From Pyxidicoccus trucidator (lineage in GTDB: Bacteria > Myxococcota > Myxococcia > Myxococcales > Myxococcaceae), in the NCBI RefSeq assembly GCF_010894435.1, contig NZ_JAAIXZ010000001.1, forward strand, positions 774,322-838,321: DNA of 64,000 nucleotides, given 5' to 3'. The first letter of the stretch is position 1, and each line of letters begins with the position of its first letter. Shown here one piece after another: positions 1 through 64,000 of this stretch. Both the position numbers and the translations under genes were made by a program. The notes below the pieces were generated by a model that saw only the letters and a list, made by a program, of their open reading frames with translations, was not told where the DNA came from and ran no database searches.

Positions 1-1
1 C

Positions 2-223
2 CGGGAGCGCATGCGCGAGCGCTTCACCGCGGAGTCCCTCACGCGCACCACCTTCAAGAGCCACGTGGTGTGTGAGAACAAGGACCTCCTCTTCGAGGAG
101 GCGCCGCCCGCGTACAAGGCCATTGACCGGGTGGTGACGGACCTGGTGGAGGCGGGCCTCGTCCGGGTGGTGGCCACGCTGGCGCCCGTGCTGACGTACA
201 AGACGCGCGCCCGGGGGGAGTGA
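2..223 (+). CDS. rtcB: RtcB-family RNA ligase, C-terminal fragment
   Basis: The 5' end lies outside the window, and the frame is open from base 2. The roughly 73 visible residues match the end of RtcB, the GTP/Mn-dependent ligase that joins 2',3'-cyclic-phosphate or 3'-phosphate RNA ends to 5'-OH ends. They carry the family's late block EEAPPAYKAIDRVV, followed by the terminal strand with a VVATLAPVLTYK-like ending. The catalytic His and the metal ligands lie upstream and cannot be checked. The next gene, gpmI, begins 78 bp downstream and is functionally unrelated. Confidence 0.8.
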   Translation, partial: RERMRERFTAESLTRTTFKSHVVCENKDLLFEEAPPAYKAIDRVVTDLVEAGLVRVVATLAPVLTYKTRARGE

Positions 224-289
224 CGGCCACCCGGCAGCCAGGAAGAGGGGCTGGCGCTTTTTGTCCTCTCCGCCCGCCGCCCGCGTGGT

Positions 290-295
290 TAGGGT
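290..295 (+). promoter_or_regulatory. TAnnnT hexamer abutting the gpmI start (leaderless-type -10)
   Basis: TAGGGT ends 6 nt before the gpmI ATG and no Shine-Dalgarno sequence lies between them. No -35 is visible at 16-18 bp. The geometry would place transcription initiation at or next to the start codon. This is inferred from spacing only. Confidence 0.3.
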
Positions 296-301
296 TCGGC
301 C

Positions 302-1843
302 ATGACTCCCGCGCACAAGGTCCTGCTCTGCATCCTGGACGGCTGGGGCATCCGCCAGGAGCGTGATGCGAATGCCATCCTCCTGGCTGGCACGCCCCAC
401 CTCGACAAGCTGGCGAGCCCCTACCCCTTCACCGAGCTGCAGACGGCCGGCCTGGCCGTGGGCCTGCCCGAGGGGCAGATGGGCAACTCGGAGGTGGGCC
501 ACACCAACATCGGCGCTGGCCGAGTCGTCTACCAGGACCTGGTGCGCATCAACCGCGCCGCTGAGTCCGGCGAGCTGGGCCAGAACCCCGTGCTCCGCGC
601 GGCCATGGACGGCGTGAAGGCGGACGGCAAGGCGCTGCACCTGCTCGGGCTGGTGTCTCCCGGCGGCGTGCACTCGTCCATGGAGCACCTGTACGCGCTG
701 CTGCGCGCCGCGCGTGAGCGGGGTGTCCCCCACGTCTATGTGCACGCCTTCCTGGACGGTCGCGACACGCCGCCGCAGAGCGCGCTGGGCTACGTGGAGG
801 AGCTGGAGCGCTTCCTCCACGAGACGCATGCCGGCCGCATCGCCACGGTGAGCGGGCGCTACTACGCCATGGACCGCGACAAGCGGTGGGACCGGGTGCA
901 GCTCGCCTACGAGGCGCTGGTGTACGGCAGGGGCCCCAAGGCACCGGACGCGCTGAGCGCCATCCGCGCGTCCTACGCGGAGAAGGTGACGGACGAGTTC
1001 GTGAAGCCCACGGTGCTGGCCAGCGGCGACGGCACGCCGGTGGGCCGCATCCAGGACGGCGACACGGTGCTCTTCTTCAACTTCCGCGCGGACCGGGCCC
1101 GGGAGCTGACGAAGGCGCTCGCGTACCCGGACTTCAAGGAGTTCGACCGGGGTGGACTGCGGCTGGGCCGCTACGTCTGCATGACCCAGTACGATGAGAC
1201 TTTCGACTTGCCGGTGGCCTTCGCGCCGGACCAGCCGCAGGACATCTTCCCGGAATTGCTGTCCCAGAGGGGCCTGCGCCAGCTGCGCACGGCGGAGACG
1301 GAGAAGTACGCGCACGTGACGTTCTTCTTCAACGGCGGCCGCGAGGTGGTGTACCCGGGCGAGGACCGGTACATGGTGCCCAGCCCGCGCGACGTGAAGA
1401 CGTACGACTTGAAGCCGGAGATGGCCGCGCGCGAGGTGACGGCGGAGCTGGTGCGGCGTCTCGACTCGGGGACGTACGACTTCGCGCTGGTGAACTTCGC
1501 CAACCCGGACATGGTGGGCCACAGCGGCCGGCTGGACGCGGCGATGCAGGCGGTGCGGGTGGTGGACGAGTGCCTCGGCGTGCTCGGCAAGGCGTGCGAG
1601 CGCAATGGCTGGGTGCTGGCCATCTCCGCGGACCACGGCAACTGCGAGCAGATGGTGGACCCGGTGACGGGCGAGCCGCACACCGCGCACACCCTCAACC
1701 CCGTCCCCTTCCACCTCATCCACCCGGCCTTCCGGGGACAGAAGCTGCGGCCGGGCATCCTCGCGGACATCGCCCCCACGCTGTGCAAGGTGATGGGGCT
1801 GCCGCAGTCGAAGGAGATGAACCGGATGGGGCTGCTGCCGTGA
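302..1843 (+). CDS. gpmI: 2,3-bisphosphoglycerate-independent phosphoglycerate mutase
   Basis: Interconverts 3- and 2-phosphoglycerate in cytosolic glycolysis and gluconeogenesis through a Mn-dependent phosphoserine intermediate. At 513 residues it is the normal iPGM length. The N-terminus has the metal motif LDGWG (Asp13). The phosphorylated serine lies in GNSEVGH (Ser63), followed by NIGAGRVVYQD. The C-terminal metal-binding blocks NPDMVGHSG and SADHGNCEQM are present, with AHT in the last segment. The ATG has no Shine-Dalgarno sequence but a TAGGGT hexamer just upstream. The ComF-type gene follows after 18 bp, so the two are probably co-transcribed. Confidence 0.97.
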   Translation: MTPAHKVLLCILDGWGIRQERDANAILLAGTPHLDKLASPYPFTELQTAGLAVGLPEGQMGNSEVGHTNIGAGRVVYQDLVRINRAAESGELGQNPVLRAAMDGVKADGKALHLLGLVSPGGVHSSMEHLYALLRAARERGVPHVYVHAFLDGRDTPPQSALGYVEELERFLHETHAGRIATVSGRYYAMDRDKRWDRVQLAYEALVYGRGPKAPDALSAIRASYAEKVTDEFVKPTVLASGDGTPVGRIQDGDTVLFFNFRADRARELTKALAYPDFKEFDRGGLRLGRYVCMTQYDETFDLPVAFAPDQPQDIFPELLSQRGLRQLRTAETEKYAHVTFFFNGGREVVYPGEDRYMVPSPRDVKTYDLKPEMAAREVTAELVRRLDSGTYDFALVNFANPDMVGHSGRLDAAMQAVRVVDECLGVLGKACERNGWVLAISADHGNCEQMVDPVTGEPHTAHTLNPVPFHLIHPAFRGQKLRPGILADIAPTLCKVMGLPQSKEMNRMGLLP

Positions 1844-1861
1844 GCAGCACGGGGCGGTGAC

Positions 1862-2563
1862 GTGCTGAAGGCGCTGCTCGACTTGCTCTACCCGCCTTCG
1901 TGCATCGCCTGCGCGAAGGTGCTGCCGGGCCCCGGCGCCTTCTTCTGCGAGGCGTGCGACACCGCGCTGGAGCGGCTGCCTCCGGCGTGCTGCCGCACCT
2001 GCGCGGAGCCCGGGACGTTCCCCGGCGGAGCCTGTCATCGGTGCCGCGCGGCACCGCCGCCGTTCTCCCGTGCCTGGGCCCCCTTCTCCCACGAGGGGCC
2101 CATGGCGCGCGCCATCCACCGCTTCAAGTACGAGGACCACCCGGAGCTGGCCGCGCCGCTGGGCGAGCTGCTCGCGGACGAGGCCCGCGACTTCCTGGGC
2201 CGGGCGCCCTCCTTCGTGGTGGCGCTGCCGCTGCACACCCGCCGCTACCACGCGCGCAAGTATGACCAGGCCCAGCTCCTCGCCGGCACGCTGGCCAAGG
2301 CCACGGGGCGCGAGTCGCCAACAGGCTGGCTCACTCGCACCCGCGAGACGCAGCGGCAGGTGGGGCTGAGCGAGTCGGAGCGCGTGAGCAACGTGGCCAG
2401 CGCCTTCACCGCCGCGCCACTCGTGAAGGGCCGCGAGGTGCTGCTGGTGGATGACGTCTTCACCACGGGCTCCACCGCTCGCGCCGCCGCCACCGCGTTA
2501 CGTGAAGCCGGCGCCGTGCGGGTGGAGGTGCTGACCGTGGCGCGGGCCTTCAGCCTCACCTGA
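1862..2563 (+). CDS. ComF-family phosphoribosyltransferase-like protein
   Basis: A 233-residue protein with the ComF/GntX architecture. The N-terminal zinc-binding region has paired cysteines (CIAC, CEAC, CCRTC, CHRC, residues about 14-60). A type I phosphoribosyltransferase fold follows, ending in the PRPP-binding loop VLLVDDVFTTGST and a downstream Ala-rich helix. The family is tied to DNA uptake and DNA metabolism in competent bacteria, but its reaction is not firmly established, so a competence role here is only inferred. The start is GTG, 18 bp after gpmI; no better upstream start is available. Confidence 0.88.
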   Translation: MLKALLDLLYPPSCIACAKVLPGPGAFFCEACDTALERLPPACCRTCAEPGTFPGGACHRCRAAPPPFSRAWAPFSHEGPMARAIHRFKYEDHPELAAPLGELLADEARDFLGRAPSFVVALPLHTRRYHARKYDQAQLLAGTLAKATGRESPTGWLTRTRETQRQVGLSESERVSNVASAFTAAPLVKGREVLLVDDVFTTGSTARAAATALREAGAVRVEVLTVARAFSLT

Positions 2564-2765
2564 ACAGGGCCGCCAGCCTCCTTCGCGTGCGGAGCCCCTC
2601 CATGGAAGCTCGCACGCTCCCAGGCGCGGCAGGGCTGACCGGGCCAGCCGGCCTTCCCTCCTGAAGCATGCACGGCCGGTGAGTCTCACGGCATGGAAGC
2701 GCTCGCCGCTGTCCACCGCCTGGTCACCTTCGCACCTTGCCCTCCTGCCTCATGACGAAGCGGGA

Positions 2766-2771
2766 TAGCCT
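2766..2771 (+). promoter_or_regulatory. TAnnnT hexamer 6 nt before the M1 peptidase start
   Basis: TAGCCT is followed by 6 nt and then the ATG at 2778, with no Shine-Dalgarno sequence in between. This is the same arrangement as at gpmI. The 214 bp between the ComF gene and this start contain no other convincing signal. Confidence 0.3.
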
Positions 2772-2777
2772 CGCCGC

Positions 2778-5498
2778 ATGCGCTGGCCCCTGCCCCTCCT
2801 CTTCGCACTCCTCGCCCTCCGCTGCGCCCACGCGCCCGAATCGCAGCCTCCCGCACCCCAGCCCGTGGCAGCGGCGCCGGCATATCCGGAGCCCCAGCCC
2901 CCCGCGCTGCGGCTGCCCGACACGGTCCGCCCCGTCCTCTACCACCTGGACCTGAAGCTCCTCCCCGCCGAGCCCACGTTCACCGGCTCCGTCACCATCG
3001 ACGTGGAGGTGAGCGAGCCCGTGCGCCAGGTATGGCTGCATGGCCAGAACCTGGAGATAACGCAGGCCCGCGTCGAGACTGGCGAGCGCACACTGGAGGC
3101 CCGCGCCGTCACCGCGAGCGAGGGGCGCCTGGGCCTGCTGCTGCCCGAGCCGCTCCCCGCGGGCAAGGCCCGCATCCACCTGAGCTTCACCGGCAAGGTG
3201 GACCGTGAGCGCAGCCGGGGTCTCTACGGCGTGGAGGAGCGCGGCGAGCCGTACCTCTACACCTTCTTCGAGCCCGTGGACGCGCGCCGCGCCTTCCCCT
3301 GCTTCGACGAGCCGGGCTTCAAGGTGCCGTGGCGCCTGCGCTTCACGGTGAAGTCCGGGCACGTGGCGCTGGCCAACCACGCCATCGTCTCGCGCGAGCC
3401 GCTGCCGGAGGGACTGGAGCGCGTCACCTTCGCGGAGAGCCGTCCCATGCCGAGCTACCTCGTGGCCTTCATGGTGGGCCCCTTCGACGTGGTGGACGCG
3501 GGCACAGTGGGGCGCAAGGCCGTGCCGCTGCGCTTCATCGTCCCGCGCGGCCGGGGCCCGGAGACGGCGTACGCGGCCAGCGTCACCCCGCGCATCGTCA
3601 CGCAATTGGAGGACTTCTTCGACCAGCCGTACCCGTACGAGAAGCTCGACGTGGCGGTGGTGCCCCGCTACTGGGGCACCATGGAGCACCCGGGCCTGGT
3701 GGCGCTCGGGCAGCCGCTCACGCTCATCCCTCCCGGCGAGGAGACGCTCGCGCGCCGCAAGTGGTACGTCACCATCGCCAACCACGAGCTGGGCCACTAC
3801 TGGTTCGGCAACATCGTCACGTGCAGGTGGTGGGACGACATCTGGCTCAACGAGTCCCTCACCTCGTGGCTGGACAGGAAGACGGTGGAGACCTTCGACC
3901 CGAGCTGGGGCTTCGCGCGGGAGGCGAGCATGGGCGCGGTGTCCTTCGCGCTCGACTCGGATGCGCTCGCGGCCGCGCTGCCCGTGCGCAAGCCGGCGGA
4001 CACGCATGACGACGTGCTCGGCGCCTTCGACAACGGCACCACCTATGCCAAGGGCTCGGCGGTCATCGGCATGTTCGAGGCGTGGCTCGGCCCGGAGCGC
4101 ATGCGAGACTTGCTGCGCGGCTACGTCCGCGAGCACGCCTGGAAGCCGGTGACGTCCGAGGACTTCGCCACCACGCTCTCCAAGGCCGCCGGCCCGGACG
4201 TGGCCAAATCCTTCCGGAGCTTCCTCGACCAGCCCGGCGCCCCGCGCATCTCCGCCGAGCTCCAGTGCAAGCCCGGCACGCCGACGCGCCTGAAGCTGTC
4301 CCAGGAGCGCTTCCTGCCGGCCGGCTCCACCGCCAGCGCCGCCCAGACGTGGTCGGTGCCGGTGTGCGTGCGCGCTGGGACTGGCGGCGGCTCCCACCGG
4401 GTCTGCACGCTGCTCACCGAGGCGACGGGCGAGCTGTCGCTGCCCATGCGGGACTGCCCGAAGTGGCTCCTGCTCAACGCGGGTGGCACCGGTTACTACC
4501 GCGCGGGCTACTCGCGCGAGCAGCTCGCGCGGGTGCTGGCCGCGCCCCCGTCGCAGCTGACGGTGGAGGAGCGACTGGCGCTGCTGGCGGACGTGGAGGC
4601 CGCGGTGCGCCGGGGCGACCTGCCGCTCGGCGAGGCGCTGCGGCTCGTCCCCACCACCGCGAGCGACAAGGAGCGCACCATCGTCCAGCGCGGCGCGCGG
4701 CTGCTGCAGCTCGTGAACGAGGACGGTCTGTCCGCGGCGGAGCGCGCCCGCTTCCGGACGTGGGTGGGCGAAGTCTACGGCCCCCGGGCACGCGCGCTGG
4801 GCTGGGAGCCCAGGCCGGGCGACAGCGACGAGGTGAAGCAGGAACGCTCGCGCCTGCTGGAGCTGGCGACGGCGCGCGGTGAGGACCCCGTCCTCGTCCG
4901 CGAGGCGGGCCGGCTCGCGCGGGCGTGGCTGGGCGACCGGAAGGCCGTCCACCCGGAGGCGGTGCCCCTGGTGCTGGCGGTGGCGGCGCGCAACGGGGAC
5001 CGGGCGCTCTTCGACACGCTGCTCAAGGAGGCGCGTGGGACGCAGGACCGGAACGAGCGCAGCCGGATGCTCACCGCGCTCGCCGTGTTCCGTGAGCCCG
5101 CGCTGGTGCGCGAGGCGCTGGCCCTCGTGTCGGGCACGGAGTTCGACCCGCGCGACACCCGGCCCCTCCTCACGGGCGCCTTCATGATGCCCGAGACGCG
5201 CGAGCTGGCGTGGGCCTTCTACCGCGAGCACTTCGACACGCTCGCGGGGCGGCTGCGCTCGGACGAGCTGGGCTGGCTCGTCGGGCTCGTGGGCAACCTC
5301 TGCGACGAGCAACGCGCCGCGGAGGTGGAGGCCTTCCTCGGGCCGCGCGTCTCGCGCCTGGAGAACGCACCGCGCGCGCTCGTCCGGGCCCGGGAGTCCA
5401 TCCGCCTGTGCGCCGAGTCCGACCGGCTCCACCGGCAGGGCGTGCAGACCTTCCTGCGCGCTCCCCCCACGGTGCCCGGCCCCCGTCCGACGCGCTGA
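2778..5498 (+). CDS. M1-family zinc metallopeptidase, exported
   Basis: A 906-residue gluzincin. The zinc site is complete: HELGH at 336-340, and the third ligand Glu359 in WLNES lies 18 residues later. A short hydrophobic signal sequence (residues 1-17) ends at a Cys preceded by Arg, a poor lipobox, so export is likely but lipidation is doubtful. The family exopeptidase motif GAMEN is GTMEH here (300-304), so the residue that usually anchors the substrate amino-terminus differs. The C-terminal half (about 500-880) is the alpha-helical repeat domain of ERAP/aminopeptidase-N-like enzymes. Expected role: trimming peptides or N-termini outside the cytoplasm, useful to a bacterium feeding on macromolecules. 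Confidence 0.92.
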   Translation: MRWPLPLLFALLALRCAHAPESQPPAPQPVAAAPAYPEPQPPALRLPDTVRPVLYHLDLKLLPAEPTFTGSVTIDVEVSEPVRQVWLHGQNLEITQARVETGERTLEARAVTASEGRLGLLLPEPLPAGKARIHLSFTGKVDRERSRGLYGVEERGEPYLYTFFEPVDARRAFPCFDEPGFKVPWRLRFTVKSGHVALANHAIVSREPLPEGLERVTFAESRPMPSYLVAFMVGPFDVVDAGTVGRKAVPLRFIVPRGRGPETAYAASVTPRIVTQLEDFFDQPYPYEKLDVAVVPRYWGTMEHPGLVALGQPLTLIPPGEETLARRKWYVTIANHELGHYWFGNIVTCRWWDDIWLNESLTSWLDRKTVETFDPSWGFAREASMGAVSFALDSDALAAALPVRKPADTHDDVLGAFDNGTTYAKGSAVIGMFEAWLGPERMRDLLRGYVREHAWKPVTSEDFATTLSKAAGPDVAKSFRSFLDQPGAPRISAELQCKPGTPTRLKLSQERFLPAGSTASAAQTWSVPVCVRAGTGGGSHRVCTLLTEATGELSLPMRDCPKWLLLNAGGTGYYRAGYSREQLARVLAAPPSQLTVEERLALLADVEAAVRRGDLPLGEALRLVPTTASDKERTIVQRGARLLQLVNEDGLSAAERARFRTWVGEVYGPRARALGWEPRPGDSDEVKQERSRLLELATARGEDPVLVREAGRLARAWLGDRKAVHPEAVPLVLAVAARNGDRALFDTLLKEARGTQDRNERSRMLTALAVFREPALVREALALVSGTEFDPRDTRPLLTGAFMMPETRELAWAFYREHFDTLAGRLRSDELGWLVGLVGNLCDEQRAAEVEAFLGPRVSRLENAPRALVRARESIRLCAESDRLHRQGVQTFLRAPPTVPGPRPTR

Positions 5499-5549
5499 GG
5501 CAGAGGAGAATGAATCGCCCCGCCGGGCCCGTCGCGTTACACAGCCCCC

Positions 5550-6308
5550 ATGTTCGACGCCGCACGCTACCTGGAGCGCCTCGGGGTGGACGCGGGCTTG
5601 CCGCTCGCCGAGCTCCACCGCGTCCACCTCCAGTCCATTGCCTTCGAGAACCTCGACATCCACCTGAAGCGGCCCATCCTCCTCGACGAGGATGCCTTCT
5701 TCGACAAGGTCATCGTCCAGCGGCGCGGTGGGTTCTGCTACGAGCTCAACGGGCTCTTCGCCCGCCTGCTGCGGACGCTCGGGCACGACGTGACGCTGCT
5801 CTCGGCGCGCGTGGCCACGCAGCCCGACGGTGGCGCCTATGGCCCCGAGTTCGACCACCTGGCGCTCCTGCTGGAGGACGCCTCGGGCCGCTGGCTGGTC
5901 GACGTCGGCTTCGGCGACTGCTTCCTGGAGCCGCTGCGATTCGACGAGCGTGGTGTCCAGGTGCAGGACGGGCGCGGCTACCGGCTCGCCGAGGAGGGTG
6001 AGTCACTCGTCCTCTGGCGCGAGGCTGCAACGGAGGGCTGGGAGGCCCAGTACGTCGTCTCCCCCATCCCTCGCCAGCTCGCGGACTTCGCCAGCATGTG
6101 TCACCACCAGCAGACGTCTCCGGACTCCATCTTCACGCAGCGCCGCCTGTGCACCCGGGCCACCCCCGACGGACGCATCACCCTCAAGGAGGGAATGCTC
6201 GTCGTCACCACGGGCGGTGTCCGCCACGAGCAGTCGCTCCCGGACGAGGCCGCCTGGAGGGACGCGCTCGCTCGGCACTTCGACATCACCCTCCCCAAAG
6301 GCGGGTGA
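5550..6308 (+). CDS. Arylamine N-acetyltransferase (NAT)
   Basis: Transfers acetyl from acetyl-CoA to arylamines or hydrazines, or acts on related acyl chemistry, through a cysteine thioester. At 252 residues it is slightly shorter than the usual 270-280. The catalytic triad is clear: Cys63 in RRGGFCYELNGLF, His103 in FDHLALL and Asp118 in LVDVGFGD. The N-terminal helices (YLERLGV, LHRVHLQSIAFENLDI) are typical. It lies 51 bp after the M1 peptidase gene with no strong Shine-Dalgarno sequence. The physiological substrate cannot be told from the sequence; some NATs act in secondary metabolism. Confidence 0.94.
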   Translation: MFDAARYLERLGVDAGLPLAELHRVHLQSIAFENLDIHLKRPILLDEDAFFDKVIVQRRGGFCYELNGLFARLLRTLGHDVTLLSARVATQPDGGAYGPEFDHLALLLEDASGRWLVDVGFGDCFLEPLRFDERGVQVQDGRGYRLAEEGESLVLWREAATEGWEAQYVVSPIPRQLADFASMCHHQQTSPDSIFTQRRLCTRATPDGRITLKEGMLVVTTGGVRHEQSLPDEAAWRDALARHFDITLPKGG

Positions 6309-6376
6309 CGGACGTGCGACACGTGGCGCAGCGACACCCACCTCCGACCCAGGCTGCCATGCAACCGGAGGCCCTC

Positions 6377-6405
6377 TTGTCATCTACCCGTCAAAGCGGT
6401 ACGCC
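6377..6405 (+). promoter_or_regulatory. Candidate sigma-70-type promoter for the CheW-like gene
   Basis: TTGTCA (6377-6382) and TACGCC (6400-6405) are separated by exactly 17 bp in a locally AT-richer intergenic stretch. Transcription would begin near 6412, about 43 nt before the ATG. The -10 is weak at its last two positions. Confidence 0.4.
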
Positions 6406-6416
6406 TTTGATTGCAA

Positions 6417-6426
6417 CTTCCGGAAG
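6417..6426. promoter_or_regulatory. Perfect 10-bp palindrome at the expected start of transcription
   Basis: CTTCCGGAAG is a perfect palindrome immediately downstream of the proposed -10. It is flanked by TTGC on the left and GCAA on the right, offset by 2 nt, giving a longer imperfect dyad. It could be an operator, but palindromes of this size also arise by chance in GC-rich DNA. Confidence 0.25.
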
Positions 6427-6454
6427 CAACGGAGCGCACTCCAGAACCGACATC

Positions 6455-6970
6455 ATGATGAACGCCGGCACACCCGGGAACGCCGAGCCGTACCTCCACT
6501 TCGTGGTGGGCGGCGAGCACTACGCCGCGCCCGCCGCGCATGTGGCGGGTGTGGTACCCGAGGCTCAGCTGGAGCCGCTCCTGGGCGCACCGCCCCACGT
6601 TCGCGGGGTCCTCGTCCAGGAAGGCCAGGCCGTCCCGGTGGTGGACCTGTCCCACCTGCTGGGTCAGGCGTTGCGCACGGTTCGGACGCGGCCCACGGTG
6701 GTGGTGGCGCAGGTGCACTGCTGCGGGGAGCCGCTGCGGCTGGGCCTCGCGGTGGACGGCGTGGGCGCTCCGCTGCAGCTGTCCGCACGCGACGTGGTGC
6801 CGGCGCCCTCCTTCGGCGCCGCCATGCCGGTGGACTTCCTGGTGGGCATGGGCCGGCACGGCGAGGGGCTGGTGCTGCTGATGGACGTGGCGCGCGTCCT
6901 CTCCGAGCCCCAGCTCCACAAGGCCCTGATGCTGGTCTCCCCGGCCGGGCCAAAGGCCCACGGGAACTGA
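6455..6970 (+). CDS. CheW-like domain protein
   Basis: A single CheW-like domain of 171 residues. The five-stranded pattern is visible: YLHFVVGGEHYAAPAAHVAGV, the conserved VRGVLVQEGQAVPVVDL turn, LRLGLAVDGV, and a closing VLLMDVARVL. CheW proteins link chemoreceptors to CheA-type kinases. No receptor, CheA or CheY gene lies nearby, so it may serve a cluster elsewhere or a non-chemotaxis pathway. The start is the first of two adjacent ATGs (6455, 6458); in-frame extensions upstream run into the NAT gene and are rejected. Confidence 0.85.
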   Translation: MMNAGTPGNAEPYLHFVVGGEHYAAPAAHVAGVVPEAQLEPLLGAPPHVRGVLVQEGQAVPVVDLSHLLGQALRTVRTRPTVVVAQVHCCGEPLRLGLAVDGVGAPLQLSARDVVPAPSFGAAMPVDFLVGMGRHGEGLVLLMDVARVLSEPQLHKALMLVSPAGPKAHGN

Positions 6971-7145
6971 CGCACCCGCACCTACCTCGTCACCTGTCGC
7001 ACCCTTGGTGACGTTTTCGGTTGCCTGCCCGCCACCCGGGGCCGCATGCAGGGGAAGGCCCTGAAAGGGTCACCTGTTCATCGCCGTCGGCGCCCCCGTT
7101 TCCAGGCCGGGCGCCCCCTACCGTAGACGTCAACGAGGAGAACGG

Positions 7146-10100
7146 ATGTCCCGCTTCACATGGCTGGCCGCGGTTTTCGTGCTCACCTGCCCGCTCTGGG
7201 CGCAGGCGAGGCCGGCAGCGGACGAGACAGCGCGAGGCTACGCGGCCGAGGCCCTGAAGCAGGCCTCCTCCCCCCGGGGCGCCGCCACCCTGCTGCGGAT
7301 GCACTCCCTGATAGACGACCTGGAGGACCTGGCACCCCTCCTCAATACCTACTCCCTCATCGCCTCGCGGCGCTCGTCGGACCCGAGCACCCGCGCCACC
7401 GCGCAACTGCTGCTGCTCGACACCGAGCGCTCCCGGGGCCGGCTGGTGCGGGCCAACGAGGTGAAGCAGTGGCTGGGCTTCGTCGGCGACTACTACGTCG
7501 TCGGTGGCTTCGAGAACGAGGGCAAGGCCGGCTGTGACACGGACTTCGGCCCCGAGGCCGCCAACCTGGACCTGACCGCCACGTACCCTGGCGCCAAGGG
7601 CCGCGAGGCGACCTGGCGCAAGCTGACCGCGAACACCGCGGACGGGTACGTGGACCTTGCCACGGCGGTGCGGCCCAACCGTGAGACGGTGGCCTATGCC
7701 GTCACCTGGCTGGAGGCGCCCAACGAGACGCGCGTGTCCATGGGCGTGGGCACCTCCGGCGCGTTCCGCCTGTGGGTGAACGGGCAGCTGGCCGCGAAGG
7801 AGGACCGCTACAACCTCCCCCGGCCGGACCAGTCCCGCGTGTCCGTGAAGCTGCGCAAGGGCCTCAACCGCGTCCTCGTGAAGGTGTGCCAGGAGTCCGG
7901 CCCGCTGGGCTTCTACCTGCGCCACGAGTCCCCCGCCGTGCGCGCGTCGCTGCCGGCGAAGGCGCCGGCCCTGGAGCGCGGCGCCGCCCCCGCCCCGCAG
8001 CCGCTGCCCACCCTCACCTCCGCGCTGCGCGCCCTGGTGGAGAAGGACCCCGCGGACGCCGAGCTGCGCGGCGACTATGCCCGCGTGCTGGGCTTCTTCC
8101 GCGCCTATGACGAGCGCGAGCACACCGCCACCGTGGAGGCCGCGCGCGCGGCCGAGGCCGACCCGAAGAACGCGCGCCTGCAGCTGCTCGCCGCCGGCCA
8201 GCAGCGCGACGACCTGAACGAGCGCCGCCGCTTCCTGGAAGCGGCCCTGAAGGCGGACCCCGACTTCGCCGAGGCGCGCGTGGCGCTGGCGGACCACGAG
8301 CTGGACCGCGGCCACCCGGAGCGCGTGCCCGCGTTGGTGTCCCCCGTGCTGGAGAAGGACCCGGACTCCGTGAGCGCCCGGCTGATGCTGGCGCGTGCCT
8401 ACGAGGCGCTGGACGAGCGCCCGCGCGCCAATGCCATGGTGGAGGAGACCTTCCGCCGCCAGCCGCGCGTGCCCCGCGCGGCGCGCGCCGCGGCCCAGGC
8501 GTCCCGGCAGATGGGCCGCAACCGCGAGGCCATGGACCGGATGCGCGTGGTGCTGGCGCTGCGCTTCGACGACGTGACGACGCGCCGAGGCCTGGCCTCG
8601 CTGCTGGCGGACGCCGGCCAGGTGGAGGCCGCCCAGCGCGAGTACTCGCAGCTGGTGGCCCTCAACCCCTTCGACAACGGCGCGCGCGTGCGGCTGGCGG
8701 AGCTGAAGGCCAACAACGGCGCGGTGGACCAGGCCGTGGCCCTCTTCGGTGAGGCCCGCGCGCTGTCTCCGGACGAGCCCGAGGTGTACGAGCGCGAGGG
8801 CCGCGCCCTGCTGGCCGCCGGCCGCCGTGAGCCGGCGCTGGCCGCCTTCGAGAAGTCCCTGGCCCTGCGCCCGCAGAACCCGGGCCTGAAGGAAGCCCTG
8901 CGCACCCTCAAGGGTGAGACGTCCGGCGCGGGCATGCAGTACCTGGTGGACTCGAAGGGGCTGGACAAGGAGGCGGAGGCCTACGTCCACGAGGACGCCC
9001 TCTACCTGGTGGACAGCACCTACGTGCGCGTCCAGAAGAGCGGCCTGTCCAGCCGCCTGCACCAGCAGGTGGTGAAGGTGCTGAACGCGCGCGGCGTGGA
9101 GTCCTTCCGGATGATGCCCATCACCTACTCGCCGGACCGCCAGGAGGTCCGCATCCTGAAGGCCCGCGTGGTGAAGGCGGACGGCTCCGTGGTGGAGAGC
9201 TACGGAGAGAACGACCGCAACATCAACGAGCCGTGGACGGGCATGTACTACGACGCCCGCGCCAAGGTGCTGACCTTCCCCTCGCTGGCCGCTGGCGACA
9301 CGCTGGAGCTGACGTACCGGCTGGACGACACCGCGCAGGAGAACCTCCTCTCCGACTACTGGGGTGACGTGGAGAGCGTGCAGGGCGTCTACCCGAAGGT
9401 GCGCTTCCAGTACCTCGTGGACATGCCGAAGGAGCGCCCCCTCTACTGGAACAAGAGCAAGCTCACCGGCGTGCAGGGCGCGCAGGAGCAGCTGGACGGA
9501 GGGCGCGTGCTCTACCGCTGGAACGCGAAGCACGTGTCCAAGGTGGTGCCGGAGCCGGGCATGCCGGGCTGGGCCGAGGTGGCGCAGAACCTCCACGTCT
9601 CCACGTACCAGACGTGGGACCAGGTGGGCCGCTACTGGTGGGGCCTCGTCCGCGACCAGCTCCAGCCCAACGCCGAGCTGCGGCAGACGGTGGACACGGT
9701 GCTGCAGGGCGTGGACCGCAAGGACGAGCTGGCGGTGGTGCGCGCCATCTACAACTTCGTGGTGACGAACACGCGCTACGTCGCGCTGGAGTTCGGCATC
9801 CACGGCTACAAGCCCTACCGGGTGGACCGCGTGCTGGCGCGCCGCTTCGGTGACTGCAAGGACAAGGCGAGCCTCATCCACTCCATGCTGCGGGTGGCGG
9901 GCGTGGACAGTAAGCTGGTGCTGCTGCGCATGCGCAACCTGGGCGCCATCGGCGAGGAGCCGGCGAGCCTGGCGGCCTTCAACCACGCGATTGCGTACGT
10001 GCCCAAGTACGACCTGTACCTGGATGGCACGGCGGAGTTCCACGGCGCCAAGGAGCTGCCCAGCGCGGACCGGGTGGCCAACGTGCTGGTGGTGGAGCCG

Positions 10101-10805
10101 GACGGCAAGAGCACCTTCCTCACCACGCCGGAGTCGAAGGCGCAGGACAACGCCACGCGCCTGACGCTGGACGTGGCGCTGACCGCGTCGGGCGGCGCCG
10201 ACATCACGGGCGCGAGCACGGTGGGCGGGCAGAGCGCGCCGGACTACCGCCGGGCGTACCGGCCGGAGGCCACGCGCAAGTCCACCTTCGAGCGCGCCTG
10301 GGCGCAGAGCTTCCCCGGCCTGACGGTGACCGAGGTGAAGCTGAACGACACCACGCGCCTGGACGACGACGTGGCCCTGGACTTCAAGATGCACATCCCC
10401 CGCTACGCGGAGGTGCTGCCCAACGGCATGCGCTTCCTGCCCTTCGGCACGGGCCGCACGTACCAGCAGGCGTATGCGTCGCTCGCCGAGCGCCGCTTCG
10501 ACCTGATGATGCAGGGCCCGTGGCTGAACAGCTTCGCGCTGCGCTACACGCTGCCCGCGGGCTGGACGGTGGCGGAGCTGCCGCAGGCAGTGGAGGAGAC
10601 CACCAGGTTCGGCTACGTGAAGCTGAGCTACAAGATGGAGGGCGGCAAGCTGGTGGCGGAGGGAGAGATGGCCCTCACCGAAGCGCGCGTGAAGGCGGAG
10701 GACTACGCCGCGTTCCGCGAGTTCCTCGGCCGCGTGGACCGGGCCTTCGGGCGCCGGGTGCTCATCCAGGGCCCCGGCAACCGCACCGCGTCCGCGGCGC
10801 AGTAA
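7146..10805 (+). CDS. Exported TPR / DUF3857 / transglutaminase-like protein
   Basis: A 1219-residue secreted or periplasmic protein. Residues 1-21 form a signal peptide ending LWAQA. Residues about 130-270 look like a beta-rich carbohydrate-binding-type fold with two RVSMGVG/RVSVKL-like strands. Residues about 290-600 are TPR-like helix pairs. DUF3857 spans about 615-800, followed by a transglutaminase-like cysteine-protease fold with Cys904 (RFGDCKDKA), His947 (FNHAIAY) and Asp960 (LYLDGTAEF). The DUF3857 plus transglutaminase pairing is common in Myxococcota and Bacteroidota, and its substrate is unknown. A GAGGAG Shine-Dalgarno sequence lies 8 nt before the ATG. The gene stands alone and ends against a strong hairpin. 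Confidence 0.88.
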   Translation: MSRFTWLAAVFVLTCPLWAQARPAADETARGYAAEALKQASSPRGAATLLRMHSLIDDLEDLAPLLNTYSLIASRRSSDPSTRATAQLLLLDTERSRGRLVRANEVKQWLGFVGDYYVVGGFENEGKAGCDTDFGPEAANLDLTATYPGAKGREATWRKLTANTADGYVDLATAVRPNRETVAYAVTWLEAPNETRVSMGVGTSGAFRLWVNGQLAAKEDRYNLPRPDQSRVSVKLRKGLNRVLVKVCQESGPLGFYLRHESPAVRASLPAKAPALERGAAPAPQPLPTLTSALRALVEKDPADAELRGDYARVLGFFRAYDEREHTATVEAARAAEADPKNARLQLLAAGQQRDDLNERRRFLEAALKADPDFAEARVALADHELDRGHPERVPALVSPVLEKDPDSVSARLMLARAYEALDERPRANAMVEETFRRQPRVPRAARAAAQASRQMGRNREAMDRMRVVLALRFDDVTTRRGLASLLADAGQVEAAQREYSQLVALNPFDNGARVRLAELKANNGAVDQAVALFGEARALSPDEPEVYEREGRALLAAGRREPALAAFEKSLALRPQNPGLKEALRTLKGETSGAGMQYLVDSKGLDKEAEAYVHEDALYLVDSTYVRVQKSGLSSRLHQQVVKVLNARGVESFRMMPITYSPDRQEVRILKARVVKADGSVVESYGENDRNINEPWTGMYYDARAKVLTFPSLAAGDTLELTYRLDDTAQENLLSDYWGDVESVQGVYPKVRFQYLVDMPKERPLYWNKSKLTGVQGAQEQLDGGRVLYRWNAKHVSKVVPEPGMPGWAEVAQNLHVSTYQTWDQVGRYWWGLVRDQLQPNAELRQTVDTVLQGVDRKDELAVVRAIYNFVVTNTRYVALEFGIHGYKPYRVDRVLARRFGDCKDKASLIHSMLRVAGVDSKLVLLRMRNLGAIGEEPASLAAFNHAIAYVPKYDLYLDGTAEFHGAKELPSADRVANVLVVEPDGKSTFLTTPESKAQDNATRLTLDVALTASGGADITGASTVGGQSAPDYRRAYRPEATRKSTFERAWAQSFPGLTVTEVKLNDTTRLDDDVALDFKMHIPRYAEVLPNGMRFLPFGTGRTYQQAYASLAERRFDLMMQGPWLNSFALRYTLPAGWTVAELPQAVEETTRFGYVKLSYKMEGGKLVAEGEMALTEARVKAEDYAAFREFLGRVDRAFGRRVLIQGPGNRTASAAQ

Positions 10806-10810
10806 CCCCT

Positions 10811-10850
10811 CCGGAGGGGTCATTCCTCCAGCAGGGAATGGCCCCTCCGG
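10811..10850. terminator. Bidirectional hairpin between convergent genes
   Basis: CCGGAGGGGTCATTCC (10811-10826) pairs with GGAATGGCCCCTCCGG (10835-10850) across an 8-nt loop. The 16-bp stem has a single G-U-type mismatch. It sits 5 bp after one stop codon and 7 bp before the stop of the opposing gene. There is no T-tract on either side, as is usual in high-GC genomes. Confidence 0.7.
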
Positions 10851-10856
10851 CGCGCG

Positions 10857-12104
10857 CTACGGCCGGGAGGGAGTCCCCACGGCGGCCACGATGATGCGGC
10901 CGGTGATGGGCGGCGGCTCCTGCCCCATGCGCAGCGTGTTGACGGAGTAGACGAGGCGCCGCCGCAAGTCCCTCGTGGCGCCCATCCCGTTGTTGTAGCC
11001 GTGGCGGTCTCCGCTCTTCCCCCACAGCGTGATGCCATTGACCTCGAAGCGGGCGAGCCCCGCGCTGTAGCTGGCGCGCCCTCCGTCCACCGAGGGCACG
11101 TCCGGCACCGTGAACATCTCCTCCAGCTGCGCACGCGGCAGCAGCCGCCCCTTGAAGAGCGCAACGAGGAAGCGGTCCAGGTCGGCCGTCGTCGAAACCA
11201 TCTCCCCCGCCGCCCAGGGCACGGACTGGCTGGCGTCGGTGACGTCCACCAGGCACAGCGCCCCATACGCGGTGGCGCCGGGCGGGCAGCCCGCCTCCTC
11301 CGGCGAGACGCTTTCGTAGCCACGGGCATGCGGCCCCGGAATCGTCACCTCGTTGCCGGGCACGAAGGTGTCCCGCAGGTGCAGCGGACGGAGGATGCGG
11401 TCCCTCACCTCGTGCCCGTAGGGACGGCCCGTGACCTTCTCGATGAGCAGCCCGGCGACGATGTAGCCGATGTTGCCGTAGTCCTGCTGCGTGCCCGGCT
11501 CGAAGCGGGGCCCCGGCGGGAGCGCCAGCGCGACGAGCTCTCGGGGAGTGAAGCGCCGGAACCGGTTCTCGAAGAACCACGCGGGGTCCTTCTGCGGCAC
11601 CGGCACGCCGGGAAGTCCATGCGTGTGATTGAGCAACTGCCGCACGGTGATGGGCGCGTAGACGCCGTCGGGCAGCAGGCGCGGCAGGTAGTGCTGGACG
11701 GGCCGGTCCAGGTCCACCCGGCCCTCGGCGACGAGCTGCAGCACGACGGTGGCGGTGAACGTCTTGGTGATGCTGCCGATGCGGAAGCGCCCCTCCGCGA
11801 GCACCGGGGCGCCGGTGCGGAGGTCCGCCACTCCGGAGGCACCGAGCCAGTGGCCATCGGCGCCACTCACCCGGACCATGGCCCCGGTCACCTTCGTGTC
11901 CGGCAGGCCGGAGATGGCCTGACGCAGCGCCTCGCGGTCCAAGGGCGGCAGGGGCGCCGGTCTCGCGGCCTGTCCCAGCTCACCGGACTCCAGCTCGCTC
12001 ACCTCGGGGGCACTTCCAACGGGAGCCTCCGGGCCGCAGGCCGGGGCCATGAAGCCCGCGAGCAATGCCATACCTACCCGAAGACCTCGGTGCAGGACCG
12101 CCAT
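10857..12104 (-). CDS. Serine hydrolase of the beta-lactamase / D-Ala-D-Ala carboxypeptidase family, lipoprotein
   Basis: A 415-residue penicillin-recognising hydrolase. The nucleophile motif is Ser111-x-x-Lys114 (SITK). The Tyr motif is Tyr209-Gly-Asn, as in class C enzymes and EstB-type esterases. A late HGY element in GDRHGYNN replaces the KTG motif. Residues 1-22 are hydrophobic and end in the lipobox APAC (Cys23), so the protein is probably lipid-anchored. The start at 12104 is chosen because AGGAG lies 8 nt upstream and the signal sequence begins there; a longer reading to 12170 lacks both. It may be a peptidase, esterase or beta-lactamase-like enzyme. The trehalose gene upstream is 104 bp away. 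Confidence 0.88.
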   Translation of the reverse strand: MAVLHRGLRVGMALLAGFMAPACGPEAPVGSAPEVSELESGELGQAARPAPLPPLDREALRQAISGLPDTKVTGAMVRVSGADGHWLGASGVADLRTGAPVLAEGRFRIGSITKTFTATVVLQLVAEGRVDLDRPVQHYLPRLLPDGVYAPITVRQLLNHTHGLPGVPVPQKDPAWFFENRFRRFTPRELVALALPPGPRFEPGTQQDYGNIGYIVAGLLIEKVTGRPYGHEVRDRILRPLHLRDTFVPGNEVTIPGPHARGYESVSPEEAGCPPGATAYGALCLVDVTDASQSVPWAAGEMVSTTADLDRFLVALFKGRLLPRAQLEEMFTVPDVPSVDGGRASYSAGLARFEVNGITLWGKSGDRHGYNNGMGATRDLRRRLVYSVNTLRMGQEPPPITGRIIVAAVGTPSRP

Positions 12105-12208
12105 GTTCCATCTCCTGTCTGGGGAAGGCCGGCGCGCTGCCGGCTGGCGGATGGAACACCGGCACTGCACGGCGGTGTCACCCGCCGGAGTCCCCGAAGC
12201 GCCCGGCC

Positions 12209-14374
<2,166 letters not shown>

Positions 14375-14391
14375 AAAGGGCCACCTGACCC

Positions 14392-15540
14392 TTATTCACT
14401 CCCCTCCTGAATGACCATCGCCGAAACGGGCATCGTGCTGGATGGTGGACCCTCGCGCCCTGCCGGCGGGGCCCAGCCCAGGCGGGACAGCAGCGCCGGC
14501 TCGCGGCCGGGCTTCCAGATGAAGGCATCCAGGACGTAGTGCGTGGCCTGCGGCAGTGCAAGCAGCGGCACCACCAGCGCGAGCAGGTCCGCCGGCAGCT
14601 CCACGGTGCTTGTCCCGAAGAGGGTGGCGCGCTCGTGCCAGATGAGCCAATCCCAGAACAGCTCCTCTGTCAGCGCCAGCGCCACGAGGAAGAGGAGGAA
14701 GCCGGGCAGCCCGGCGCGCAGGAGGGTACTCCCCACGCCATAGTCCCCCTCCGCGTGCCGCCCGCGTGCGTAGCGGAACAGCAGCGCGAAGTACGGCACG
14801 CCGTGCAGCGTGATGTTCATCACAGTGAAGGCGAAGTCATCGCGCGCCAGGACGATGCCGCCGAACCACGCCACCCAGGTGGCCGCCACCAGCAGCACCT
14901 TGCCCACCTGCACACCCTCACCCCTCGCCACACGCAGCACCTGGAAGCCCACCCAGGCCGCGAGGACGACGGCATGCATGGCCAGCGACACCGTCCCCAC
15001 CCAGCGGGGCAGGCCGGACAGGAAGTCCCCCTCCACGAACCACCAGAAGTCGCGGGGAAGGTTCGCGTGCCACCAGACGACAGGCCCCAGGGTGGCGGCG
15101 TAGATGGCGGCGGCGTCCAGCCGGCGCTCGGCGGTGGAGGCGCGGGCCTTGCGGCCGTAGAGGGCCACCCAGCCGTACTGCTGGCGGACGAAGTGCGACA
15201 GGGCCACGTAGGCGAACAGCGTCCAGAAGGCCCGGGGCGAGGCGAGGTGCGCCACCACACCCGTGACGTAGGCGACGAGCGGCGCGCCCAGGTAGAGGCC
15301 GGGGCGGCGGCGCAGCTCGCCCACGTCCAGGTAGGTGCGGAACAGCGTGGACCAGACGTGGGCCACGTCCACGCAGACGACGAAGAGGACCCAGGCCCAC
15401 AGCGGCGTGTCCCCCACCGCGCCCAGCCACGGCGCGGCGAGCACGAAGAGCACGGAGAGCAGCGCGCTGCCGGCGAAGACAGTCAGGTCCACTCCCGGGC
15501 TGAACAACCAGCCCTGGGAGGGCGAGAAGAGACGGGGCAT
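14392..15540 (-). CDS. Polytopic membrane protein of unknown function, upstream of the trehalose gene
   Basis: I do not recognise this 382-residue protein. It has about eight to ten hydrophobic segments with short loops, starting with residues 18-40 and including LWAWVLFVVCVDVAHVW and a C-terminal region ending in a soluble tail. Conserved-looking polar groups inside or near the membrane include DVAHVWSTLFRTYLD, LSHFVRQQYGW and a late LPQATHYVLDAFIWK. The His and Asp placement suggests a membrane enzyme or metal site, not a simple channel. It lies 39 bp after the short-chain dehydrogenase pair and 17 bp before the trehalose fusion, all on the same strand, so a lipid or solute stress role is an inference from context only. 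Confidence 0.75.
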   Translation of the reverse strand: MPRLFSPSQGWLFSPGVDLTVFAGSALLSVLFVLAAPWLGAVGDTPLWAWVLFVVCVDVAHVWSTLFRTYLDVGELRRRPGLYLGAPLVAYVTGVVAHLASPRAFWTLFAYVALSHFVRQQYGWVALYGRKARASTAERRLDAAAIYAATLGPVVWWHANLPRDFWWFVEGDFLSGLPRWVGTVSLAMHAVVLAAWVGFQVLRVARGEGVQVGKVLLVAATWVAWFGGIVLARDDFAFTVMNITLHGVPYFALLFRYARGRHAEGDYGVGSTLLRAGLPGFLLFLVALALTEELFWDWLIWHERATLFGTSTVELPADLLALVVPLLALPQATHYVLDAFIWKPGREPALLSRLGWAPPAGREGPPSSTMPVSAMVIQEGSE

Positions 15541-15579
15541 CGGAGGGCCCAGGCTACCACCGGAACGTCCGGGCCCGGC

Positions 15580-16359
15580 TCACTCCGAAGGCACGTCGTT
15601 GGCCAGATGCGACGACAGGCCGCCGTCGACCACCAGCGCACTGCCGTTGATGTAGCCGCCGTGAGGCCCGACGAGGAAGGCCACCACCTTTGCCACCTCC
15701 TCGGGGGTTCCGAACCTCCTGGCGGGAATCCTCCGCAGCAGCTCCGTCCTCGACGCCGGGTCCGCGTTCAGCAGCATCTCCGTGTCGATGTAGCCCGGAC
15801 AGACGGCGTTGCAGGTGATGCCAAAGGCGCCCCACTCGGCTGCGAGGCTCCGGGTGTAGCCGATGAGCGCATGCTTGGTGGCCGCATAGGTGGACGAGCG
15901 CGCGCCACCAAACAGGCCCTGGATGGAGGAGATGTTCACGATGCGCCCGTACCGCCCCGCCTTCATGCGGGGGAGTGCCCATCGGCAGAGGTGGTAGACG
16001 CCATCCACATTCACCCCGAACAAGGCCTCCCACTCCTCATTGGAGACCTCGTCCGCGCGATGAAAGGGCCCACCGACCCCGGCGTTGTTCACGATGATGC
16101 CGGGGACGCCCAGGCTCGCCTCGACTCTGGCGAGCGTCGCATCCACCGCGGCCCCGTTCGCGACATCGCAGACGAAGGAGTGTGCCTGGGCACCGGCGGC
16201 CACCAGCTTCTTCTCGAGTCTGGACAGGGCCTCCGCATCACGGGCCAGCAGGACCACCCGCCGACCGCTCTCCGCGAGCGCTTCCGCAATCGCCGCGCCG
16301 ATTCCCCGACTGGCTCCGGTGACGAGCGCGAGGTTCACATCCGGTTGCACCGCCATCAC
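15580..16359 (-). CDS. Short-chain dehydrogenase/reductase (FabG-like)
   Basis: A 259-residue NAD(P)-dependent oxidoreductase of the classical SDR family. Cofactor motif GASRGIG is at 15-21, NNAG at 91-94, and the catalytic set is Ser144/145, Tyr158 and Lys162 (STYAATK). A closing CPGYIDTEM loop follows. An Arg after the GASRG motif would favour NADP. Its start overlaps the end of the upstream SDR gene by 4 nt, so the two are translationally coupled. It could reduce a 3-oxoacyl thioester or a sugar or polyketide ketone; the substrate is not readable from sequence. Confidence 0.92.
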   Translation of the reverse strand: MMAVQPDVNLALVTGASRGIGAAIAEALAESGRRVVLLARDAEALSRLEKKLVAAGAQAHSFVCDVANGAAVDATLARVEASLGVPGIIVNNAGVGGPFHRADEVSNEEWEALFGVNVDGVYHLCRWALPRMKAGRYGRIVNISSIQGLFGGARSSTYAATKHALIGYTRSLAAEWGAFGITCNAVCPGYIDTEMLLNADPASRTELLRRIPARRFGTPEEVAKVVAFLVGPHGGYINGSALVVDGGLSSHLANDVPSE

Positions 16360-17027
16360 AGCACTCCCTTTGACGGAAGAAGGCGAATCTCATCGACCCG
16401 CACGTTCAAGGGCTTCCGGGCGACCTCCCAGATACTCTGGGCCACGTCTTCCACGGTCAGCATGTCGGCCGCGCTGAACTCCGGGCGCGACTTCCAGAAC
16501 GAGGTGTAGACGGCCCCCAGGGAGATGAGCGTGGCCCGGATGGAATGGTCCTTCCCTTCCTCGTTCAAGACTCCCGTCAGCCCTCTGACACCATGCTTGG
16601 AAGCGGCATAGGCCGCGTTCAGGGGCAGGGTGAGGTGGTCGCTCACGGAGCCGATGTGGACGATTCTCCCGCCCGCCCCCGCCTTCATGCGCTTGAACGC
16701 TTCGCGCGAGCAGAGGAAGGCCCCGGTCAGGTTCACCTCGAGAGTCCTGCGCCAATCCTGAACCGAGGTGTCCGCGATGGACGTGAAGACGCCGACGCCC
16801 GCGCAGTTGACCAGCAGGGAGAGCGGGCCCAGCTCCTTCTCCGCTTTCTCGAACAGCGCCGCCACGGAGGCCTCATCCGTGATGTCGACGCACATCCCGT
16901 CCGGCGTCTCGGGCCTCACGTCGTTCGCGGCGCACACGACGCGCAGCCCCTCCGCCCGGAGCCTGTCGATGACGGCCTTGCCGATGTCGCCGGTCCCACC
17001 GACGACGATTGCACTCCTCACGCCCAT
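16356..17027 (-). CDS. Short-chain dehydrogenase/reductase, first of a coupled pair
   Basis: A compact 223-residue SDR. The Rossmann motif is GGTGDIG (10-16), then NCAG (74-77), Ser127, Tyr140 and Lys144 (YAASK). It differs enough from the downstream SDR that the pair is not a recent duplication. It overlaps that gene by 4 nt. Two non-identical coupled SDRs suggest either consecutive redox steps or a heterodimer in which both partners keep the catalytic triad. leuS starts on the same strand and ends 94 bp upstream of this start. Confidence 0.9.
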   Translation of the reverse strand: MGVRSAIVVGGTGDIGKAVIDRLRAEGLRVVCAANDVRPETPDGMCVDITDEASVAALFEKAEKELGPLSLLVNCAGVGVFTSIADTSVQDWRRTLEVNLTGAFLCSREAFKRMKAGAGGRIVHIGSVSDHLTLPLNAAYAASKHGVRGLTGVLNEEGKDHSIRATLISLGAVYTSFWKSRPEFSAADMLTVEDVAQSIWEVARKPLNVRVDEIRLLPSKGVL

Positions 17028-17120
17028 GCGCTGCGCCTTTCCAGGTTCTTCCAGGGGAGTGTAGGACGAATCGTCGCAATGAAGCTCTCGCTCGCTCCAC
17101 CCGCCTCGTGAAGAGCGCGC

Positions 17121-19640
17121 CTAGCGCACGACGATGTTGACGATTCTGTCGGGCACGATGATGACCTTGCTCACCGTCTTCCCGCCCTCCAACTGGCGGA
17201 CCACGTTGGGCAGGGCCAGCGCCTGCTCGCGCACCTCGGCCTCCGGCGTGCCGCGCTCCAGCTCCAGGCTGCCGCGCAGCTTGCCGTTCACCTGGACGGC
17301 GTACGTCACCTGGGCATCCACCGTGAGCGCCACGTCGAACGTGGGCCAGTCCTGCTCCAGCAGGAAGCCCTTCCCGCCGAGCCGCTCCCACGCCTCGTCT
17401 CCCAAATGCGGCGCGAAGGGGCCCACCAGCTTCACCAGCGTGACCAGGTCCTCGCGGGTGCTGCCCTTCAAGGTCAGCTCGTTCGTGTAGGTCATCAACG
17501 CGGCGATGGCGGTGTTGAACTGGAGGCGCTCCAGGTCCGCCGCCACGCGCTGAATCGTCTTGTGCCGCAATTTCAAGTGTGGGTCGCCCTCGGGAGCGCG
17601 CAACGGCTCATGCTCCTCGACCAGGCGCCAGACGCGGCGCAGGAAGCGGCCGCAGCCCTCGATGGCGCGCGGGTCCCACGGTTTGGACAGCTCGAACTCG
17701 CCCATGAACAGCTCGTACAGGCGCAGCACGTCCGCGCCATGCTCGGCCACCACGCTGTCCGGGTTGACGCCGTTGAGCTTGGACTTGGCCATCTTCTCGA
17801 CCTGGACGCGCAGCTTCTCGCCCGTGGCACGGAGGAAGGCCTCATCGCCGCGCAGCTCCACCTCGGACAGCTCGTGGTAGTGCTCCGCCGCGTCCTGGTA
17901 CGTGTACGCCAGCACCGTGCCCTGGTGGCGCAGCTTCTTGAAGGGCTCCTTCGTGGAGACGTGGCCCAGGTCGAACAACACCTTGTGCCAGAAGCGCGCG
18001 TAGAGCAGGTGCAGCACCGCGTGCTCGGCGCCGCCCACGTACAGGTCCACGCTCATCCACTGCCGCTCGGCCTCCTTCGACCAGGGCTCGCTGGCGTTCG
18101 TCGGGTCCAGGTAGCGCAGGTAGTACCAGCACGAGCCCGCCCACTGCGGCATGGTGTTCGTCTCGCGGCGGCCCGGGCCGTCGCACTGGGGGCAGCGCGT
18201 CTCCAGCCACTCGGGGATGGTGGCCAGCGGGGACTCGCCGGTGCCGGAGGGCTTGTAGCGCTCGACCTCGGGCAGGGTGACGGGGAGCTGGTCCTCGGGT
18301 ACGGGCACCGCGCCGCACTTCGCGCAGTGGACGATGGGGATGGGCTCACCCCAGTAGCGCTGGCGCGAGAAGATCCAATCGCGCAGGCGATAGCTCACCG
18401 TGCGCCGGCCCTGGCCGCGCGCCTCCAGCATGGCCACCACCCGCTGCTTGGCCTCGGCCGTGGGCAGGCCGTCCAGCTCGCCCGAGCCCACCGCGATGCC
18501 GTCGCCCGTGAAGGCCTCGCCGGGCTCTGGCGCCGCCTCGTCCACCGGACGCACCACCTCGCGGATGGGCAGGCCGAACTTCAACGCGAAGTCCTGGTCT
18601 CTCTGGTCATGCGCGGGCACGGCCATGATGGCGCCGGTGCCGTAGGTGGCCAGGACGTAGTCGGCAATCCAGATGGGGATGCGCTCGCCGTTGACGGGAT
18701 TGATGGCGTGACTGCCCGTGAAGGCGCCCGTCTTCTCCTTGGCCAGCTCCGTGCGCTCCAAATCGCTCTTGAGCCGCGCGGCGGCCTGGGAGTCCGTCAC
18801 CGCGGTCCGCTGCTCCGGCATCGTCAGCGACTCGACCAGCCGATGCTCGGGCGAGAGCACCAGGTACGTCGCTCCGTGCAGCGTGTCCGGGCGGGTGGTG
18901 AAGACCTTCAGCTCCGCGCCCGCCGCCGGGCCGTCCGCGACGCGGAAGACCACCTCGGCGCCCTCGGAGCGGCCAATCCATTTGCGCTGCATCATCAGCG
19001 TGGACTCGGGCCAGTCCACCTCGGCCAGGTCTTCCAGCAGGCGGTCCGCGTACGCGGTGATGCGCAGCATCCACTGGCGCAAATCCTTGCGCTCCACCTG
19101 GGTGCCACAACGGTCGCACCTGCCCCTGGCGGCCTCCTCATTGGCCAGTCCCGTCTTGCACGAGGGACACCAGTTGATGGGCATCACGCTCTCGTACGCG
19201 AGCCCCTTCTTGAACAGCTGCAGGAAGATCCACTGGGTCCACTTGTAGTAACGCGGGTCGGTGGTGTTGACCTCGCGCTCCCAGTCGTAGGCGAAGCCCA
19301 CGGAGTCAATCTGTCTCCGGAAGTTGGAGACGGCCTGTTCCGTGGTGATGCGCGGGTGGATGCCCGTCTTGATGGCGTAGTTCTCCGCCGGCAGTCCGAA
19401 GGCGTCCCACCCCATGGGGTGCAGCACGTTCCAGCCCTGCATCCGCTTCCACCGCGTCACCACGTCGGTGGCCGTGTAGCCCTCGCAATGTCCGACGTGG
19501 ATGCCCGCGCCGGAGGGGTACGGGAACATGTCGAGCACGTAGAACTTCGGCTTCGTCGGGTCGAAGGTCGTCCGGTGCAGGCGGGCTTCGCGCCAGCGCG
19601 CCTGCCACCGGGGCTCCACGTCACGGGGGTCGAAAGGCAT
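17121..19640 (-). CDS. leuS: Leucyl-tRNA synthetase
   Basis: Charges tRNA-Leu with leucine in the cytosol. At 839 residues it has the bacterial class Ia architecture: HVGH signature at 48-51, a Zn-ribbon with WCPSCKTGLANEE and CDRCGTQVERK, the CP1 editing domain with a TTRPDTL motif, and the leucine-specific and anticodon-binding regions. The second signature is KMAKS (616-620) instead of KMSKS. The C-terminal domain ends in the usual IIVPDRIVNIVV. AAGGAACC precedes the ATG. A 113-bp divergent region separates it from the histidine kinase gene on the other strand. Confidence 0.97.
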   Translation of the reverse strand: MPFDPRDVEPRWQARWREARLHRTTFDPTKPKFYVLDMFPYPSGAGIHVGHCEGYTATDVVTRWKRMQGWNVLHPMGWDAFGLPAENYAIKTGIHPRITTEQAVSNFRRQIDSVGFAYDWEREVNTTDPRYYKWTQWIFLQLFKKGLAYESVMPINWCPSCKTGLANEEAARGRCDRCGTQVERKDLRQWMLRITAYADRLLEDLAEVDWPESTLMMQRKWIGRSEGAEVVFRVADGPAAGAELKVFTTRPDTLHGATYLVLSPEHRLVESLTMPEQRTAVTDSQAAARLKSDLERTELAKEKTGAFTGSHAINPVNGERIPIWIADYVLATYGTGAIMAVPAHDQRDQDFALKFGLPIREVVRPVDEAAPEPGEAFTGDGIAVGSGELDGLPTAEAKQRVVAMLEARGQGRRTVSYRLRDWIFSRQRYWGEPIPIVHCAKCGAVPVPEDQLPVTLPEVERYKPSGTGESPLATIPEWLETRCPQCDGPGRRETNTMPQWAGSCWYYLRYLDPTNASEPWSKEAERQWMSVDLYVGGAEHAVLHLLYARFWHKVLFDLGHVSTKEPFKKLRHQGTVLAYTYQDAAEHYHELSEVELRGDEAFLRATGEKLRVQVEKMAKSKLNGVNPDSVVAEHGADVLRLYELFMGEFELSKPWDPRAIEGCGRFLRRVWRLVEEHEPLRAPEGDPHLKLRHKTIQRVAADLERLQFNTAIAALMTYTNELTLKGSTREDLVTLVKLVGPFAPHLGDEAWERLGGKGFLLEQDWPTFDVALTVDAQVTYAVQVNGKLRGSLELERGTPEAEVREQALALPNVVRQLEGGKTVSKVIIVPDRIVNIVVR

Positions 19641-19753
19641 GGTTCCTTTTTAGTACGCCCACCGCGCTGGATTCCTGACCTGACCCCAGGGGTCGCCACC
19701 ACCGTGGGACGCCCACCAATACCCCACCCCCGGGGACGGGCCGCTGATGCGAT

Positions 19754-21058
19754 ATGAACGACGGCATCATGCGCGGTTCCCCGCCGTCACAGGCGACCTC
19801 CAGCCCACCCCTCCTGCCCTCTCCGACGGTGGCCGGCAGCGCCTCGGGAGCGCTCCGCCCGCCCCCACCCCGCTTCCGGCAGCGGCTGCTGGTGGTGATG
19901 CTGCTCGCGGGCCTCCTGCCGCTGGTGCTCCTCGGCGTGCTGGCACAGGGCGCGCTGGAGCGCGTGCTGTCCGTCTCCATCGCCCCCGTGGAAGGCGTGC
20001 TGGACGGGGTCTCCTCGGAGCTGGAGCGCCGGGGCCTGCCCCAGGACTCGCTGAACGAGGCGCGCCTCAACCTCGCCCAGGCGGAGCTGGCGCGGCGGGC
20101 CCTGGTGCGTCGAGTCCCTGCGTTCATCACCGCGCTGGTGCTCGTCTCCGGCGTGGTGCTGGCCCTGGCGGCGGTACTGCTCGGCCGCGCCCTCACCCGC
20201 CCGGTGGACACCCTGACCCAGGGCATGTGGGCCTATGCGCGCGGGGACCTCTCCGTGCGCCTCGCCGCGCCGGAGCCTCCCCGGGATGAGCTCCAGTTCC
20301 TCCTCGGCCAGTTCAACCGCATGGGGCAGGACCTGCTCGCCCAGCGCGAGCGCCTCAAGGCCGCCGAGCAGATTGCCGCCTGGCAGGACGTGGCCCGCGC
20401 CCTGGCCCACGAGCTGAAGAACCCGCTCACCGCAATGAAGCTCTCACTCGCCCGTCTGTCCCGCACGGACGCGAGCATGCCCATCGACACCACCCGCATC
20501 ACCGAGGCCGTGGCCCTCCTCCAGGAAGAGGTGGACCTCCTGATGCGGATGACCCAGAGCTTCTCCACCTTCGCGAGGCTGCCTGCCCCGCGCTTCCAGG
20601 ACGTGGCCCTGCGTCCGCTGCTGGCCGAGGTGTGTGCCCTCTACGCGGGCACCTCGCCCGTCCCCGTGGAGCTGGCCCCCGGCCCCGACGCCTCGCTGCG
20701 CGCGGACCCCGACGGCCTGCGCCGCCTCTTCGGCAACCTGGTGAAGAACGCCACCGAGGCCTCTCCCACCGGCGCGGCCCCCGTGCGCGTCGCGCTGGAG
20801 CCCCTCGACGCGGGCGGGGTGCGCGTCACCGTGACGGACGGAGGCGCCGGCATCCCCACGGTGATGGAGGGCCCCGCCCTCACCCGGGGCCTGTTCAGCA
20901 CCAAGCCCGAGGGCAGCGGGCTGGGCCTGCCCATTGCCCAGAAAATCGTCCACGAGCACGGCGGCACCCTGCGCCTGGAACCTGCGTCAGGTGGGGGTAC
21001 GCTGGCGCGCGTGGACCTGCCCCTCGCCCCTCCCCTCTTCGTCCCGGCCGCCGCATGA
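19754..21058 (+). CDS. NtrY-like membrane histidine kinase
   Basis: A 434-residue sensor kinase. A Pro-rich cytoplasmic leader (1-40) is followed by TM1 (about 44-66), a short periplasmic helical segment, TM2 (about 123-145), and HAMP (about 146-205). HisKA has the phosphoacceptor His219 in ALAHELKNPLTAMKLS, then HATPase with NLVKNATEAS, GAGIP and GSGLGLPIAQKIV. The short sensor loop suggests membrane or helical-bundle sensing, not ligand binding. The stop codon overlaps the regulator start (ATGA), so this is a cognate two-component pair. The exact start is uncertain, with ATGs at 19754 and 19769. Confidence 0.92.
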   Translation: MNDGIMRGSPPSQATSSPPLLPSPTVAGSASGALRPPPPRFRQRLLVVMLLAGLLPLVLLGVLAQGALERVLSVSIAPVEGVLDGVSSELERRGLPQDSLNEARLNLAQAELARRALVRRVPAFITALVLVSGVVLALAAVLLGRALTRPVDTLTQGMWAYARGDLSVRLAAPEPPRDELQFLLGQFNRMGQDLLAQRERLKAAEQIAAWQDVARALAHELKNPLTAMKLSLARLSRTDASMPIDTTRITEAVALLQEEVDLLMRMTQSFSTFARLPAPRFQDVALRPLLAEVCALYAGTSPVPVELAPGPDASLRADPDGLRRLFGNLVKNATEASPTGAAPVRVALEPLDAGGVRVTVTDGGAGIPTVMEGPALTRGLFSTKPEGSGLGLPIAQKIVHEHGGTLRLEPASGGGTLARVDLPLAPPLFVPAAA

Positions 21059-22407
21059 AGCCCGGCCCCCGCATCCTCGTCGTCGATGACGACCCTGGCG
21101 TCCTCAAGGCCCTGCGCGGGCTGCTGAGCGACGAGGGCTTCACCCCGGTAGAGGCCCGCTCCGCCGCGGAGGCCGCGCGGCTGCTCGATGCGCCCGAGGG
21201 CCCGCCCGCGCTGATGCTGTTGGACTTGCGCATGCCGGGCGAGACGGGGCTGGAGCTGCTCGCGCGTCTGCCCCGGCCGCTGCCCGCGCCGGTGGTGGTG
21301 CTGTCCGGAGAGGCGTCCCCCGCGGAGGCGGTGCAGGCGCTGAAGCTGGGCGCGACGGACTTCGTGGAGAAGCCGCCCTCGCCCGAGCGGCTCATCACGG
21401 CGCTGCGCAACGCGATGGCGCTGGGCTCGCTCCAGGAGGAGCGGGAGCGGCTGCTCGACGCGCTGGCCCGTCCCGGCCACCTCGTGGGCGACAGCCCGAG
21501 CATGGAGTCGCTGCGCCGGCTCATCGCCCGCGTGGCGCCGAGCGACACCGCCATCCTCATCACCGGAGAGACGGGCACCGGCAAGGAGCGCGTCGCACGG
21601 GCGCTGCACCTGGCCTCGGGGCGCAAGGGCCGGCTCGTCGCCGTCAACTGCGCGGCCATCCCCGCCACGCTGCTGGAGAGCGAGCTGTTCGGCCACGAGA
21701 AGGGCGCCTTCTCCGGCGCGGTGGCGCGGCGCGCGGGCCGGATTGAGCAGGCGCACGGCGGCACGCTGCTGCTGGACGAGCTGGGCGACATGCCGCTGGA
21801 GCTCCAGGCCAAGCTGCTGCGCGTGCTGGAGACGAAGGAGGTGGAGCGGCTGGGTGGCTCGGTGCCGGTGCCCGTGGACGCGCGCATCCTCGCGGCCACG
21901 CACCAGGACCTCGCCCGCGCGGTGAAGGAGGGCCGCTTTCGCCAGGACCTCTTCTTCCGCCTCAACGTGATGCCGCTCCAGATACCACCGCTGCGCGAGC
22001 GCCCGGAGGACCTGCTCCCGCTGGCCCGCACCTTCGCGGCGGAGTTCGCCGGGCCGAATGCGCCGCTGGCCCTGGCACCGGGAGCGGAGGCCGCCCTGCG
22101 CGCCTACCCGTGGCCCGGGAATGTGCGCGAGCTGCGCAACCTCATCGAGCGACTCAACCTGCTGCGTGGCGACGGCCCGCTGACACTGGGGCCAGAAGCC
22201 ATACAGGGTCCGCTGGCGCCCGCCGCGCCCACACGTCCCACCCTGGGAGACAGGAGCTACCGGGAGCACGTGGAGGACTTCGAGCGGGAGCTCATCCGCG
22301 CGGCGCTTCAGGAGGGCGGCAGCATCGCCGGGGCCGCGAGGCTCTTGCAGGTGGACCGGGGCAATCTCTATCGGCGCATCAAGGCCCTCGGGCTCCCGGT
22401 CTCCTGA
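21055..22407 (+). CDS. NtrC-family sigma-54-dependent response regulator
   Basis: A 450-residue enhancer-binding protein, partner of the upstream kinase. The receiver domain has DDD at 11-13, phosphoacceptor Asp57 and KLGATDFVEKP. The AAA+ domain has Walker A GETGTGKE, Walker B TLLLDELGD, and the sigma-54 contact loop GAFSGA, a Ser replacing the Thr of GAFTGA. A C-terminal Fis-type helix-turn-helix follows (AGAARLLQVDRGNLYRRIKALGL). The start is fixed by the 4-nt overlap with the kinase. It probably activates sigma-54 promoters; no good one is visible in the 100 bp downstream. Confidence 0.94.
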   Translation: MKPGPRILVVDDDPGVLKALRGLLSDEGFTPVEARSAAEAARLLDAPEGPPALMLLDLRMPGETGLELLARLPRPLPAPVVVLSGEASPAEAVQALKLGATDFVEKPPSPERLITALRNAMALGSLQEERERLLDALARPGHLVGDSPSMESLRRLIARVAPSDTAILITGETGTGKERVARALHLASGRKGRLVAVNCAAIPATLLESELFGHEKGAFSGAVARRAGRIEQAHGGTLLLDELGDMPLELQAKLLRVLETKEVERLGGSVPVPVDARILAATHQDLARAVKEGRFRQDLFFRLNVMPLQIPPLRERPEDLLPLARTFAAEFAGPNAPLALAPGAEAALRAYPWPGNVRELRNLIERLNLLRGDGPLTLGPEAIQGPLAPAAPTRPTLGDRSYREHVEDFERELIRAALQEGGSIAGAARLLQVDRGNLYRRIKALGLPVS

Positions 22408-22469
22408 CCTTCCCGACGGGAATCGACCTCCAGGCCCTTGGAAGGGAACTCCGGGCGATGCTTGAATCT

Positions 22470-22487
22470 GGATTGCAGTTGCAATCC
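22470..22487. promoter_or_regulatory. Perfect 8+8 palindrome upstream of the small lipoprotein gene
   Basis: GGATTGCA-GT-TGCAATCC is a perfect dyad with a 2-nt spacer. It lies 20 nt before the ATG at 22508, in AT-richer DNA between the sigma-54 regulator and the lipoprotein gene. It looks like an operator; the protein that would bind is unknown. Confidence 0.35.
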
Positions 22488-22507
22488 GTTCCCGCCAAGG
22501 AGGATGC

Positions 22508-22786
22508 ATGAAGAAGGCCCTGTTGCTCCCGTGCCTGCTGCTGCTCGCCGCTTGTGGGGGTTCCGAAGTGGAGCAGGCGGAGTCCGCTCCACCCACCTCG
22601 CCCACCCCGCTGCTCGCCTCGCAGGAGGAGAGCCTCGGGCCGGCGCCCTTCTGGTACACGTGCAAGCTGCCGTGCCGGACGGGCTACTGCGCCACCAGCT
22701 CCATCTACTATCCGGACTGCGCGCCCTACGGCTCCACCACCCGGTACACCTGTACGCCGTGCAGCGGCGGTCCCGTTGATCCGTGA
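22508..22786 (+). CDS. Small cysteine-rich lipoprotein
   Basis: A 92-residue protein I do not recognise as a named family. Residues 1-15 form a lipoprotein signal with lipobox LLAAC (Cys16). After a Ser/Pro-rich linker, the mature C-terminal half holds six cysteines in about 40 residues (pattern TC..PC...YC......DC......TC.PC), enough for three disulfides. AAGGAGGA lies 6 nt before the ATG, a very strong Shine-Dalgarno sequence. It follows the NtrC-like regulator gene by 100 bp with a palindrome between, so regulation by that system is possible but unproven. It would act at the cell surface or in the periplasm. Confidence 0.85.
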   Translation: MKKALLLPCLLLLAACGGSEVEQAESAPPTSPTPLLASQEESLGPAPFWYTCKLPCRTGYCATSSIYYPDCAPYGSTTRYTCTPCSGGPVDP

Positions 22787-22981
22787 GCTGACGCCCTCCT
22801 GACGTCTCCGGCCCTCCCGCCTCCATCGTGGGTGGGAGTGCCGGCCGCCTGGCTGCCCCGCTCCAGGGTGTCTTCCCACCCACACTGTGAGCAGACCTGA
22901 CACCTCCCAGACAACTCCTGGCGCGTCGCGGCGATAATCGGCCAGACGCACGCCGGATGCCCCCACCGGGAGAGCTGTTTC

Positions 22982-24451
22982 ATGTCGAACCGCATTGGCC
23001 GCCCCTCCTTCGTCACGCCTCCGCCCACCGCGGCGACTCCGGAGCGCACCGTGCGCCCCGCGGGAGGAGAGAAGGCGCCCGGCGCCCGCTCCCAGGCAGA
23101 CCAGTTCGAAGCGCGTGGCACCCGGCCGTCCCAGAGCACCTCACGTAGCGCCGCGCTGCTGACGGGCACGAGCGCCTCGGAGGCTGTCGTTCCGTCGCGG
23201 CTGGCGGACCTCCAGCCCGAGGTCCACGGCGCCAGCGGCTATGAGGCCCACTTCGGCATGGGCGGCCGCACCGCCCGCGCCACCGTGGACGGCCAGGGCC
23301 AGGTCGCGCTGCCCACCGGCAACGGCCGGGGCCCCTCGTTCCATGCGGAGGCCGGCAAGCCGCTGACGGTGACGGTGGACCCCGCGCGCCTGTCGAAGAC
23401 GGCCGAGAAGGCGGAGCTCGTCTGGCGGGTGGCGCCTGGCGGCACCGAGGTGGCCATTCCCCTCACGGACGGCACCCGCGACGCGAGCGGCCGGCTGAAC
23501 ACGGTGCCCGCGAAGATTGACCTGCCTGCGGACGCCTTCGGCACGCTGCGCATGTCCATCCGCACCACGGGCGCGGACGGCAAGACGTCGACCCAGTGGG
23601 ACCCCAGCTCCGACGCGGCGATTGCCCCCAAGGAAGGCGCCACCGTCGTCTTCTCCGACGACTGGAAGACGCAGGTCGAGGGGAAGCTGCGCGCGGGCGA
23701 CAAGGTCGAGCTTGCCTACGACCGGGACCGGCTGGCCGCGCTCCTCGGCGGCAAGACGCCCTCGGACGTCGTCGCGTGCGTGTCCTTCAACGGCGAGCCC
23801 CCTCGCGAGGTTCCGCTCACCCTGCAGCCGGGTGAGGGGGGCCGCCCCGGGACGATGTTCATGCCTTCGCTCCAGGTGCCCCTCGAGGCCACGAAGATGA
23901 CCCTGTGGTTCAAGGGCCAGGGCGAAGGGAACACGAGCTACGACTCGTCCTTCGGGAAGAACTTCGAGTTCAAGATCAACCCCGCCCGGGATGACGCCGA
24001 CCCGTCCTGGAAGGCGGAGATGCTGCGCAGCAAGAGCTTCCCCAACCTCCAGGAGGAAGACTTCGTCGGCATCGGCCCGTCGTCGCAGAAGTACAACTGC
24101 ATCGCCTGGACGATGGGCATCCAGGACGAGTGGGTGTGGCCGGGCACGCGCCTCGAGGACTTCGACAAGCTGTACGCGACGCAGGGCTACCAGCCCATGT
24201 CCTCGATGGACCTGAGCAACGACCCGAACCTGGAGAAGGTCGTCGTCTACGGGCTCAAGCCGAAGTCGGGGACGGGCGCGATTGAAGTGACGCACGGCGC
24301 GCTGATGGACGAGCAGGGCCGGCTGACGAGCAAGATTGGCACCCAGCCGCTCATCCGTCACAACAGCGCTGACGACCTGACCGGCCCCTCGTATGGTGAG
24401 CCGGTGCGTGTCTACGTGCGTCCCCGTCAGCCCGCGGTGAACAACTCATGA
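22982..24451 (+). CDS. Multi-domain protein with C-terminal Cys/His (DUF7689-like) domain, candidate effector
   Basis: A 489-residue protein with no standard signal peptide. The N-terminal 45 residues are Pro/Thr/Arg-rich and end in DQFE (40-43). Residues about 70-350 are a long beta-rich region of unclear family. The C-terminal about 140 residues resemble the DUF7689-type domain, with the block KYNCIAWTMG and a following WVWPG; Cys373 and His438 (VTHGALMD) could form a cysteine-hydrolase dyad. The stop overlaps the start of the 106-codon gene (ATGA), an arrangement typical of effector/immunity or enzyme/inhibitor pairs. The family assignment is from memory of its motifs and is tentative; toxicity is inference. 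Confidence 0.7.
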   Translation: MSNRIGRPSFVTPPPTAATPERTVRPAGGEKAPGARSQADQFEARGTRPSQSTSRSAALLTGTSASEAVVPSRLADLQPEVHGASGYEAHFGMGGRTARATVDGQGQVALPTGNGRGPSFHAEAGKPLTVTVDPARLSKTAEKAELVWRVAPGGTEVAIPLTDGTRDASGRLNTVPAKIDLPADAFGTLRMSIRTTGADGKTSTQWDPSSDAAIAPKEGATVVFSDDWKTQVEGKLRAGDKVELAYDRDRLAALLGGKTPSDVVACVSFNGEPPREVPLTLQPGEGGRPGTMFMPSLQVPLEATKMTLWFKGQGEGNTSYDSSFGKNFEFKINPARDDADPSWKAEMLRSKSFPNLQEEDFVGIGPSSQKYNCIAWTMGIQDEWVWPGTRLEDFDKLYATQGYQPMSSMDLSNDPNLEKVVVYGLKPKSGTGAIEVTHGALMDEQGRLTSKIGTQPLIRHNSADDLTGPSYGEPVRVYVRPRQPAVNNS

Positions 24452-24768
24452 GCGATGTCGGCGCCCGCTTCGAAGGACTGGCGAAGGAGTGGGAGGAGCA
24501 CTGCGCCGCGCACCGCGAGGCGTCCAACCCCTACGTGTTCCTCAACCACCCCTCCTTCGAGGCGCTCGTCGCCCTGGGCCGGCCCGCCGTGCCCCTGATT
24601 GTCGAGCGCTACCGCGAGGGGAGCGTCTTCTGGGGCGCGGCCCTGCGGCGCATCACCGGCGTCACCACCTTCGGCGATGGCGTCGTGGGGAACCTCGACG
24701 CCACCCGGCGCGGCTGGCTCAAGTGGTGGGACGAGAACAAGGCCGGCTTCAGCGGCCGCGCCTCCTGA
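24448..24768 (+). CDS. Small cytosolic protein coupled to the Cys/His-domain gene, candidate immunity partner
   Basis: A 106-residue soluble helical protein without signal peptide or membrane segment. It carries FLNHPSFEALVALG followed by AVPLIVERY and WGAALRRITGVTTF, ending WLKWWDENK. This resembles small proteins I recall being encoded beside DUF7689-like genes. It starts inside the stop codon of the preceding gene, so it should be made in step with it. It could be an antidote, chaperone or regulator. No catalytic motif is visible. Confidence 0.75.
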   Translation: MSDVGARFEGLAKEWEEHCAAHREASNPYVFLNHPSFEALVALGRPAVPLIVERYREGSVFWGAALRRITGVTTFGDGVVGNLDATRRGWLKWWDENKAGFSGRAS

Positions 24769-25143
24769 GTCCCCTCACGGCCGGCCTCTGCCCCACGGGC
24801 ACATTGGCGAGTAGCTGCAGTGACGCTTCCACCCTCCCGGGAGCAGGTGCCGGTAGAGGAGGATGAGCCACGCCTTGGCGTCCCTGCCGGTGCGTGGATA
24901 CGAGACACGCGAGACCTCGGCGAGCGAGACCCCACATCGGGAGGTCCGTGCGTCCGGAAGTGGCCGCCATGACCGGAGGCCCAGGCCCGCGGCCCCGTGC
25001 AATCGTCGCGGTAGATGTCAGTATCACATCGCTGCTCGACATCAGGATGTGTCCATGACATCGGCAGCCGCGCCTGCCCCTCGTCCTTTCAAGCACTTGC
25101 CCCAGCCCTCCCGTTGGAACGGCGCGTGCTCTCCCGTCCGGTC
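24769..25143. other. 375-bp stretch without a supported gene
   Basis: Lies between the putative immunity gene and the Omp85 gene. On the minus strand a 75-codon frame (24775-25002) ends with a segment reminiscent of the YidD insertion factor, but no intact gene can be supported. An in-frame upstream extension of the Omp85 gene also runs through here and is judged non-coding. No clear terminator or promoter. Confidence 0.5.
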
Positions 25144-27642
25144 ATGAACCGCTTCGCACTCTTCCTCTGTCTCCTCTCCCTCGCGGCCGGTGCGCAGGCT
25201 CTCGGCGCGGCCATGACGGAACCCGCGGATGCCGGGACGGCGCCCGCCGCCACCGGCGCTCCGGCCCCGGCCGCTCCCACCACCCCCACCCCGTCCCCCA
25301 GCTCGGCCGAGCCACAGCCCCGCACCCGGGATGAGCGTGAGGACCGCGACGACGAGGATGCCCGCCCCGGTGCCGAGGAGCGCAACGAGGCCGCCGCGGA
25401 CGCACGGGAGCGCGGCGAGTGGGGCAAGCGGGACGATTGCCCCGAGCACTTCGACGAGGAGGAAGAGGAGGAGGAGGAAATGGAAGACCCGACCGTCCTC
25501 GCGCCACTCCAGCTCAGCGTGGACGGGCGCACGCTCACGCCCGGGAGCCTCGAGCTCCACGGACTGCAGCGGCTCTCCGAGGGCCAGGTGCGTGCACTCA
25601 TTGGCGCGCCCCTCACGGAAGCTCCGGCGCTGACCTCACGGCGGGCGCAGACCTTGCTCCGCCGCCTCGCCCGCTCGGGCCTCTTCGCCCGCGTGGAGCC
25701 ACGCCTGCGCGTCTCCGAGACGGGGCCCGCGGTGCTGGAGGTCCACCTGGAGGAGAACCCCACCCTCACCTCCGTGGAGCTGGAGGGGCTGCAGGACCTC
25801 CAGGCCAGCGAATTGATGGAGGAGCTGTTCCGCCTTCCCCACCGCTTCCCCAACGAGGACGAGGACGAAGACGAGGACATCATCGCCACGCTGCGCGTGG
25901 ACTCGCGGCGCGGCACGCTGTCCGTCGTCCGTCCGTGCCCGGTGCCGCGCCCGCCTCGCGAATGGCTGGCCCGCATGGAGCGCGACGAGTACCGCCCCGG
26001 CATCGTCCTGGGCGGCGTGGCCCAGGCGCTGGAGCGCACGCTGAGGGACTTGAGGGACGACGGCTACCTCCTCGCGAGCCTCTCCGCCACGCTGCACCCG
26101 GACGGACGGCTGGTGGTCTCCGTGGACGAGGGCCGGCTGGAGGACGTGGAGGTGCGGGGCGTGAGCGGTGACATGGCCGCGCGGGTGCGCGAGTCGCTGG
26201 ACCTGAAGCCCGGTGACGTCTTCCTGCGCAGCGACGCGAAGCGCGCCGTGCAGCGCCTGGAGTCGCGGATGCCCTTCCTGGAGCCCGCCGACGTGGATGA
26301 CGAGGACGATGGGCTGCACCGCCGGGCGCGCATCGTCGAGGAGCGCGGCGCCGATGGCACGCGGAGCTACCGCACCCAGGAGGAGGAGCGGCGGAACCGG
26401 CGGCGGCGCGAGCAGGTGGAGTTCGAGGTGAGCTGGAACCAGCTCGTCAATTGGTGGGAGCATGGGGAGGACGGCGAGGGCATCTCGCTCGAGGGCAAGC
26501 GCCTCGTCATCCACGTGCGCCCGCGCCGGCCGGACCTGGACGTGGACCTGCTCCCGGTGCACACGCAGGTGACGGGCTTCGCGCCGGGCCTTGCGGGCCA
26601 CCTGCGCATCTGGGACCCGAAGGACCGGGCCCACCTCACGCTGGACGCGGCCCTCTTCATCCCGCTGCGGCTGGGGGGACAGCGCCTGCCGGACGACCCC
26701 GAGGGCACGAAGCGCCAGCGCCGGCTGAACCTGCTGGGCGGCGTGAAGACGCGGGTGCCCTCCGCGCGGCTCGCGGAGCTGGGCGTGCAGGGCCACGACT
26801 TCACCGACACGCTGGACCGCTGGCGGATGGGCGACATCGACTCGTACATCTACTCGTTCCTCATCAACCGGCCGGACCGCGAGTACTTCCGCCGCAAGGG
26901 CTTCACGGCCTTCGCCACCTGGCGCTGGGCGGATGACTGGCTCGCGGGCGTCGAGTACCGCGCCGACCGCTACGAGTCGATGCAGAGCTTCACCCCGCCG
27001 CTCACCCTCTTCCGGCGCGACTCGACGCCCTTCCCCAACTCCCCCGTCACCGAGGGCCGCTTCAAGTCCGTGGTGCTCCGGATGGAGTACGCCAGCGACG
27101 CCCCGGCCGACGCCGATGTGGGCTCGGTCTTCCGCACGCCGGAGACGTCCCTGTTCGACCGCGGCGGGGACTGGAACGACCGCGCCTCGCTGCGCGGGCT
27201 GCTCACGCTGGAGGTGGGTGATGGCCCCGGGGCTTCCGGCGCGGACACTCGCTTCTGGAAGCTGGTGAGCGACCTGGCGCTGGACGTGCCCACCGGCTGG
27301 AAGACGGGGCTGCACCTGCGCGTGCGCACCGCCGGAGGCGACAACCTGCCCGAGCAGAAGCGCGAGGCGCTGGGCGGCTGGAGCGCGCTGCGGGGCATTG
27401 GCTTCAAGGAGCTGCGCGGCGACATGTCGCTGCTCACCACCGCCGAGTACCGCTGGCACGTCTTCGGCATCTTCGCGGACGTGGGCTCGGTGCGCGCGGA
27501 CAACGAGTGGACGGAGGCGAAGCTGGGCCTGGGCAGCAGCTTCCACTTCAGCGAGGACGTGCGGCTGGACGTCGCGTGGCGCACGGACGACAAGGCCACG
27601 GCCGTTCCCGAGGCGCGGCTGTTCTTCGTGCGGACCTTCTGA
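25144..27642 (+). CDS. Omp85-family (BamA/TamA-like) outer-membrane protein with acidic insertions
   Basis: An 832-residue protein. The signal peptide covers residues 1-20 (LAAGAQALG). A Pro/Ala-rich linker leads to an acidic run (Asp104, eight Glu at 105-112, then Met-Glu-Asp). POTRA-like modules follow (about 125-420), with a second acidic insertion DEDEDEDED near 237-246. The last about 380 residues are beta strands of a 16-stranded barrel, ending in a terminal Phe (FFVRTF) as expected for outer-membrane insertion. The start is set by the signal peptide. A 202-residue exported protein follows 5 bp later. It could assemble or export surface proteins; it is not the canonical bamA, whose neighbours (skp, lpxD) are absent. 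Confidence 0.85.
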   Translation: MNRFALFLCLLSLAAGAQALGAAMTEPADAGTAPAATGAPAPAAPTTPTPSPSSAEPQPRTRDEREDRDDEDARPGAEERNEAAADARERGEWGKRDDCPEHFDEEEEEEEEMEDPTVLAPLQLSVDGRTLTPGSLELHGLQRLSEGQVRALIGAPLTEAPALTSRRAQTLLRRLARSGLFARVEPRLRVSETGPAVLEVHLEENPTLTSVELEGLQDLQASELMEELFRLPHRFPNEDEDEDEDIIATLRVDSRRGTLSVVRPCPVPRPPREWLARMERDEYRPGIVLGGVAQALERTLRDLRDDGYLLASLSATLHPDGRLVVSVDEGRLEDVEVRGVSGDMAARVRESLDLKPGDVFLRSDAKRAVQRLESRMPFLEPADVDDEDDGLHRRARIVEERGADGTRSYRTQEEERRNRRRREQVEFEVSWNQLVNWWEHGEDGEGISLEGKRLVIHVRPRRPDLDVDLLPVHTQVTGFAPGLAGHLRIWDPKDRAHLTLDAALFIPLRLGGQRLPDDPEGTKRQRRLNLLGGVKTRVPSARLAELGVQGHDFTDTLDRWRMGDIDSYIYSFLINRPDREYFRRKGFTAFATWRWADDWLAGVEYRADRYESMQSFTPPLTLFRRDSTPFPNSPVTEGRFKSVVLRMEYASDAPADADVGSVFRTPETSLFDRGGDWNDRASLRGLLTLEVGDGPGASGADTRFWKLVSDLALDVPTGWKTGLHLRVRTAGGDNLPEQKREALGGWSALRGIGFKELRGDMSLLTTAEYRWHVFGIFADVGSVRADNEWTEAKLGLGSSFHFSEDVRLDVAWRTDDKATAVPEARLFFVRTF

Positions 27643-27647
27643 GACGC

Positions 27648-28256
27648 ATGGCACGGACGCGGATACGGGCGGGGCAGAGACTCGGCGCGGCGCTGGTGGC
27701 CGCGGCGGGGCTGCTCGCGCCCATGGCTCATGCGGAGGAGGAGCCTCGGGCCTCCTGCTCCGCCATCCTCTCCGGGCGGCGCGTGGTGGCGCGGCCGGAG
27801 GCGTTCGCCTTCATCTCCCCGGAGCTGGACCGGCTGGTGCGGCTGGGCATGGCGGGCAGGGTGGAGGTGGAGGTGACGCTCTGGAGGCGCCGCTCGCTGT
27901 GGTTCAACGCGCGGGTGGATGGGACGCGGCTGACGCAGGTGCTCGCCTTCACGCGCGGTAGCTACGTGCTGGACGGCCGGCCCCTGCCGGAAGGCCCGGG
28001 GGCGCTGGAGTTGGAGCGCGTGGCCTGGATGCTGGAAGAGCGCCCGGAGGCGGGAGACCGCTACCTGGTGCAGGTGGAGGTGCGGCTGCACGTGGTGACG
28101 GCCGCGAGCCTTGGCCGGGTGGCGTCGTGGCTCACGCAGGAGAAGAGCGCACAGGGGGAGGAGCGCTCCGGACTGACTGGCACCGTGCTGCGCTCCGTCG
28201 CGGAGGACCTCTCGCGCGGCGCCTCCGGGCGCTGTGAGGTCACCCTGCCGCCCTGA
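27648..28256 (+). CDS. Exported protein co-transcribed with the Omp85 gene (DUF4390-like)
   Basis: A 202-residue protein with a signal peptide (1-26, ending AHA). The mature part is a beta-rich single domain: FAFISPELDRLVRLGMAG, VEVEVTLWRRRSLWFNARV, then a C-terminal VQVEVRLHVVTAASLGRV. The RRRSLWF block and overall spacing recall DUF4390, but I hold this weakly. It starts 5 bp after the Omp85 stop, so the two are one transcription unit, and it probably works with the barrel protein in the periplasm. Confidence 0.75.
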   Translation: MARTRIRAGQRLGAALVAAAGLLAPMAHAEEEPRASCSAILSGRRVVARPEAFAFISPELDRLVRLGMAGRVEVEVTLWRRRSLWFNARVDGTRLTQVLAFTRGSYVLDGRPLPEGPGALELERVAWMLEERPEAGDRYLVQVEVRLHVVTAASLGRVASWLTQEKSAQGEERSGLTGTVLRSVAEDLSRGASGRCEVTLPP

Positions 28257-28397
28257 GCCGGGCGTCGTGAACGGACGGCGTGCAGGCCTCTCAGGGCCCG
28301 CGCCTTCTGACAACCGTTGCGAATCACCGCCCGCGTGGCCGGCGGGCACCAGGACTCACGAATTGCCCGCCCATGGGTCGAGGCAAGGAGGACCGTC

Positions 28398-28874
28398 ATG
28401 TGCCGTTGGATGTCCCTGCTGCTCGTCATGGCCGCGGCGTGCGGCCTCTGTCCCGATTCCTCATCGCGCCTCTCCGGTCTCGGCGACGGTGCGGGCCCAG
28501 ATGCGGCTCCACACCGGACCGTGCACGTCCACGCGCCCCCGGGCGTGGAGGCCGCGGGCAGCAACGTCCCCCTGCTCTACCTGGAGGAAGGACATGCCCT
28601 GTTCTTCCCTCAGGGCGCGTCGCGCCCGGCCCACGCGCTGGTGCCCGGCCCAGGCGAGCTGGTCGCGCTGGGACGGCGCCAGGACATCGTCATCATCACG
28701 GTCGGCCCGGAGCCTTCCATCCAGGCGAACACCGACCACCATGCCACCCCGGAGCCTTCCGAGCAGGCGGCAACCGGACCCGCGGACCCGAAGCCTTCCG
28801 CCCAGGCAGCCACCCCACCAGATGGATGGACGCGCTACATCACCCGCCTCATCCCACTCGCCCTGGCGCCATGA
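28398..28874 (+). CDS. Lipoprotein with degenerate Pro/Glu/Ala repeats
   Basis: A 158-residue protein of unknown function. The ATG at 28398 has AAGGAGGA 6 nt upstream. Residues 1-15 are a lipoprotein signal (MAAAC). A compact N-terminal segment contains VHVHAPPG, NVPLLYLEEGHALFF and IVIITVG, likely a small beta domain. A linker has three degenerate copies of a PEPSxQA-like unit, and the C-terminus is hydrophobic (RLIPLALAP). It stands alone between the Omp85 operon and an inverted repeat. Confidence 0.7.
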   Translation: MCRWMSLLLVMAAACGLCPDSSSRLSGLGDGAGPDAAPHRTVHVHAPPGVEAAGSNVPLLYLEEGHALFFPQGASRPAHALVPGPGELVALGRRQDIVIITVGPEPSIQANTDHHATPEPSEQAATGPADPKPSAQAATPPDGWTRYITRLIPLALAP

Positions 28875-28952
28875 GGCGGCGAGCGCCGCGGCAGCCCTCA
28901 TGGAGAAGAGCGCCCGGAGGGAGCATCGCGAGGCTGGCCGGACGTGACCGAC

Positions 28953-29020
28953 AGCGTGCTGTTCGGAAATGTCGGGACATTTGAGGGCTCAGAACCCCCG
29001 ACATTTCCGAACAGCACGCT
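28953..29020. repeat. Perfect 24-bp inverted repeat with 20-nt spacer
   Basis: The arms are 28953-28976 and 28997-29020 and are exact reverse complements over all 24 bp, centred on a 20-nt loop. The arm core is TTCGGAAATGTCGGG. There is no T-tract and no flanking direct repeat that I can see. It is less GC-rich than its surroundings. It could be a terminator-type hairpin for the lipoprotein gene, a mobile palindromic element, or a protein-binding site. Confidence 0.9.
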
Positions 29021-29254
29021 CACCAACGGCTCCGGGCCTGCGGCGACGACGCTCCTGGGTGCCATCGCCACGGACAGTCCGTCACAGCGCGAGCCCTCAC
29101 ACCCCAGCGGGCACACCGGCGGAGCTTCTCAATCCACGCAGCGCGCAAGCGCACCCTCACGCGGCGGAAGTTCCTGCCACGTCCAGCTACCGCCCTCCTC
29201 GGAGAGCGAGGCACGAGGCCAGAGGCCCCCTGGCGACCCGCGCTCGATTCTTCA

Positions 29255-29260
29255 TAGGCT
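29255..29260 (+). promoter_or_regulatory. TAnnnT hexamer 7 nt before the flavoprotein start
   Basis: TAGGCT ends 7 nt before the ATG at 29268, without a Shine-Dalgarno sequence in between. This is another leaderless-type arrangement in this window. Confidence 0.3.
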
Positions 29261-29267
29261 TACGGTC

Positions 29268-30461
29268 ATGACGAGCCCGCTCCCGCACGCCGCCCCTGCC
29301 GCCTCCGAAGCCTCTCCGCACCCGCTGCTGGCCGCCGCCGAGGCGCTGTTCCCGCGCCTGTCCGCGCGCTCGGATGAAATCGAGAACGCACGCAGGCTGC
29401 CTCCGGACCTGGTCGCCGAGCTCGCCCGCGACGGCTACTTCCGGATGATGATTCCGGAGTCCCTCGGCGGGCTGGAGCTGCACCCGGCCGTGTCCTTCCA
29501 GGTGATGGAGTCGCTCGCGAGGGCGGACGGCGCCACGGGCTGGTGCGTGATGATTGGCGCCGCCACGGCGCTGACCTCCGCCTGGCTGTTCGAGCCCGCG
29601 GCCCAGGCCATCTTCACCCGCCCGGACGTCATCACCGGCGGAGTGGCGGCGCCCATCGGCCGCGCCGAGCGCGTCGAAGGTGGCTACCGGCTCTCCGGTC
29701 GCTGGCCCTGGGCGAGCGGCAGCCAGCACTGTCATTGGCTGGTGGGAGGCGGGGTGGTGACGGAGGGCGGCAAGCCCCGCATGGTCCGCGAGGGCATGCC
29801 GGAGGTGCGCATGTTCTTCTTCCCCCAGGAGCGCGCGGTGCTCCACGACACGTGGTTCGCCTCGGGCCTGTGCGGCACGGGCAGCGGAGACATGGAGGTC
29901 AAGGACCTCTTCATCCCGGACGAGTACACGTTCTCTCTTGCGGGCCAGCCGCCGCGCGTCGCCCGCCCGCTCTACGGCTTCCCCTTCGGACTGCTGGGGA
30001 TGGGAATCCCGGCCGTGGCGCTCGGCATTGCCCGTCGCGCCATCGACGAGCTGACGGCGCTGTCCCGGCAGAAGACACTGATGCTGGAGCGCCGCCTGCT
30101 GGCCGCGCGCCCCGCCGCGCAGGAAGCCGTCGCCGACGCCGAGGCCACCGTGCGCTCCGCCCGCGCCTTCCTCCTGGAGTCCCTCCACGCCATCCACGCC
30201 GAGTCCACGCGAGGCCCCGTCTCCGTGCGCTCCCGCGCCGAGCTGCGGCTGGCGATGACGCACGCCACCCGGAGCGCCGCGCGCGCCGTGGACCGGATGT
30301 ATGAGGCCGCGGGCGGCACCGCCGTCTTCCGCTCCAGCCCCCTGCAGCGCTGCTTCCGGGACGTCCACACCGCCACCCAGCACGCCATGGTGGCCCCGGC
30401 CACGCTGGAGCTGACGGGCGGCCTGCTCCTGGGACTCGAGCTGCCCACCTTCACGCTGTAG
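29268..30461 (+). CDS. Acyl-CoA dehydrogenase-family flavoprotein (HsaA-like)
   Basis: A 397-residue protein of the acyl-CoA dehydrogenase fold. The N-terminal helical domain has LPPDLVAELARDGYFRMMIPESLGG. A beta domain with GRWPWASGSQHCHW follows, then the C-terminal four-helix region with LALTHATRSAARAVD-like helices. The features (RxSGRWxWxSG, CSTC-like middle and the type 2 C-terminus) resemble flavin-dependent monooxygenase oxygenase components such as HsaA more than beta-oxidation enzymes, and the catalytic Glu of the latter is not evident. No reductase partner is adjacent. The start is the ATG following the TAGGCT hexamer. Confidence 0.85.
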   Translation: MTSPLPHAAPAASEASPHPLLAAAEALFPRLSARSDEIENARRLPPDLVAELARDGYFRMMIPESLGGLELHPAVSFQVMESLARADGATGWCVMIGAATALTSAWLFEPAAQAIFTRPDVITGGVAAPIGRAERVEGGYRLSGRWPWASGSQHCHWLVGGGVVTEGGKPRMVREGMPEVRMFFFPQERAVLHDTWFASGLCGTGSGDMEVKDLFIPDEYTFSLAGQPPRVARPLYGFPFGLLGMGIPAVALGIARRAIDELTALSRQKTLMLERRLLAARPAAQEAVADAEATVRSARAFLLESLHAIHAESTRGPVSVRSRAELRLAMTHATRSAARAVDRMYEAAGGTAVFRSSPLQRCFRDVHTATQHAMVAPATLELTGGLLLGLELPTFTL

Positions 30462-30476
30462 CCGCGGTGACGAAGA

Positions 30477-30516
30477 AGGCCCGGCCCCACCTGGAGGACA
30501 GGTGGACGCCGGGCCT
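30477..30516. terminator. Two-tier hairpin between convergent genes
   Basis: An outer stem AGGCCCGGC (30477-30485) pairs with GCCGGGCCT (30508-30516). An inner stem CCACCTG (30487-30493) pairs with CAGGTGG (30499-30505) around a 5-nt loop. It lies between two converging stop codons, so it can serve both strands. No T-tract. Confidence 0.7.
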
Positions 30517-30539
30517 CGAAGGACGGCTACGTCACGGGC

Positions 30540-32351
30540 TCACTGGCAGGTGCCGCTGGCCTTGTCGAAGATGGCCGTGAAGTTGGCGCCGTTGTTGTAG
30601 ACCTGCAGCTTGCGCAGGCCGTACCCCAGGTTCGCCTCGGTGCTGTAGGCGGACTGGTAGGCGCTCATGGCCCCGTTCACATAGACATGGGGAGCGCAGC
30701 CGCTGGCATCGTTCGCGATGTAGGCGAAGCGCGGCGGGCTGACCGTCGGGTCCGCGACGATGTTCTCCACATGCAGTCCCTGCCCCGGCAGCGAGGCAAT
30801 CTCCGTCTCGGCGAAGGACTCCGACGCGTTGTAGCGGAGCCAGCGGGTGTTGTTGTCCGTGTTGCTGAACAGCACCGCATACAGCTGCACGCCCGCCTCG
30901 CGGTACGCGAAGAAGTCCTCCACCCGCCAGCCCGAGTTCACCACGTAGGTGGTGTAGAGCGAGTCCAGGCTGGCCTGCGTCAGGCGGTGCTCGAAGCGGA
31001 CCACCTCGTTGGTGCGCAGTTTGCCGAAGATGGTGCTGTAGCGGGCCAGGCCGGAGGAGTTGAGCCGGACGCGCGTCTCACGCGGCACGTAGCCGGACTG
31101 CTTCCACTGGTCCACCACCGCGTCGAAGCTGGCGCTGTCCAGGCCCGCCTGCACGCCCCACTGCCTGTCCGTGGAGTAGGAGTAGGAGCCCGCCACGCGC
31201 AGCGCGCCGTTCACCTCGTAGTAGGTGAGCGTCCGCGGACGGTAGCTCATGCCGCTGTAGTACTCGGGCAGCTCGACGAAGGTGTCCCAGGTGACGTTGT
31301 GGAAGTCCGGGTAGTGGGGCATCCACAGCCGGGGGTAGTACGTGGACTGGAAGCCGTCGTAGCAGCCGGTGGAGACCTTCTCGTAGACGCCGTACGGGTC
31401 CACCTCCACGGCCACCTTCGGGTCCGTGGGCGTGGGCGCGCCGATGTACACATGCAGGTGGTTGTTGGCGTGGTTGCTGGCGGGCTCGCCGTCCGTCGCG
31501 AGCGTGCCGGCCGTCATCGTGTTGCCGGACTTCGCGATTTTCTGCCCCGCGCTGACCCACTGCCCCAGGGAGACGGGGATGGCGTCGCTGTCGGTGCCCC
31601 AGGACGGGTGGTTCGGGTAGTTCTTCGCCATCAACTGGTAGCGCGCGCACCAGTCATTGCCCACGTTGCAGGTCATCGCCTTGACGGCGGCCACGTCCCT
31701 GGCGCGGCCGTTCCGCAGGTGCATGTAGAAGCTGTAGAGCTTCTTCCCGTTGGCGCCGGTGTGCTCGAGGACCACCGTGTTGCCGCCGCCGCCGGACGGC
31801 CCGTCGAAGTAGATGCCAATCACCCTGCCTTCCGCGATGGCCAGCACGTCGAAGCTGGGGTCCGCGTCAGCAGGCGTGCTGGCGCGGCTGATGTCCAGGC
31901 CCCGGTGGATGCCGCCACCGTTGTAGCGCCAGCCATGGCCGAGCCGCACCTCGGTGCCGGAGATGAAGGGCGAGTTCGAGGCGAAGGGCAGCCGCAGCGG
32001 CAGCGGCGTGCGCAGGTTGCGCAGGAAGGACTGGGCGTCGGCCGGTGTGGCGAAGGCGGAGTACGGGCTCCGCAGGTGGGTGAGCATCCGGTTCTGCAAG
32101 TCCGTGCGGAGCGTGGACGCGGGCAGGGCGTCCACGACTTCACGCCACTCGTCCAGCTCGCCACCGGAAGCCGTCTCCAGCGACTCGAAGCCGGAGGGGT
32201 CCGGCAGGACACACGTTTCGGCGACGGTATCGACCAGTTCGGGCTGTTCCTGCTCGCCCAGGCTCATGGGCTGCGCCTCGTCGAGAGGGCCTCCACAGGC
32301 GGTGAGAACGAGTGGGAGCAGCGCCCCGTAGGAGAGAGTCCTTGATTTCAT
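30540..32351 (-). CDS. M23-type peptidase lipoprotein with C-terminal bacterial tandem repeats
   Basis: A 603-residue exported protein. The lipoprotein signal has the lipobox LTAC (Cys19). A helical segment (about 60-130) precedes an M23/LytM-like metallopeptidase domain with the first zinc motif HRGLDIS and a late YMHL in place of HxH. The C-terminal about 230 residues carry repeats of the BTRD1/polyglycine-hydrolase type (RPRTLTYYEVNGALRVAGSY; QWKQSGYVPRETRV). It should act on peptidoglycan or glycine-rich peptides outside the cell. The start at 32351 is preferred for its signal peptide and AGGGGG just upstream; a GTG at 32387 is an alternative. Confidence 0.85.
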   Translation of the reverse strand: MKSRTLSYGALLPLVLTACGGPLDEAQPMSLGEQEQPELVDTVAETCVLPDPSGFESLETASGGELDEWREVVDALPASTLRTDLQNRMLTHLRSPYSAFATPADAQSFLRNLRTPLPLRLPFASNSPFISGTEVRLGHGWRYNGGGIHRGLDISRASTPADADPSFDVLAIAEGRVIGIYFDGPSGGGGNTVVLEHTGANGKKLYSFYMHLRNGRARDVAAVKAMTCNVGNDWCARYQLMAKNYPNHPSWGTDSDAIPVSLGQWVSAGQKIAKSGNTMTAGTLATDGEPASNHANNHLHVYIGAPTPTDPKVAVEVDPYGVYEKVSTGCYDGFQSTYYPRLWMPHYPDFHNVTWDTFVELPEYYSGMSYRPRTLTYYEVNGALRVAGSYSYSTDRQWGVQAGLDSASFDAVVDQWKQSGYVPRETRVRLNSSGLARYSTIFGKLRTNEVVRFEHRLTQASLDSLYTTYVVNSGWRVEDFFAYREAGVQLYAVLFSNTDNNTRWLRYNASESFAETEIASLPGQGLHVENIVADPTVSPPRFAYIANDASGCAPHVYVNGAMSAYQSAYSTEANLGYGLRKLQVYNNGANFTAIFDKASGTCQ

Positions 32352-32461
32352 TCCCCCTGAACGGGACTGCCCCGCAATATTCCTCACGATGACTTCTTGT
32401 CAGGCGCTCGCTGCGAAGCGTTGAGCGCCGAGCATGCCAACGCGCCTGCCACGCGTGTCGA

Positions 32462-32490
32462 TTGAGACCCACACGTGGCCCCCATACCTT
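32462..32490 (+). promoter_or_regulatory. Candidate promoter of the BON/LysM gene
   Basis: TTGAGA (32462-32467) and TACCTT (32485-32490) are separated by 17 bp in the divergent region between the M23 and LysM genes. It gives a leader of about 55 nt ending in a GAGGAG Shine-Dalgarno sequence. Confidence 0.45.
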
Positions 32491-32550
32491 GCCCGGCCTC
32501 ACGTACCGGTGTGTGTCCGCGCAACGTCGCGCGGCACCTGAGGAGGAGCC

Positions 32551-32943
32551 ATGGCCCTGCAGGACAACTACAAGGACGTGCTGGACGTCGCGAAGAGCGT
32601 GGGCGCCCAGGTCGAGTCTCGCGAGGAGAACGGCAAGCTCATCATCAAGGGGAAGACGAACTACGCCTACGACCGGGACCGCATCTGGGACCAGATCAAG
32701 GCGAAGCACTCGAACTGGCAGAGCGAAGTCATGGTCATGCTCGACGTGACGAACAACGACGCGTACGGCGTCCACACCGTCAAGTCGGGGGACACGCTGA
32801 GCAAGCTGGCCAAGGACATCTACGGGGACATGAAGCTCTACCCGAAGATTTTCGAGCTCAACAAGGACCAGCTGAAGAACCCCGACACCATCAAGGTCGG
32901 CCAGGTGCTGAAGCTGCCGCCCAAGTCCATCGCCAACGCCTGA
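32551..32943 (+). CDS. BON/LysM-domain protein (Kbp/YgaU-like)
   Basis: A 130-residue protein with no signal peptide. The N-terminal about 70 residues form a BON-like domain ([21 protein letters not shown]). The C-terminal LysM domain (about 74-122) has [41 protein letters not shown]. The composition and size match E. coli YgaU/Kbp, a cytoplasmic potassium-binding protein, so peptidoglycan binding should not be assumed despite the LysM fold. GAGGAG lies 5 nt before the ATG. Codon use is highly biased, suggesting strong expression. Confidence 0.92.
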
Positions 32944-32962
32944 GCCCTCGCGGCAGGTGTGA

Positions 32963-32991
32963 CGGGCCCGGGGCCGTGCGCTCCGGGCCCG
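32963..32991. terminator. GC-rich hairpin between convergent genes
   Basis: CGGGCCCGG (32963-32971) pairs with CCGGGCCCG (32983-32991). A third copy of the core CGGGCCCG follows at 33005-33012, which allows an alternative stem. It lies between the LysM stop and the stop of the FAD oxidoreductase on the other strand. Confidence 0.55.
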
Positions 32992-33013
32992 AAGTCCCGG
33001 GCGCCGGGCCCGC

Positions 33014-34648
33014 TCACAGCCAGCTCGCCTCGCGCCGTCCCAGCTCCGCCAGCACGCGCTCCGCGGCGCGCACGCCGAACCAGTTGGCCTCCTCGAAGAG
33101 GGCCATGCCGCCCAGGTCCGTGTGCGCGAAGTGCAGGCTCCGCCCCAGGCTCTCCTTCGCCGCCTTCTTCGCCGCGCCCCACATGAAGCCCGGCGAGGGC
33201 CGCACCATGGCGTGTCCCCAGCGCTGCACCTCCAGCCGCTGCGCCTGCGCGGCGATGCCCGGGTGCGCCGGCAGCAGGTCCGCCATGACGAGCGCCTCCC
33301 AGTCCGCGTACGTCGCGGACAGCGCCTTCTCCCGCTCCGCCTTCACGTCCGCGCCGTCCATGGGCAGGTACCAGGTGAGCACCGTGGGGCCCTGCTCGTC
33401 CTGGCGCAGCAACTGGTGCGTGGCCACCACGTAGCCCAGGCTGCGGCTCTCGTAGAAGACGTTGTCCCAGGCCAGCGGGAAGCCGCGCGAGCGTGGCGGC
33501 GAGGACAGCGTCAGGTTGGCCACCACCCACGGCCCATACGAGAAGTCCGCGAGCCACGCGGGCCGCTGTTGCCGCCAGGGCGCCACCACATGCGCCACCA
33601 GGAAGCGGGGGCACGCCAGCACCACCTGCCGCGCCTGGAAGGCCCTGGGCCGCCCCGTGCCCGCCTCCAGCGCGTCCACCCGGCAGCCGCCCGCGTTGGG
33701 CTCCACCGTGTGCACCAGCACGTTCCGCTCCACCGCCCCGGGCGGCAGCGCGGACATCAGCTGCTGGACGAGCCGGCCATTGCCCTCGGGCCAGCTCAGG
33801 AAGCCGTCGCTGCGCTCCCCCTTCCCGTCCTGCCGCGCGGCGAAGTACCAGATGCCCGCCCACGCGGACACGTGCTCGGACGTGGTGCCGTAGTCATCCC
33901 GGCAGGCGTAGTCCACCACCCACTTCAGCCGGGGGGACTTGAAGCCCTCGCGCGTGAGCCACGCCGCCATGCTCAGCCCGTCCAGCGCCGTCCACTCCGC
34001 GTCGTCGCTGGACAGTCCGGAGGGCACCGCGAAGGCCTTGCGTCCCTTCGCGTCCCGCGCGGCGGCGAAGGCGTTCATCCTCGCCTCGAAGCGCGCCAGC
34101 TCCGCCACGTCCTCCGGGCTCGCGCCCGCGCGCAGGTAGAGGCCCTCGTACCAGTGCCCCCGGTAGAAGAGGCGCTCCTCCGGCTCGTGGATGAGGAGCG
34201 GCTCGTCGAAGGTGGGGTAGCCCTCCGCGTCCACGCCGGTGACGGCGCCCATCTCCCGCAGCAGCCGCACCACCGGCCCTTTGTCCTCCAGCGGCGCCGG
34301 CAGGTAGTGCGCGCCCCACGGGTACGAGGAGACGGCGTTGCGGCCGGAGCGCGACGTGCCGCCCGCCTCCGCCTCCAGCTCCAGCACCCGCACGCCCTTC
34401 ACACCCGCGCCCGCCAGCCGCCAGGCCGCGGACAGGCCGGCCACGCCCGCGCCCACCACCAGCACGTCCACGGGCTCCAGCACGTCCGCGCGGGGCAGCG
34501 GCCCGCCGCGCAGCTTGTGCCCCACCTCCACCGCGCGGTCGATGATGGCGCCCGGCACCGGCTCGCGAGTCCCCGAGCGCTTGCACGCGCTGGCCGCCAC
34601 CGCCGAGCCGAGGAACGCGGCGACCAGCTCCCGCCGCGTCAGTTCCAC
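33014..34648 (-). CDS. FAD-dependent oxidoreductase, Tat-like lipoprotein; last gene of the polyamine operon
   Basis: A 544-residue flavoprotein. The start codon is GTG, 10 nt inside the end of the synthase gene. The N-terminus has TRRELVAAFLGSAVAASAC, a twin-arginine-like signal closing in a lipobox-type Cys22, so export in a folded state with FAD and lipid anchoring is likely. The dinucleotide motif is GAGVAG (66-71), followed by ELEAEAGGTSRSG as in amine-oxidase and phytoene-desaturase-type flavoproteins. Next to SAM decarboxylase and an aminopropyltransferase-like protein, oxidation of a polyamine-derived product is the natural inference. No biochemical proof is visible in the sequence. 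Confidence 0.85.
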   Translation of the reverse strand: MELTRRELVAAFLGSAVAASACKRSGTREPVPGAIIDRAVEVGHKLRGGPLPRADVLEPVDVLVVGAGVAGLSAAWRLAGAGVKGVRVLELEAEAGGTSRSGRNAVSSYPWGAHYLPAPLEDKGPVVRLLREMGAVTGVDAEGYPTFDEPLLIHEPEERLFYRGHWYEGLYLRAGASPEDVAELARFEARMNAFAAARDAKGRKAFAVPSGLSSDDAEWTALDGLSMAAWLTREGFKSPRLKWVVDYACRDDYGTTSEHVSAWAGIWYFAARQDGKGERSDGFLSWPEGNGRLVQQLMSALPPGAVERNVLVHTVEPNAGGCRVDALEAGTGRPRAFQARQVVLACPRFLVAHVVAPWRQQRPAWLADFSYGPWVVANLTLSSPPRSRGFPLAWDNVFYESRSLGYVVATHQLLRQDEQGPTVLTWYLPMDGADVKAEREKALSATYADWEALVMADLLPAHPGIAAQAQRLEVQRWGHAMVRPSPGFMWGAAKKAAKESLGRSLHFAHTDLGGMALFEEANWFGVRAAERVLAELGRREASWL

Positions 34649-36135
34649 CGCCGCCACTCCTCCTCGTAGTAGTGCACCAGCACCTGGTTGTTCAGCCGGT
34701 TCACCTCCACGGGCGTGGGGCCCATGTCCGGAGGGAAGCGGGTGAGCGACTCCAGCGTGGGCTCGTCCAGGAAGAGCAGCCCCTCCGGCAGCGGGCGGTG
34801 CCGCCCCTGGGGCTGGTGCGCCACCAGCACGTAGCCCCACTCGCCGAAGGAGGGCACCAGCGCGTGGTACGGCTCCGTCCAGAAGCCCGCCGCCTTCAGC
34901 GTCTCCGCCACGCACCAGAAGGAGCGCCGGGCGAACAGCGGGCTGGTGCTCTGCACCACCGCCACCCCGTCCGGCGCCAGCCGCTTCTTCAGCAGCTTGT
35001 AGAAGCCCGTCGTGTACAGCTTCCCCAGCGCGAAGTTGTTCGGGTCCGGGAAGTCCACCACCACCACGTCGTACTGCTCGTCGCCCTCCGCGAGGAAGCG
35101 CATGGCGTCCGTGTTCAGCACCCGCACCTTCGGGTCCGACAGCGCGCGTCCGTTGAGCCGCGCCAGCTCGCCGTAGCTCGTGGCCAGCCCGGTAATCGCC
35201 GGGTCCAGGTCCACCAGCGTGACGGAGCGCACCTGTGGGTGGCGCAGCACCTCGCGCGCGGCCAGCCCGTCCCCGCCGCCGAGGATGAGCACCCGCTCCA
35301 CCTTCCCCGCCCGCACCATGGCCGGGTGCACCAGGGACTCGTGGTAGCGGTACTCGTCGATGCTGGCGAACTGGAGGTTGCCGTTGAGGAACAGCGAGAA
35401 GCCCCGCTTGCCGCGCGTGAGGACGATGCGCTGGTACGGCGAGCTGGACGCGTGCACCACGTCGTCCGCGTAGAGCTGGTCCTCGTAGAACGTCGTGAGC
35501 CTGTCCCCCAGCACGAAGCCCACCAGCAGGAACACCGTCAGCAGCACCGCCTTGACGCGCAGCCGCAGCGGGTTGCCCAGCAGCGGCGCCAGCAGCCACG
35601 TGCTCCACAGCCCCACGGCCGCGTTGAGCACGCCGAACAGCAGCGAGGTGCGCACAAGCCCCAGCTTGGGCACCAGCAGCAGCGGGAAGGCCACGCTCGC
35701 CGCCAGCGCGCCCAGGTAGTCCAGCGACAGCACCTGGCTGACCAGGTCCTTGAACTTGAGCTGGTCCTTGAGGATGCGCAGCAGGAGGGGAATCTCCAGC
35801 CCCACCAGCGTGCCAATGGCAATCACGCTGCCGTACAGCGCCACCTGGAACATGTCGGTGAGCGTGAAGGTGAGGAAGAGCACCGGCGCGCACAGGCCGC
35901 CCAGCAGCGCCACCGCCAGCTCCACCTCCACGAAGCGCTGCGCCACCCCGCGCTCGATGAAGCGCGACAGGTAGCTGCCGATGCCCATGGCGAACAGGTA
36001 GCCGCCAATGACGGTGGAGAACTGGGTGATGGAGTCCCCGAGCAGGTAGCTCGCGAGCGCCCCGACGACGAGCTCGTAGATGAGCCCGCACGTCGCGATG
36101 ACGAGGACGGTGATGTACAGCAGCGTTCTGTTCAA
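34639..36135 (-). CDS. Membrane-embedded spermidine-synthase-like aminopropyltransferase
   Basis: A 498-residue protein. The first about 215 residues hold about seven transmembrane helices. The rest is a spermidine-synthase-type methyltransferase fold: LNGNLQFASIDEYRYHESLVHP (the polyamine-site Asp and YHE), LILGGGDGLAARE for decarboxylated-SAM binding, VTLVDLDP, and VVVDFPDPNNFALGKLYTTGFY replacing DSSDP. The core residues used by SpeE are kept, so aminopropyl transfer is plausible, perhaps to a membrane-associated acceptor because the enzyme is anchored. It starts 37 bp after the DUF350 gene and overlaps the oxidoreductase by 10 nt. Confidence 0.88.
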   Translation of the reverse strand: MNRTLLYITVLVIATCGLIYELVVGALASYLLGDSITQFSTVIGGYLFAMGIGSYLSRFIERGVAQRFVEVELAVALLGGLCAPVLFLTFTLTDMFQVALYGSVIAIGTLVGLEIPLLLRILKDQLKFKDLVSQVLSLDYLGALAASVAFPLLLVPKLGLVRTSLLFGVLNAAVGLWSTWLLAPLLGNPLRLRVKAVLLTVFLLVGFVLGDRLTTFYEDQLYADDVVHASSSPYQRIVLTRGKRGFSLFLNGNLQFASIDEYRYHESLVHPAMVRAGKVERVLILGGGDGLAAREVLRHPQVRSVTLVDLDPAITGLATSYGELARLNGRALSDPKVRVLNTDAMRFLAEGDEQYDVVVVDFPDPNNFALGKLYTTGFYKLLKKRLAPDGVAVVQSTSPLFARRSFWCVAETLKAAGFWTEPYHALVPSFGEWGYVLVAHQPQGRHRPLPEGLLFLDEPTLESLTRFPPDMGPTPVEVNRLNNQVLVHYYEEEWRRWN

Positions 36136-36172
36136 GTCGTCACTTCACTTCACACGGGAGGCGGCGCGCCCC

Positions 36173-36400
36173 TCAACCACCGATGGCGGCCGCCACGATG
36201 ATGGCCAGGCCGATGATGAAGGAGCCGATGACGACGCCGACCGCCGTGTTCTGGTCGACCTCCAGCTCCTTGTGCACGTCGAAGGGCATGATGAGGCGGA
36301 TGACGTAGAAGCCCGCCACGAACACCGCCAGCCCGATGAGCGAGTAGATGACGCTCGCCAGCACTCCATCCAGGCTCACCACAACGCCGAGTAGCAACAT
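36173..36400 (-). CDS. DUF350 membrane protein (single unit)
   Basis: A 75-residue protein with two transmembrane helices: about 12-32 (LASVIYSLIGLAVFVAGFYV) and about 52-73 (VGVVIGSFIIGLAIIVAAAI). The conserved linker is FDVHKELEVDQNTA. DUF350 proteins such as E. coli YjfL occur in polyamine- and envelope-linked neighbourhoods, and their function is unknown to me. Many have two such units; this has one. The ATG overlaps the stop of the preceding microprotein (TGATG) and has GGAGGA 6 nt upstream, which fixes the start. Confidence 0.88.
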   Translation of the reverse strand: MLLLGVVVSLDGVLASVIYSLIGLAVFVAGFYVIRLIMPFDVHKELEVDQNTAVGVVIGSFIIGLAIIVAAAIGG

Positions 36401-36561
36401 CACTTTCCTCCCTGGTAGCCACCGGTCCACAGCAGGATGCCGCCCGGCCCGCGCCGCACGTTCCCGGGGACCTGGTCCCGCTGCTCGCTGCTGAAGGGCC
36501 ACCAGCCGGACACGGTCAACGCCGCATAGCCCAGCAACACCAGCCCACCGAAGTACTTCAT
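36400..36561 (-). CDS. 53-residue membrane or secreted microprotein within the polyamine operon
   Basis: A very short gene found by reading the gap between the DUF4178 and DUF350 genes. ATG at 36561 has GGAGG 6 nt upstream. The protein begins MKYFGGLVLLGYAALT (one hydrophobic segment, residues 4-18), continues with GWWPFSSEQRDQVPGN and ends with a Gly-rich tail GPGGILLWTGGYQGGK. The stop overlaps the DUF350 start by one base, so translation is coupled. The start, the Shine-Dalgarno sequence and the coupling support a real gene; the function is unknown. It may be a small partner of the DUF350 membrane protein. Confidence 0.78.
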   Translation of the reverse strand: MKYFGGLVLLGYAALTVSGWWPFSSEQRDQVPGNVRRGPGGILLWTGGYQGGK

Positions 36562-36585
36562 TCCGTGCCTCCGTGAGTCATGGAC

Positions 36586-38487
36586 TCAGTCCCCGAAGTT
36601 GCTCTCCGCCCACCGCTGCGTCTCGAAGCCGTGCGAGCGGAACAGCGCCCACGCCGGGCCCAGCGCCAACAGGATGAAGGCCAGGCAGAACCAGCTCCCG
36701 TTGGGCGAGTCGTGGGTGAGCTTCACGTTGAACGCGCGCGGGCGGCCATTCCCCTGCTCGAAGGACGCCGTGGTGCGCAGCACGTACTTGCCCGGCGGCA
36801 GCGGGGACAGCTTCGCGCTGCCAGAGCGGGAGCCCTCGCTCCAAGAGCCGTCGCTGTCGCTCCCGCTGTAGTAGCCCAGCTCCTCGCTGAACCCCACCAC
36901 CTCGCCCGTGTCCTGGTTCACCAGGTCGCCCTGGATGCCCAGCCAGTCGTTTTCGAGCCCGGAGGCTGAAATCTCCACCTCCATGTTGCCGCGCTTGGTC
37001 AGCTCGAAGGGCTCGCTGAAGTTCATGGCCGCCGGTGTGCCGGGCTGGGCGTCCGGGGGCACCACCACCGCGTGCTCCAGCACCACGCGGTTGTCCGCAC
37101 GCGCGGCGAAGAAGCCGGACATGACGAAGAGCCCCACCATCCAGATGAACATCCACACGAAGGTGGAGCGCAGCCCCGCCTGGTGCGGGTTGGGCTGGCT
37201 GGGGGCGATGCCGTGCGGCGCCGGCAGGGCCTCCTTCAGCTTGAAGGCCTCCTTCACCACGCCCGGCGCCAGGTACTCGCCGTGGGTGTACGACACCTCG
37301 TTGTCGGTGGCGTCCACATTCACCGAGTAGGGCGGCGCCACGTACTCCGAGGCCCGTGCCGTCTCGCCCGCCGTCACCTCCCAGTAGAACTCGCCCTGCA
37401 CCGCCTCCGTGACGGCGATGACCTCCTGGAAGGCCTTGTAGCGCCGGCTCTCGTAGTAGGCGCCCACATGCGGTGCCAGCGACACGTCACCGGCGGGCAG
37501 CGGCTTGAGGAACACCCAATGGCCGTTGGAGTGCATCAGCCACGTGAAACCCCGCGCCGCGTTGTAGAGGAGGTACTCCTCCCACGGGTAGCGCACGCCC
37601 TCCACGGTGCACGAGCGCACCAGGAAGCCGATGCAGATCCACTCCGTGTCCTCCAGCCGGCCCTTCGCTCCCAGGGGGATGAGGGGCGCGTCGGCGGGCT
37701 TGTCCAGCAGGCGCAGGAAGGACAGCTTCCCCTGGCTGACGTCCAGCAGCGCGCCGCAGTAGGGGCACGCCACGCGCAGGGACTTGTCCGGCGCGCGCAG
37801 CTCCAGCGGGCCGTTGCAGTGGGTGCAGCGCGCCTGCTTCAGCTCCACCTTGCGCGCGCGCGGGCGGAGCTGCCCGGCTGGAATGCCGAGCTGCTCCAGC
37901 TTCAGCGCCTCGCCGGTGAAGACCTCCGGGTCCTGCCCCCGGGTGCCGAAGTCCAGCGTGACGAAGGCGCCCTTGGTGCCGGTGGCGTCCACGTACCAGC
38001 CGTCCTGGGTGGGGTCCACGTCGCTGGGGAGCTGCCCTTCCGCGGACACCACGCGACCGTGGCCGCGCTCCTCGACAACCCAGGCGCGGTCCCTCAGGCG
38101 CAGCCGCTCGCCGGGGTGCAGGTCCTCCAGTGAGAGCCCCTCCTCGACGCCCGCGTCGAAGAGCAGGTGGAAGGCGCCCTCGGACTCGCTGATCCACCCG
38201 GTGCGCCCGTCGTCGAACTCGACGTACCACTCGTCCCACGGACCGGCGCCGTGGTCCTTCTGGAGGTGGCCGACGATGCGGTAGCCGGCCCTCGCGAAGC
38301 GCCCCTCAGCATGAAGCTGGAGCGGCGAGTCGGTGGGGACGATACGGCCAATCTTCCCGTGGGCCTCGAAGGTGGCACCGCTGCGCGCCACCACCGTCTG
38401 GCAGTGGGAGCACACCACCACCTGCGCCGAGCCGGCGGTGAACTCAATCGCCGCGCCACATGACGGACACTGCCCCTCCTGCGTCAC
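36586..38487 (-). CDS. DUF4178 protein with two zinc ribbons and two C-terminal membrane segments
   Basis: A 633-residue protein in two repeated halves. Zinc ribbon CPSC...CSHC (8-29) precedes the first DUF4178-like domain (about 60-200: YRIVGHLQKDHGAGPWDEWYV, then WISESEG). A second zinc ribbon CTHC...CPYC (about 222-245) precedes the second domain (about 275-400: WICIGFLVRSCTVEGV, WEEYLLYN, FTWLMHSNGHW). Two transmembrane segments (about 432-452 and 596-615) flank a beta-rich extracytoplasmic part. GTG start overlaps the SAM decarboxylase stop by 4 nt. DUF4178 is linked by neighbourhood to polyamine and SpeD-like genes; the biochemical role is not known to me. Confidence 0.85.
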   Translation of the reverse strand: MTQEGQCPSCGAAIEFTAGSAQVVVCSHCQTVVARSGATFEAHGKIGRIVPTDSPLQLHAEGRFARAGYRIVGHLQKDHGAGPWDEWYVEFDDGRTGWISESEGAFHLLFDAGVEEGLSLEDLHPGERLRLRDRAWVVEERGHGRVVSAEGQLPSDVDPTQDGWYVDATGTKGAFVTLDFGTRGQDPEVFTGEALKLEQLGIPAGQLRPRARKVELKQARCTHCNGPLELRAPDKSLRVACPYCGALLDVSQGKLSFLRLLDKPADAPLIPLGAKGRLEDTEWICIGFLVRSCTVEGVRYPWEEYLLYNAARGFTWLMHSNGHWVFLKPLPAGDVSLAPHVGAYYESRRYKAFQEVIAVTEAVQGEFYWEVTAGETARASEYVAPPYSVNVDATDNEVSYTHGEYLAPGVVKEAFKLKEALPAPHGIAPSQPNPHQAGLRSTFVWMFIWMVGLFVMSGFFAARADNRVVLEHAVVVPPDAQPGTPAAMNFSEPFELTKRGNMEVEISASGLENDWLGIQGDLVNQDTGEVVGFSEELGYYSGSDSDGSWSEGSRSGSAKLSPLPPGKYVLRTTASFEQGNGRPRAFNVKLTHDSPNGSWFCLAFILLALGPAWALFRSHGFETQRWAESNFGD

Positions 38488-38870
38488 GCCGTCACCCCCC
38501 GCTTCAGCTCACGCACGTGACAGGACGCCGCACCCAGGTGCCGCGCCAGCAGGGACTCGAAGTCCGGGCGCGCGCGGGTGCGGCAGCAGTAGACGTTGAG
38601 CGCGGCGAAGCCGTGCTCGGGAAACGTGTGGATGGTCAGATGGCTCTCCGCCAGGAGCGTCAGCCCGGTGATGCCCCCGGGCTCCGGGAACACGTGCCAC
38701 TGCGGCTGGCCCACCACCTTCAGCTCCAGCAAGACAATGAACTCCTCGAAGAGCGCGGCGAGCGACGCCGCGTCCTTGAGCCGCTCGGGCGTGCAGCCAC
38801 TCGCGTCAACCAGCCACTCCTGTCCGGTCGTCAGCGTCGGACTCCCTCCTGCGTGTGAGCTTCCTATCAC
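38484..38870 (-). CDS. speD: S-adenosylmethionine decarboxylase (SpeD/SpeH-type proenzyme)
   Basis: Removes the carboxyl group of SAM to give the aminopropyl donor of polyamine synthesis. The small prokaryotic class is evident: self-cleavage occurs between Glu75 and Ser76 in LLAESHLTIHTFPE, making the pyruvoyl from Ser76. The catalytic His81 (+5) and Cys96 (+20) keep the spacing of the Thermotoga enzyme. At about 128 residues it has the normal length. The start is uncertain: GTG at 38870 is used here; an ATG at 38897 lacks a Shine-Dalgarno sequence. It is the first gene of the operon and its stop overlaps the DUF4178 start (GTGA). Confidence 0.92.
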   Translation of the reverse strand: MIGSSHAGGSPTLTTGQEWLVDASGCTPERLKDAASLAALFEEFIVLLELKVVGQPQWHVFPEPGGITGLTLLAESHLTIHTFPEHGFAALNVYCCRTRARPDFESLLARHLGAASCHVRELKRGVTA

Positions 38871-38953
38871 AGCCCCCTCCCCGGGGGGCGACCCCATGAG
38901 CACCACCCGGGCAGGCACGGCCGGGCGGTTGGCGCGCGGAGTCACCTTCCCGG

Positions 38954-38959
38954 TACGCT
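38954..38959 (+). promoter_or_regulatory. TAnnnT hexamer upstream of the lipase-like gene
   Basis: TACGCT lies 10 nt before the ATG at 38970. A weak TTGGCG lies at 38929-38934, at 19-bp spacing. The region between this gene and divergent speD is only 99 bp, so both promoters must be packed here. No Shine-Dalgarno sequence precedes the ATG. Confidence 0.3.
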
Positions 38960-38969
38960 GCCGGGTGAG

Positions 38970-39974
38970 ATGACGCAGTCGCTGCCCGACGCTCCCCTTC
39001 CCCCGCCCCCCACTCCCACCCCGACGCCCGCGCCGGTCCGCGAGTCGAGCGCCATCGCCCGGCTGTCGCGGAGCCTGCGCGGCCTGCCGCCCGCGGAGCG
39101 CTGGTGGGGCCCCGGCTGTGGGGGCATGGCCGGCTGGCTCCAGCGGTCCGCCGGGGCGCTCCCCGCCGAGGACCTCACCCCGCGCTTCAAGGCGCTGCTG
39201 GCGCGCGTGCGCGAGGGCGAGCCGGTGCTGCCGGACGCGGCGAAGCGGCACCAGTACGTGCTGGTGCGCGGCATGCTGGGCGACGAGCTGCCCGGCTACC
39301 TGCTGGACAACGTGCAGCGGCTGGAGCAGCGGGGCCTGGAGGTGCGCGAGGCCTCGGTGGACACCGAAGGGCTGATGGCGGACAACGTGGCGGTGCTGCG
39401 CGAGGCGCTGCTGGACGCGGAGCACTTCGGCCGCTCGGTGGTGCTGGTGGGCCACAGCAAGGGCGGCGTGGAGTGCACGGCCACCCTGGCCCTGCACCCG
39501 GAGTTGCGCCGGGTGGTGCGCGCGGTGGTGACGCTGCAGGCACCCTACGGCGGCTCCTCCATCGCCCATGACCTGGCCACCGCGCCGGAGATGCGGCGGC
39601 TCATCGACTTCGCCTTCCCTCTGCTGTTCCATGGCGTGTCCCGGTCCGTGGAGGAGCTTTCCTATACAAGTCGGATGGAGTTCATCCGAAAGCACCCCTA
39701 TCCGGATGGGGTCCCCACCGTGTCCCTGGCCACCTCGCGCCTGTCGCGCCTGTCCAGCCTGTACCCCCTGGAGCGCTACCTCCACGACAGGTACGGCTAC
39801 GCGTCCGACGGCATGGTGACGGCCCTGGACGCGGAGGTGCCCGGCGCGGGCGTGGTCCGCCTGGACGACCTGGACCACGCGGACGCCGCGCTGCGCGCCC
39901 TGCCCGGCCTGGGCCGCTACCACCCCGGTGACCTCACCGAGGCCATGGTGGCCCTGGCGCTGGACGCCCGCTAG
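38970..39974 (+). CDS. Alpha/beta-hydrolase (lipase/esterase-like)
   Basis: A 334-residue protein without a signal peptide. The first about 25 residues are Pro/Thr-rich. The fold begins at HQYVLVRGMLGDELPGYL, and the nucleophile elbow is GHSKG in VVLVGHSKGGVE. A later DLDHADAAL supplies candidate His and Asp residues. It resembles triacylglycerol-lipase or PGAP1-type hydrolases acting on long-chain esters. It is divergent from the polyamine operon, which does not prove a link. It ends 1 bp from the stop of the convergent trigger-factor-like gene. Confidence 0.82.
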   Translation: MTQSLPDAPLPPPPTPTPTPAPVRESSAIARLSRSLRGLPPAERWWGPGCGGMAGWLQRSAGALPAEDLTPRFKALLARVREGEPVLPDAAKRHQYVLVRGMLGDELPGYLLDNVQRLEQRGLEVREASVDTEGLMADNVAVLREALLDAEHFGRSVVLVGHSKGGVECTATLALHPELRRVVRAVVTLQAPYGGSSIAHDLATAPEMRRLIDFAFPLLFHGVSRSVEELSYTSRMEFIRKHPYPDGVPTVSLATSRLSRLSSLYPLERYLHDRYGYASDGMVTALDAEVPGAGVVRLDDLDHADAALRALPGLGRYHPGDLTEAMVALALDAR

Positions 39975-39975
39975 C

Positions 39976-41067
39976 TCACGGCGCGGGCGGCGTCAGCTTC
40001 ACCTTCTTCATCACATGGTCGACGGTGGCCAGGTGCTGCGCCAGGTCGTACAGCCGCCGGGCGAGCGCCGGGTCCTCCTTCACTGACCTGCCCAGCTCCT
40101 GGCGGGACACACCGGAGAGGCTGGCCAGGTCATCAATCAGCGCGTCCGTGGCCTTGCGGTCCGGCTGCACGCCGTCGCGCGTGGCGATGGCCCTCAGCAC
40201 CAGGGCCAGCGTCAGCCGCCGCGCCGCGTCCGCGCGCGTGAGCGGGTCCGCCAGCCACCCCTCCAGCGCCTCCTGGAGTTCGTCCGGCTGGAGGCTCTTG
40301 CGGGCCAGGATGGGACGCTCGGCCTCCGCCCAGCGGCGGCGAATCTCCTCGTCCACCAAGGCCGAGGACAGCGACACCTGCGCGCGCTCCACCAGCGCGT
40401 CCATCACCCGCTCCTGGGTGAGGCGGTCCATCTCCTCGATGCGCTCGCGGGCCAGCTCATCGGACAGGTGGCGCATGACGTCCGTGAGCGTTCCCTTCCC
40501 CAGCTTCTTCAGCAGCTCGGGCGAGTCATCCGCCGGCAGTTGCAGCTCCCGCGCCGCCTTCACGTCCAGGAGGAAGCGCGCCGTCTGCCCGCGCAGTGCT
40601 TCCGCCGGGTAGGTGTCCGGCAGCTTCAGCTCGATGCCGAAGGACTGGCCCACCTTGGCGCCCTCGAGCGTCTCGAAGAAGCCCGGCAGCACCGGGTCCT
40701 GGGCCACGTACGTCCACCAGTTCTCCCGCGCGGAGAAGGGCAGCAGCCGGCCGTTGGCGAAGCCCAGCACGTCCAGCAGCACCTCGTCCCCGGCGCCCAC
40801 GTCCTCGCCCGGCTTGCGCTCGCGGCGCTCGGCGTGTTGGCGGCGCAGCGAGTCGAAGCGTTCGACCAGGTCCTGCTCCGTCAGCGGGGCCGGGGCCACC
40901 AGGGCCACCGTCAGCCCCTCCAATGAGGGAGCCTCCACCGTCGGCAGGTCCACCGGCTCGGTGCTGTCCAGAGAGAAGGCGGCGGGCATCCGCTTCATGA
41001 TGCCGAGCGCATGAAGCTCGGCCAGCGAACGCGCACCACCGCCTTTTGAATCGTCCTTCTTCGTCAT
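39976..41067 (-). CDS. Trigger-factor-like peptidyl-prolyl isomerase/chaperone
   Basis: A 363-residue protein with the FKBP and C-terminal domains of trigger factor but no recognisable ribosome-binding N-domain. An FKBP-like region (about 90-175) contains GDEVLLDVLGFANGRLLPF and PGFFETLEGAKVGQSFGIELKLPDTYP. The rest is helical (trigger-factor C-domain) with repeated charged helices. It is shorter than the canonical about 430 residues, so it is more likely a paralogue than the main trigger factor. ATG at 41067 is chosen; an ATG-less extension to 41100 adds little. Confidence 0.8.
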   Translation of the reverse strand: MTKKDDSKGGGARSLAELHALGIMKRMPAAFSLDSTEPVDLPTVEAPSLEGLTVALVAPAPLTEQDLVERFDSLRRQHAERRERKPGEDVGAGDEVLLDVLGFANGRLLPFSARENWWTYVAQDPVLPGFFETLEGAKVGQSFGIELKLPDTYPAEALRGQTARFLLDVKAARELQLPADDSPELLKKLGKGTLTDVMRHLSDELARERIEEMDRLTQERVMDALVERAQVSLSSALVDEEIRRRWAEAERPILARKSLQPDELQEALEGWLADPLTRADAARRLTLALVLRAIATRDGVQPDRKATDALIDDLASLSGVSRQELGRSVKEDPALARRLYDLAQHLATVDHVMKKVKLTPPAP

Positions 41068-41151
41068 GGTCTCTCGCTCCGGAAGCCTCGGATACCACAC
41101 CCGTCAGGGGGACCGAAGCTCCGGAGCGGCGAGCCGGAACGGCGGCGTCCT

Positions 41152-42111
41152 CTAGAAGAAGGAGCCGATGAAGCTGGACACCGTGGAGACGGCGGCGCCC
41201 ACCTGGCTGACCACCGGGATGTTGGTGGCGGCGGCGATGGAGCCCAGCGCGGTGATGCCGGCGGTGACCTTCTTGCCCGTGGAGGCGTTCGGGTCGGCGA
41301 TGGTGCTCACGGCCACGGCGGTGTCCGCCACGGCGATGGCCACGTTCAGGCCCGGGGCGAAGCGGCCGGCGGCGCGAGCCACCGCGGTGCCGCCACCGTG
41401 CAGGGCGGTGCGGGCGGCGTTGGCGCCCAGGCGGCCAGCGGCCTCCAGGCCCTCACCCGCGGCGCGGGCGGCCACGGCGCGAACCACCTGACGGGAGCCC
41501 CCCTCCACCGCCTCGCGGGCGGCGGTGGTGGCGACGCGGTTGGCCACGGCGCGAGCCGCGTCCGGCGCAGCCTGCGTGAAGGCGGTGCGAGCGGCGTTCG
41601 TCGCGGCGCGCAGGTTGCTGATGTTGCCGGCCGTCTCCAGGCCACCCTTCACCACGTTGAGGGCGGTGGAGGCGGCGCCGGCCACGGAGCCGAACGCCTT
41701 GTTGGCGGTGGCGCCGGAGGGGTTGCGGAAGAAGTCACGCGTGTCGCGGAAGGCCGTGTAGGCGGCGCCCGGCAGCTGAGCCGCGCTGGCCAGGGTGCCC
41801 ACGACGCCGGCGCCTCGCGAGGCGCGGGTGTTGACGCCCTCCACGGTGGCGCCGCCGGCGCGGCCCGGAATCTCCCAGGGGCCGAACCGCTGCGGGCCTG
41901 GAGCGCGGCGCACCTGCGTGGCGGCCACGCCGTCGGAGATGGACTTCGCCCCGTTGGCGACCTGGCTCACCTGGTTGTGGGCCTCCTCGAACCGGTCCGA
42001 CTGCGGCTGCCCGGCCGGACGGGCCTCCGCGCGAGGCGCGGGAGCCGGCGTGGGCGTGGGGCGCACGGTCGGGGTGGGGACAGGACGGGGCTCGTTACGG
42101 ATGGGCGCCAT
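41152..42111 (-). CDS. Protein with Pro-rich leader and Ala/Gly-rich hydrophobic C-terminus
   Basis: A 319-residue protein of unknown family. Residues 1-38 are Pro/Thr/Arg-rich and close in DRFEE (39-43), like the effector-type protein at 22982. A long Ala/Gly-rich helical middle follows. The last about 70 residues are small-residue-rich and hydrophobic (NVAIAVADTAVAVSTIA, AGITALGSIAAATNIPVV), compatible with a membrane-inserting hairpin or a glycine-zipper assembly. There is no signal peptide or enzymatic motif. The start is ATG at 42111 with GGAG 11 nt upstream. It precedes the trigger-factor-like gene by 84 bp. Confidence 0.75.
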   Translation of the reverse strand: MAPIRNEPRPVPTPTVRPTPTPAPAPRAEARPAGQPQSDRFEEAHNQVSQVANGAKSISDGVAATQVRRAPGPQRFGPWEIPGRAGGATVEGVNTRASRGAGVVGTLASAAQLPGAAYTAFRDTRDFFRNPSGATANKAFGSVAGAASTALNVVKGGLETAGNISNLRAATNAARTAFTQAAPDAARAVANRVATTAAREAVEGGSRQVVRAVAARAAGEGLEAAGRLGANAARTALHGGGTAVARAAGRFAPGLNVAIAVADTAVAVSTIADPNASTGKKVTAGITALGSIAAATNIPVVSQVGAAVSTVSSFIGSFF

Positions 42112-42275
42112 GGCGACTGACTCCAAAAGGGTCTTCGTGAAGCTCTGCGTGGATCATCGCGCTTTGTCGCCCCAAGTTGCGTCGCGACGGCGCTTTTGCG
42201 CCTTTTCTACCCCAAGTGCGTGTTGGCCGTCGACGAGGGCCCACGTAACCCCCTGGAATTCATCGGAGCCGGCGC

Positions 42276-42281
42276 TAAGGT
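42276..42281 (+). promoter_or_regulatory. TAnnnT hexamer upstream of the cyclophilin gene
   Basis: TAAGGT ends 9 nt before the ATG at 42291, without a Shine-Dalgarno sequence. It is the fifth such arrangement I see in this window. Confidence 0.3.
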
Positions 42282-42290
42282 GCGCACGCC

Positions 42291-43028
42291 ATGCGGACCC
42301 GAATCCTGACGACTGTCCTCCTCTGCCTCTCCCTCGCCGCCTGCAAGGACTCCGACAAGAAGGAGCCCACCGGCAGCGCCACCCCTCCCGCAGCCACGCC
42401 GGCCCAGCCCGCGCGGCCCTCCAGCCCCGCCGAGCAGGCCCCGCCCGCCGAGGCCGCCGCCTCCGGTGAGTGGTCGAAGAAGGTCCAGGCCGGCCAGGAG
42501 GTCTTCGCCACCCTCAGCACCAACCAGGGTGACATCGTCGTGCGCCTGTTCTCCAAGGACGCGCCGAAGACGGTGACCAACTTCGTGGGCCTGGCCACGG
42601 GCGAGAAGCCGTGGACGGACCCCAACTCCGGCCAGCGCGTGGAGGGCAAGTCGCTGTACCAGGGCGTCATCTTCCACCGCGTGATTCCGGGCTTCATGAT
42701 TCAGGGCGGAGACCCCACGGGCACCGGCCGCGGCGACCCGGGCTACCGCTTCGAGGACGAGTTCCAGAGCGGCCGCACCTTCAACAAGCCGGGCCTGCTG
42801 GCCATGGCCAACGCGGGCCGCAACACCAACGGCAGCCAGTTCTTCATCACCACGTCCATGCCGGACTACCTCAACAACCGGCACACCATCTTCGGTGAGG
42901 TGGTGAGCGGCTATGACGTGGTGGAGAAGATCTCCAACGTGGAGCGCGACCGGAGCGACAGGCCGCTGCAGCCGGTGGTCATCCAGAAGATTGCGATGAG
43001 CGACCAGGCTCCGTCGGGCAAGAAGTAA
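42291..43028 (+). CDS. Cyclophilin-type peptidyl-prolyl isomerase, lipoprotein
   Basis: Catalyses cis-trans isomerisation of prolyl bonds, here on the outside of the inner membrane or in the outer membrane. A 245-residue protein with lipoprotein signal SLAAC (Cys18), an Ala/Pro-rich linker (20-60), and a complete cyclophilin domain: FHRVIPGFMIQGGDPTGTG, MANAGRNTNGSQFFIT and HTIFGEVVSGYDVVEKI. Arg of FHRV and Phe of QFF are present. The stop overlaps the esterase start (TAATG), so it heads a coupled operon. Confidence 0.95.
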   Translation: MRTRILTTVLLCLSLAACKDSDKKEPTGSATPPAATPAQPARPSSPAEQAPPAEAAASGEWSKKVQAGQEVFATLSTNQGDIVVRLFSKDAPKTVTNFVGLATGEKPWTDPNSGQRVEGKSLYQGVIFHRVIPGFMIQGGDPTGTGRGDPGYRFEDEFQSGRTFNKPGLLAMANAGRNTNGSQFFITTSMPDYLNNRHTIFGEVVSGYDVVEKISNVERDRSDRPLQPVVIQKIAMSDQAPSGKK

Positions 43029-43777
43029 TGGGCGGCCGCACCGCGCGACGCCTCACCACCCGCCTGGGCGAGCTGGACTGCCAGGTGGTGGACGCGCTCC
43101 CCGAGGGCGCCACGCCCGAGCTGGTCGTGGTCCTCTGCCACGGCTTCGGCGCTCCGGCCACGGACCTGGTGCCGCTGGCGCCGGAGCTGATGTCCGTGGA
43201 GGAGTCGCTCGCCGGGCGCGTGCGCTTCGTGTTCCCCGGCGCCCCACTGACGCTGGAAGCGTGGGGCATGCCGAGCGGGCGTGCCTGGTTCCACCTGCCC
43301 GAGGCCATCATGCGCGGGCAGCTGCGCGACTGGGACTTGTTCGCCCGCGAGGTGCCGCCGGGGCTGCCGGCTGCGCGCCGGGGGCTGATGAGCGTGGTGG
43401 ACGCGGTGTCCGCGTCGATGAAGCTGCCCTACGGCCGCATCGTCCTGGGCGGCTTCAGCCAGGGCGGCATGGTGACGACGGACGTGGCGCTGCGGCTGGA
43501 GGAGGCACCCGCCGGCCTGTGCATCCTGTCCGGCACGCTCACCTCGGAGGCGGAGTGGCGGCAGAAGGCCCAGGCGCGCAAGGGACTGCCGGTGTTCCAG
43601 GGCCACGGCCGCCATGACGACGTGCTGCCCTTCTCCGCCGCCGAGCGCTTGCGCGACGTGCTGACGGAGTCCGGGCTGGCCGTGGACTTCCTCCCCTTCG
43701 ACGGGCCCCACACGATTGCCCCCGAGGAGCTGGAGCGCATGGCCGCGTTCCTGGCGGCGAGGCTGGGAGGGCGCTGA
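43028..43777 (+). CDS. Carboxylesterase/phospholipase-family hydrolase
   Basis: A 249-residue serine hydrolase of the YpfH/esterase 2 type. The nucleophile elbow is GGFSQGGM, with Asp in GRHDDVLPF and His in FDGPHTI. The N-terminal strand LVVVLCHGFGA provides the oxyanion loop. It acts in the cytosol on short-chain esters, possibly protein deacylation. It begins on the last base of the cyclophilin stop and ends 3 bp before the YjbQ gene, so the three genes form one coupled unit. Confidence 0.9.
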   Translation: MGGRTARRLTTRLGELDCQVVDALPEGATPELVVVLCHGFGAPATDLVPLAPELMSVEESLAGRVRFVFPGAPLTLEAWGMPSGRAWFHLPEAIMRGQLRDWDLFAREVPPGLPAARRGLMSVVDAVSASMKLPYGRIVLGGFSQGGMVTTDVALRLEEAPAGLCILSGTLTSEAEWRQKAQARKGLPVFQGHGRHDDVLPFSAAERLRDVLTESGLAVDFLPFDGPHTIAPEELERMAAFLAARLGGR

Positions 43778-43780
43778 GGC

Positions 43781-44194
43781 ATGTACCACGCGAAGGAGCT
43801 GACGGTGTCCACGCGGGGCCGCGGCTTCACCGACATCACCGGCGAGGTGCAGCGCGCGGTGACGGAGAGCGGCGCCCGGCAGGGGCTGTGCACCGTGTTC
43901 CTCCACCACACGAGCGCGTCCCTGCTGCTGTGTGAGAACGCGGACCCGGACGTGCGCAGGGACTTGGAGTCCTTCTTCTCGCGGCTGGTGAAGGACGGGG
44001 ACCCGCTCTTCGTCCACGACGCGGAGGGGCCGGATGACATGCCCGCGCACGTGCGCACGGTGCTCACGCAGAACTCGCTGAGCATCCCCGTGAAGGACGG
44101 CTCGGCGGACCTGGGCACGTGGCAGGGCGTCTACGTCTGGGAGCACCGCACGTCACACCACCGCCGCCGTGTCACGGTGTCGGTGGTGGGCTGA
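43781..44194 (+). CDS. YjbQ/UPF0047 family protein
   Basis: A 137-residue member of the highly conserved YjbQ family. The signature residues are all present: VFLHHTSASLLLCENADPD, the acidic HDAEGPDDMPAHVRT block, SLSIPVKDG and LGTWQGVYVWEHR. The family folds as a small beta barrel, and some members have been linked to thiamine phosphate synthesis; the usual role is unresolved. It starts 3 bp after the esterase and closes the operon. The convergent L,D-transpeptidase stop lies 15 bp away. Confidence 0.94.
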   Translation: MYHAKELTVSTRGRGFTDITGEVQRAVTESGARQGLCTVFLHHTSASLLLCENADPDVRRDLESFFSRLVKDGDPLFVHDAEGPDDMPAHVRTVLTQNSLSIPVKDGSADLGTWQGVYVWEHRTSHHRRRVTVSVVG

Positions 44195-44209
44195 GTTCCG
44201 CCGTCCCCG

Positions 44210-46294
44210 CTAGCGCTCGCGCCGGGCGGTGGCCGCGACGGAGACCTTCCGCGCGTTGCCCTTCGCCCGTGCCTGGCCGCGAATGCGCACCCAGGAGCCC
44301 GGGGCCTCCGGCGTCGCGTGGACCATGGACCAGCCGGTAGGCACTTCCGGCGCGGCCCAGGTGTAGAGAGCTCGCGCATCTTTCGGCGACAGGTTGACGC
44401 AGCCGTGGCTCATCGGCTCGCCGAAGCGGTCGTGCCAGTAGGCCGTGTGCAGGGCGTAGTCGTCCTGGAAGAACATGGTCCACGGCACCGTGGCCACGCG
44501 GTACGTCTCGTTGCCCGCGGTGCCGTTGCCCGTCATGTCCGCCTCCGCGAACTTTATCCAGATGCGGTAGAGCCCCTCCGGCGTGTCCGTGCCCGGCTTC
44601 CCCGAGGAGATGAGCGTCGCGTACACCGGCCGCTCACCTTCGTAGGCGACGAGCACCTGCGCCTCCAGGTCCACGTCCAGCCACCGCTCGCCGGGCGCCA
44701 CCCCGGGCGGCGTGGGCGTGAACCAGGCCACGTGCAGGTCCTCCCGCGCCACCCAGTGGTCCTCCGAGATGAGCACCCAGTTCCCGTCGGTGGATAGCTC
44801 CCGCACCGCCACCAGCGTGCGCGGCGGCAGCACCGTCTCCCGCGCGGCCCTCGCATCCGGCGCTACCCGCACCTCCACGTTGGCCCGGGGCCGCGTGCGC
44901 GACTGCGCCCAGGCGAAGGGCGTCGGCAGCTCCGCGAGCGTCTCCGCGCCCACCCCCTCGAAGTCGGAGGGCCGGTACTCGCGCAGCACCCGCGCCTCCA
45001 GGTACTGGCCGTCCGTGGTGCGCCAGAAGGTGCGACGGCCCTCGCGCACCTGCCCGCGCAACTGCACCGTCACCGAGCCCTTCAGCAGCACGCCCTTCCG
45101 CTTCCGCTTCGCCAGGGCGAGGCTCGGATACGCGCGCACGCGCTTGCCCACGACACGCGCGTAGATGCCCGGCGTCAGCTCGCCCTCGCGCAGCTTCGGT
45201 ACGTCCCGCACGCGGGGCTCGCGGAAGTTGGGCTCCAGGTAGCGCTCGCAGACCCAGCCGCGAGGCTCGATTTCCACCCACGCGTCGCAGTCCGGCCCGC
45301 GCATCGCCGTGTCGCCCTTCCAGCGCACCCGCATGTCCTGCGCCACCGTGCCCACGGGCGGCGCGTCCCGGCGAGGCTCCAGGCGCACGGCGATGGAGCG
45401 CCTCACACGCAGTGAGCCCGCGTCCGGTGCATAGGGAATGGCGTAGGGCGCCGTGCCCGCGTCCGCGCCGCTCACGGTCTCCAGACCCGGCTCGAACTCC
45501 TCAGGGTCCAGCGACGGGTCGATGTCGTCGAGCACCAGCCCCGTGTCCTCCAGCGGCTCCCCGTCGGGGCCGAGCACCAGCTCCTCGCCCGGGTTCTTCC
45601 GGTCCGGGATGACGACGAGCTGCTCGGCGGCGAGGGGCTCCGGGGCCTGCTCCGCGTCCGGGTCCTCCCGAGGCTCGGGCCCGGGCATGACGCTCAAGGC
45701 CGGGTCATTGGCCAGCGCGGGCCCCTCGGCTCGCGAGCCGTCGGCACCCGGCAGCATCGAGGCCACGACGAGGCCCACGTTCACGTTGGGGCCAATGAGC
45801 GCTCCGAGGTCCTGCACGGAGTGATTCACCTGCGCGCCGGAAGCAACGCCGCCATCCGCGCTCAAGGAGCGGTCGGTACGCTGCCACGCCGCGAGCAGGT
45901 GTTCCGAGGAGGCGTGAGCGGAGTCCTCATCCTCGAGGGCCTGCTCGCCCGTACCGCCGTCAGTGGCAGCCTGGGCTCCCATCGCCAGCGCATCGACGGC
46001 CACGCTCGGGGAGGCACCTGCCGCGACCCTTGAATCGCCCGCCCCGGCTGGCGCCCCCGCGTCCAGGGGCACGCCCTGAGTGGTGGATGGCTCACCCGCC
46101 GCCGGGACTGCTTGCGCACCGCCAGGCGGGGAGGCAGCCGCAATGGACGTGGGCACCATCGCCAGGGCGGCATCCGGCGCGGACTCACTCCCGTGCGCAA
46201 TCACGCCCCCATCCACGCGCGACTGCTCCGGCTTGGACGGAGGAGTGCAGGCGATGCCAGGCAGGAGCAGGACGAGCGGAAGCCAACGACGCAT
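44210..46294 (-). CDS. L,D-transpeptidase (YkuD) lipoprotein with long disordered N-terminus
   Basis: A 694-residue cell-wall enzyme. Residues 1-16 form a lipoprotein signal with Cys16 (GIAC). Residues 17 to about 310 are Ala/Gly/Pro/Asp/Glu-rich with no predicted fold. A middle region has SH3-like short beta modules (RVRAYPSLALAKR, VRVAPDAR). The catalytic YkuD domain is near the C-terminus, with SHGCVNLSPKDARALY (Cys nucleophile) after a Tyr-His-rich YALHTAYWHDRFGEPM. A basic tail follows (about 25 residues). It cross-links or anchors to peptidoglycan through 3-3 bonds. The start is the ATG at 46294, which begins the signal. Confidence 0.93.
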   Translation of the reverse strand: MRRWLPLVLLLPGIACTPPSKPEQSRVDGGVIAHGSESAPDAALAMVPTSIAAASPPGGAQAVPAAGEPSTTQGVPLDAGAPAGAGDSRVAAGASPSVAVDALAMGAQAATDGGTGEQALEDEDSAHASSEHLLAAWQRTDRSLSADGGVASGAQVNHSVQDLGALIGPNVNVGLVVASMLPGADGSRAEGPALANDPALSVMPGPEPREDPDAEQAPEPLAAEQLVVIPDRKNPGEELVLGPDGEPLEDTGLVLDDIDPSLDPEEFEPGLETVSGADAGTAPYAIPYAPDAGSLRVRRSIAVRLEPRRDAPPVGTVAQDMRVRWKGDTAMRGPDCDAWVEIEPRGWVCERYLEPNFREPRVRDVPKLREGELTPGIYARVVGKRVRAYPSLALAKRKRKGVLLKGSVTVQLRGQVREGRRTFWRTTDGQYLEARVLREYRPSDFEGVGAETLAELPTPFAWAQSRTRPRANVEVRVAPDARAARETVLPPRTLVAVRELSTDGNWVLISEDHWVAREDLHVAWFTPTPPGVAPGERWLDVDLEAQVLVAYEGERPVYATLISSGKPGTDTPEGLYRIWIKFAEADMTGNGTAGNETYRVATVPWTMFFQDDYALHTAYWHDRFGEPMSHGCVNLSPKDARALYTWAAPEVPTGWSMVHATPEAPGSWVRIRGQARAKGNARKVSVAATARRER

Positions 46295-46480
46295 GGAATG
46301 TCGCACGGTACGAAGGTGTGCGGCGGGGCTCAACGTCGTCTGAGGTGAGGTCGCCTGCGCGGGGCCCCGCGCGAGTGCGCATTCCGTGCGTCCGCAGCGG
46401 TGGTTGTCACATGTAACGGAATAAACGACTCAGCACCCGTCCTGGAGCCGCCGCCATCCAAGACAGCCGAGACAGCCGTC

Positions 46481-47302
46481 TCAATCCGTCCGCCTCGTGC
46501 CCACCGTGAGGTACGCGTTGAACGCGGCCACCTGAGGACCTGGGCCCAGCGCAGCGGACACGCGCTCCAGCAGGGCCCGCGCGACGTCGTCCCACTTCTC
46601 GCCCAGGGCCTTGCGCGCGAGCACGATGGGCGCACTCGAGCGAATCATCGCGTCGACCAGCGCGGCCGTGGAGGCGTACGCCGCCTGTGCCACCACCTCG
46701 TGCACTGCGACGTCGGCGAAGCCGGCTCCGGACATCTCCCGCTGACACGTCTCCGGGTCCGACAGCGGCATCATGCCGTCGCGCGGTGCCCCGCCCCCGT
46801 TCATCAGCTCGGCGAAGCTCTTGTAGACCACGTTCATCACGGGCGAGCGTTCGAAGGGAATCCAGCTCGACACGACGGCGCGGCCGCCCGGGACGAGCAC
46901 CCGGTGGAGCTCGCGGAAGCCGCGGGGGCGGTCCGGGAAGAACATCAGCCCGAACATCGAGAACGCCGCGTCGAACGTCCGGTCCGGCAGGGGCAGCGCC
47001 ATGCCATCTCCCACGAGCGACTCGACTTCGAGCCGGGCCTCCGCCGCGCGCTCGCGCAGGGCGGCAATCATCCGGGGCGCGAAGTCGACCGCCGTCACCT
47101 TCGCGCCTTCCCGCGCCGCGAGCAGCGAGAGCGTCCCGGGGCCGGCCGCCACGTCCACCACGCGCGAGCCCCGGCTGACCGCCGCGCGTGAGAGCGCGTC
47201 GCGGGAGAAGTTCTCGAACACGGGCAGCAGCTCGCGCACGTACTCGGGCACGACGAGGTCCCAGGGCTCGGGGACCGCGAGGGGTGATGAGGTCGACGAC
47301 AC
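46481..47302 (-). CDS. SAM-dependent methyltransferase (UbiE-like)
   Basis: A 273-residue class I methyltransferase. The SAM motif is VVDVAAGPGTLSLLAAREGA, followed by VTAVDFAPRMI and DRTFDAAFSMFGLMFFPDR, with the post-motif LHRVLVPGGRAVVSSW. The start is GTG at 47302, chosen because AGGGGGA lies 8 nt upstream; the longer reading has no signal. It lies 68 bp after the C39-like gene on the same strand. The substrate cannot be read; homologues methylate quinones or small metabolites. Confidence 0.9.
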   Translation of the reverse strand: MSSTSSPLAVPEPWDLVVPEYVRELLPVFENFSRDALSRAAVSRGSRVVDVAAGPGTLSLLAAREGAKVTAVDFAPRMIAALRERAAEARLEVESLVGDGMALPLPDRTFDAAFSMFGLMFFPDRPRGFRELHRVLVPGGRAVVSSWIPFERSPVMNVVYKSFAELMNGGGAPRDGMMPLSDPETCQREMSGAGFADVAVHEVVAQAAYASTAALVDAMIRSSAPIVLARKALGEKWDDVARALLERVSAALGPGPQVAAFNAYLTVGTRRTD

Positions 47303-47370
47303 GGGAGGTTCCCCCTGGAAATGGAAGCGCGGATTTCGACCTGAACGGGCAGCGGAGGCTTGGAAGAACT

Positions 47371-48624
47371 TCACCTCAGGATGCTGAGCAGGTCCGCGGG
47401 CAGCGCGGTGCCCGTCGGCCACAGCACATACGCGGCATGCCGCGAGTGACGCCAGGCCCGCCAGAGCTGCTCGCGCTTGTAGGTCACCTCCACCGTCTCA
47501 TTGGTCTTGAAGGCGGGGTCGTTGCACACCACGTCCCCTTCCGCCGTGAAGCCCTTCACCACGATGAGGTGCCCGTCCAAGCGGCGCACCGGCGAGCCCG
47601 CCAGCGCTCCCTCCTCGTAGGCGATGCTGATGATGACCGGGATGCCCGCGGCGATGAGCCGCTCCACCTGCGTGAAGCTGTCCAGGCGCAGCACCATGCC
47701 GTGCAGCGCCCCGCCCCCCATGGCCGAGGCATACGCCGTGTTGAAGGGCCAGTTGCCGGTGCCCTCGTAGGCCCAGTCATAGGTACGGTCCGCCGCGGCG
47801 GGCACCGTGGTGTGCAGCTCCGGCCGCCCCAGCTTCTGGCCCCAGTAGTCGAGCAACATCGTGGTGGACGTGGGCGAGCACCACACCGGCCCGCCGTCCG
47901 GGTACAGCATCTGCGAGTAGTTCGGCACGTCCAGCACCGTCCCCCACGCCGTCCGGTCCGACACGCCGTCCCCGGGCAGGCCGTGCTTGTCACTCACCGT
48001 CGCCGCCAGCGCGCGGACCCGCGGCGTGGCCTCCGGGCGCGAGGAGTAGAGCCACACCGTCATCCGCAACGCGTCCGCCCGGCGCTTGAGGTTGAGCGTG
48101 TCCGTGGACACCGTGCCATCCGCGTCGCGCTGGCCATTCACGCTGTGCCGGGCCACGGGCTCCTTGTCGAAGGCCCACACGCCCAGCTCGTAGTCCTGCG
48201 TCCAGGCGCCGTCGATGCGCGCGGCGAGCGTCACCTTCAGCCACGTACCGGGCGGCGTCAGCGCGTCGAAGGAAGGCACCACGCTGGTGAACCCACCCGG
48301 GACGAGCTGCGTGTCGGAGACCGCCATGCCGTAGCGGTACTCCCCAGCGAGGTAGCGCGTTCCGCCGTCCGCCTCCACGCCCGCCGTAAAGGGCTCACCA
48401 CTGGAGCGGGCCGTCGCGTCCAACTCCAGCGCGCCATCCGCCGCGAGCGCCGTCCCTTCACGGGTGAAGCGCTCGAAGTCCCGCTCCACCGCGCTCCTCC
48501 GCCACAGGCGGGCCGGAGGGCCTGCCTCCACGGGCTCCGCCTCGGGACTCCGAGGCTGCGAGACACAGGCCGTCAGGGTGGAGGCCAGCAGGAGCATGGA
48601 GGTCGCCAGCGCGCGGAAGTTCAT
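47371..48624 (-). CDS. C39-like peptidase lipoprotein
   Basis: A 417-residue exported protein. Lipoprotein signal LTAC (Cys20). A beta-sandwich region (about 45-220) precedes the papain-like C39 domain: VPNYSQMLYPDGGPVWCSPTST (Cys in VWCSP as nucleophile), DGHLIVVKGF (His) and CNDPAF (Asp). C39 domains mature bacteriocins in ABC exporters, but free ones like this are extracellular hydrolases of unknown substrate. The methyltransferase gene follows 68 bp later. The upstream region abuts the divergent small NTF2-like gene. Confidence 0.88.
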   Translation of the reverse strand: MNFRALATSMLLLASTLTACVSQPRSPEAEPVEAGPPARLWRRSAVERDFERFTREGTALAADGALELDATARSSGEPFTAGVEADGGTRYLAGEYRYGMAVSDTQLVPGGFTSVVPSFDALTPPGTWLKVTLAARIDGAWTQDYELGVWAFDKEPVARHSVNGQRDADGTVSTDTLNLKRRADALRMTVWLYSSRPEATPRVRALAATVSDKHGLPGDGVSDRTAWGTVLDVPNYSQMLYPDGGPVWCSPTSTTMLLDYWGQKLGRPELHTTVPAAADRTYDWAYEGTGNWPFNTAYASAMGGGALHGMVLRLDSFTQVERLIAAGIPVIISIAYEEGALAGSPVRRLDGHLIVVKGFTAEGDVVCNDPAFKTNETVEVTYKREQLWRAWRHSRHAAYVLWPTGTALPADLLSILR

Positions 48625-48811
48625 CCCGCGGAGTCTGTAAGGCCGGGAGCCCCGAGACAAGGCACATCCCACCCGGCATGGCCGCCCGCGGGGTGCGGGC
48701 GGCCCCTTCCGTCAATTGGCTGGAACTTTCGCGGTGGTGGCCTTCGGAACGGCCTCCGGGCGCTTCCGGGTACGCTCCCCGGCCGCGTGCCCCCGCACGG
48801 AGGAGGAACCG

Positions 48812-49264
48812 ATGATGAAGCCACTCGCCGCGTGTCTCATGCTGTTCGCCATGACTGCTCCCGCCCTCGCGGCGCCGAAGTCCGAGGAGACCGCCGTCAT
48901 CGAGGCGCTCCACGCGGGGTGTGAGGCGTTCCGCACCGGAGATGTCCGTGCGGCAACCGACTTCCTGGGGGAAGGCTTCACCCTCACCGACTCGTCCGGG
49001 AATGTGACTTCCCTGGAGCAGACCCTCACCGAGCTCCGGAACAAGGAGCCCCGCTACGAGGTGTTCCGCAACCACGGCATGAAGGTGCGGCTCTACGGCG
49101 ACACGGCCGTGGTGAATGGCATCACGTCCGTCAAGGGCACGTCGGGCGGACAGCCCTTCGCCGCCGAGCTCCAATTCACCGACACGCTGGTGAAGCGCGG
49201 CGGGAAGTGGCGCATCGTCGCCAGCCACGTGTCCCCGCTCCCCAAGGCAAAGGACCCGAAGTGA
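48812..49264 (+). CDS. Exported NTF2-like (DUF4440/SnoaL-like) protein
   Basis: A 150-residue periplasmic protein. AGGAGGAA lies 6 nt before the ATG at 48812. The signal peptide ends PALAAP (about residue 20). The mature domain has the NTF2-like pattern EALHAGCEAFRTGDVRAATDF, then LTDSSGNVTS, YEVFRNHGMKVRLYGDTAVVNGI and FTDTLVKRGGKWRIVASHVS. Catalytic use is not obvious; homologues bind small molecules. It has no operon partner and ends before a strong hairpin. Confidence 0.9.
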   Translation: MMKPLAACLMLFAMTAPALAAPKSEETAVIEALHAGCEAFRTGDVRAATDFLGEGFTLTDSSGNVTSLEQTLTELRNKEPRYEVFRNHGMKVRLYGDTAVVNGITSVKGTSGGQPFAAELQFTDTLVKRGGKWRIVASHVSPLPKAKDPK

Positions 49265-49288
49265 GGCCGGGGCTACCCGGGCCTTGAA

Positions 49289-49332
49289 GCCGGGAGGCCG
49301 GGTGGGAGCCCTGGCCCGGCCTCTCGCCCGGC
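49289..49332. terminator. Long GC-rich hairpin after the NTF2-like gene
   Basis: The main stem is GAGGCCGGG region 49294-49302 pairing with CCCGGCCTC 49315-49323, perfect over 9 bp; an outer GCCGGG/CCCGGC arm extends it (49289-49332). There is no T-tract. It lies 25 bp after the stop at 49264. Confidence 0.55.
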
Positions 49333-49402
49333 GTGCCGCCCGTCGAGCCCGCGCCAGACGCCGTTCTTCCCTCTCGTCCCTCCGAAGGGTATTCACCTGG
49401 GA

Positions 49403-50977
49403 ATGAAGGACGCCGAGACTCTCTCCCTGCCCCCGGATGCAGCCCCCCCCACCGCCGTGTCCCTGGACGAGGTGCGCCAGTGCACCCGGCTGCTGCAGGC
49501 CATGGCCCGGGACCGCCGCCTGATGGTGGAGCTGCCCGAGACGGAGAAGGTCGCCCTGCTGACCGCGGCGACGCAGGTGGTGTTCCCGGACCGCGAGACG
49601 AAGACGCGGCTCGTGAAGACCATGCGGCGCGAGCGCAAGCAGGCGAAGCAGAGCCATGACCGCACCGTCCGCGCGACGACCGAGATTCGCTCGCTGCGCA
49701 AGGCCGCCGTCTTCACCGTGCCCCAGCTCCCGCCGCCGCCTCCGACGGAGGAGGGCCCGGAGCGAATCCTCGCCGAGCCGCGCAAGTGCTACGTGTGCAA
49801 GGCGGAGTACCGGAAGCTGCACTTCTTCTACGACGCGATGTGCACCGAGTGCGCGGACTTCAACTACGCGAAGCGGGCCCAGCGGGCGCCGCTGAGCGGG
49901 AAGGTCGCGCTCATCACCGGCGCGCGCGTGAAGATTGGCTACCAGGCGTCGCTGATGCTCCTGCGCTCGGGCGCGCGCGTCATCGCCACCACCCGGTTCC
50001 CCAACGACGCGGCCGAGCGCTACCTGCGCGAGCCCGACTTCTCGGAGTGGTCCCACCGGCTGCACATCCATGGCCTGGACCTGCGACACGCCCCCAGCGT
50101 GGAGCTGTTCGCGCGGCACGTGGAGCAGACGCACCACCGGCTGGACATCCTCATCAACAACGCGGCGCAGACGGTGCGCCGGCCGCCCGGCTTCTATGCG
50201 CACCTGCTGGCGGGTGAGTTGCGCCGCGTGGCCGAGCTGCCCGAGGCGGCACGCCCGCTGCTCGCGGGACACCTGGCGTGCGTCGAGGCGGTGCACCCGG
50301 CCCTCGGCGCGGGCGGCCCGGACGCGCCGGCGCTCGCGCCCACCTGGCGCAGCAACGACCCGGCCCTGGGCATCCACTCGTCCGCCGCGCTGTCGCTGCT
50401 CCCATATGCGCTGGAGCAGGAGGGTGACACGCGCGCCCTCTTTCCCAAGGGACGGCTGGATGCGGACCTGCAGCAGGTGGACCTGCGCGACATGAACTCG
50501 TGGCGGATGAAGCTCGCGGACGTGCCGACGGCGGAGATGCTGGAGGTGCACCTTGTGAATGCGGTGGCGCCGTTCATCCTCTGCGGGAAGCTGAAGCCGC
50601 TGATGATGCGCGAGCGCTCCACCCCCGGCCACATCGTCAACGTCTCCGCCATGGAGGGCAGCTTCTCGCGCGGGACGAAGACGGACCGGCACCCGCACAC
50701 CAACATGGCGAAGGCCGCGCTGAACATGATGACGCACACCTCCGCGCCCGACTACGCGAAGGACGGCATCTACATGAACGCGGTGGACACCGGCTGGGTC
50801 ACCGACGAGGACCCGGCGCTGTTCGCGGAGCGCAAGCTGCAGGACCTCGACTTCCAGCCGCCGCTGGACATCGTCGACGGCGCGGCCCGCGTGGTGGACC
50901 CGGTCATCTCCTCGGAGAACACCGGCCACTTCGTGTGGGGCAACTTCTTCAAGGACTACCGCCACACCAACTGGTGA
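49403..50977 (+). CDS. Atypical short-chain dehydrogenase with Cys-rich N-terminal extension
   Basis: A 524-residue cytosolic protein. Residues 1 to about 125 are an N-terminal extension with a coiled-coil-like helix (KTRLVKTMRRERKQAKQSHD). A CYVC...CTEC pair of cysteine clusters (about 132-153) suggests a zinc knuckle. The SDR domain follows: GARVKIGYQ cofactor loop, INNAAQTVRRP, then SAMEGSFS. At the position of Tyr-x-x-x-Lys the sequence reads HTNMAK, with Thr instead of the catalytic Tyr. It may be a binding or regulatory SDR, or use a different acid. Its neighbours give no pathway clue. Confidence 0.88.
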   Translation: MKDAETLSLPPDAAPPTAVSLDEVRQCTRLLQAMARDRRLMVELPETEKVALLTAATQVVFPDRETKTRLVKTMRRERKQAKQSHDRTVRATTEIRSLRKAAVFTVPQLPPPPPTEEGPERILAEPRKCYVCKAEYRKLHFFYDAMCTECADFNYAKRAQRAPLSGKVALITGARVKIGYQASLMLLRSGARVIATTRFPNDAAERYLREPDFSEWSHRLHIHGLDLRHAPSVELFARHVEQTHHRLDILINNAAQTVRRPPGFYAHLLAGELRRVAELPEAARPLLAGHLACVEAVHPALGAGGPDAPALAPTWRSNDPALGIHSSAALSLLPYALEQEGDTRALFPKGRLDADLQQVDLRDMNSWRMKLADVPTAEMLEVHLVNAVAPFILCGKLKPLMMRERSTPGHIVNVSAMEGSFSRGTKTDRHPHTNMAKAALNMMTHTSAPDYAKDGIYMNAVDTGWVTDEDPALFAERKLQDLDFQPPLDIVDGAARVVDPVISSENTGHFVWGNFFKDYRHTNW

Positions 50978-51201
50978 AGGCGGGCGCCCGCCCGCCCGCC
51001 CGGAGACCTGCACACCCTCACGCCCCCCCCCGCCTCGGTAGAGGGACGTCCAGCTGTGCACGCCTGCCCGCTGTCCTTCCTCCTCGTACTGGACGTGTGA
51101 CGCGCGGATGACTTGCGGCGCGGCCAGGGGAATGGTCGGCTCCCGGGCGCTTCGCCCCTCCCAGGGCGGGCGCAGTCCCACCTCGCAGAATCACCCGGAC
51201 C

Positions 51202-53451
51202 ATGGCTCAACGCCCCCGTGACCCCCTGCCGCTGCGCTGGCACCTGGTGCGGCTCGTGCTGGGTACGCTGCTGCCGGTCACCGCCTTCGCCTGCGGCCTG
51301 TTCTTCTTCCTCGCGCGCGCGGAGCGCGAGGCCACCGAGCGGCGCGTGCTCACCTCGGCGCGCGCGCTCGCGGACGCCTTCGACAGCGAGATGGAGAGCT
51401 CGCTCCACACGCTCGAGGCGCTGGCCGCCTCCGCCTGGCTCGACGCGAGCGACCTGGAGGGCTTCCGCACGCAGTGCACGCGGGTCCTGAAGACCCAGCG
51501 CGGCTGGTTGACGGTCATCCTGCTGTCGCCGGACGGCGTCCCGCTGTTGAACGCAGGGCTCCCCCCGGGCAGCCCGCTGCCGGCCCTCGCGGAGTCGGAG
51601 AGCCTGGCCAGGGTGCGGGACACGCTGCGGCCCGTGGTAGGGGACCTGGCCCGGGGACGCGGGGAAAAGAAGCAGCTGGCCGTTCCCATCCGGGTTCCCG
51701 TGCTTCGCGACGGTGAGCTGCGCTACGTGCTCACCGCGGTCATCAGCGCCGCCGCATTCCACGAGGTGGTGGGGCGGCAGGACTCGGACGACGTCGAGTG
51801 GACGCGCACCCTGGTGGACACCCGGGGCGTCGTGGCCGCCCGCACCCGAGACCCGGCACGCTTCGTGGGGCAGTCCGCGACGGTGCCCTTCCTCCAGCGC
51901 ACGCGCGGCGCGTTCGAGGGCGTCTACGCGGACCTCTCCATGGAGGGCGAGCCCGTCTACGCGGCGTTCAGCCATTCCGCGTACGGGTGGACCACCACGG
52001 TGGTCAGCCCCCGGCGCGTGCTCGATGCGCCCGCGCGGCGCTCGCTGCTGGCGGGGGGCCTGCTCGGGCTCGCCATGCTGCTGCTGAGCGCCGCCGGGGC
52101 CTGGGCGTTCTCCCGGCGCATCGGGCGCTCCATCTCCAGCGCCGCGGACGCGGCCGACGCGCTCGCCAGCGGCGCCCCGGTGCGGGTGGAGCCCTCGGAG
52201 GTGCGCGAGCTGGCGCGGCTCAACGAGGCCCTCGTGCGCTCCGGGCGGCTGCTCGAGGCGCAGGAGCGCGAGCGTGAAGCCCACCTGGAGGTGGCCGAGG
52301 CCGCCCGCGCCGAGGCCATCGCCGCCACCCAGGCCAAGGACGCCTTCCTCGCCATGCTCGGACACGAGCTGCGCAACCCGCTGGCGCCCATCGTCTCCTC
52401 GCTGGAGCTGCTGCGCCTGCGCGGGCTGGCGCAGACGCCCGAGCATGAGGTCATCCGCCGCCAGCTGAGCCACGTGGTGCGGCTGGTGGACGACCTGCTC
52501 GACCTGGCCCGAATCGTGCGCGGGCAGATGTCGCTGCACCAGGCTCCGCTCGAGCTGTCGGCGGTGGTGACCCGGGCCGTGGAAGTGGTGGCGCCGCTCG
52601 TCGAGAAGCGCCAGCACACCCTCGAGGTGGCCGTCCCGTCCACGGGCCTGACGGTGCTGGGCGACCCGGACCGGCTCACCCAGGTGGTGACCAACCTGCT
52701 CACCAACGCGACGAAGTACACCCCTCCGGGAGGGAGGCTCCAGATGCGGGCGGAGTCCGGTGCGGACGAGGTCGTCCTCACCGTGACGGACGATGGCGAG
52801 GGCGTCGAGCCCGAGCTGGCCGGGCGCATCTTCACGCCCTTCGTGCAGGGGCCGCGCTCGGTGGACCGCGGCGCGGGCGGGCTCGGCATCGGCCTGGCGC
52901 TGGTGCACAGCGTGGTGACGGCGCACGGCGGTCGCGTCGCGGTCCACAGTGAAGGCCCTGGGAAGGGCAGCACCTTCACCGTCTGGCTGCCGCGCCACGC
53001 CGCCCCGCCCGAGCACCTGGCCGGAGCCTCCCCGACGAAGGACGTCCGTCCGTCCGAGGCCCCCTCCACGGCGCTGCGCGTGCTGGTGGTGGACGACAAC
53101 GTGGACGCCGCCGAGGCGCTGGCCGACCTGCTGGAGATGTCCGGCTACACCGTGGCCATGGCGCATGACCACCGCCAGGCGCTGCAGCGGCTCGACACCT
53201 TCACCCCCGACGTGGCCATCCTGGACATCGGCCTGCCGGAGGTGGACGGCTACGGGCTGGCCGCGCTCATCCGCGAGCGCCTGGGCGCCGCGAGCCCCAC
53301 CTTCGCCGCCCTCACCGGCTATGGCCAGCACGAGGACCGGCGTCGCAGCGAGGCGGCGGGCTTCCACCACCACTTCGTGAAGCCCGTGCAGCTCGCCGAC
53401 CTGGTGGCCTTCCTGGAGTCACACCGGCGGCCGCACCGCGGCGCCGCCTGA
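51202..53451 (+). CDS. Hybrid sensor histidine kinase with C-terminal receiver
   Basis: A 749-residue membrane kinase. TM1 (about 14-36), a periplasmic dCache-like sensor domain (about 40-270), TM2 (about 281-305) and HAMP are followed by HisKA with His388 in MLGHELRNPLAP. The HATPase domain has NLLTNATKYT and GLGIGLALVHSVV. A receiver domain has VVDDN and phosphoacceptor Asp675 (AILDIGLP), with KPVQ near the end. It may signal to itself through an internal relay or to a separate Hpt protein. It is convergent with the next kinase gene, which ends 16 bp away. The start ATG follows AGAATC-type DNA without a strong Shine-Dalgarno sequence. Confidence 0.94.
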   Translation: MAQRPRDPLPLRWHLVRLVLGTLLPVTAFACGLFFFLARAEREATERRVLTSARALADAFDSEMESSLHTLEALAASAWLDASDLEGFRTQCTRVLKTQRGWLTVILLSPDGVPLLNAGLPPGSPLPALAESESLARVRDTLRPVVGDLARGRGEKKQLAVPIRVPVLRDGELRYVLTAVISAAAFHEVVGRQDSDDVEWTRTLVDTRGVVAARTRDPARFVGQSATVPFLQRTRGAFEGVYADLSMEGEPVYAAFSHSAYGWTTTVVSPRRVLDAPARRSLLAGGLLGLAMLLLSAAGAWAFSRRIGRSISSAADAADALASGAPVRVEPSEVRELARLNEALVRSGRLLEAQEREREAHLEVAEAARAEAIAATQAKDAFLAMLGHELRNPLAPIVSSLELLRLRGLAQTPEHEVIRRQLSHVVRLVDDLLDLARIVRGQMSLHQAPLELSAVVTRAVEVVAPLVEKRQHTLEVAVPSTGLTVLGDPDRLTQVVTNLLTNATKYTPPGGRLQMRAESGADEVVLTVTDDGEGVEPELAGRIFTPFVQGPRSVDRGAGGLGIGLALVHSVVTAHGGRVAVHSEGPGKGSTFTVWLPRHAAPPEHLAGASPTKDVRPSEAPSTALRVLVVDDNVDAAEALADLLEMSGYTVAMAHDHRQALQRLDTFTPDVAILDIGLPEVDGYGLAALIRERLGAASPTFAALTGYGQHEDRRRSEAAGFHHHFVKPVQLADLVAFLESHRRPHRGAA

Positions 53452-53470
53452 GCCCGGGGCCCCGACTCAG
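53448..53470. terminator. Palindrome between two convergent kinase genes
   Basis: CTGAG (53448-53452) and CTCAG (53466-53470) flank an inner GGGGCCCC (53456-53463). The complete 23-bp palindrome has one mismatch pair and overlaps both gene ends. It could terminate both transcripts. Confidence 0.5.
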
Positions 53471-55968
53471 CCTCGCTTCGCGCGGGGCAGCCGCACCTGG
53501 AACACCGTGCCCGTCTCCCGTGTGGAGCGCACCTCGACGCGGCCTCCATGCGCGTTGACGATTTCCTGCACGATGAAGAGGCCCAGCCCTACTCCCTTCA
53601 GCGGGTCGCCGCCCTCCTCCGCGCGGGTGAAGGGCTGGAAGAGGCGGGGCAGCAGCGAGGGGGGAATGGGGTTGCCCGCGTTGGCCACCTCCAGCACCAC
53701 CTCGTCACCGTCGCCGTCTCCCCGCACCTCCACGGGGACGCCCCTCGCGCCGTGTGTGAGGGCGTTGGCGACGAGGTTGCCCACCAACTGCGCCAGCCGG
53801 TCCAGGTCCCACTCCCCCACCAGGTCCCCGCGCAGGCCCAGGTGGATGTCCCGGTCCGGGTACGCGGTCACCAGCTCGTCCACGACGATGCGGCAGGCAT
53901 CGCCCAGGCTCACACGTCGGCGCTGGATGGGGAGCGTGCCCCCCTGGCTCACGCGCGCGAAGTCCAGCAGGTCGCGGATGAGGTGGTCCATCCGCCGCAC
54001 GCTCATGAGGATGCGGGCCGCGCGCTTGTGCTGCGAGGACTCCGGGTCGCTGTCGCGCAGCAGCATGGTGCTGGACATGGCGATGGCCTGCAGCGGGCTG
54101 CGCAGGTCGTGCCCCACGATGCCCATCAGCCGGTCTCGCGTCTCGGCCTCGCGGCGCAGGGCGGCCTGCATCACATGGTGCGCGGTGACGTCGATGGACA
54201 CCGCCACTCCCGCGAGGGGGCGCCCCTGCGCATCGTGGACCCGTGTGGTGCTGAGGTCGATGTAGCGCGCGTCGCCGTCGCGCATGCGAAGGCGCACCGG
54301 CTCACGCAGCACCGTCTCGCCATGCAGCAGCGAGCGCGACAGGGGCCACTCCTCCGGCTGGTAGGGCGTGCCGTCCGGCCTGAAACCCTGGTAGGCGACG
54401 TACTCGGGGATGTCCCTTGAAGCCACGAAGGGGTGGCCCCAGATGGTCTCCATCGCCGCGTTGCCCCGGGTGAGCCGGCCACCCGGCTCGGCGAGGACGA
54501 CACCCACCGGGAGCTGGTCCAGCACGGCCTCCAGCAGGCCCCGCTCTGCGGCAAGCCTGTCCCGGAGCTGCTCGGCCTCCTCGCGGGCGCGGCGCTCGGC
54601 GTCGTACAGGCGAGCGCGCTCCAGCGCGAGGGCGCACTGCTGGCCGAGCGACTCCATGAACTGGAGCATCTCCGGCTCGAAGTCCTGCTCCTGCGCGAAG
54701 CTGAAGCCGAAGGCACCGAGGGTGCGCCCGTCCACCTTCAGCGGCAGCGCGGCGAAGGCGCGGCCCAGCAGGGTGGGCTCGTCCCTCAGGCCCGGATAGT
54801 CCCGGAGGAAGGTCTCCAGGTCCGCATAGAGCACCGGCCGGCCCGTGCGCACGGCCTCGCGGTACATGATGGGCGTGTCCACGGGGAAGCGCTGCCAGGG
54901 CGCGAGCGACTCCTCGGAGAAGCCGTGCGCGGCGCGCAGCTCGAACGCGGTGCCATCCTCGCTCAGCAGCACCAGTGAGGCGGAGACGGCGTCGAGCGCC
55001 GCGGCCCCCTCACGCACCACCACCTCCGCCAGCGCGTCGGGCAGCAGCACCCGGGACAGCGTGGAAGAAACGGCCGCCAGCCGGTCCGCGCGGGCGCGGG
55101 CCTGCCGCGGCGCGGTGATGTCCTGCAGGGTGCCGATGAAGCGCAGGGGCTGCTTGCGCGCATCGAAGTGCACCCGCCCGTGCGCGGACAACCAGCGCTC
55201 CCGCGTCACCAGGGGGCCCGCCGCGCGAAACTCGACGTGGAAGCTTCCGTCACCCTCCGGGTCGACCGCCCTCCGCAGGGCCACGTCCAGACAGGGGCGG
55301 TCCTCGGGGTGCACACACTCCCGGAGCATCCCGGGCTCGACGGGGTGGCCTGGCGGCAGGCCGAGCAGCTCCAGGCTCCGCTCGCTGAAGCTTCGCTCGC
55401 CCGAGGCGAACTCCCGGTCCCAGGTGCCCAGGTCCGCGGCCTCCAGGGCCAGGCGCAGCCGGTCCTCGCTCTCGCGCAGCTTGCGGGCCATGCGCCCGGC
55501 TTCCTCCCCCTGGCGCAGCTCGGTGACGTCGGAGACCATTCCCACGTACCCGACAACGCGGCCGTCCGAATCCACGTGCGGCAGGTAGTCCGCCTGCACC
55601 ACGCGCGTGCCACCGTCCCGGTACGGCATGGCGCGCTCGAAGCGCACCGGCTGCCCGGACAAGGCAGCTCGCAGGTGGGGCAGGACGGCCTGGTACGCGG
55701 AGTCGCCCAGCAGCTCGCGCACGCTTCGTCCGAGAACCTGCTCCCGCCTGGTACCGAACCAGCGCTCATACGTCTGGTTGCAGAAGCGGTAGCGCTCCTC
55801 CGCGTCCACGTACGCGAGCAGCACGGGCGCGGCGTCCACCGTCACCAGCAGCTTCTCGATGAGGCTCCGGTCGCCCAGCATGCCCCCTTCGCGGGGACGG
55901 GCCCGGTCCACCATCAGCAACTGGTCGATGACCTCACGGAGGTGGGAGACGGGCGGGGGGAGGGTCAT
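53467..55968 (-). CDS. PAS-PAS-GAF-PAS sensor histidine kinase
   Basis: An 833-residue soluble kinase with no transmembrane segment. PAS1 (about 25-145: FCNQTYERWFGTRREQVLGRS), PAS2 (about 175-285: GTWDREFASG, PPGHPVEPGM), GAF (about 320-470: SASLVLLSEDG, then VDTPIMYREAV) and PAS3 (about 475-590: NAAMETIWGHP) precede HisKA with His620 in IVGHDLRSPLQAIAM. HATPase has NLVANALTHG and GVGLGLFIVQEIV. It senses an internal ligand or redox state. It is an orphan kinase: no response regulator is adjacent. A longer reading to 56184 has no supporting evidence. Confidence 0.92.
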   Translation of the reverse strand: MTLPPPVSHLREVIDQLLMVDRARPREGGMLGDRSLIEKLLVTVDAAPVLLAYVDAEERYRFCNQTYERWFGTRREQVLGRSVRELLGDSAYQAVLPHLRAALSGQPVRFERAMPYRDGGTRVVQADYLPHVDSDGRVVGYVGMVSDVTELRQGEEAGRMARKLRESEDRLRLALEAADLGTWDREFASGERSFSERSLELLGLPPGHPVEPGMLRECVHPEDRPCLDVALRRAVDPEGDGSFHVEFRAAGPLVTRERWLSAHGRVHFDARKQPLRFIGTLQDITAPRQARARADRLAAVSSTLSRVLLPDALAEVVVREGAAALDAVSASLVLLSEDGTAFELRAAHGFSEESLAPWQRFPVDTPIMYREAVRTGRPVLYADLETFLRDYPGLRDEPTLLGRAFAALPLKVDGRTLGAFGFSFAQEQDFEPEMLQFMESLGQQCALALERARLYDAERRAREEAEQLRDRLAAERGLLEAVLDQLPVGVVLAEPGGRLTRGNAAMETIWGHPFVASRDIPEYVAYQGFRPDGTPYQPEEWPLSRSLLHGETVLREPVRLRMRDGDARYIDLSTTRVHDAQGRPLAGVAVSIDVTAHHVMQAALRREAETRDRLMGIVGHDLRSPLQAIAMSSTMLLRDSDPESSQHKRAARILMSVRRMDHLIRDLLDFARVSQGGTLPIQRRRVSLGDACRIVVDELVTAYPDRDIHLGLRGDLVGEWDLDRLAQLVGNLVANALTHGARGVPVEVRGDGDGDEVVLEVANAGNPIPPSLLPRLFQPFTRAEEGGDPLKGVGLGLFIVQEIVNAHGGRVEVRSTRETGTVFQVRLPRAKRG

Positions 55969-56340
55969 GACTGGCGGTGAGAGCAGAGCCGTACTGGGGC
56001 ACAACGCGCTCCACCCGGTTGGATAGTCAGGCTGATTGGCACCTGGCACGGCAATCGGCAAGGACCCCCGTCGCCCTCTGTCCAGCAGTCGGGCAGCGCA
56101 GGGCTTCCAGCAAGCAGCGCGGGTTGCGAAGCCGTGTGAGGTGCGACTTTCCGACCTCCCAGGAGTGCGCTGGGAGCGACCCACCCGGAGGCAGCGGCGA
56201 CACCGGCACCGTCAGGTGAATGGGGTGGGAATCCTGGCGGCTCGCTTCGTTCGGTACGTCAGGAGGGCTCCATACGCTCTCCTTTCCGTGCGGGGGCAGG
56301 ACTCCCAACGGCATCCGGGCAACGTCCCGAGGAGGCAGCA
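55969..56340. other. 372-bp divergent intergenic region
   Basis: Separates the PAS/GAF kinase gene from the small secreted protein gene. I see no terminator, no perfect repeat and no sigma-54 promoter with correct spacing. The right end contains the Shine-Dalgarno sequence of the next gene. Confidence 0.5.
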
Positions 56341-56709
56341 ATGAAGCGAGTGTCCGCATTTTGCGCAGTGATGATGTCGGTGCTCTTCGCAGGCCCCGCG
56401 CACGCCGCGCCGACGACGGTGAGCGGCTACGTCTGCTCGGCGACGTACACGCGGCAGAACAACGTCTTCTATGGCAATGGCTGGGTGCAGGTGCAGGTGT
56501 ACGCCGCGCCGGGCTGCACCGGCGGTGTCGTCGGCACGTACCAGTACCTGGGGTCGGGCGCCTCCAACTCGGGCTACCAGCACAGCGAGGCCGAGCGGCT
56601 GCAGCTGTTCCAGCAGGCCAACCAGGCCGCTACCCAGGGCACCCGCGTCAGCCTCTTCATCGAGAGCGTAGGCGGGGCCATCCTCCACACCACCTACTCC
56701 GCCAACTGA
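56341..56709 (+). CDS. Small secreted protein of unknown function
   Basis: A 122-residue protein. A signal peptide (1-22, cleaved after AHA) is preceded by GAGGAGG 6 nt before the ATG. The mature part is beta-rich, with TTVSGYVCSATYTRQNNVF, WVQVQVYAAPGCTGGVVG and TRVSLFIESVGG. It has two cysteines (about 32 and 60) that could form a disulfide. There is no lipobox and no known family that I recognise. It lies between two kinase genes with its own hairpin downstream. Confidence 0.82.
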   Translation: MKRVSAFCAVMMSVLFAGPAHAAPTTVSGYVCSATYTRQNNVFYGNGWVQVQVYAAPGCTGGVVGTYQYLGSGASNSGYQHSEAERLQLFQQANQAATQGTRVSLFIESVGGAILHTTYSAN

Positions 56710-56734
56710 CGGAGGCGGAAGCTCAGCGCCGGGT

Positions 56735-56765
56735 GACAGGGACTGTGCAGCTCGCGGTCCCTGTC
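56735..56765. terminator. Hairpin after the small secreted protein gene
   Basis: GACAGGGAC (56735-56743) pairs perfectly with GTCCCTGTC (56757-56765), loop 13 nt. There is no T-tract. It lies 26 bp after the stop and before the end of the convergent regulator gene. Confidence 0.5.
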
Positions 56766-56857
56766 GCCGTGCCGCGCGAGCCGCCGGCCTCCCCGTGACG
56801 GCCCGGTGCGCGTCTCGCGACAGCGCGTCTCGGAGCGTCGTGGCACGGTCTCTCGAC

Positions 56858-58204
56858 CTACGACTCCGTGCCGGCCTCCGGCGCCTCCAGCAGCTTGTAG
56901 AGCGTCTTGCGGTCCACATCGAGCAGCCGCGCCGCCTCGCTCTTGTTGCCGCCCACGTGCTGGAGCACCTGCGCCGCGTACCGCCGCGACAGCTCCGCGA
57001 GGCTGGGCATGTCTCCCGCCAGCCCCGTCAGCTTCTGCGTCGCATCGCCAATGGGCTCCGGGAAGTCCTGCGGCCCCAGCACGCCCGTCACGTTCAGCGC
57101 CAGCGCCCGCGCCACCACGTTCTCCAGCTGCCGCACGTTGCCCGGCCAGTCGTAGCCCGTCAGCCGCGTCATCGCCTCGGGCGTCACCACCGGCCGCACC
57201 CCGCCCCGCGCGTGCCGCCCCGCGAAGTGCTCCACCAGCGCCGGCACGTCCTCGCGCCGCTCCCGCAGTGGCGGCAGGTGCAGGTGCACCACGTCCAGCC
57301 GGTACAGCAGGTCCTCGCGGAACAGCCCCTCCACCACCCGCGCCTTCAGGTCCTTGTTCGTCGCCGCCACCACCCGCACGTCCACCTTCACCGGGACGCT
57401 CTCGCCCACGCGGCGAATCTCGCCCTCCTGCAGCACGCGCAGGAGCTGCGACTGCACCTTCATCCCCACGTCGCCAATCTCGTCCAGGAAGAGCGTCCCG
57501 CCGCTCGCCTCCTCGAAGACGCCCCGCCGCGCGCCCGAGGCGCCCGTGAAGCTGCCCTTCGCGTGGCCGAACAGCTCGCTCTCCATCAGCGACTCGGTGA
57601 TGGCCCCACAGTCCACCGGGATGAACGCCCCACCCGCGCGTGGCGAGCGCTTGTGCAGCGAACGCGCCACCATCTCCTTCCCCGTCCCCGTCTCCCCCGT
57701 AATCAGCACCGGCACGTTGCTGGCCGCCGCGCGCGCCACGTGCTTGTACACCTCCAGCAGCGCCGGGCTGCGCCCCACCAGCACCAGCGAGGTGCGCTCC
57801 ACCTGCTTCCGCAGCGAGCGGTTCTCCTCCACCAGCCGCTTCTGCTCCAGCGCCCGCCGCGCCACGCGCAGAATCGCGTCCACGTCGAACGGCTTCGCCA
57901 GGTAGTCGAACGCGCCCTGCTGGATGCTGTCCAGCGCGCCCTCGATGTTGCCGAACGCCGTCACCACGATGACCGGCGTGTCCGGCAGGTGCGTCTTCAC
58001 ATCCTGCAGCACCTTCAGCCCATCCCCCGGCTCGGGCATGGCCATGTCCGTCATCACCAGGTCAAACGGCCCCTCCGCCAGTCGCTCCGCCGCGCGCTTC
58101 GGGTCCGGCGCCTGCGTCACCGCCCCCAGCGTGCCCAGCAACCGCTGGAGCAAATCCCTGGCCTGGGGGTCATCGTCCACCACGAGGATGCGGGCTGTGC
58201 TCAT
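56858..58204 (-). CDS. Sigma-54-dependent response regulator, GSFTGA variant
   Basis: A 448-residue NtrC-family activator. The receiver domain has Asp53 in LVMTDMAMPE and a KPFD motif. The AAA+ domain has GETGTGKE, GGTLFLDEIGD and a loop GSFTGA in place of GAFTGA. A Fis-type C-terminal helix-turn-helix carries NKSEAARLLDVDRKTLYKLL. The start codon ATG overlaps the stop of the kinase by 4 nt, so the two make a coupled pair. It would activate sigma-54 promoters; the targets are unknown. Confidence 0.95.
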   Translation of the reverse strand: MSTARILVVDDDPQARDLLQRLLGTLGAVTQAPDPKRAAERLAEGPFDLVMTDMAMPEPGDGLKVLQDVKTHLPDTPVIVVTAFGNIEGALDSIQQGAFDYLAKPFDVDAILRVARRALEQKRLVEENRSLRKQVERTSLVLVGRSPALLEVYKHVARAAASNVPVLITGETGTGKEMVARSLHKRSPRAGGAFIPVDCGAITESLMESELFGHAKGSFTGASGARRGVFEEASGGTLFLDEIGDVGMKVQSQLLRVLQEGEIRRVGESVPVKVDVRVVAATNKDLKARVVEGLFREDLLYRLDVVHLHLPPLRERREDVPALVEHFAGRHARGGVRPVVTPEAMTRLTGYDWPGNVRQLENVVARALALNVTGVLGPQDFPEPIGDATQKLTGLAGDMPSLAELSRRYAAQVLQHVGGNKSEAARLLDVDRKTLYKLLEAPEAGTES

Positions 58205-59634
58205 GTGCCGACCTTGCGCATTGCGGAAGCGGCGGACGAAGCCAGCGACTCACCGGTGCCACCCGCCGCCACCGGGCGCACCACGCGGGGAAAGCGCACC
58301 ACCACCCGCGTGCCCTTCCCTTCCTCCGAGCGCACCACCAGCGTGCCCCCGTGCGCCTCCACCACGCGCTTCGTGGTGGCCAGGCCCAGGCCATGGCCCG
58401 GCAGCCCCCGCACCTCCGGCGCGCGGAAGAAGGGCTGGAAGAGCGAGGCCAGCGTCGGCGCCGCCATGCCGATGCCGTTGTCCTCCACCTCCAGCACCAC
58501 CTCCTGCCCCTCGGTGGCCACCCGCACCTTCACCTTCGGCTCCGGCCGGCCCGCCGTGTACTTCACCGCGTTCGTCAGCAGGTTGCGCGCGCTCACCTGC
58601 AGGAGCTGCCCCGGGCAGTCCACCGCCACGCCCGGCTCCAGCTCCCGCTCCAGCGCCACGCCCTGCGCCGCCGCCGTCTGCGCCACCTCCAGCAGCACCG
58701 TGGTGACGGCCGTGTCCAGTTCGCCCACCGTGCGCTCTCCTCGCGTGCCCGCGCGACAGAAGCGCAGCAGCGCTTCAATCAGCTCGCCCATGCGCACCGC
58801 GCTGGACTCGCACTGCGCCAGCATCTCCAGCGCCTCCGCGTCCTTCACCGCGCCCGTGCGGCGGATGAGCGTCAGGTAGCCCTTGAGCGGCGCCAGCGGC
58901 GAGATGAGGTCGTGCGCCACGCGGCGCGTGAAGGAGTCCAGCTCCTGGTTGTGCCGGCCCAGCTCCTCCAGCTGCCCCTGAATCGTGGCGTCCTGGCGCT
59001 TGAGCAGCGAGGTGATGTGCCAGCCCACCCCCAGCGACAGCAGCAGCGCCAGCAGCGTGGCGCCCGCGCCCAGGGCGGTGTTGCGCACGCGCAGGTCCGC
59101 CAGCCGGCCCACCACCGCGCGCGCCTCGGCCGCGTTCTCCTGGGACAGCGTGCCTGCCAGCGTGTCCAGCTCCGCCGCCAGGGGGCGGATGCGCTCGGCC
59201 AGGTGGCGCCGCGCCCGGTCCGCCTCGCGCCGCTGCGAGAAGACGGCCGCCGCCCGCACCTGCCCCGCCAGCCCCTGGCACGCGGCGTTGAAGCGCTGCC
59301 ACACCGCCTTCTCTCCCGGCGGCAGGTTGCGCGTGTACGCCTCCGACGCGTCGCGGATGTCGCCGAGAATCTCCTCCATCACCGCGTCCGCGGCCCGGCG
59401 CTCGTCGTCATCCGTGGCGCGGATGTGCGCCTCAATCGCCGACTCCAGTGACAGCGCGTCCACGCGGATGCGGCCGATGAGGCTCGCGCGCTCCAGCGCC
59501 TCCTGCACCAGAGCGTCCACCTGCCGCCCCGTGCGCACCTCCGTCCACAGGGTGAAGGCGGTGACGGCGGACAGCAGGACCACCACGAAGAAGAAACCGG
59601 CGCGGTAGCCACGGATGGACTTACGGGAGCTCAC
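58201..59634 (-). CDS. Membrane sensor histidine kinase, partner of the sigma-54 regulator
   Basis: A 477-residue kinase. TM1 (about 12-30), a periplasmic helical bundle (about 31-185, CHASE3-like in spacing), TM2 (about 186-205), a short coiled-coil stretch, and HisKA with His241 in RRVAHDLISPLAPL. HATPase carries NLLTNAVKYT, GIGMA and GHGLGLATTKRVV. There is no HAMP domain that I can clearly see. It stands upstream of and overlaps its response regulator. The coiled-coil lipoprotein gene precedes it by 37 bp on the same strand. Confidence 0.94.
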   Translation of the reverse strand: MSSRKSIRGYRAGFFFVVVLLSAVTAFTLWTEVRTGRQVDALVQEALERASLIGRIRVDALSLESAIEAHIRATDDDERRAADAVMEEILGDIRDASEAYTRNLPPGEKAVWQRFNAACQGLAGQVRAAAVFSQRREADRARRHLAERIRPLAAELDTLAGTLSQENAAEARAVVGRLADLRVRNTALGAGATLLALLLSLGVGWHITSLLKRQDATIQGQLEELGRHNQELDSFTRRVAHDLISPLAPLKGYLTLIRRTGAVKDAEALEMLAQCESSAVRMGELIEALLRFCRAGTRGERTVGELDTAVTTVLLEVAQTAAAQGVALERELEPGVAVDCPGQLLQVSARNLLTNAVKYTAGRPEPKVKVRVATEGQEVVLEVEDNGIGMAAPTLASLFQPFFRAPEVRGLPGHGLGLATTKRVVEAHGGTLVVRSEEGKGTRVVVRFPRVVRPVAAGGTGESLASSAASAMRKVGT

Positions 59635-59671
59635 GAGGGCCTACTCCTCTACCACGGAGCCCGCCCGTCCT

Positions 59672-60130
59672 TCAGGGGGTGCCCGTGTTGGCGGCGCCCG
59701 GCGGAGGGCCCGGCTCACGGGGAGGCTGCGTGCGCCGCTTCGCGCGCTCCAGCGCGGACTCGTACCAGACGTCCGACAGCTCCTCGTGCATCTCCTTCAG
59801 TTCCTTCAGCTCGTTCAGCTGGCGCTCCAGCGTGAGGAGCTGTGCGTTGTGCTCCTCCAGCGCATGCCGGTCCGCCTCCGTGCGCACCAGCTCCTCCAAC
59901 ACCACCGCGCGTCCCTGCTCCGCCTCGGCCCGCTCCAGCGACAGCCGCTCCATGGTGGCTTCGAGCGCCGCCAGCCGCGCCGCCAGCGCCTCGGTGCGCT
60001 CACGCTCCGCCTCGTACTCGCGCCGCCAGCGCTCCGTCTCCAGCACCTGGGCGCTCAGCTGCTCGGGAGGGATTCCCGCGCACCCGACTCCCAGCCATGC
60101 CACCGCCGTAACGAGCCGCAGGGACCGCAT
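59672..60130 (-). CDS. Coiled-coil lipoprotein in the kinase operon
   Basis: A 152-residue protein. Lipoprotein signal with lipobox VGC (Cys17). The mature part is almost entirely alpha-helical with heptad-like Leu spacing (EALAARLAALEATMERLSLE, then TLERQLNELKELKEMHEEL), and the tail is Pro-rich. No enzymatic motif. ATG at 60130 is chosen because it begins the signal. It precedes the kinase gene by 37 bp and may couple the envelope to its helical sensor, an inference from context. Confidence 0.82.
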   Translation of the reverse strand: MRSLRLVTAVAWLGVGCAGIPPEQLSAQVLETERWRREYEAERERTEALAARLAALEATMERLSLERAEAEQGRAVVLEELVRTEADRHALEEHNAQLLTLERQLNELKELKEMHEELSDVWYESALERAKRRTQPPREPGPPPGAANTGTP

Positions 60131-60431
60131 ACACCGTCTCTCCCGCGCCGCGGCCACGCGACATGCGCGGCGAAGGACCCGGGCCTGCCACCCAGCGCAA
60201 CCGGGTGACGCATGCAGCTTGCTCAACTGCTCCGGTGTCGTCAAAGCGACAAGCGCCTGCTTGGGGAGCAGGGCCACACCGTTGGAATGCCAACCGGGGA
60301 GTTTCTCCCCAGACCGCGGCCACCAGCGCCCGCGCCCTCCTCTGGGAGCAGCCCTGGCACGCCGGCTGCTCAAGGGACGGCTCACCACAAGCGACGCAAT
60401 CCAGCGTCGTCCCCCCCGAACGGAGCTTTCC
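60131..60431. other. 301-bp divergent region
   Basis: Lies between the coiled-coil lipoprotein and the Ala/Lys-rich protein genes. A small hairpin GGGGAG/CTCCCC occurs at 60296-60310. No clear promoter hexamers. Open frames crossing it lack any signal. Confidence 0.45.
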
Positions 60432-60686
60432 ATGAAGACCGTGTTCGCCGCCGCCCTCCTCGCCGCCGCCACCGCGTTCGCCAACACCCCGGCTCCCGCC
60501 GCCGCCGCCGTCGAGGCCAAGCCGGCCGCCGCCGCCGAGGCCCCCAAGGCCGAGGCCGCGCCCGCCGCGGAGCAGAAGGCCGAAGCTGCCCCCGCCGCCG
60601 CCGAGGCCCCCAAGGCCGAGGCCAAGCCCGCGAAGAAGTCCAAGAAGGCCGCTCCCAAGACGGAGACGGCTGCGGACACCAAGTAA
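60432..60686 (+). CDS. Small Ala/Lys/Pro/Glu-rich exported protein
   Basis: An 84-residue protein. A signal peptide (1-18) ends TAFAN, with GGAG 5 nt upstream of the start region. The mature part consists of A/P/K/E-rich low-complexity sequence with two copies of EAPKAEA-type units and a basic KKSKKAAPK tail. No fold is expected. It may act as a cell-wall linker or a charged polyelectrolyte. A clear terminator with T-run follows 25 bp downstream, which supports expression as a separate gene. Confidence 0.75.
   Translation: MKTVFAAALLAAATAFANTPAPAAAAVEAKPAAAAEAPKAEAAPAAEQKAEAAPAAAEAPKAEAKPAKKSKKAAPKTETAADTK
60531..60623 (+). repeat. 27-bp direct repeat inside the Ala/Lys-rich gene
   Basis: Copies at 60531-60557 and 60597-60623 are identical over 27 bp and 66 bp (22 codons) apart. 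They encode the EAPKAEA units. It suggests internal duplication within the gene. Confidence 0.8.
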
Positions 60687-60710
60687 TCCGGTTTTACAGC
60701 TTCGGTAGCA

Positions 60711-60757
60711 ACAGGCGGGGGTGCCCCATCCAAGGGGGGCGCCCCCGCTGTCTTTTC
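60711..60757 (+). terminator. Rho-independent terminator
   Basis: A GCGGGGGTGCCCC-type arm pairs with GGGGCGCCCCCGC across a 6-nt loop, with ACAG/CTGT flanks. TCTTTT follows the stem. It is the only hairpin in the window with a real T-run. It ends the Ala/Lys-rich gene. Confidence 0.85.
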
Positions 60758-60885
60758 CGGGTCCAAGCCCACCCACTTCACTCTCCGAAACAGGCACCCA
60801 CTCGGGGAGAGACATGGGAGTCACATCCACCCCGCCCGGGTCATTTTTCTCGTTACGCACCAGCTCAATTCAATGAGTTTGAGAT

Positions 60886-60914
60886 TTGACAGGGACAGAG
60901 GAATCCTGCTTAAT
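60886..60914 (+). promoter_or_regulatory. Candidate sigma-70 promoter of the GAF gene
   Basis: Perfect TTGACA (60886-60891), 17-bp spacer and CTTAAT (60909-60914). It is in AT-rich DNA and about 86 nt before the ATG. It is the best-matching -35 seen in the window. Confidence 0.6.
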
Positions 60915-60999
60915 GTGACTTCAGAGGATGACAGCCGGTTCCGGTGAGTTCCGGAACTCGGTCCCCCCCACCCCCGTCCTTGCTGGAGATTGCCCCCCA

Positions 61000-61590
61000 A
61001 TGATTGAAGCCTTCTCGAAGGTGTCGGAAGCCTCGAAGCTGATGCTGGACAAGGGCCTCTGCGCGAGCACCGGCGGGGAGGCGCTGCGGATGGTGGGCCA
61101 CGCGCTCGGAGTGGACCGGGCCTACATCTTCGAGAACCGCACCCAGCAGACCTACGGGCGGTTCATCACGGACATGCGCCACGCCTGGGCCGAGGCGCCC
61201 ACGCCGTCGCCGCTGGCCAACCCGGTGCTGCGCGCCTTCTCCTTCCGGGACTTCGCGCCGGGCTGGGTGGACATGCTGGAGGCGGGCATGGTGGTGGCCT
61301 GCCCCACGCGCGACGCGCCGCCGATGATGAAGGACCTGCTGGAGCGCCAGGGAACACAGTCGGTGCTGCTGTGCCCCATCAACCCCTCGCGGCAGCAGTG
61401 GTGGGGCGTGGTGGGTTTCGAGGACTGCCGCAAGCCGCGCATCTGGAAGCCCGAGGACATCAGCCTCCTCAAGTCGCTGTCCCGGGCGGTGGCCGCGTCG
61501 GTGCGCCACGGGCAGATGCGCTCCTCGCTGGACCAGGTCCGCAACAGCCTGCGGGCGGCCGTGAGCCGCACCCCGGTCTCCGGCCACTGA
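61000..61590 (+). CDS. GAF-domain protein
   Basis: A 196-residue soluble protein with a GAF-type sensor fold: EALRMVGHALGVDRAYIFENR, then GMVVACPTRDAPPMMKDLL, VLLCPI and WWGVVGFEDCRKPRIWKPEDI. It has no output domain, so it is likely a sensor subunit that modifies a partner, perhaps the Ser/Thr kinase that follows 104 bp later. The start is the ATG at 61000, with GGAG 12 nt upstream; ATG at 60928 is the alternative. Confidence 0.85.
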   Translation: MIEAFSKVSEASKLMLDKGLCASTGGEALRMVGHALGVDRAYIFENRTQQTYGRFITDMRHAWAEAPTPSPLANPVLRAFSFRDFAPGWVDMLEAGMVVACPTRDAPPMMKDLLERQGTQSVLLCPINPSRQQWWGVVGFEDCRKPRIWKPEDISLLKSLSRAVAASVRHGQMRSSLDQVRNSLRAAVSRTPVSGH

Positions 61591-61694
61591 CGGTCGCCCG
61601 GTCGCCCGCCTGGGGGGGCGGCGGCGACCCCTGAATGGAGCGGATAGTACGGCGGCGCGTTTCTGCTACCCTGGCGGCCCCCTCGCCTACCGCC

Positions 61695-63554
61695 ATGTCC
61701 TCAATCGACCCCACCGCGATCAGCCGGCCACGCACTCCGGACCTCATCAGCGGCTACCACCTCGAGAAGCTGGTCGGTAGCGGCGGCATGGGAGAGGTAC
61801 ACAAGGCCACCCAGCTCTCGCTGGGCCGCACGGTGGCCGTGAAGCTCCTCAACCCGGAGCTGGCGAAGGACCCGGCCTTCATCGCGCGCTTCCAGAAGGA
61901 AGCCGCCGCGCTCGCCGCGCTGAGTCATCCCCATATCGTCTCCATCGTCGACAAGGGGAAGACGGAGACCACCTACTACCTGGTGATGGAGTTCGTGGAT
62001 GGCCCGTCGCTGCGCGAGCTGATCCGCGCGCCGGAGCTGGACGTGCCGGGGGCGCTGCGGCGGATGCTCGAAATCTGCCGGGCCATCGAGTACGCGCATG
62101 GCCGCGGCGTCATCCACCGGGACTTGAAGCCGGAGAACATCCTGCTGGACCAGCAGGCCGGCGGCATCGCCAAGGTGTCGGACTTCGGGCTGGCCTCGTT
62201 CCTGGCGGATGCCAGTCCGTCCTCGCGCTACGCGCTCACCTCCACGCACGTGTCCATGGGCACGCTGTCGTACATGGCGCCCGAGCAGCGCGTGGACGCG
62301 AAGAACGCGGACGCGCGCGCGGACATCTTCTCGCTGGGCGTCATCCTCTATGAGTGGCTCACCGGCGAGGTGCCGCTGGGCACCTTCGATTTGCCCTCTC
62401 GCCGCCGTCAGGGGATGGACCCGCGGCTGGACGACATCGTCACCCGGTGCCTCAAGCCGGACCCGGAGGACCGCTACCCGTCGGTGACGGCGCTCATCGC
62501 GGACCTCATGGTCCTGGTGCCCGGCAGCCTGGCGTCCATGGCCCCCGTGAAGCTGACGCGCTTCCAGCGCTTCCGCGAGGGCGTGCGCAAGGTGGTGCGG
62601 ACCACGGTGCGCGTGGCGGCCATGGCGACGGTGGTGGCGTCCGTGGGCGTGCTGGGCCTTGCCTGGTGGAACACCAGCCATCCCCTTCCGCAGGTGCGGC
62701 CGGGCTCGGCGTTGACGTCCGGGCTGGGACTCGGGCCACCCTTGAAGACGACCGGCCCCGGGCGCCTGGAGAACGGCCACGAGAAGCGCGCGGTGTCCGT
62801 GGGGGATGGGCCGAACGACGGGGTGGCACTGGTGGTCGCGGGCCGGCTGGTGAGCTTCGAGGAGAAGACGCTCGTCTTCCCGCCAGCGGACGGCCAGTCC
62901 CGCGTGGGGCGTACCCACGTGGACGTGACGCCGCGCATGGCGGGCGACATCGCCTCGCTCAGCGCGCGCGTGCGGACGGACACCCCCGAGAAGACGTGGG
63001 CAGACCATGCGCTTGCCATGGTGGGCAGGGCTCCTCCGCAGCCGGCGTCGGCGCTGCTGTTGATGGGCAGTGACAGCCGCTACGTGGCGCTCATCCACAA
63101 GGGCCCCGACACTCCTCTGGAGCTGGAGTGGTCGCTGGGAGAGCGCACCGGCACCATGCTGGGCCTGGCGGCGCCGGAAGGCGAAGCGGTGCTGGAACTG
63201 AAAGTGGACGCGGAGGGCATCCTCCGGGCGTACGTGGGCAAGGGCAGGGACCAGCGCGCCATCGCCGAGCCCCTCACCCTGGGGCCCGGCTGGATGGAAC
63301 ACTTCGGCGACGCGCCGCCCGAACCCGGCTTCGGCTGCATCGAAGGCACCTGCCGCGCCGAGGGGTTCACCTATACCGTGCGGCAGTCGCCGCCCCCGGG
63401 CACAACGGCCCCGGTGCCGCCGACGCCCGTGGTGAGGGCGGTGGCGGCCAACACGGTGCCCGCCAAGGCCGTGACGCCCAAGAAGGCGCCGCCGCCTCCG
63501 CCGCCCAAGAAGCAGCCCGTCAAGGCCCCCCCGAAGGGCGGCAAGAAGCGGTAA
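61695..63554 (+). CDS. Hanks-type serine/threonine protein kinase, membrane anchored
   Basis: A 619-residue kinase. The kinase domain (about 20-285) has the Gly loop GSGGMGEV, catalytic Lys50 (VAVK), catalytic Asp143 (HRDLKPEN), DFG at 163-165 and APEQ. It is complete and should be active. One transmembrane segment (about 312-331: VAAMATVVASVGVLGLAWW) is followed by an extracytoplasmic beta-rich domain and a Pro/Lys-rich tail (PKKAPPPPPPKKQPVKAP). ATG at 61695 is used; an in-frame ATG at 61635 would add 20 residues, and neither has a Shine-Dalgarno sequence. Ser/Thr kinases of this form are abundant in myxobacteria. Confidence 0.92.
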   Translation: MSSIDPTAISRPRTPDLISGYHLEKLVGSGGMGEVHKATQLSLGRTVAVKLLNPELAKDPAFIARFQKEAAALAALSHPHIVSIVDKGKTETTYYLVMEFVDGPSLRELIRAPELDVPGALRRMLEICRAIEYAHGRGVIHRDLKPENILLDQQAGGIAKVSDFGLASFLADASPSSRYALTSTHVSMGTLSYMAPEQRVDAKNADARADIFSLGVILYEWLTGEVPLGTFDLPSRRRQGMDPRLDDIVTRCLKPDPEDRYPSVTALIADLMVLVPGSLASMAPVKLTRFQRFREGVRKVVRTTVRVAAMATVVASVGVLGLAWWNTSHPLPQVRPGSALTSGLGLGPPLKTTGPGRLENGHEKRAVSVGDGPNDGVALVVAGRLVSFEEKTLVFPPADGQSRVGRTHVDVTPRMAGDIASLSARVRTDTPEKTWADHALAMVGRAPPQPASALLLMGSDSRYVALIHKGPDTPLELEWSLGERTGTMLGLAAPEGEAVLELKVDAEGILRAYVGKGRDQRAIAEPLTLGPGWMEHFGDAPPEPGFGCIEGTCRAEGFTYTVRQSPPPGTTAPVPPTPVVRAVAANTVPAKAVTPKKAPPPPPPKKQPVKAPPKGGKKR

Positions 63555-63608
63555 CGGGCGCCAAGCGCCCGCATCGGACATCTCGACGCAGGGGAATATG
63601 GCCACCCA

Positions 63609-63630
63609 CGAGGGATTGCATTATCCCTCG
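63609..63630 (+). promoter_or_regulatory. Leader hairpin just before the last gene
   Basis: CGAGGGAT (63609-63616) pairs perfectly with ATCCCTCG (63623-63630) around TGCATT. The ATG follows 8 nt later with no Shine-Dalgarno sequence. It could limit initiation or be part of a terminator for the kinase gene. Confidence 0.35.
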
Positions 63631-63638
63631 GCCCTCCT

Positions 63639-64000
63639 ATGCGCATTTTCCGTCGCGGACTCGCCGCGCTCGCCTTCGTCGCCGCCCTGTCGGGCTGCCC
63701 CAAGTCTTCCTCCTCCGTCACGCCCCACGTCCTGGAGTCCGCTGCGGAGCGGGCCGAGAAGGGCTCCGACGAGGCCCGCACGCTCGCGCTCGCGGGCTTC
63801 CACTCGTACCTGGTGAAGGGTGACGCCGCGCTGGCGCAGCAGCGCTTCGACTCCGCGGTGGCGAAGGACGCGGGCGACGTCTACGCGCTGGCCGGTCAGC
63901 ACCTGATGGCGCGGCGCGCGGGCAAGGTGGACCGGGCGCTGGCGGCCTCGCTGGAGCTGGCCGCCCGCGCTCCCCGGCACCCGCTGGCGGTGCCCGCGGC
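63639..64000 (+). CDS. Lipoprotein, probable TPR protein, 5' part only
   Basis: Runs off the window; about 120 residues are visible. The lipoprotein signal (1-20) ends LSGC (Cys20). The following region is helical with TPR-like spacing: AFHSYLVKGDAALAQQRFDSAVAKDAGD and later KVDRALAASLELAARAP. It starts 84 bp after the kinase gene, so it may be on the same transcript. No clear Shine-Dalgarno sequence; the start follows a short hairpin. The C-terminal part, which would decide the function, is missing. Confidence 0.78.
   Translation, partial: MRIFRRGLAALAFVAALSGCPKSSSSVTPHVLESAAERAEKGSDEARTLALAGFHSYLVKGDAALAQQRFDSAVAKDAGDVYALAGQHLMARRAGKVDRALAASLELAARAPRHPLAVPA

Follow-up and report, generated by a model that had tools for sequence, protein, structure and literature searches.

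Myxobacteria are models for bacterial development, and the Pyxidicoccus trucidator DNA examined here carries, in a gap between two genes, a long and perfect palindrome that raises two questions: what kind of element it is, and what keeps it in the chromosome. We refer throughout to the whole 64-kb stretch of DNA analysed (64,000 nucleotides) as the window.

The palindrome and its setting

The two arms, at 28953-28976 and 28997-29020 on the forward strand, are complementary over 24/24 bp and flank a 20-nt loop at 28977-28996, exactly as the first-pass annotation had described them. The left arm reads AGCGTGCTGTTCGGAAATGTCGGG, and the parts shared with the family described below are 28959-28976 on the left and 28997-29014 on the right, with a loop of the ACATTT...AGAACC type (family asymmetry ACWTTT / AAAACC). 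This is the sole perfect inverted repeat in the window with arms of 24 and a spacer of up to 60, and with arms of 12 the window yields 13 start positions, the number that this repeat alone accounts for, against an average of 2.0 in five mononucleotide shuffles of the window. It is also AT-richer than its surroundings, as had been claimed, with a G+C content of 56% across 28953-29020 and 71% window-wide. Folding of the forward-strand RNA gave -55.2 kcal/mol (z -7.9), with 0/200 dinucleotide shuffles as low.

The region is indeed gene-free, lying between a gene end at 28874 and a called start at 29268. The upstream gene (28398-28874, forward strand, start uncertain) has its stop 84 nt before the family core and gave zero Pfam matches at E 0.01; its 3' part, at 28706-28819, holds three imperfect 33-nt direct repeats that are 73-100% alike. 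Downstream is an acyl-CoA dehydrogenase-like gene (29268-30461, forward strand), whose start, called by our own codon-usage gene caller, is 253 nt after the core. There is no T-run site of terminator type within 28500-29500, so the reading as an intrinsic terminator fails, in agreement with the first-pass annotation. An Rfam search returned 4 matches up to E 1, all below their gathering score. The earlier statement that the palindrome has no flanking repeats needed amendment, as the repeat extends beyond the 56-bp core by ~25-30 bp in both directions. For the window copy this weakly conserved palindromic unit, to which no strand is assigned, spans approximately 28932-29041 (the core plus ~27 bp at both ends), limits that are taken from the family profile and not from the copy itself.

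A dispersed family in Myxococcaceae

A search with 74 bases and a pattern of 15 bases turned up 15 copies with both arms and 3 remnants with one (C1:1604869, C1:1609211 and C9:305037) in this genome. On C6 there is, in addition, an isolated 15-mer carrying one mismatch. The number of copies excludes the single-copy locus that the first-pass annotation had set against its own suggestion. The densest repeat cluster seen in this genome (L064 6870-11241; G000:C1:1604869-1609240) spans 4.4 kb and comprises a complete copy plus two one-armed remnants. The shared core consists of CTGTTCGGAAATGTCGGG, a short asymmetric loop and CCCGACATTTCCGAACAG, with 18 bp per arm, and weak conservation of the flanks for ~25-30 bp on each side gives a palindromic unit of ~110 bp. 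Rows without a two-armed core were dropped (L065 and L066, and by our rule also L181 and L320, both of which matched the model). Across the family the loop is 16 to 68 nt long, and the 18-bp arms are fully complementary in 58/101 copies.

A covariance model built from 35 copies, picked among the better BLAST matches, gave matches in 14/27 genomes of the genus, and a scan of the phylum with stricter filters in 18/195 genomes, which represent 3 genera, all of the one taxonomic family Myxococcaceae. Likewise, the exact inner pattern occurred in a named genome collection in 22 stretches from four named sources: M. xanthus AM003, M. vastator AM301, Myxococcus sp. CA023 and a record titled Comamonas sp. 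KCTC 72670. The BNCN records with the last title (L142-L159) appear to be G042 of a Myxococcus-type genus, and the title looks wrong. No match came from phage or plasmid records or from viral contigs, one of these searches being for an exact 19-mer only. In five near-closed genomes 45/55 copies lie in the chromosome half centred on dnaA, although sites are shared between genomes, so that the 55 copies are not independent and the p-value is too small. One copy in this genome (L079 5202-5257; G000:C19) is ~24 kb from dnaA, with counterparts near dnaA in G010 and G002.

The genes that flank the window copy also occur together in relatives, and in the orthologous gap of the six examined (G010, G023, G002, G020, G021 and G012) the core is absent, while four of these (G010, G023, G002 and G021) have copies of the family at other sites. 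The simplest reading would be a gain of the window copy in this lineage, with several losses as the alternative. Copies of the family are non-autonomous and dispersed, some being lineage-specific, as is usual for MITEs. The first-pass suggestion of a REP/MITE-like element therefore stands as far as dispersed intergenic copies, gap-specific presence and, in some relatives, IS630-type composites are concerned, and falls for a strict REP, with no Y1 transposase match in this genome; the repeat is lineage-restricted and, in a broad sense, REP/MITE-like.

None of 101 copies is inside a gene called by the same caller. Among 74 copies in the window's genus, 42 are in tandem, 26 in convergent and 5 in divergent gaps, with 1 unclassed, and the upstream stop is the closer gene end in 35/42 tandem copies. 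With one vote per independent site (41 sites) the counts are 23 tandem, 15 convergent and 2 divergent, with 17/23 tandem sites nearer the stop (p 0.035). Twenty-one sites in other genera comprise 11 tandem, 4 convergent and 4 divergent; 8/11 are again nearer the stop, but the convergent bias is not seen there (4 vs 4 of 21 sites). A stop faces the core within 100 nt in 50/73 copies, compared with 20% under random placement in sampled gaps. Gap-type bias was judged from convergent versus divergent counts in place of a length-weighted null for convergent gaps, which was set aside as unfair because the element lengthens its own gap and because 12 G006 tiles chosen by hand formed part of its basis. 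Counted by hand, loop orientation with respect to the upstream gene is 20 vs 14.

Fixed arms and a changing loop

Sixty-one of 106 distinct copies fell into 18 ortholog groups in which both flanks match, giving 90 pairs that are not independent of one another. Identity in these pairs was 98.2% for the arms, 73.8% for the loop, 72.4% for the near flank and 90.0% for the outer flanks. In the 15 most diverged pairs (outer flanks 75-85% identical) the arms were 99.3% identical, while the loop (58.4%) and near flank (59.6%) had fallen close to the level between unrelated copies (60.6% and 53.6%, respectively). Because the search relied on the arms, it misses decayed copies, and these values overstate arm conservation.

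The loop is not only variable but also invertible, and was found in both orientations in 7/18 ortholog groups. In one pair, G019 (L223) and G007 (L089), the 20-nt loop is exactly reverse-complemented and the adjoining flanks match. The arms can also change together: all 7 analysed G131 copies have AAACGTC in place of AAATGTC in both arms, and other matched arm changes were seen in one copy of this genome (L068) and one of G132 (L293). In alignment A2, which holds 88 rows of the 101 copies (13 long-loop copies were left out), 9/23 pairs have changed on both sides, which 1/500 shuffles reaches. However, a control structure slid by -1 outscores the true pairing on two covariation measures, with a covariation score of 0.068 (37 cells) against 0.053 (21 cells), and we therefore take covariation as modest support only. 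Tolerated wobbles showed no strand bias that would indicate RNA function (15 vs 16 by sense strand).

Template switching at close, near-perfect inverted repeats yields inversion, and both the loop flips and the matched arm changes would be expected by-products of it. It seems improbable that a hairpin-recognising enzyme or site-specific recombinase instead acts on the hairpin as its substrate, actively flipping and exchanging the small core at scattered sites while the arms stay fixed, a process that would account for the exact loop inversion, for both orientations in those 7 groups and for the long loops of one relative, G002. Loops of 30-52 nt are present in 9/10 analysed copies of that genome (L209-L218) compared with 0/15 in this genome and 1/11 in G010, and G002 carries long loops at 7/8 ortholog groups. 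Loop exchange within G002, proposed from within-genome similarity, was rejected, as identity lends it no support (1611/2000 label shuffles reach the observed value) and the lengths alone stand out.

Hairpin, binding site or mobile DNA

We moderately favour the view that the window repeat belongs to a dispersed palindromic family of Myxococcaceae that is non-autonomous, is kept as a hairpin and acts at transcript 3' ends. Copies would spread occasionally as miniature mobile DNA, in some relatives within IS630-type composites, and those settling just after genes would be retained because their 18-24 bp stem acts at transcript 3' ends, where it could be a roadblock or a hairpin for processing or stabilisation, in either direction. 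We infer this 3'-end role from placement and arm conservation. The conserved arms are compatible with either the hairpin or the binding site that the first-pass annotation had put forward.

The arm letters are fixed across species, which the stem alone does not need, and a bound protein would fit this equally well. The main rival, which we regard as possible, is a DNA-level site: a sequence-specific protein, for example an organiser of the chromosome's origin half, would bind each arm or the cruciform. The lack of strand preference among the wobbles and the excess of copies around dnaA would also suit such a site, but the latter does not represent 55 independent events, and a loop of such variable length is odd for fixed dimer spacing. 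Furthermore, the known nucleoid protein CdbA has, as described in PMC7156744, a direct-repeat site.

We consider it doubtful that the family is a purely parasitic MITE, conserved through recent spread and without host function, since the arms remain intact at orthologous sites where loop and near flanks have diverged as far as in unrelated copies. The evidence for mobility comes from relatives. In G022, five copies are enclosed in repeats 356-421 bp long whose ends read CTSAT and ATSAG. In 4/5 the TSA letters at the two ends match, with the same middle letter, which is weak because only two letters are possible. Longer composites in G019, G007, G024 and G001 carry the first and last parts of a broken IS630-type transposase beside the hairpin, and a 151-aa piece in G042 (L158) matches PF01710 above its cut-off and the NCBIfam IS630 model below the cut-off of that model. 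The left end of the composites resembles that of the broken IS630-type copy in L158, a resemblance not seen at the window copy. At L158, however, the insertion sequence does not include the hairpin, so it may also be that IS630 elements simply land near the hairpin; PMC1525189 describes REPs as targets for insertion sequences. A clean empty site for the G022 copies was sought in G006 and none was found, the gaps being too rearranged, and alignment was limited to the right edge of a single composite (L177).

Mobilisation of a REP by a RAYT (a Y1 tyrosine transposase) would likewise give many intergenic palindromes, but we think such an origin highly unlikely and unsupported, with PF01797 matched in 0/1 genomes (this genome only) where the control was positive in 5/14 known genomes. 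An integron attC site was considered and set aside on general motif rules only.

Arms that resist change around a loop that drifts and flips make this repeat a natural case for testing why long palindromes persist in bacterial chromosomes. If the preferred reading holds and the hairpin acts at transcript ends, it would bear on the way transcripts are ended or kept apart, in the absence of T-runs, in genomes of high G+C.

Among the papers searched we found none describing this repeat. Fujitani and colleagues (J Bacteriol, 1991) reportedly described a dispersed repetitive sequence of M. xanthus with ~20 copies; that sequence is alike in being dispersed, and may or may not belong to the same family. 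REP, BIME and REPIN repeats are similarly short, palindromic, intergenic and present in many copies, whereas the repeat described here has a far lower copy number, a longer perfect stem and, in this genome, no Y1 match. The hairpins within IS630-ended composites, with broken transposase pieces, resemble IS630-type bacterial MITEs in some relatives, but most copies, including that of the window, show only the ~110-bp palindrome. Finally, like intrinsic terminators the repeat forms a hairpin just past stop codons in the window's genus, but unlike them it has no T-run, its stem letters are fixed and it is alike in both directions.
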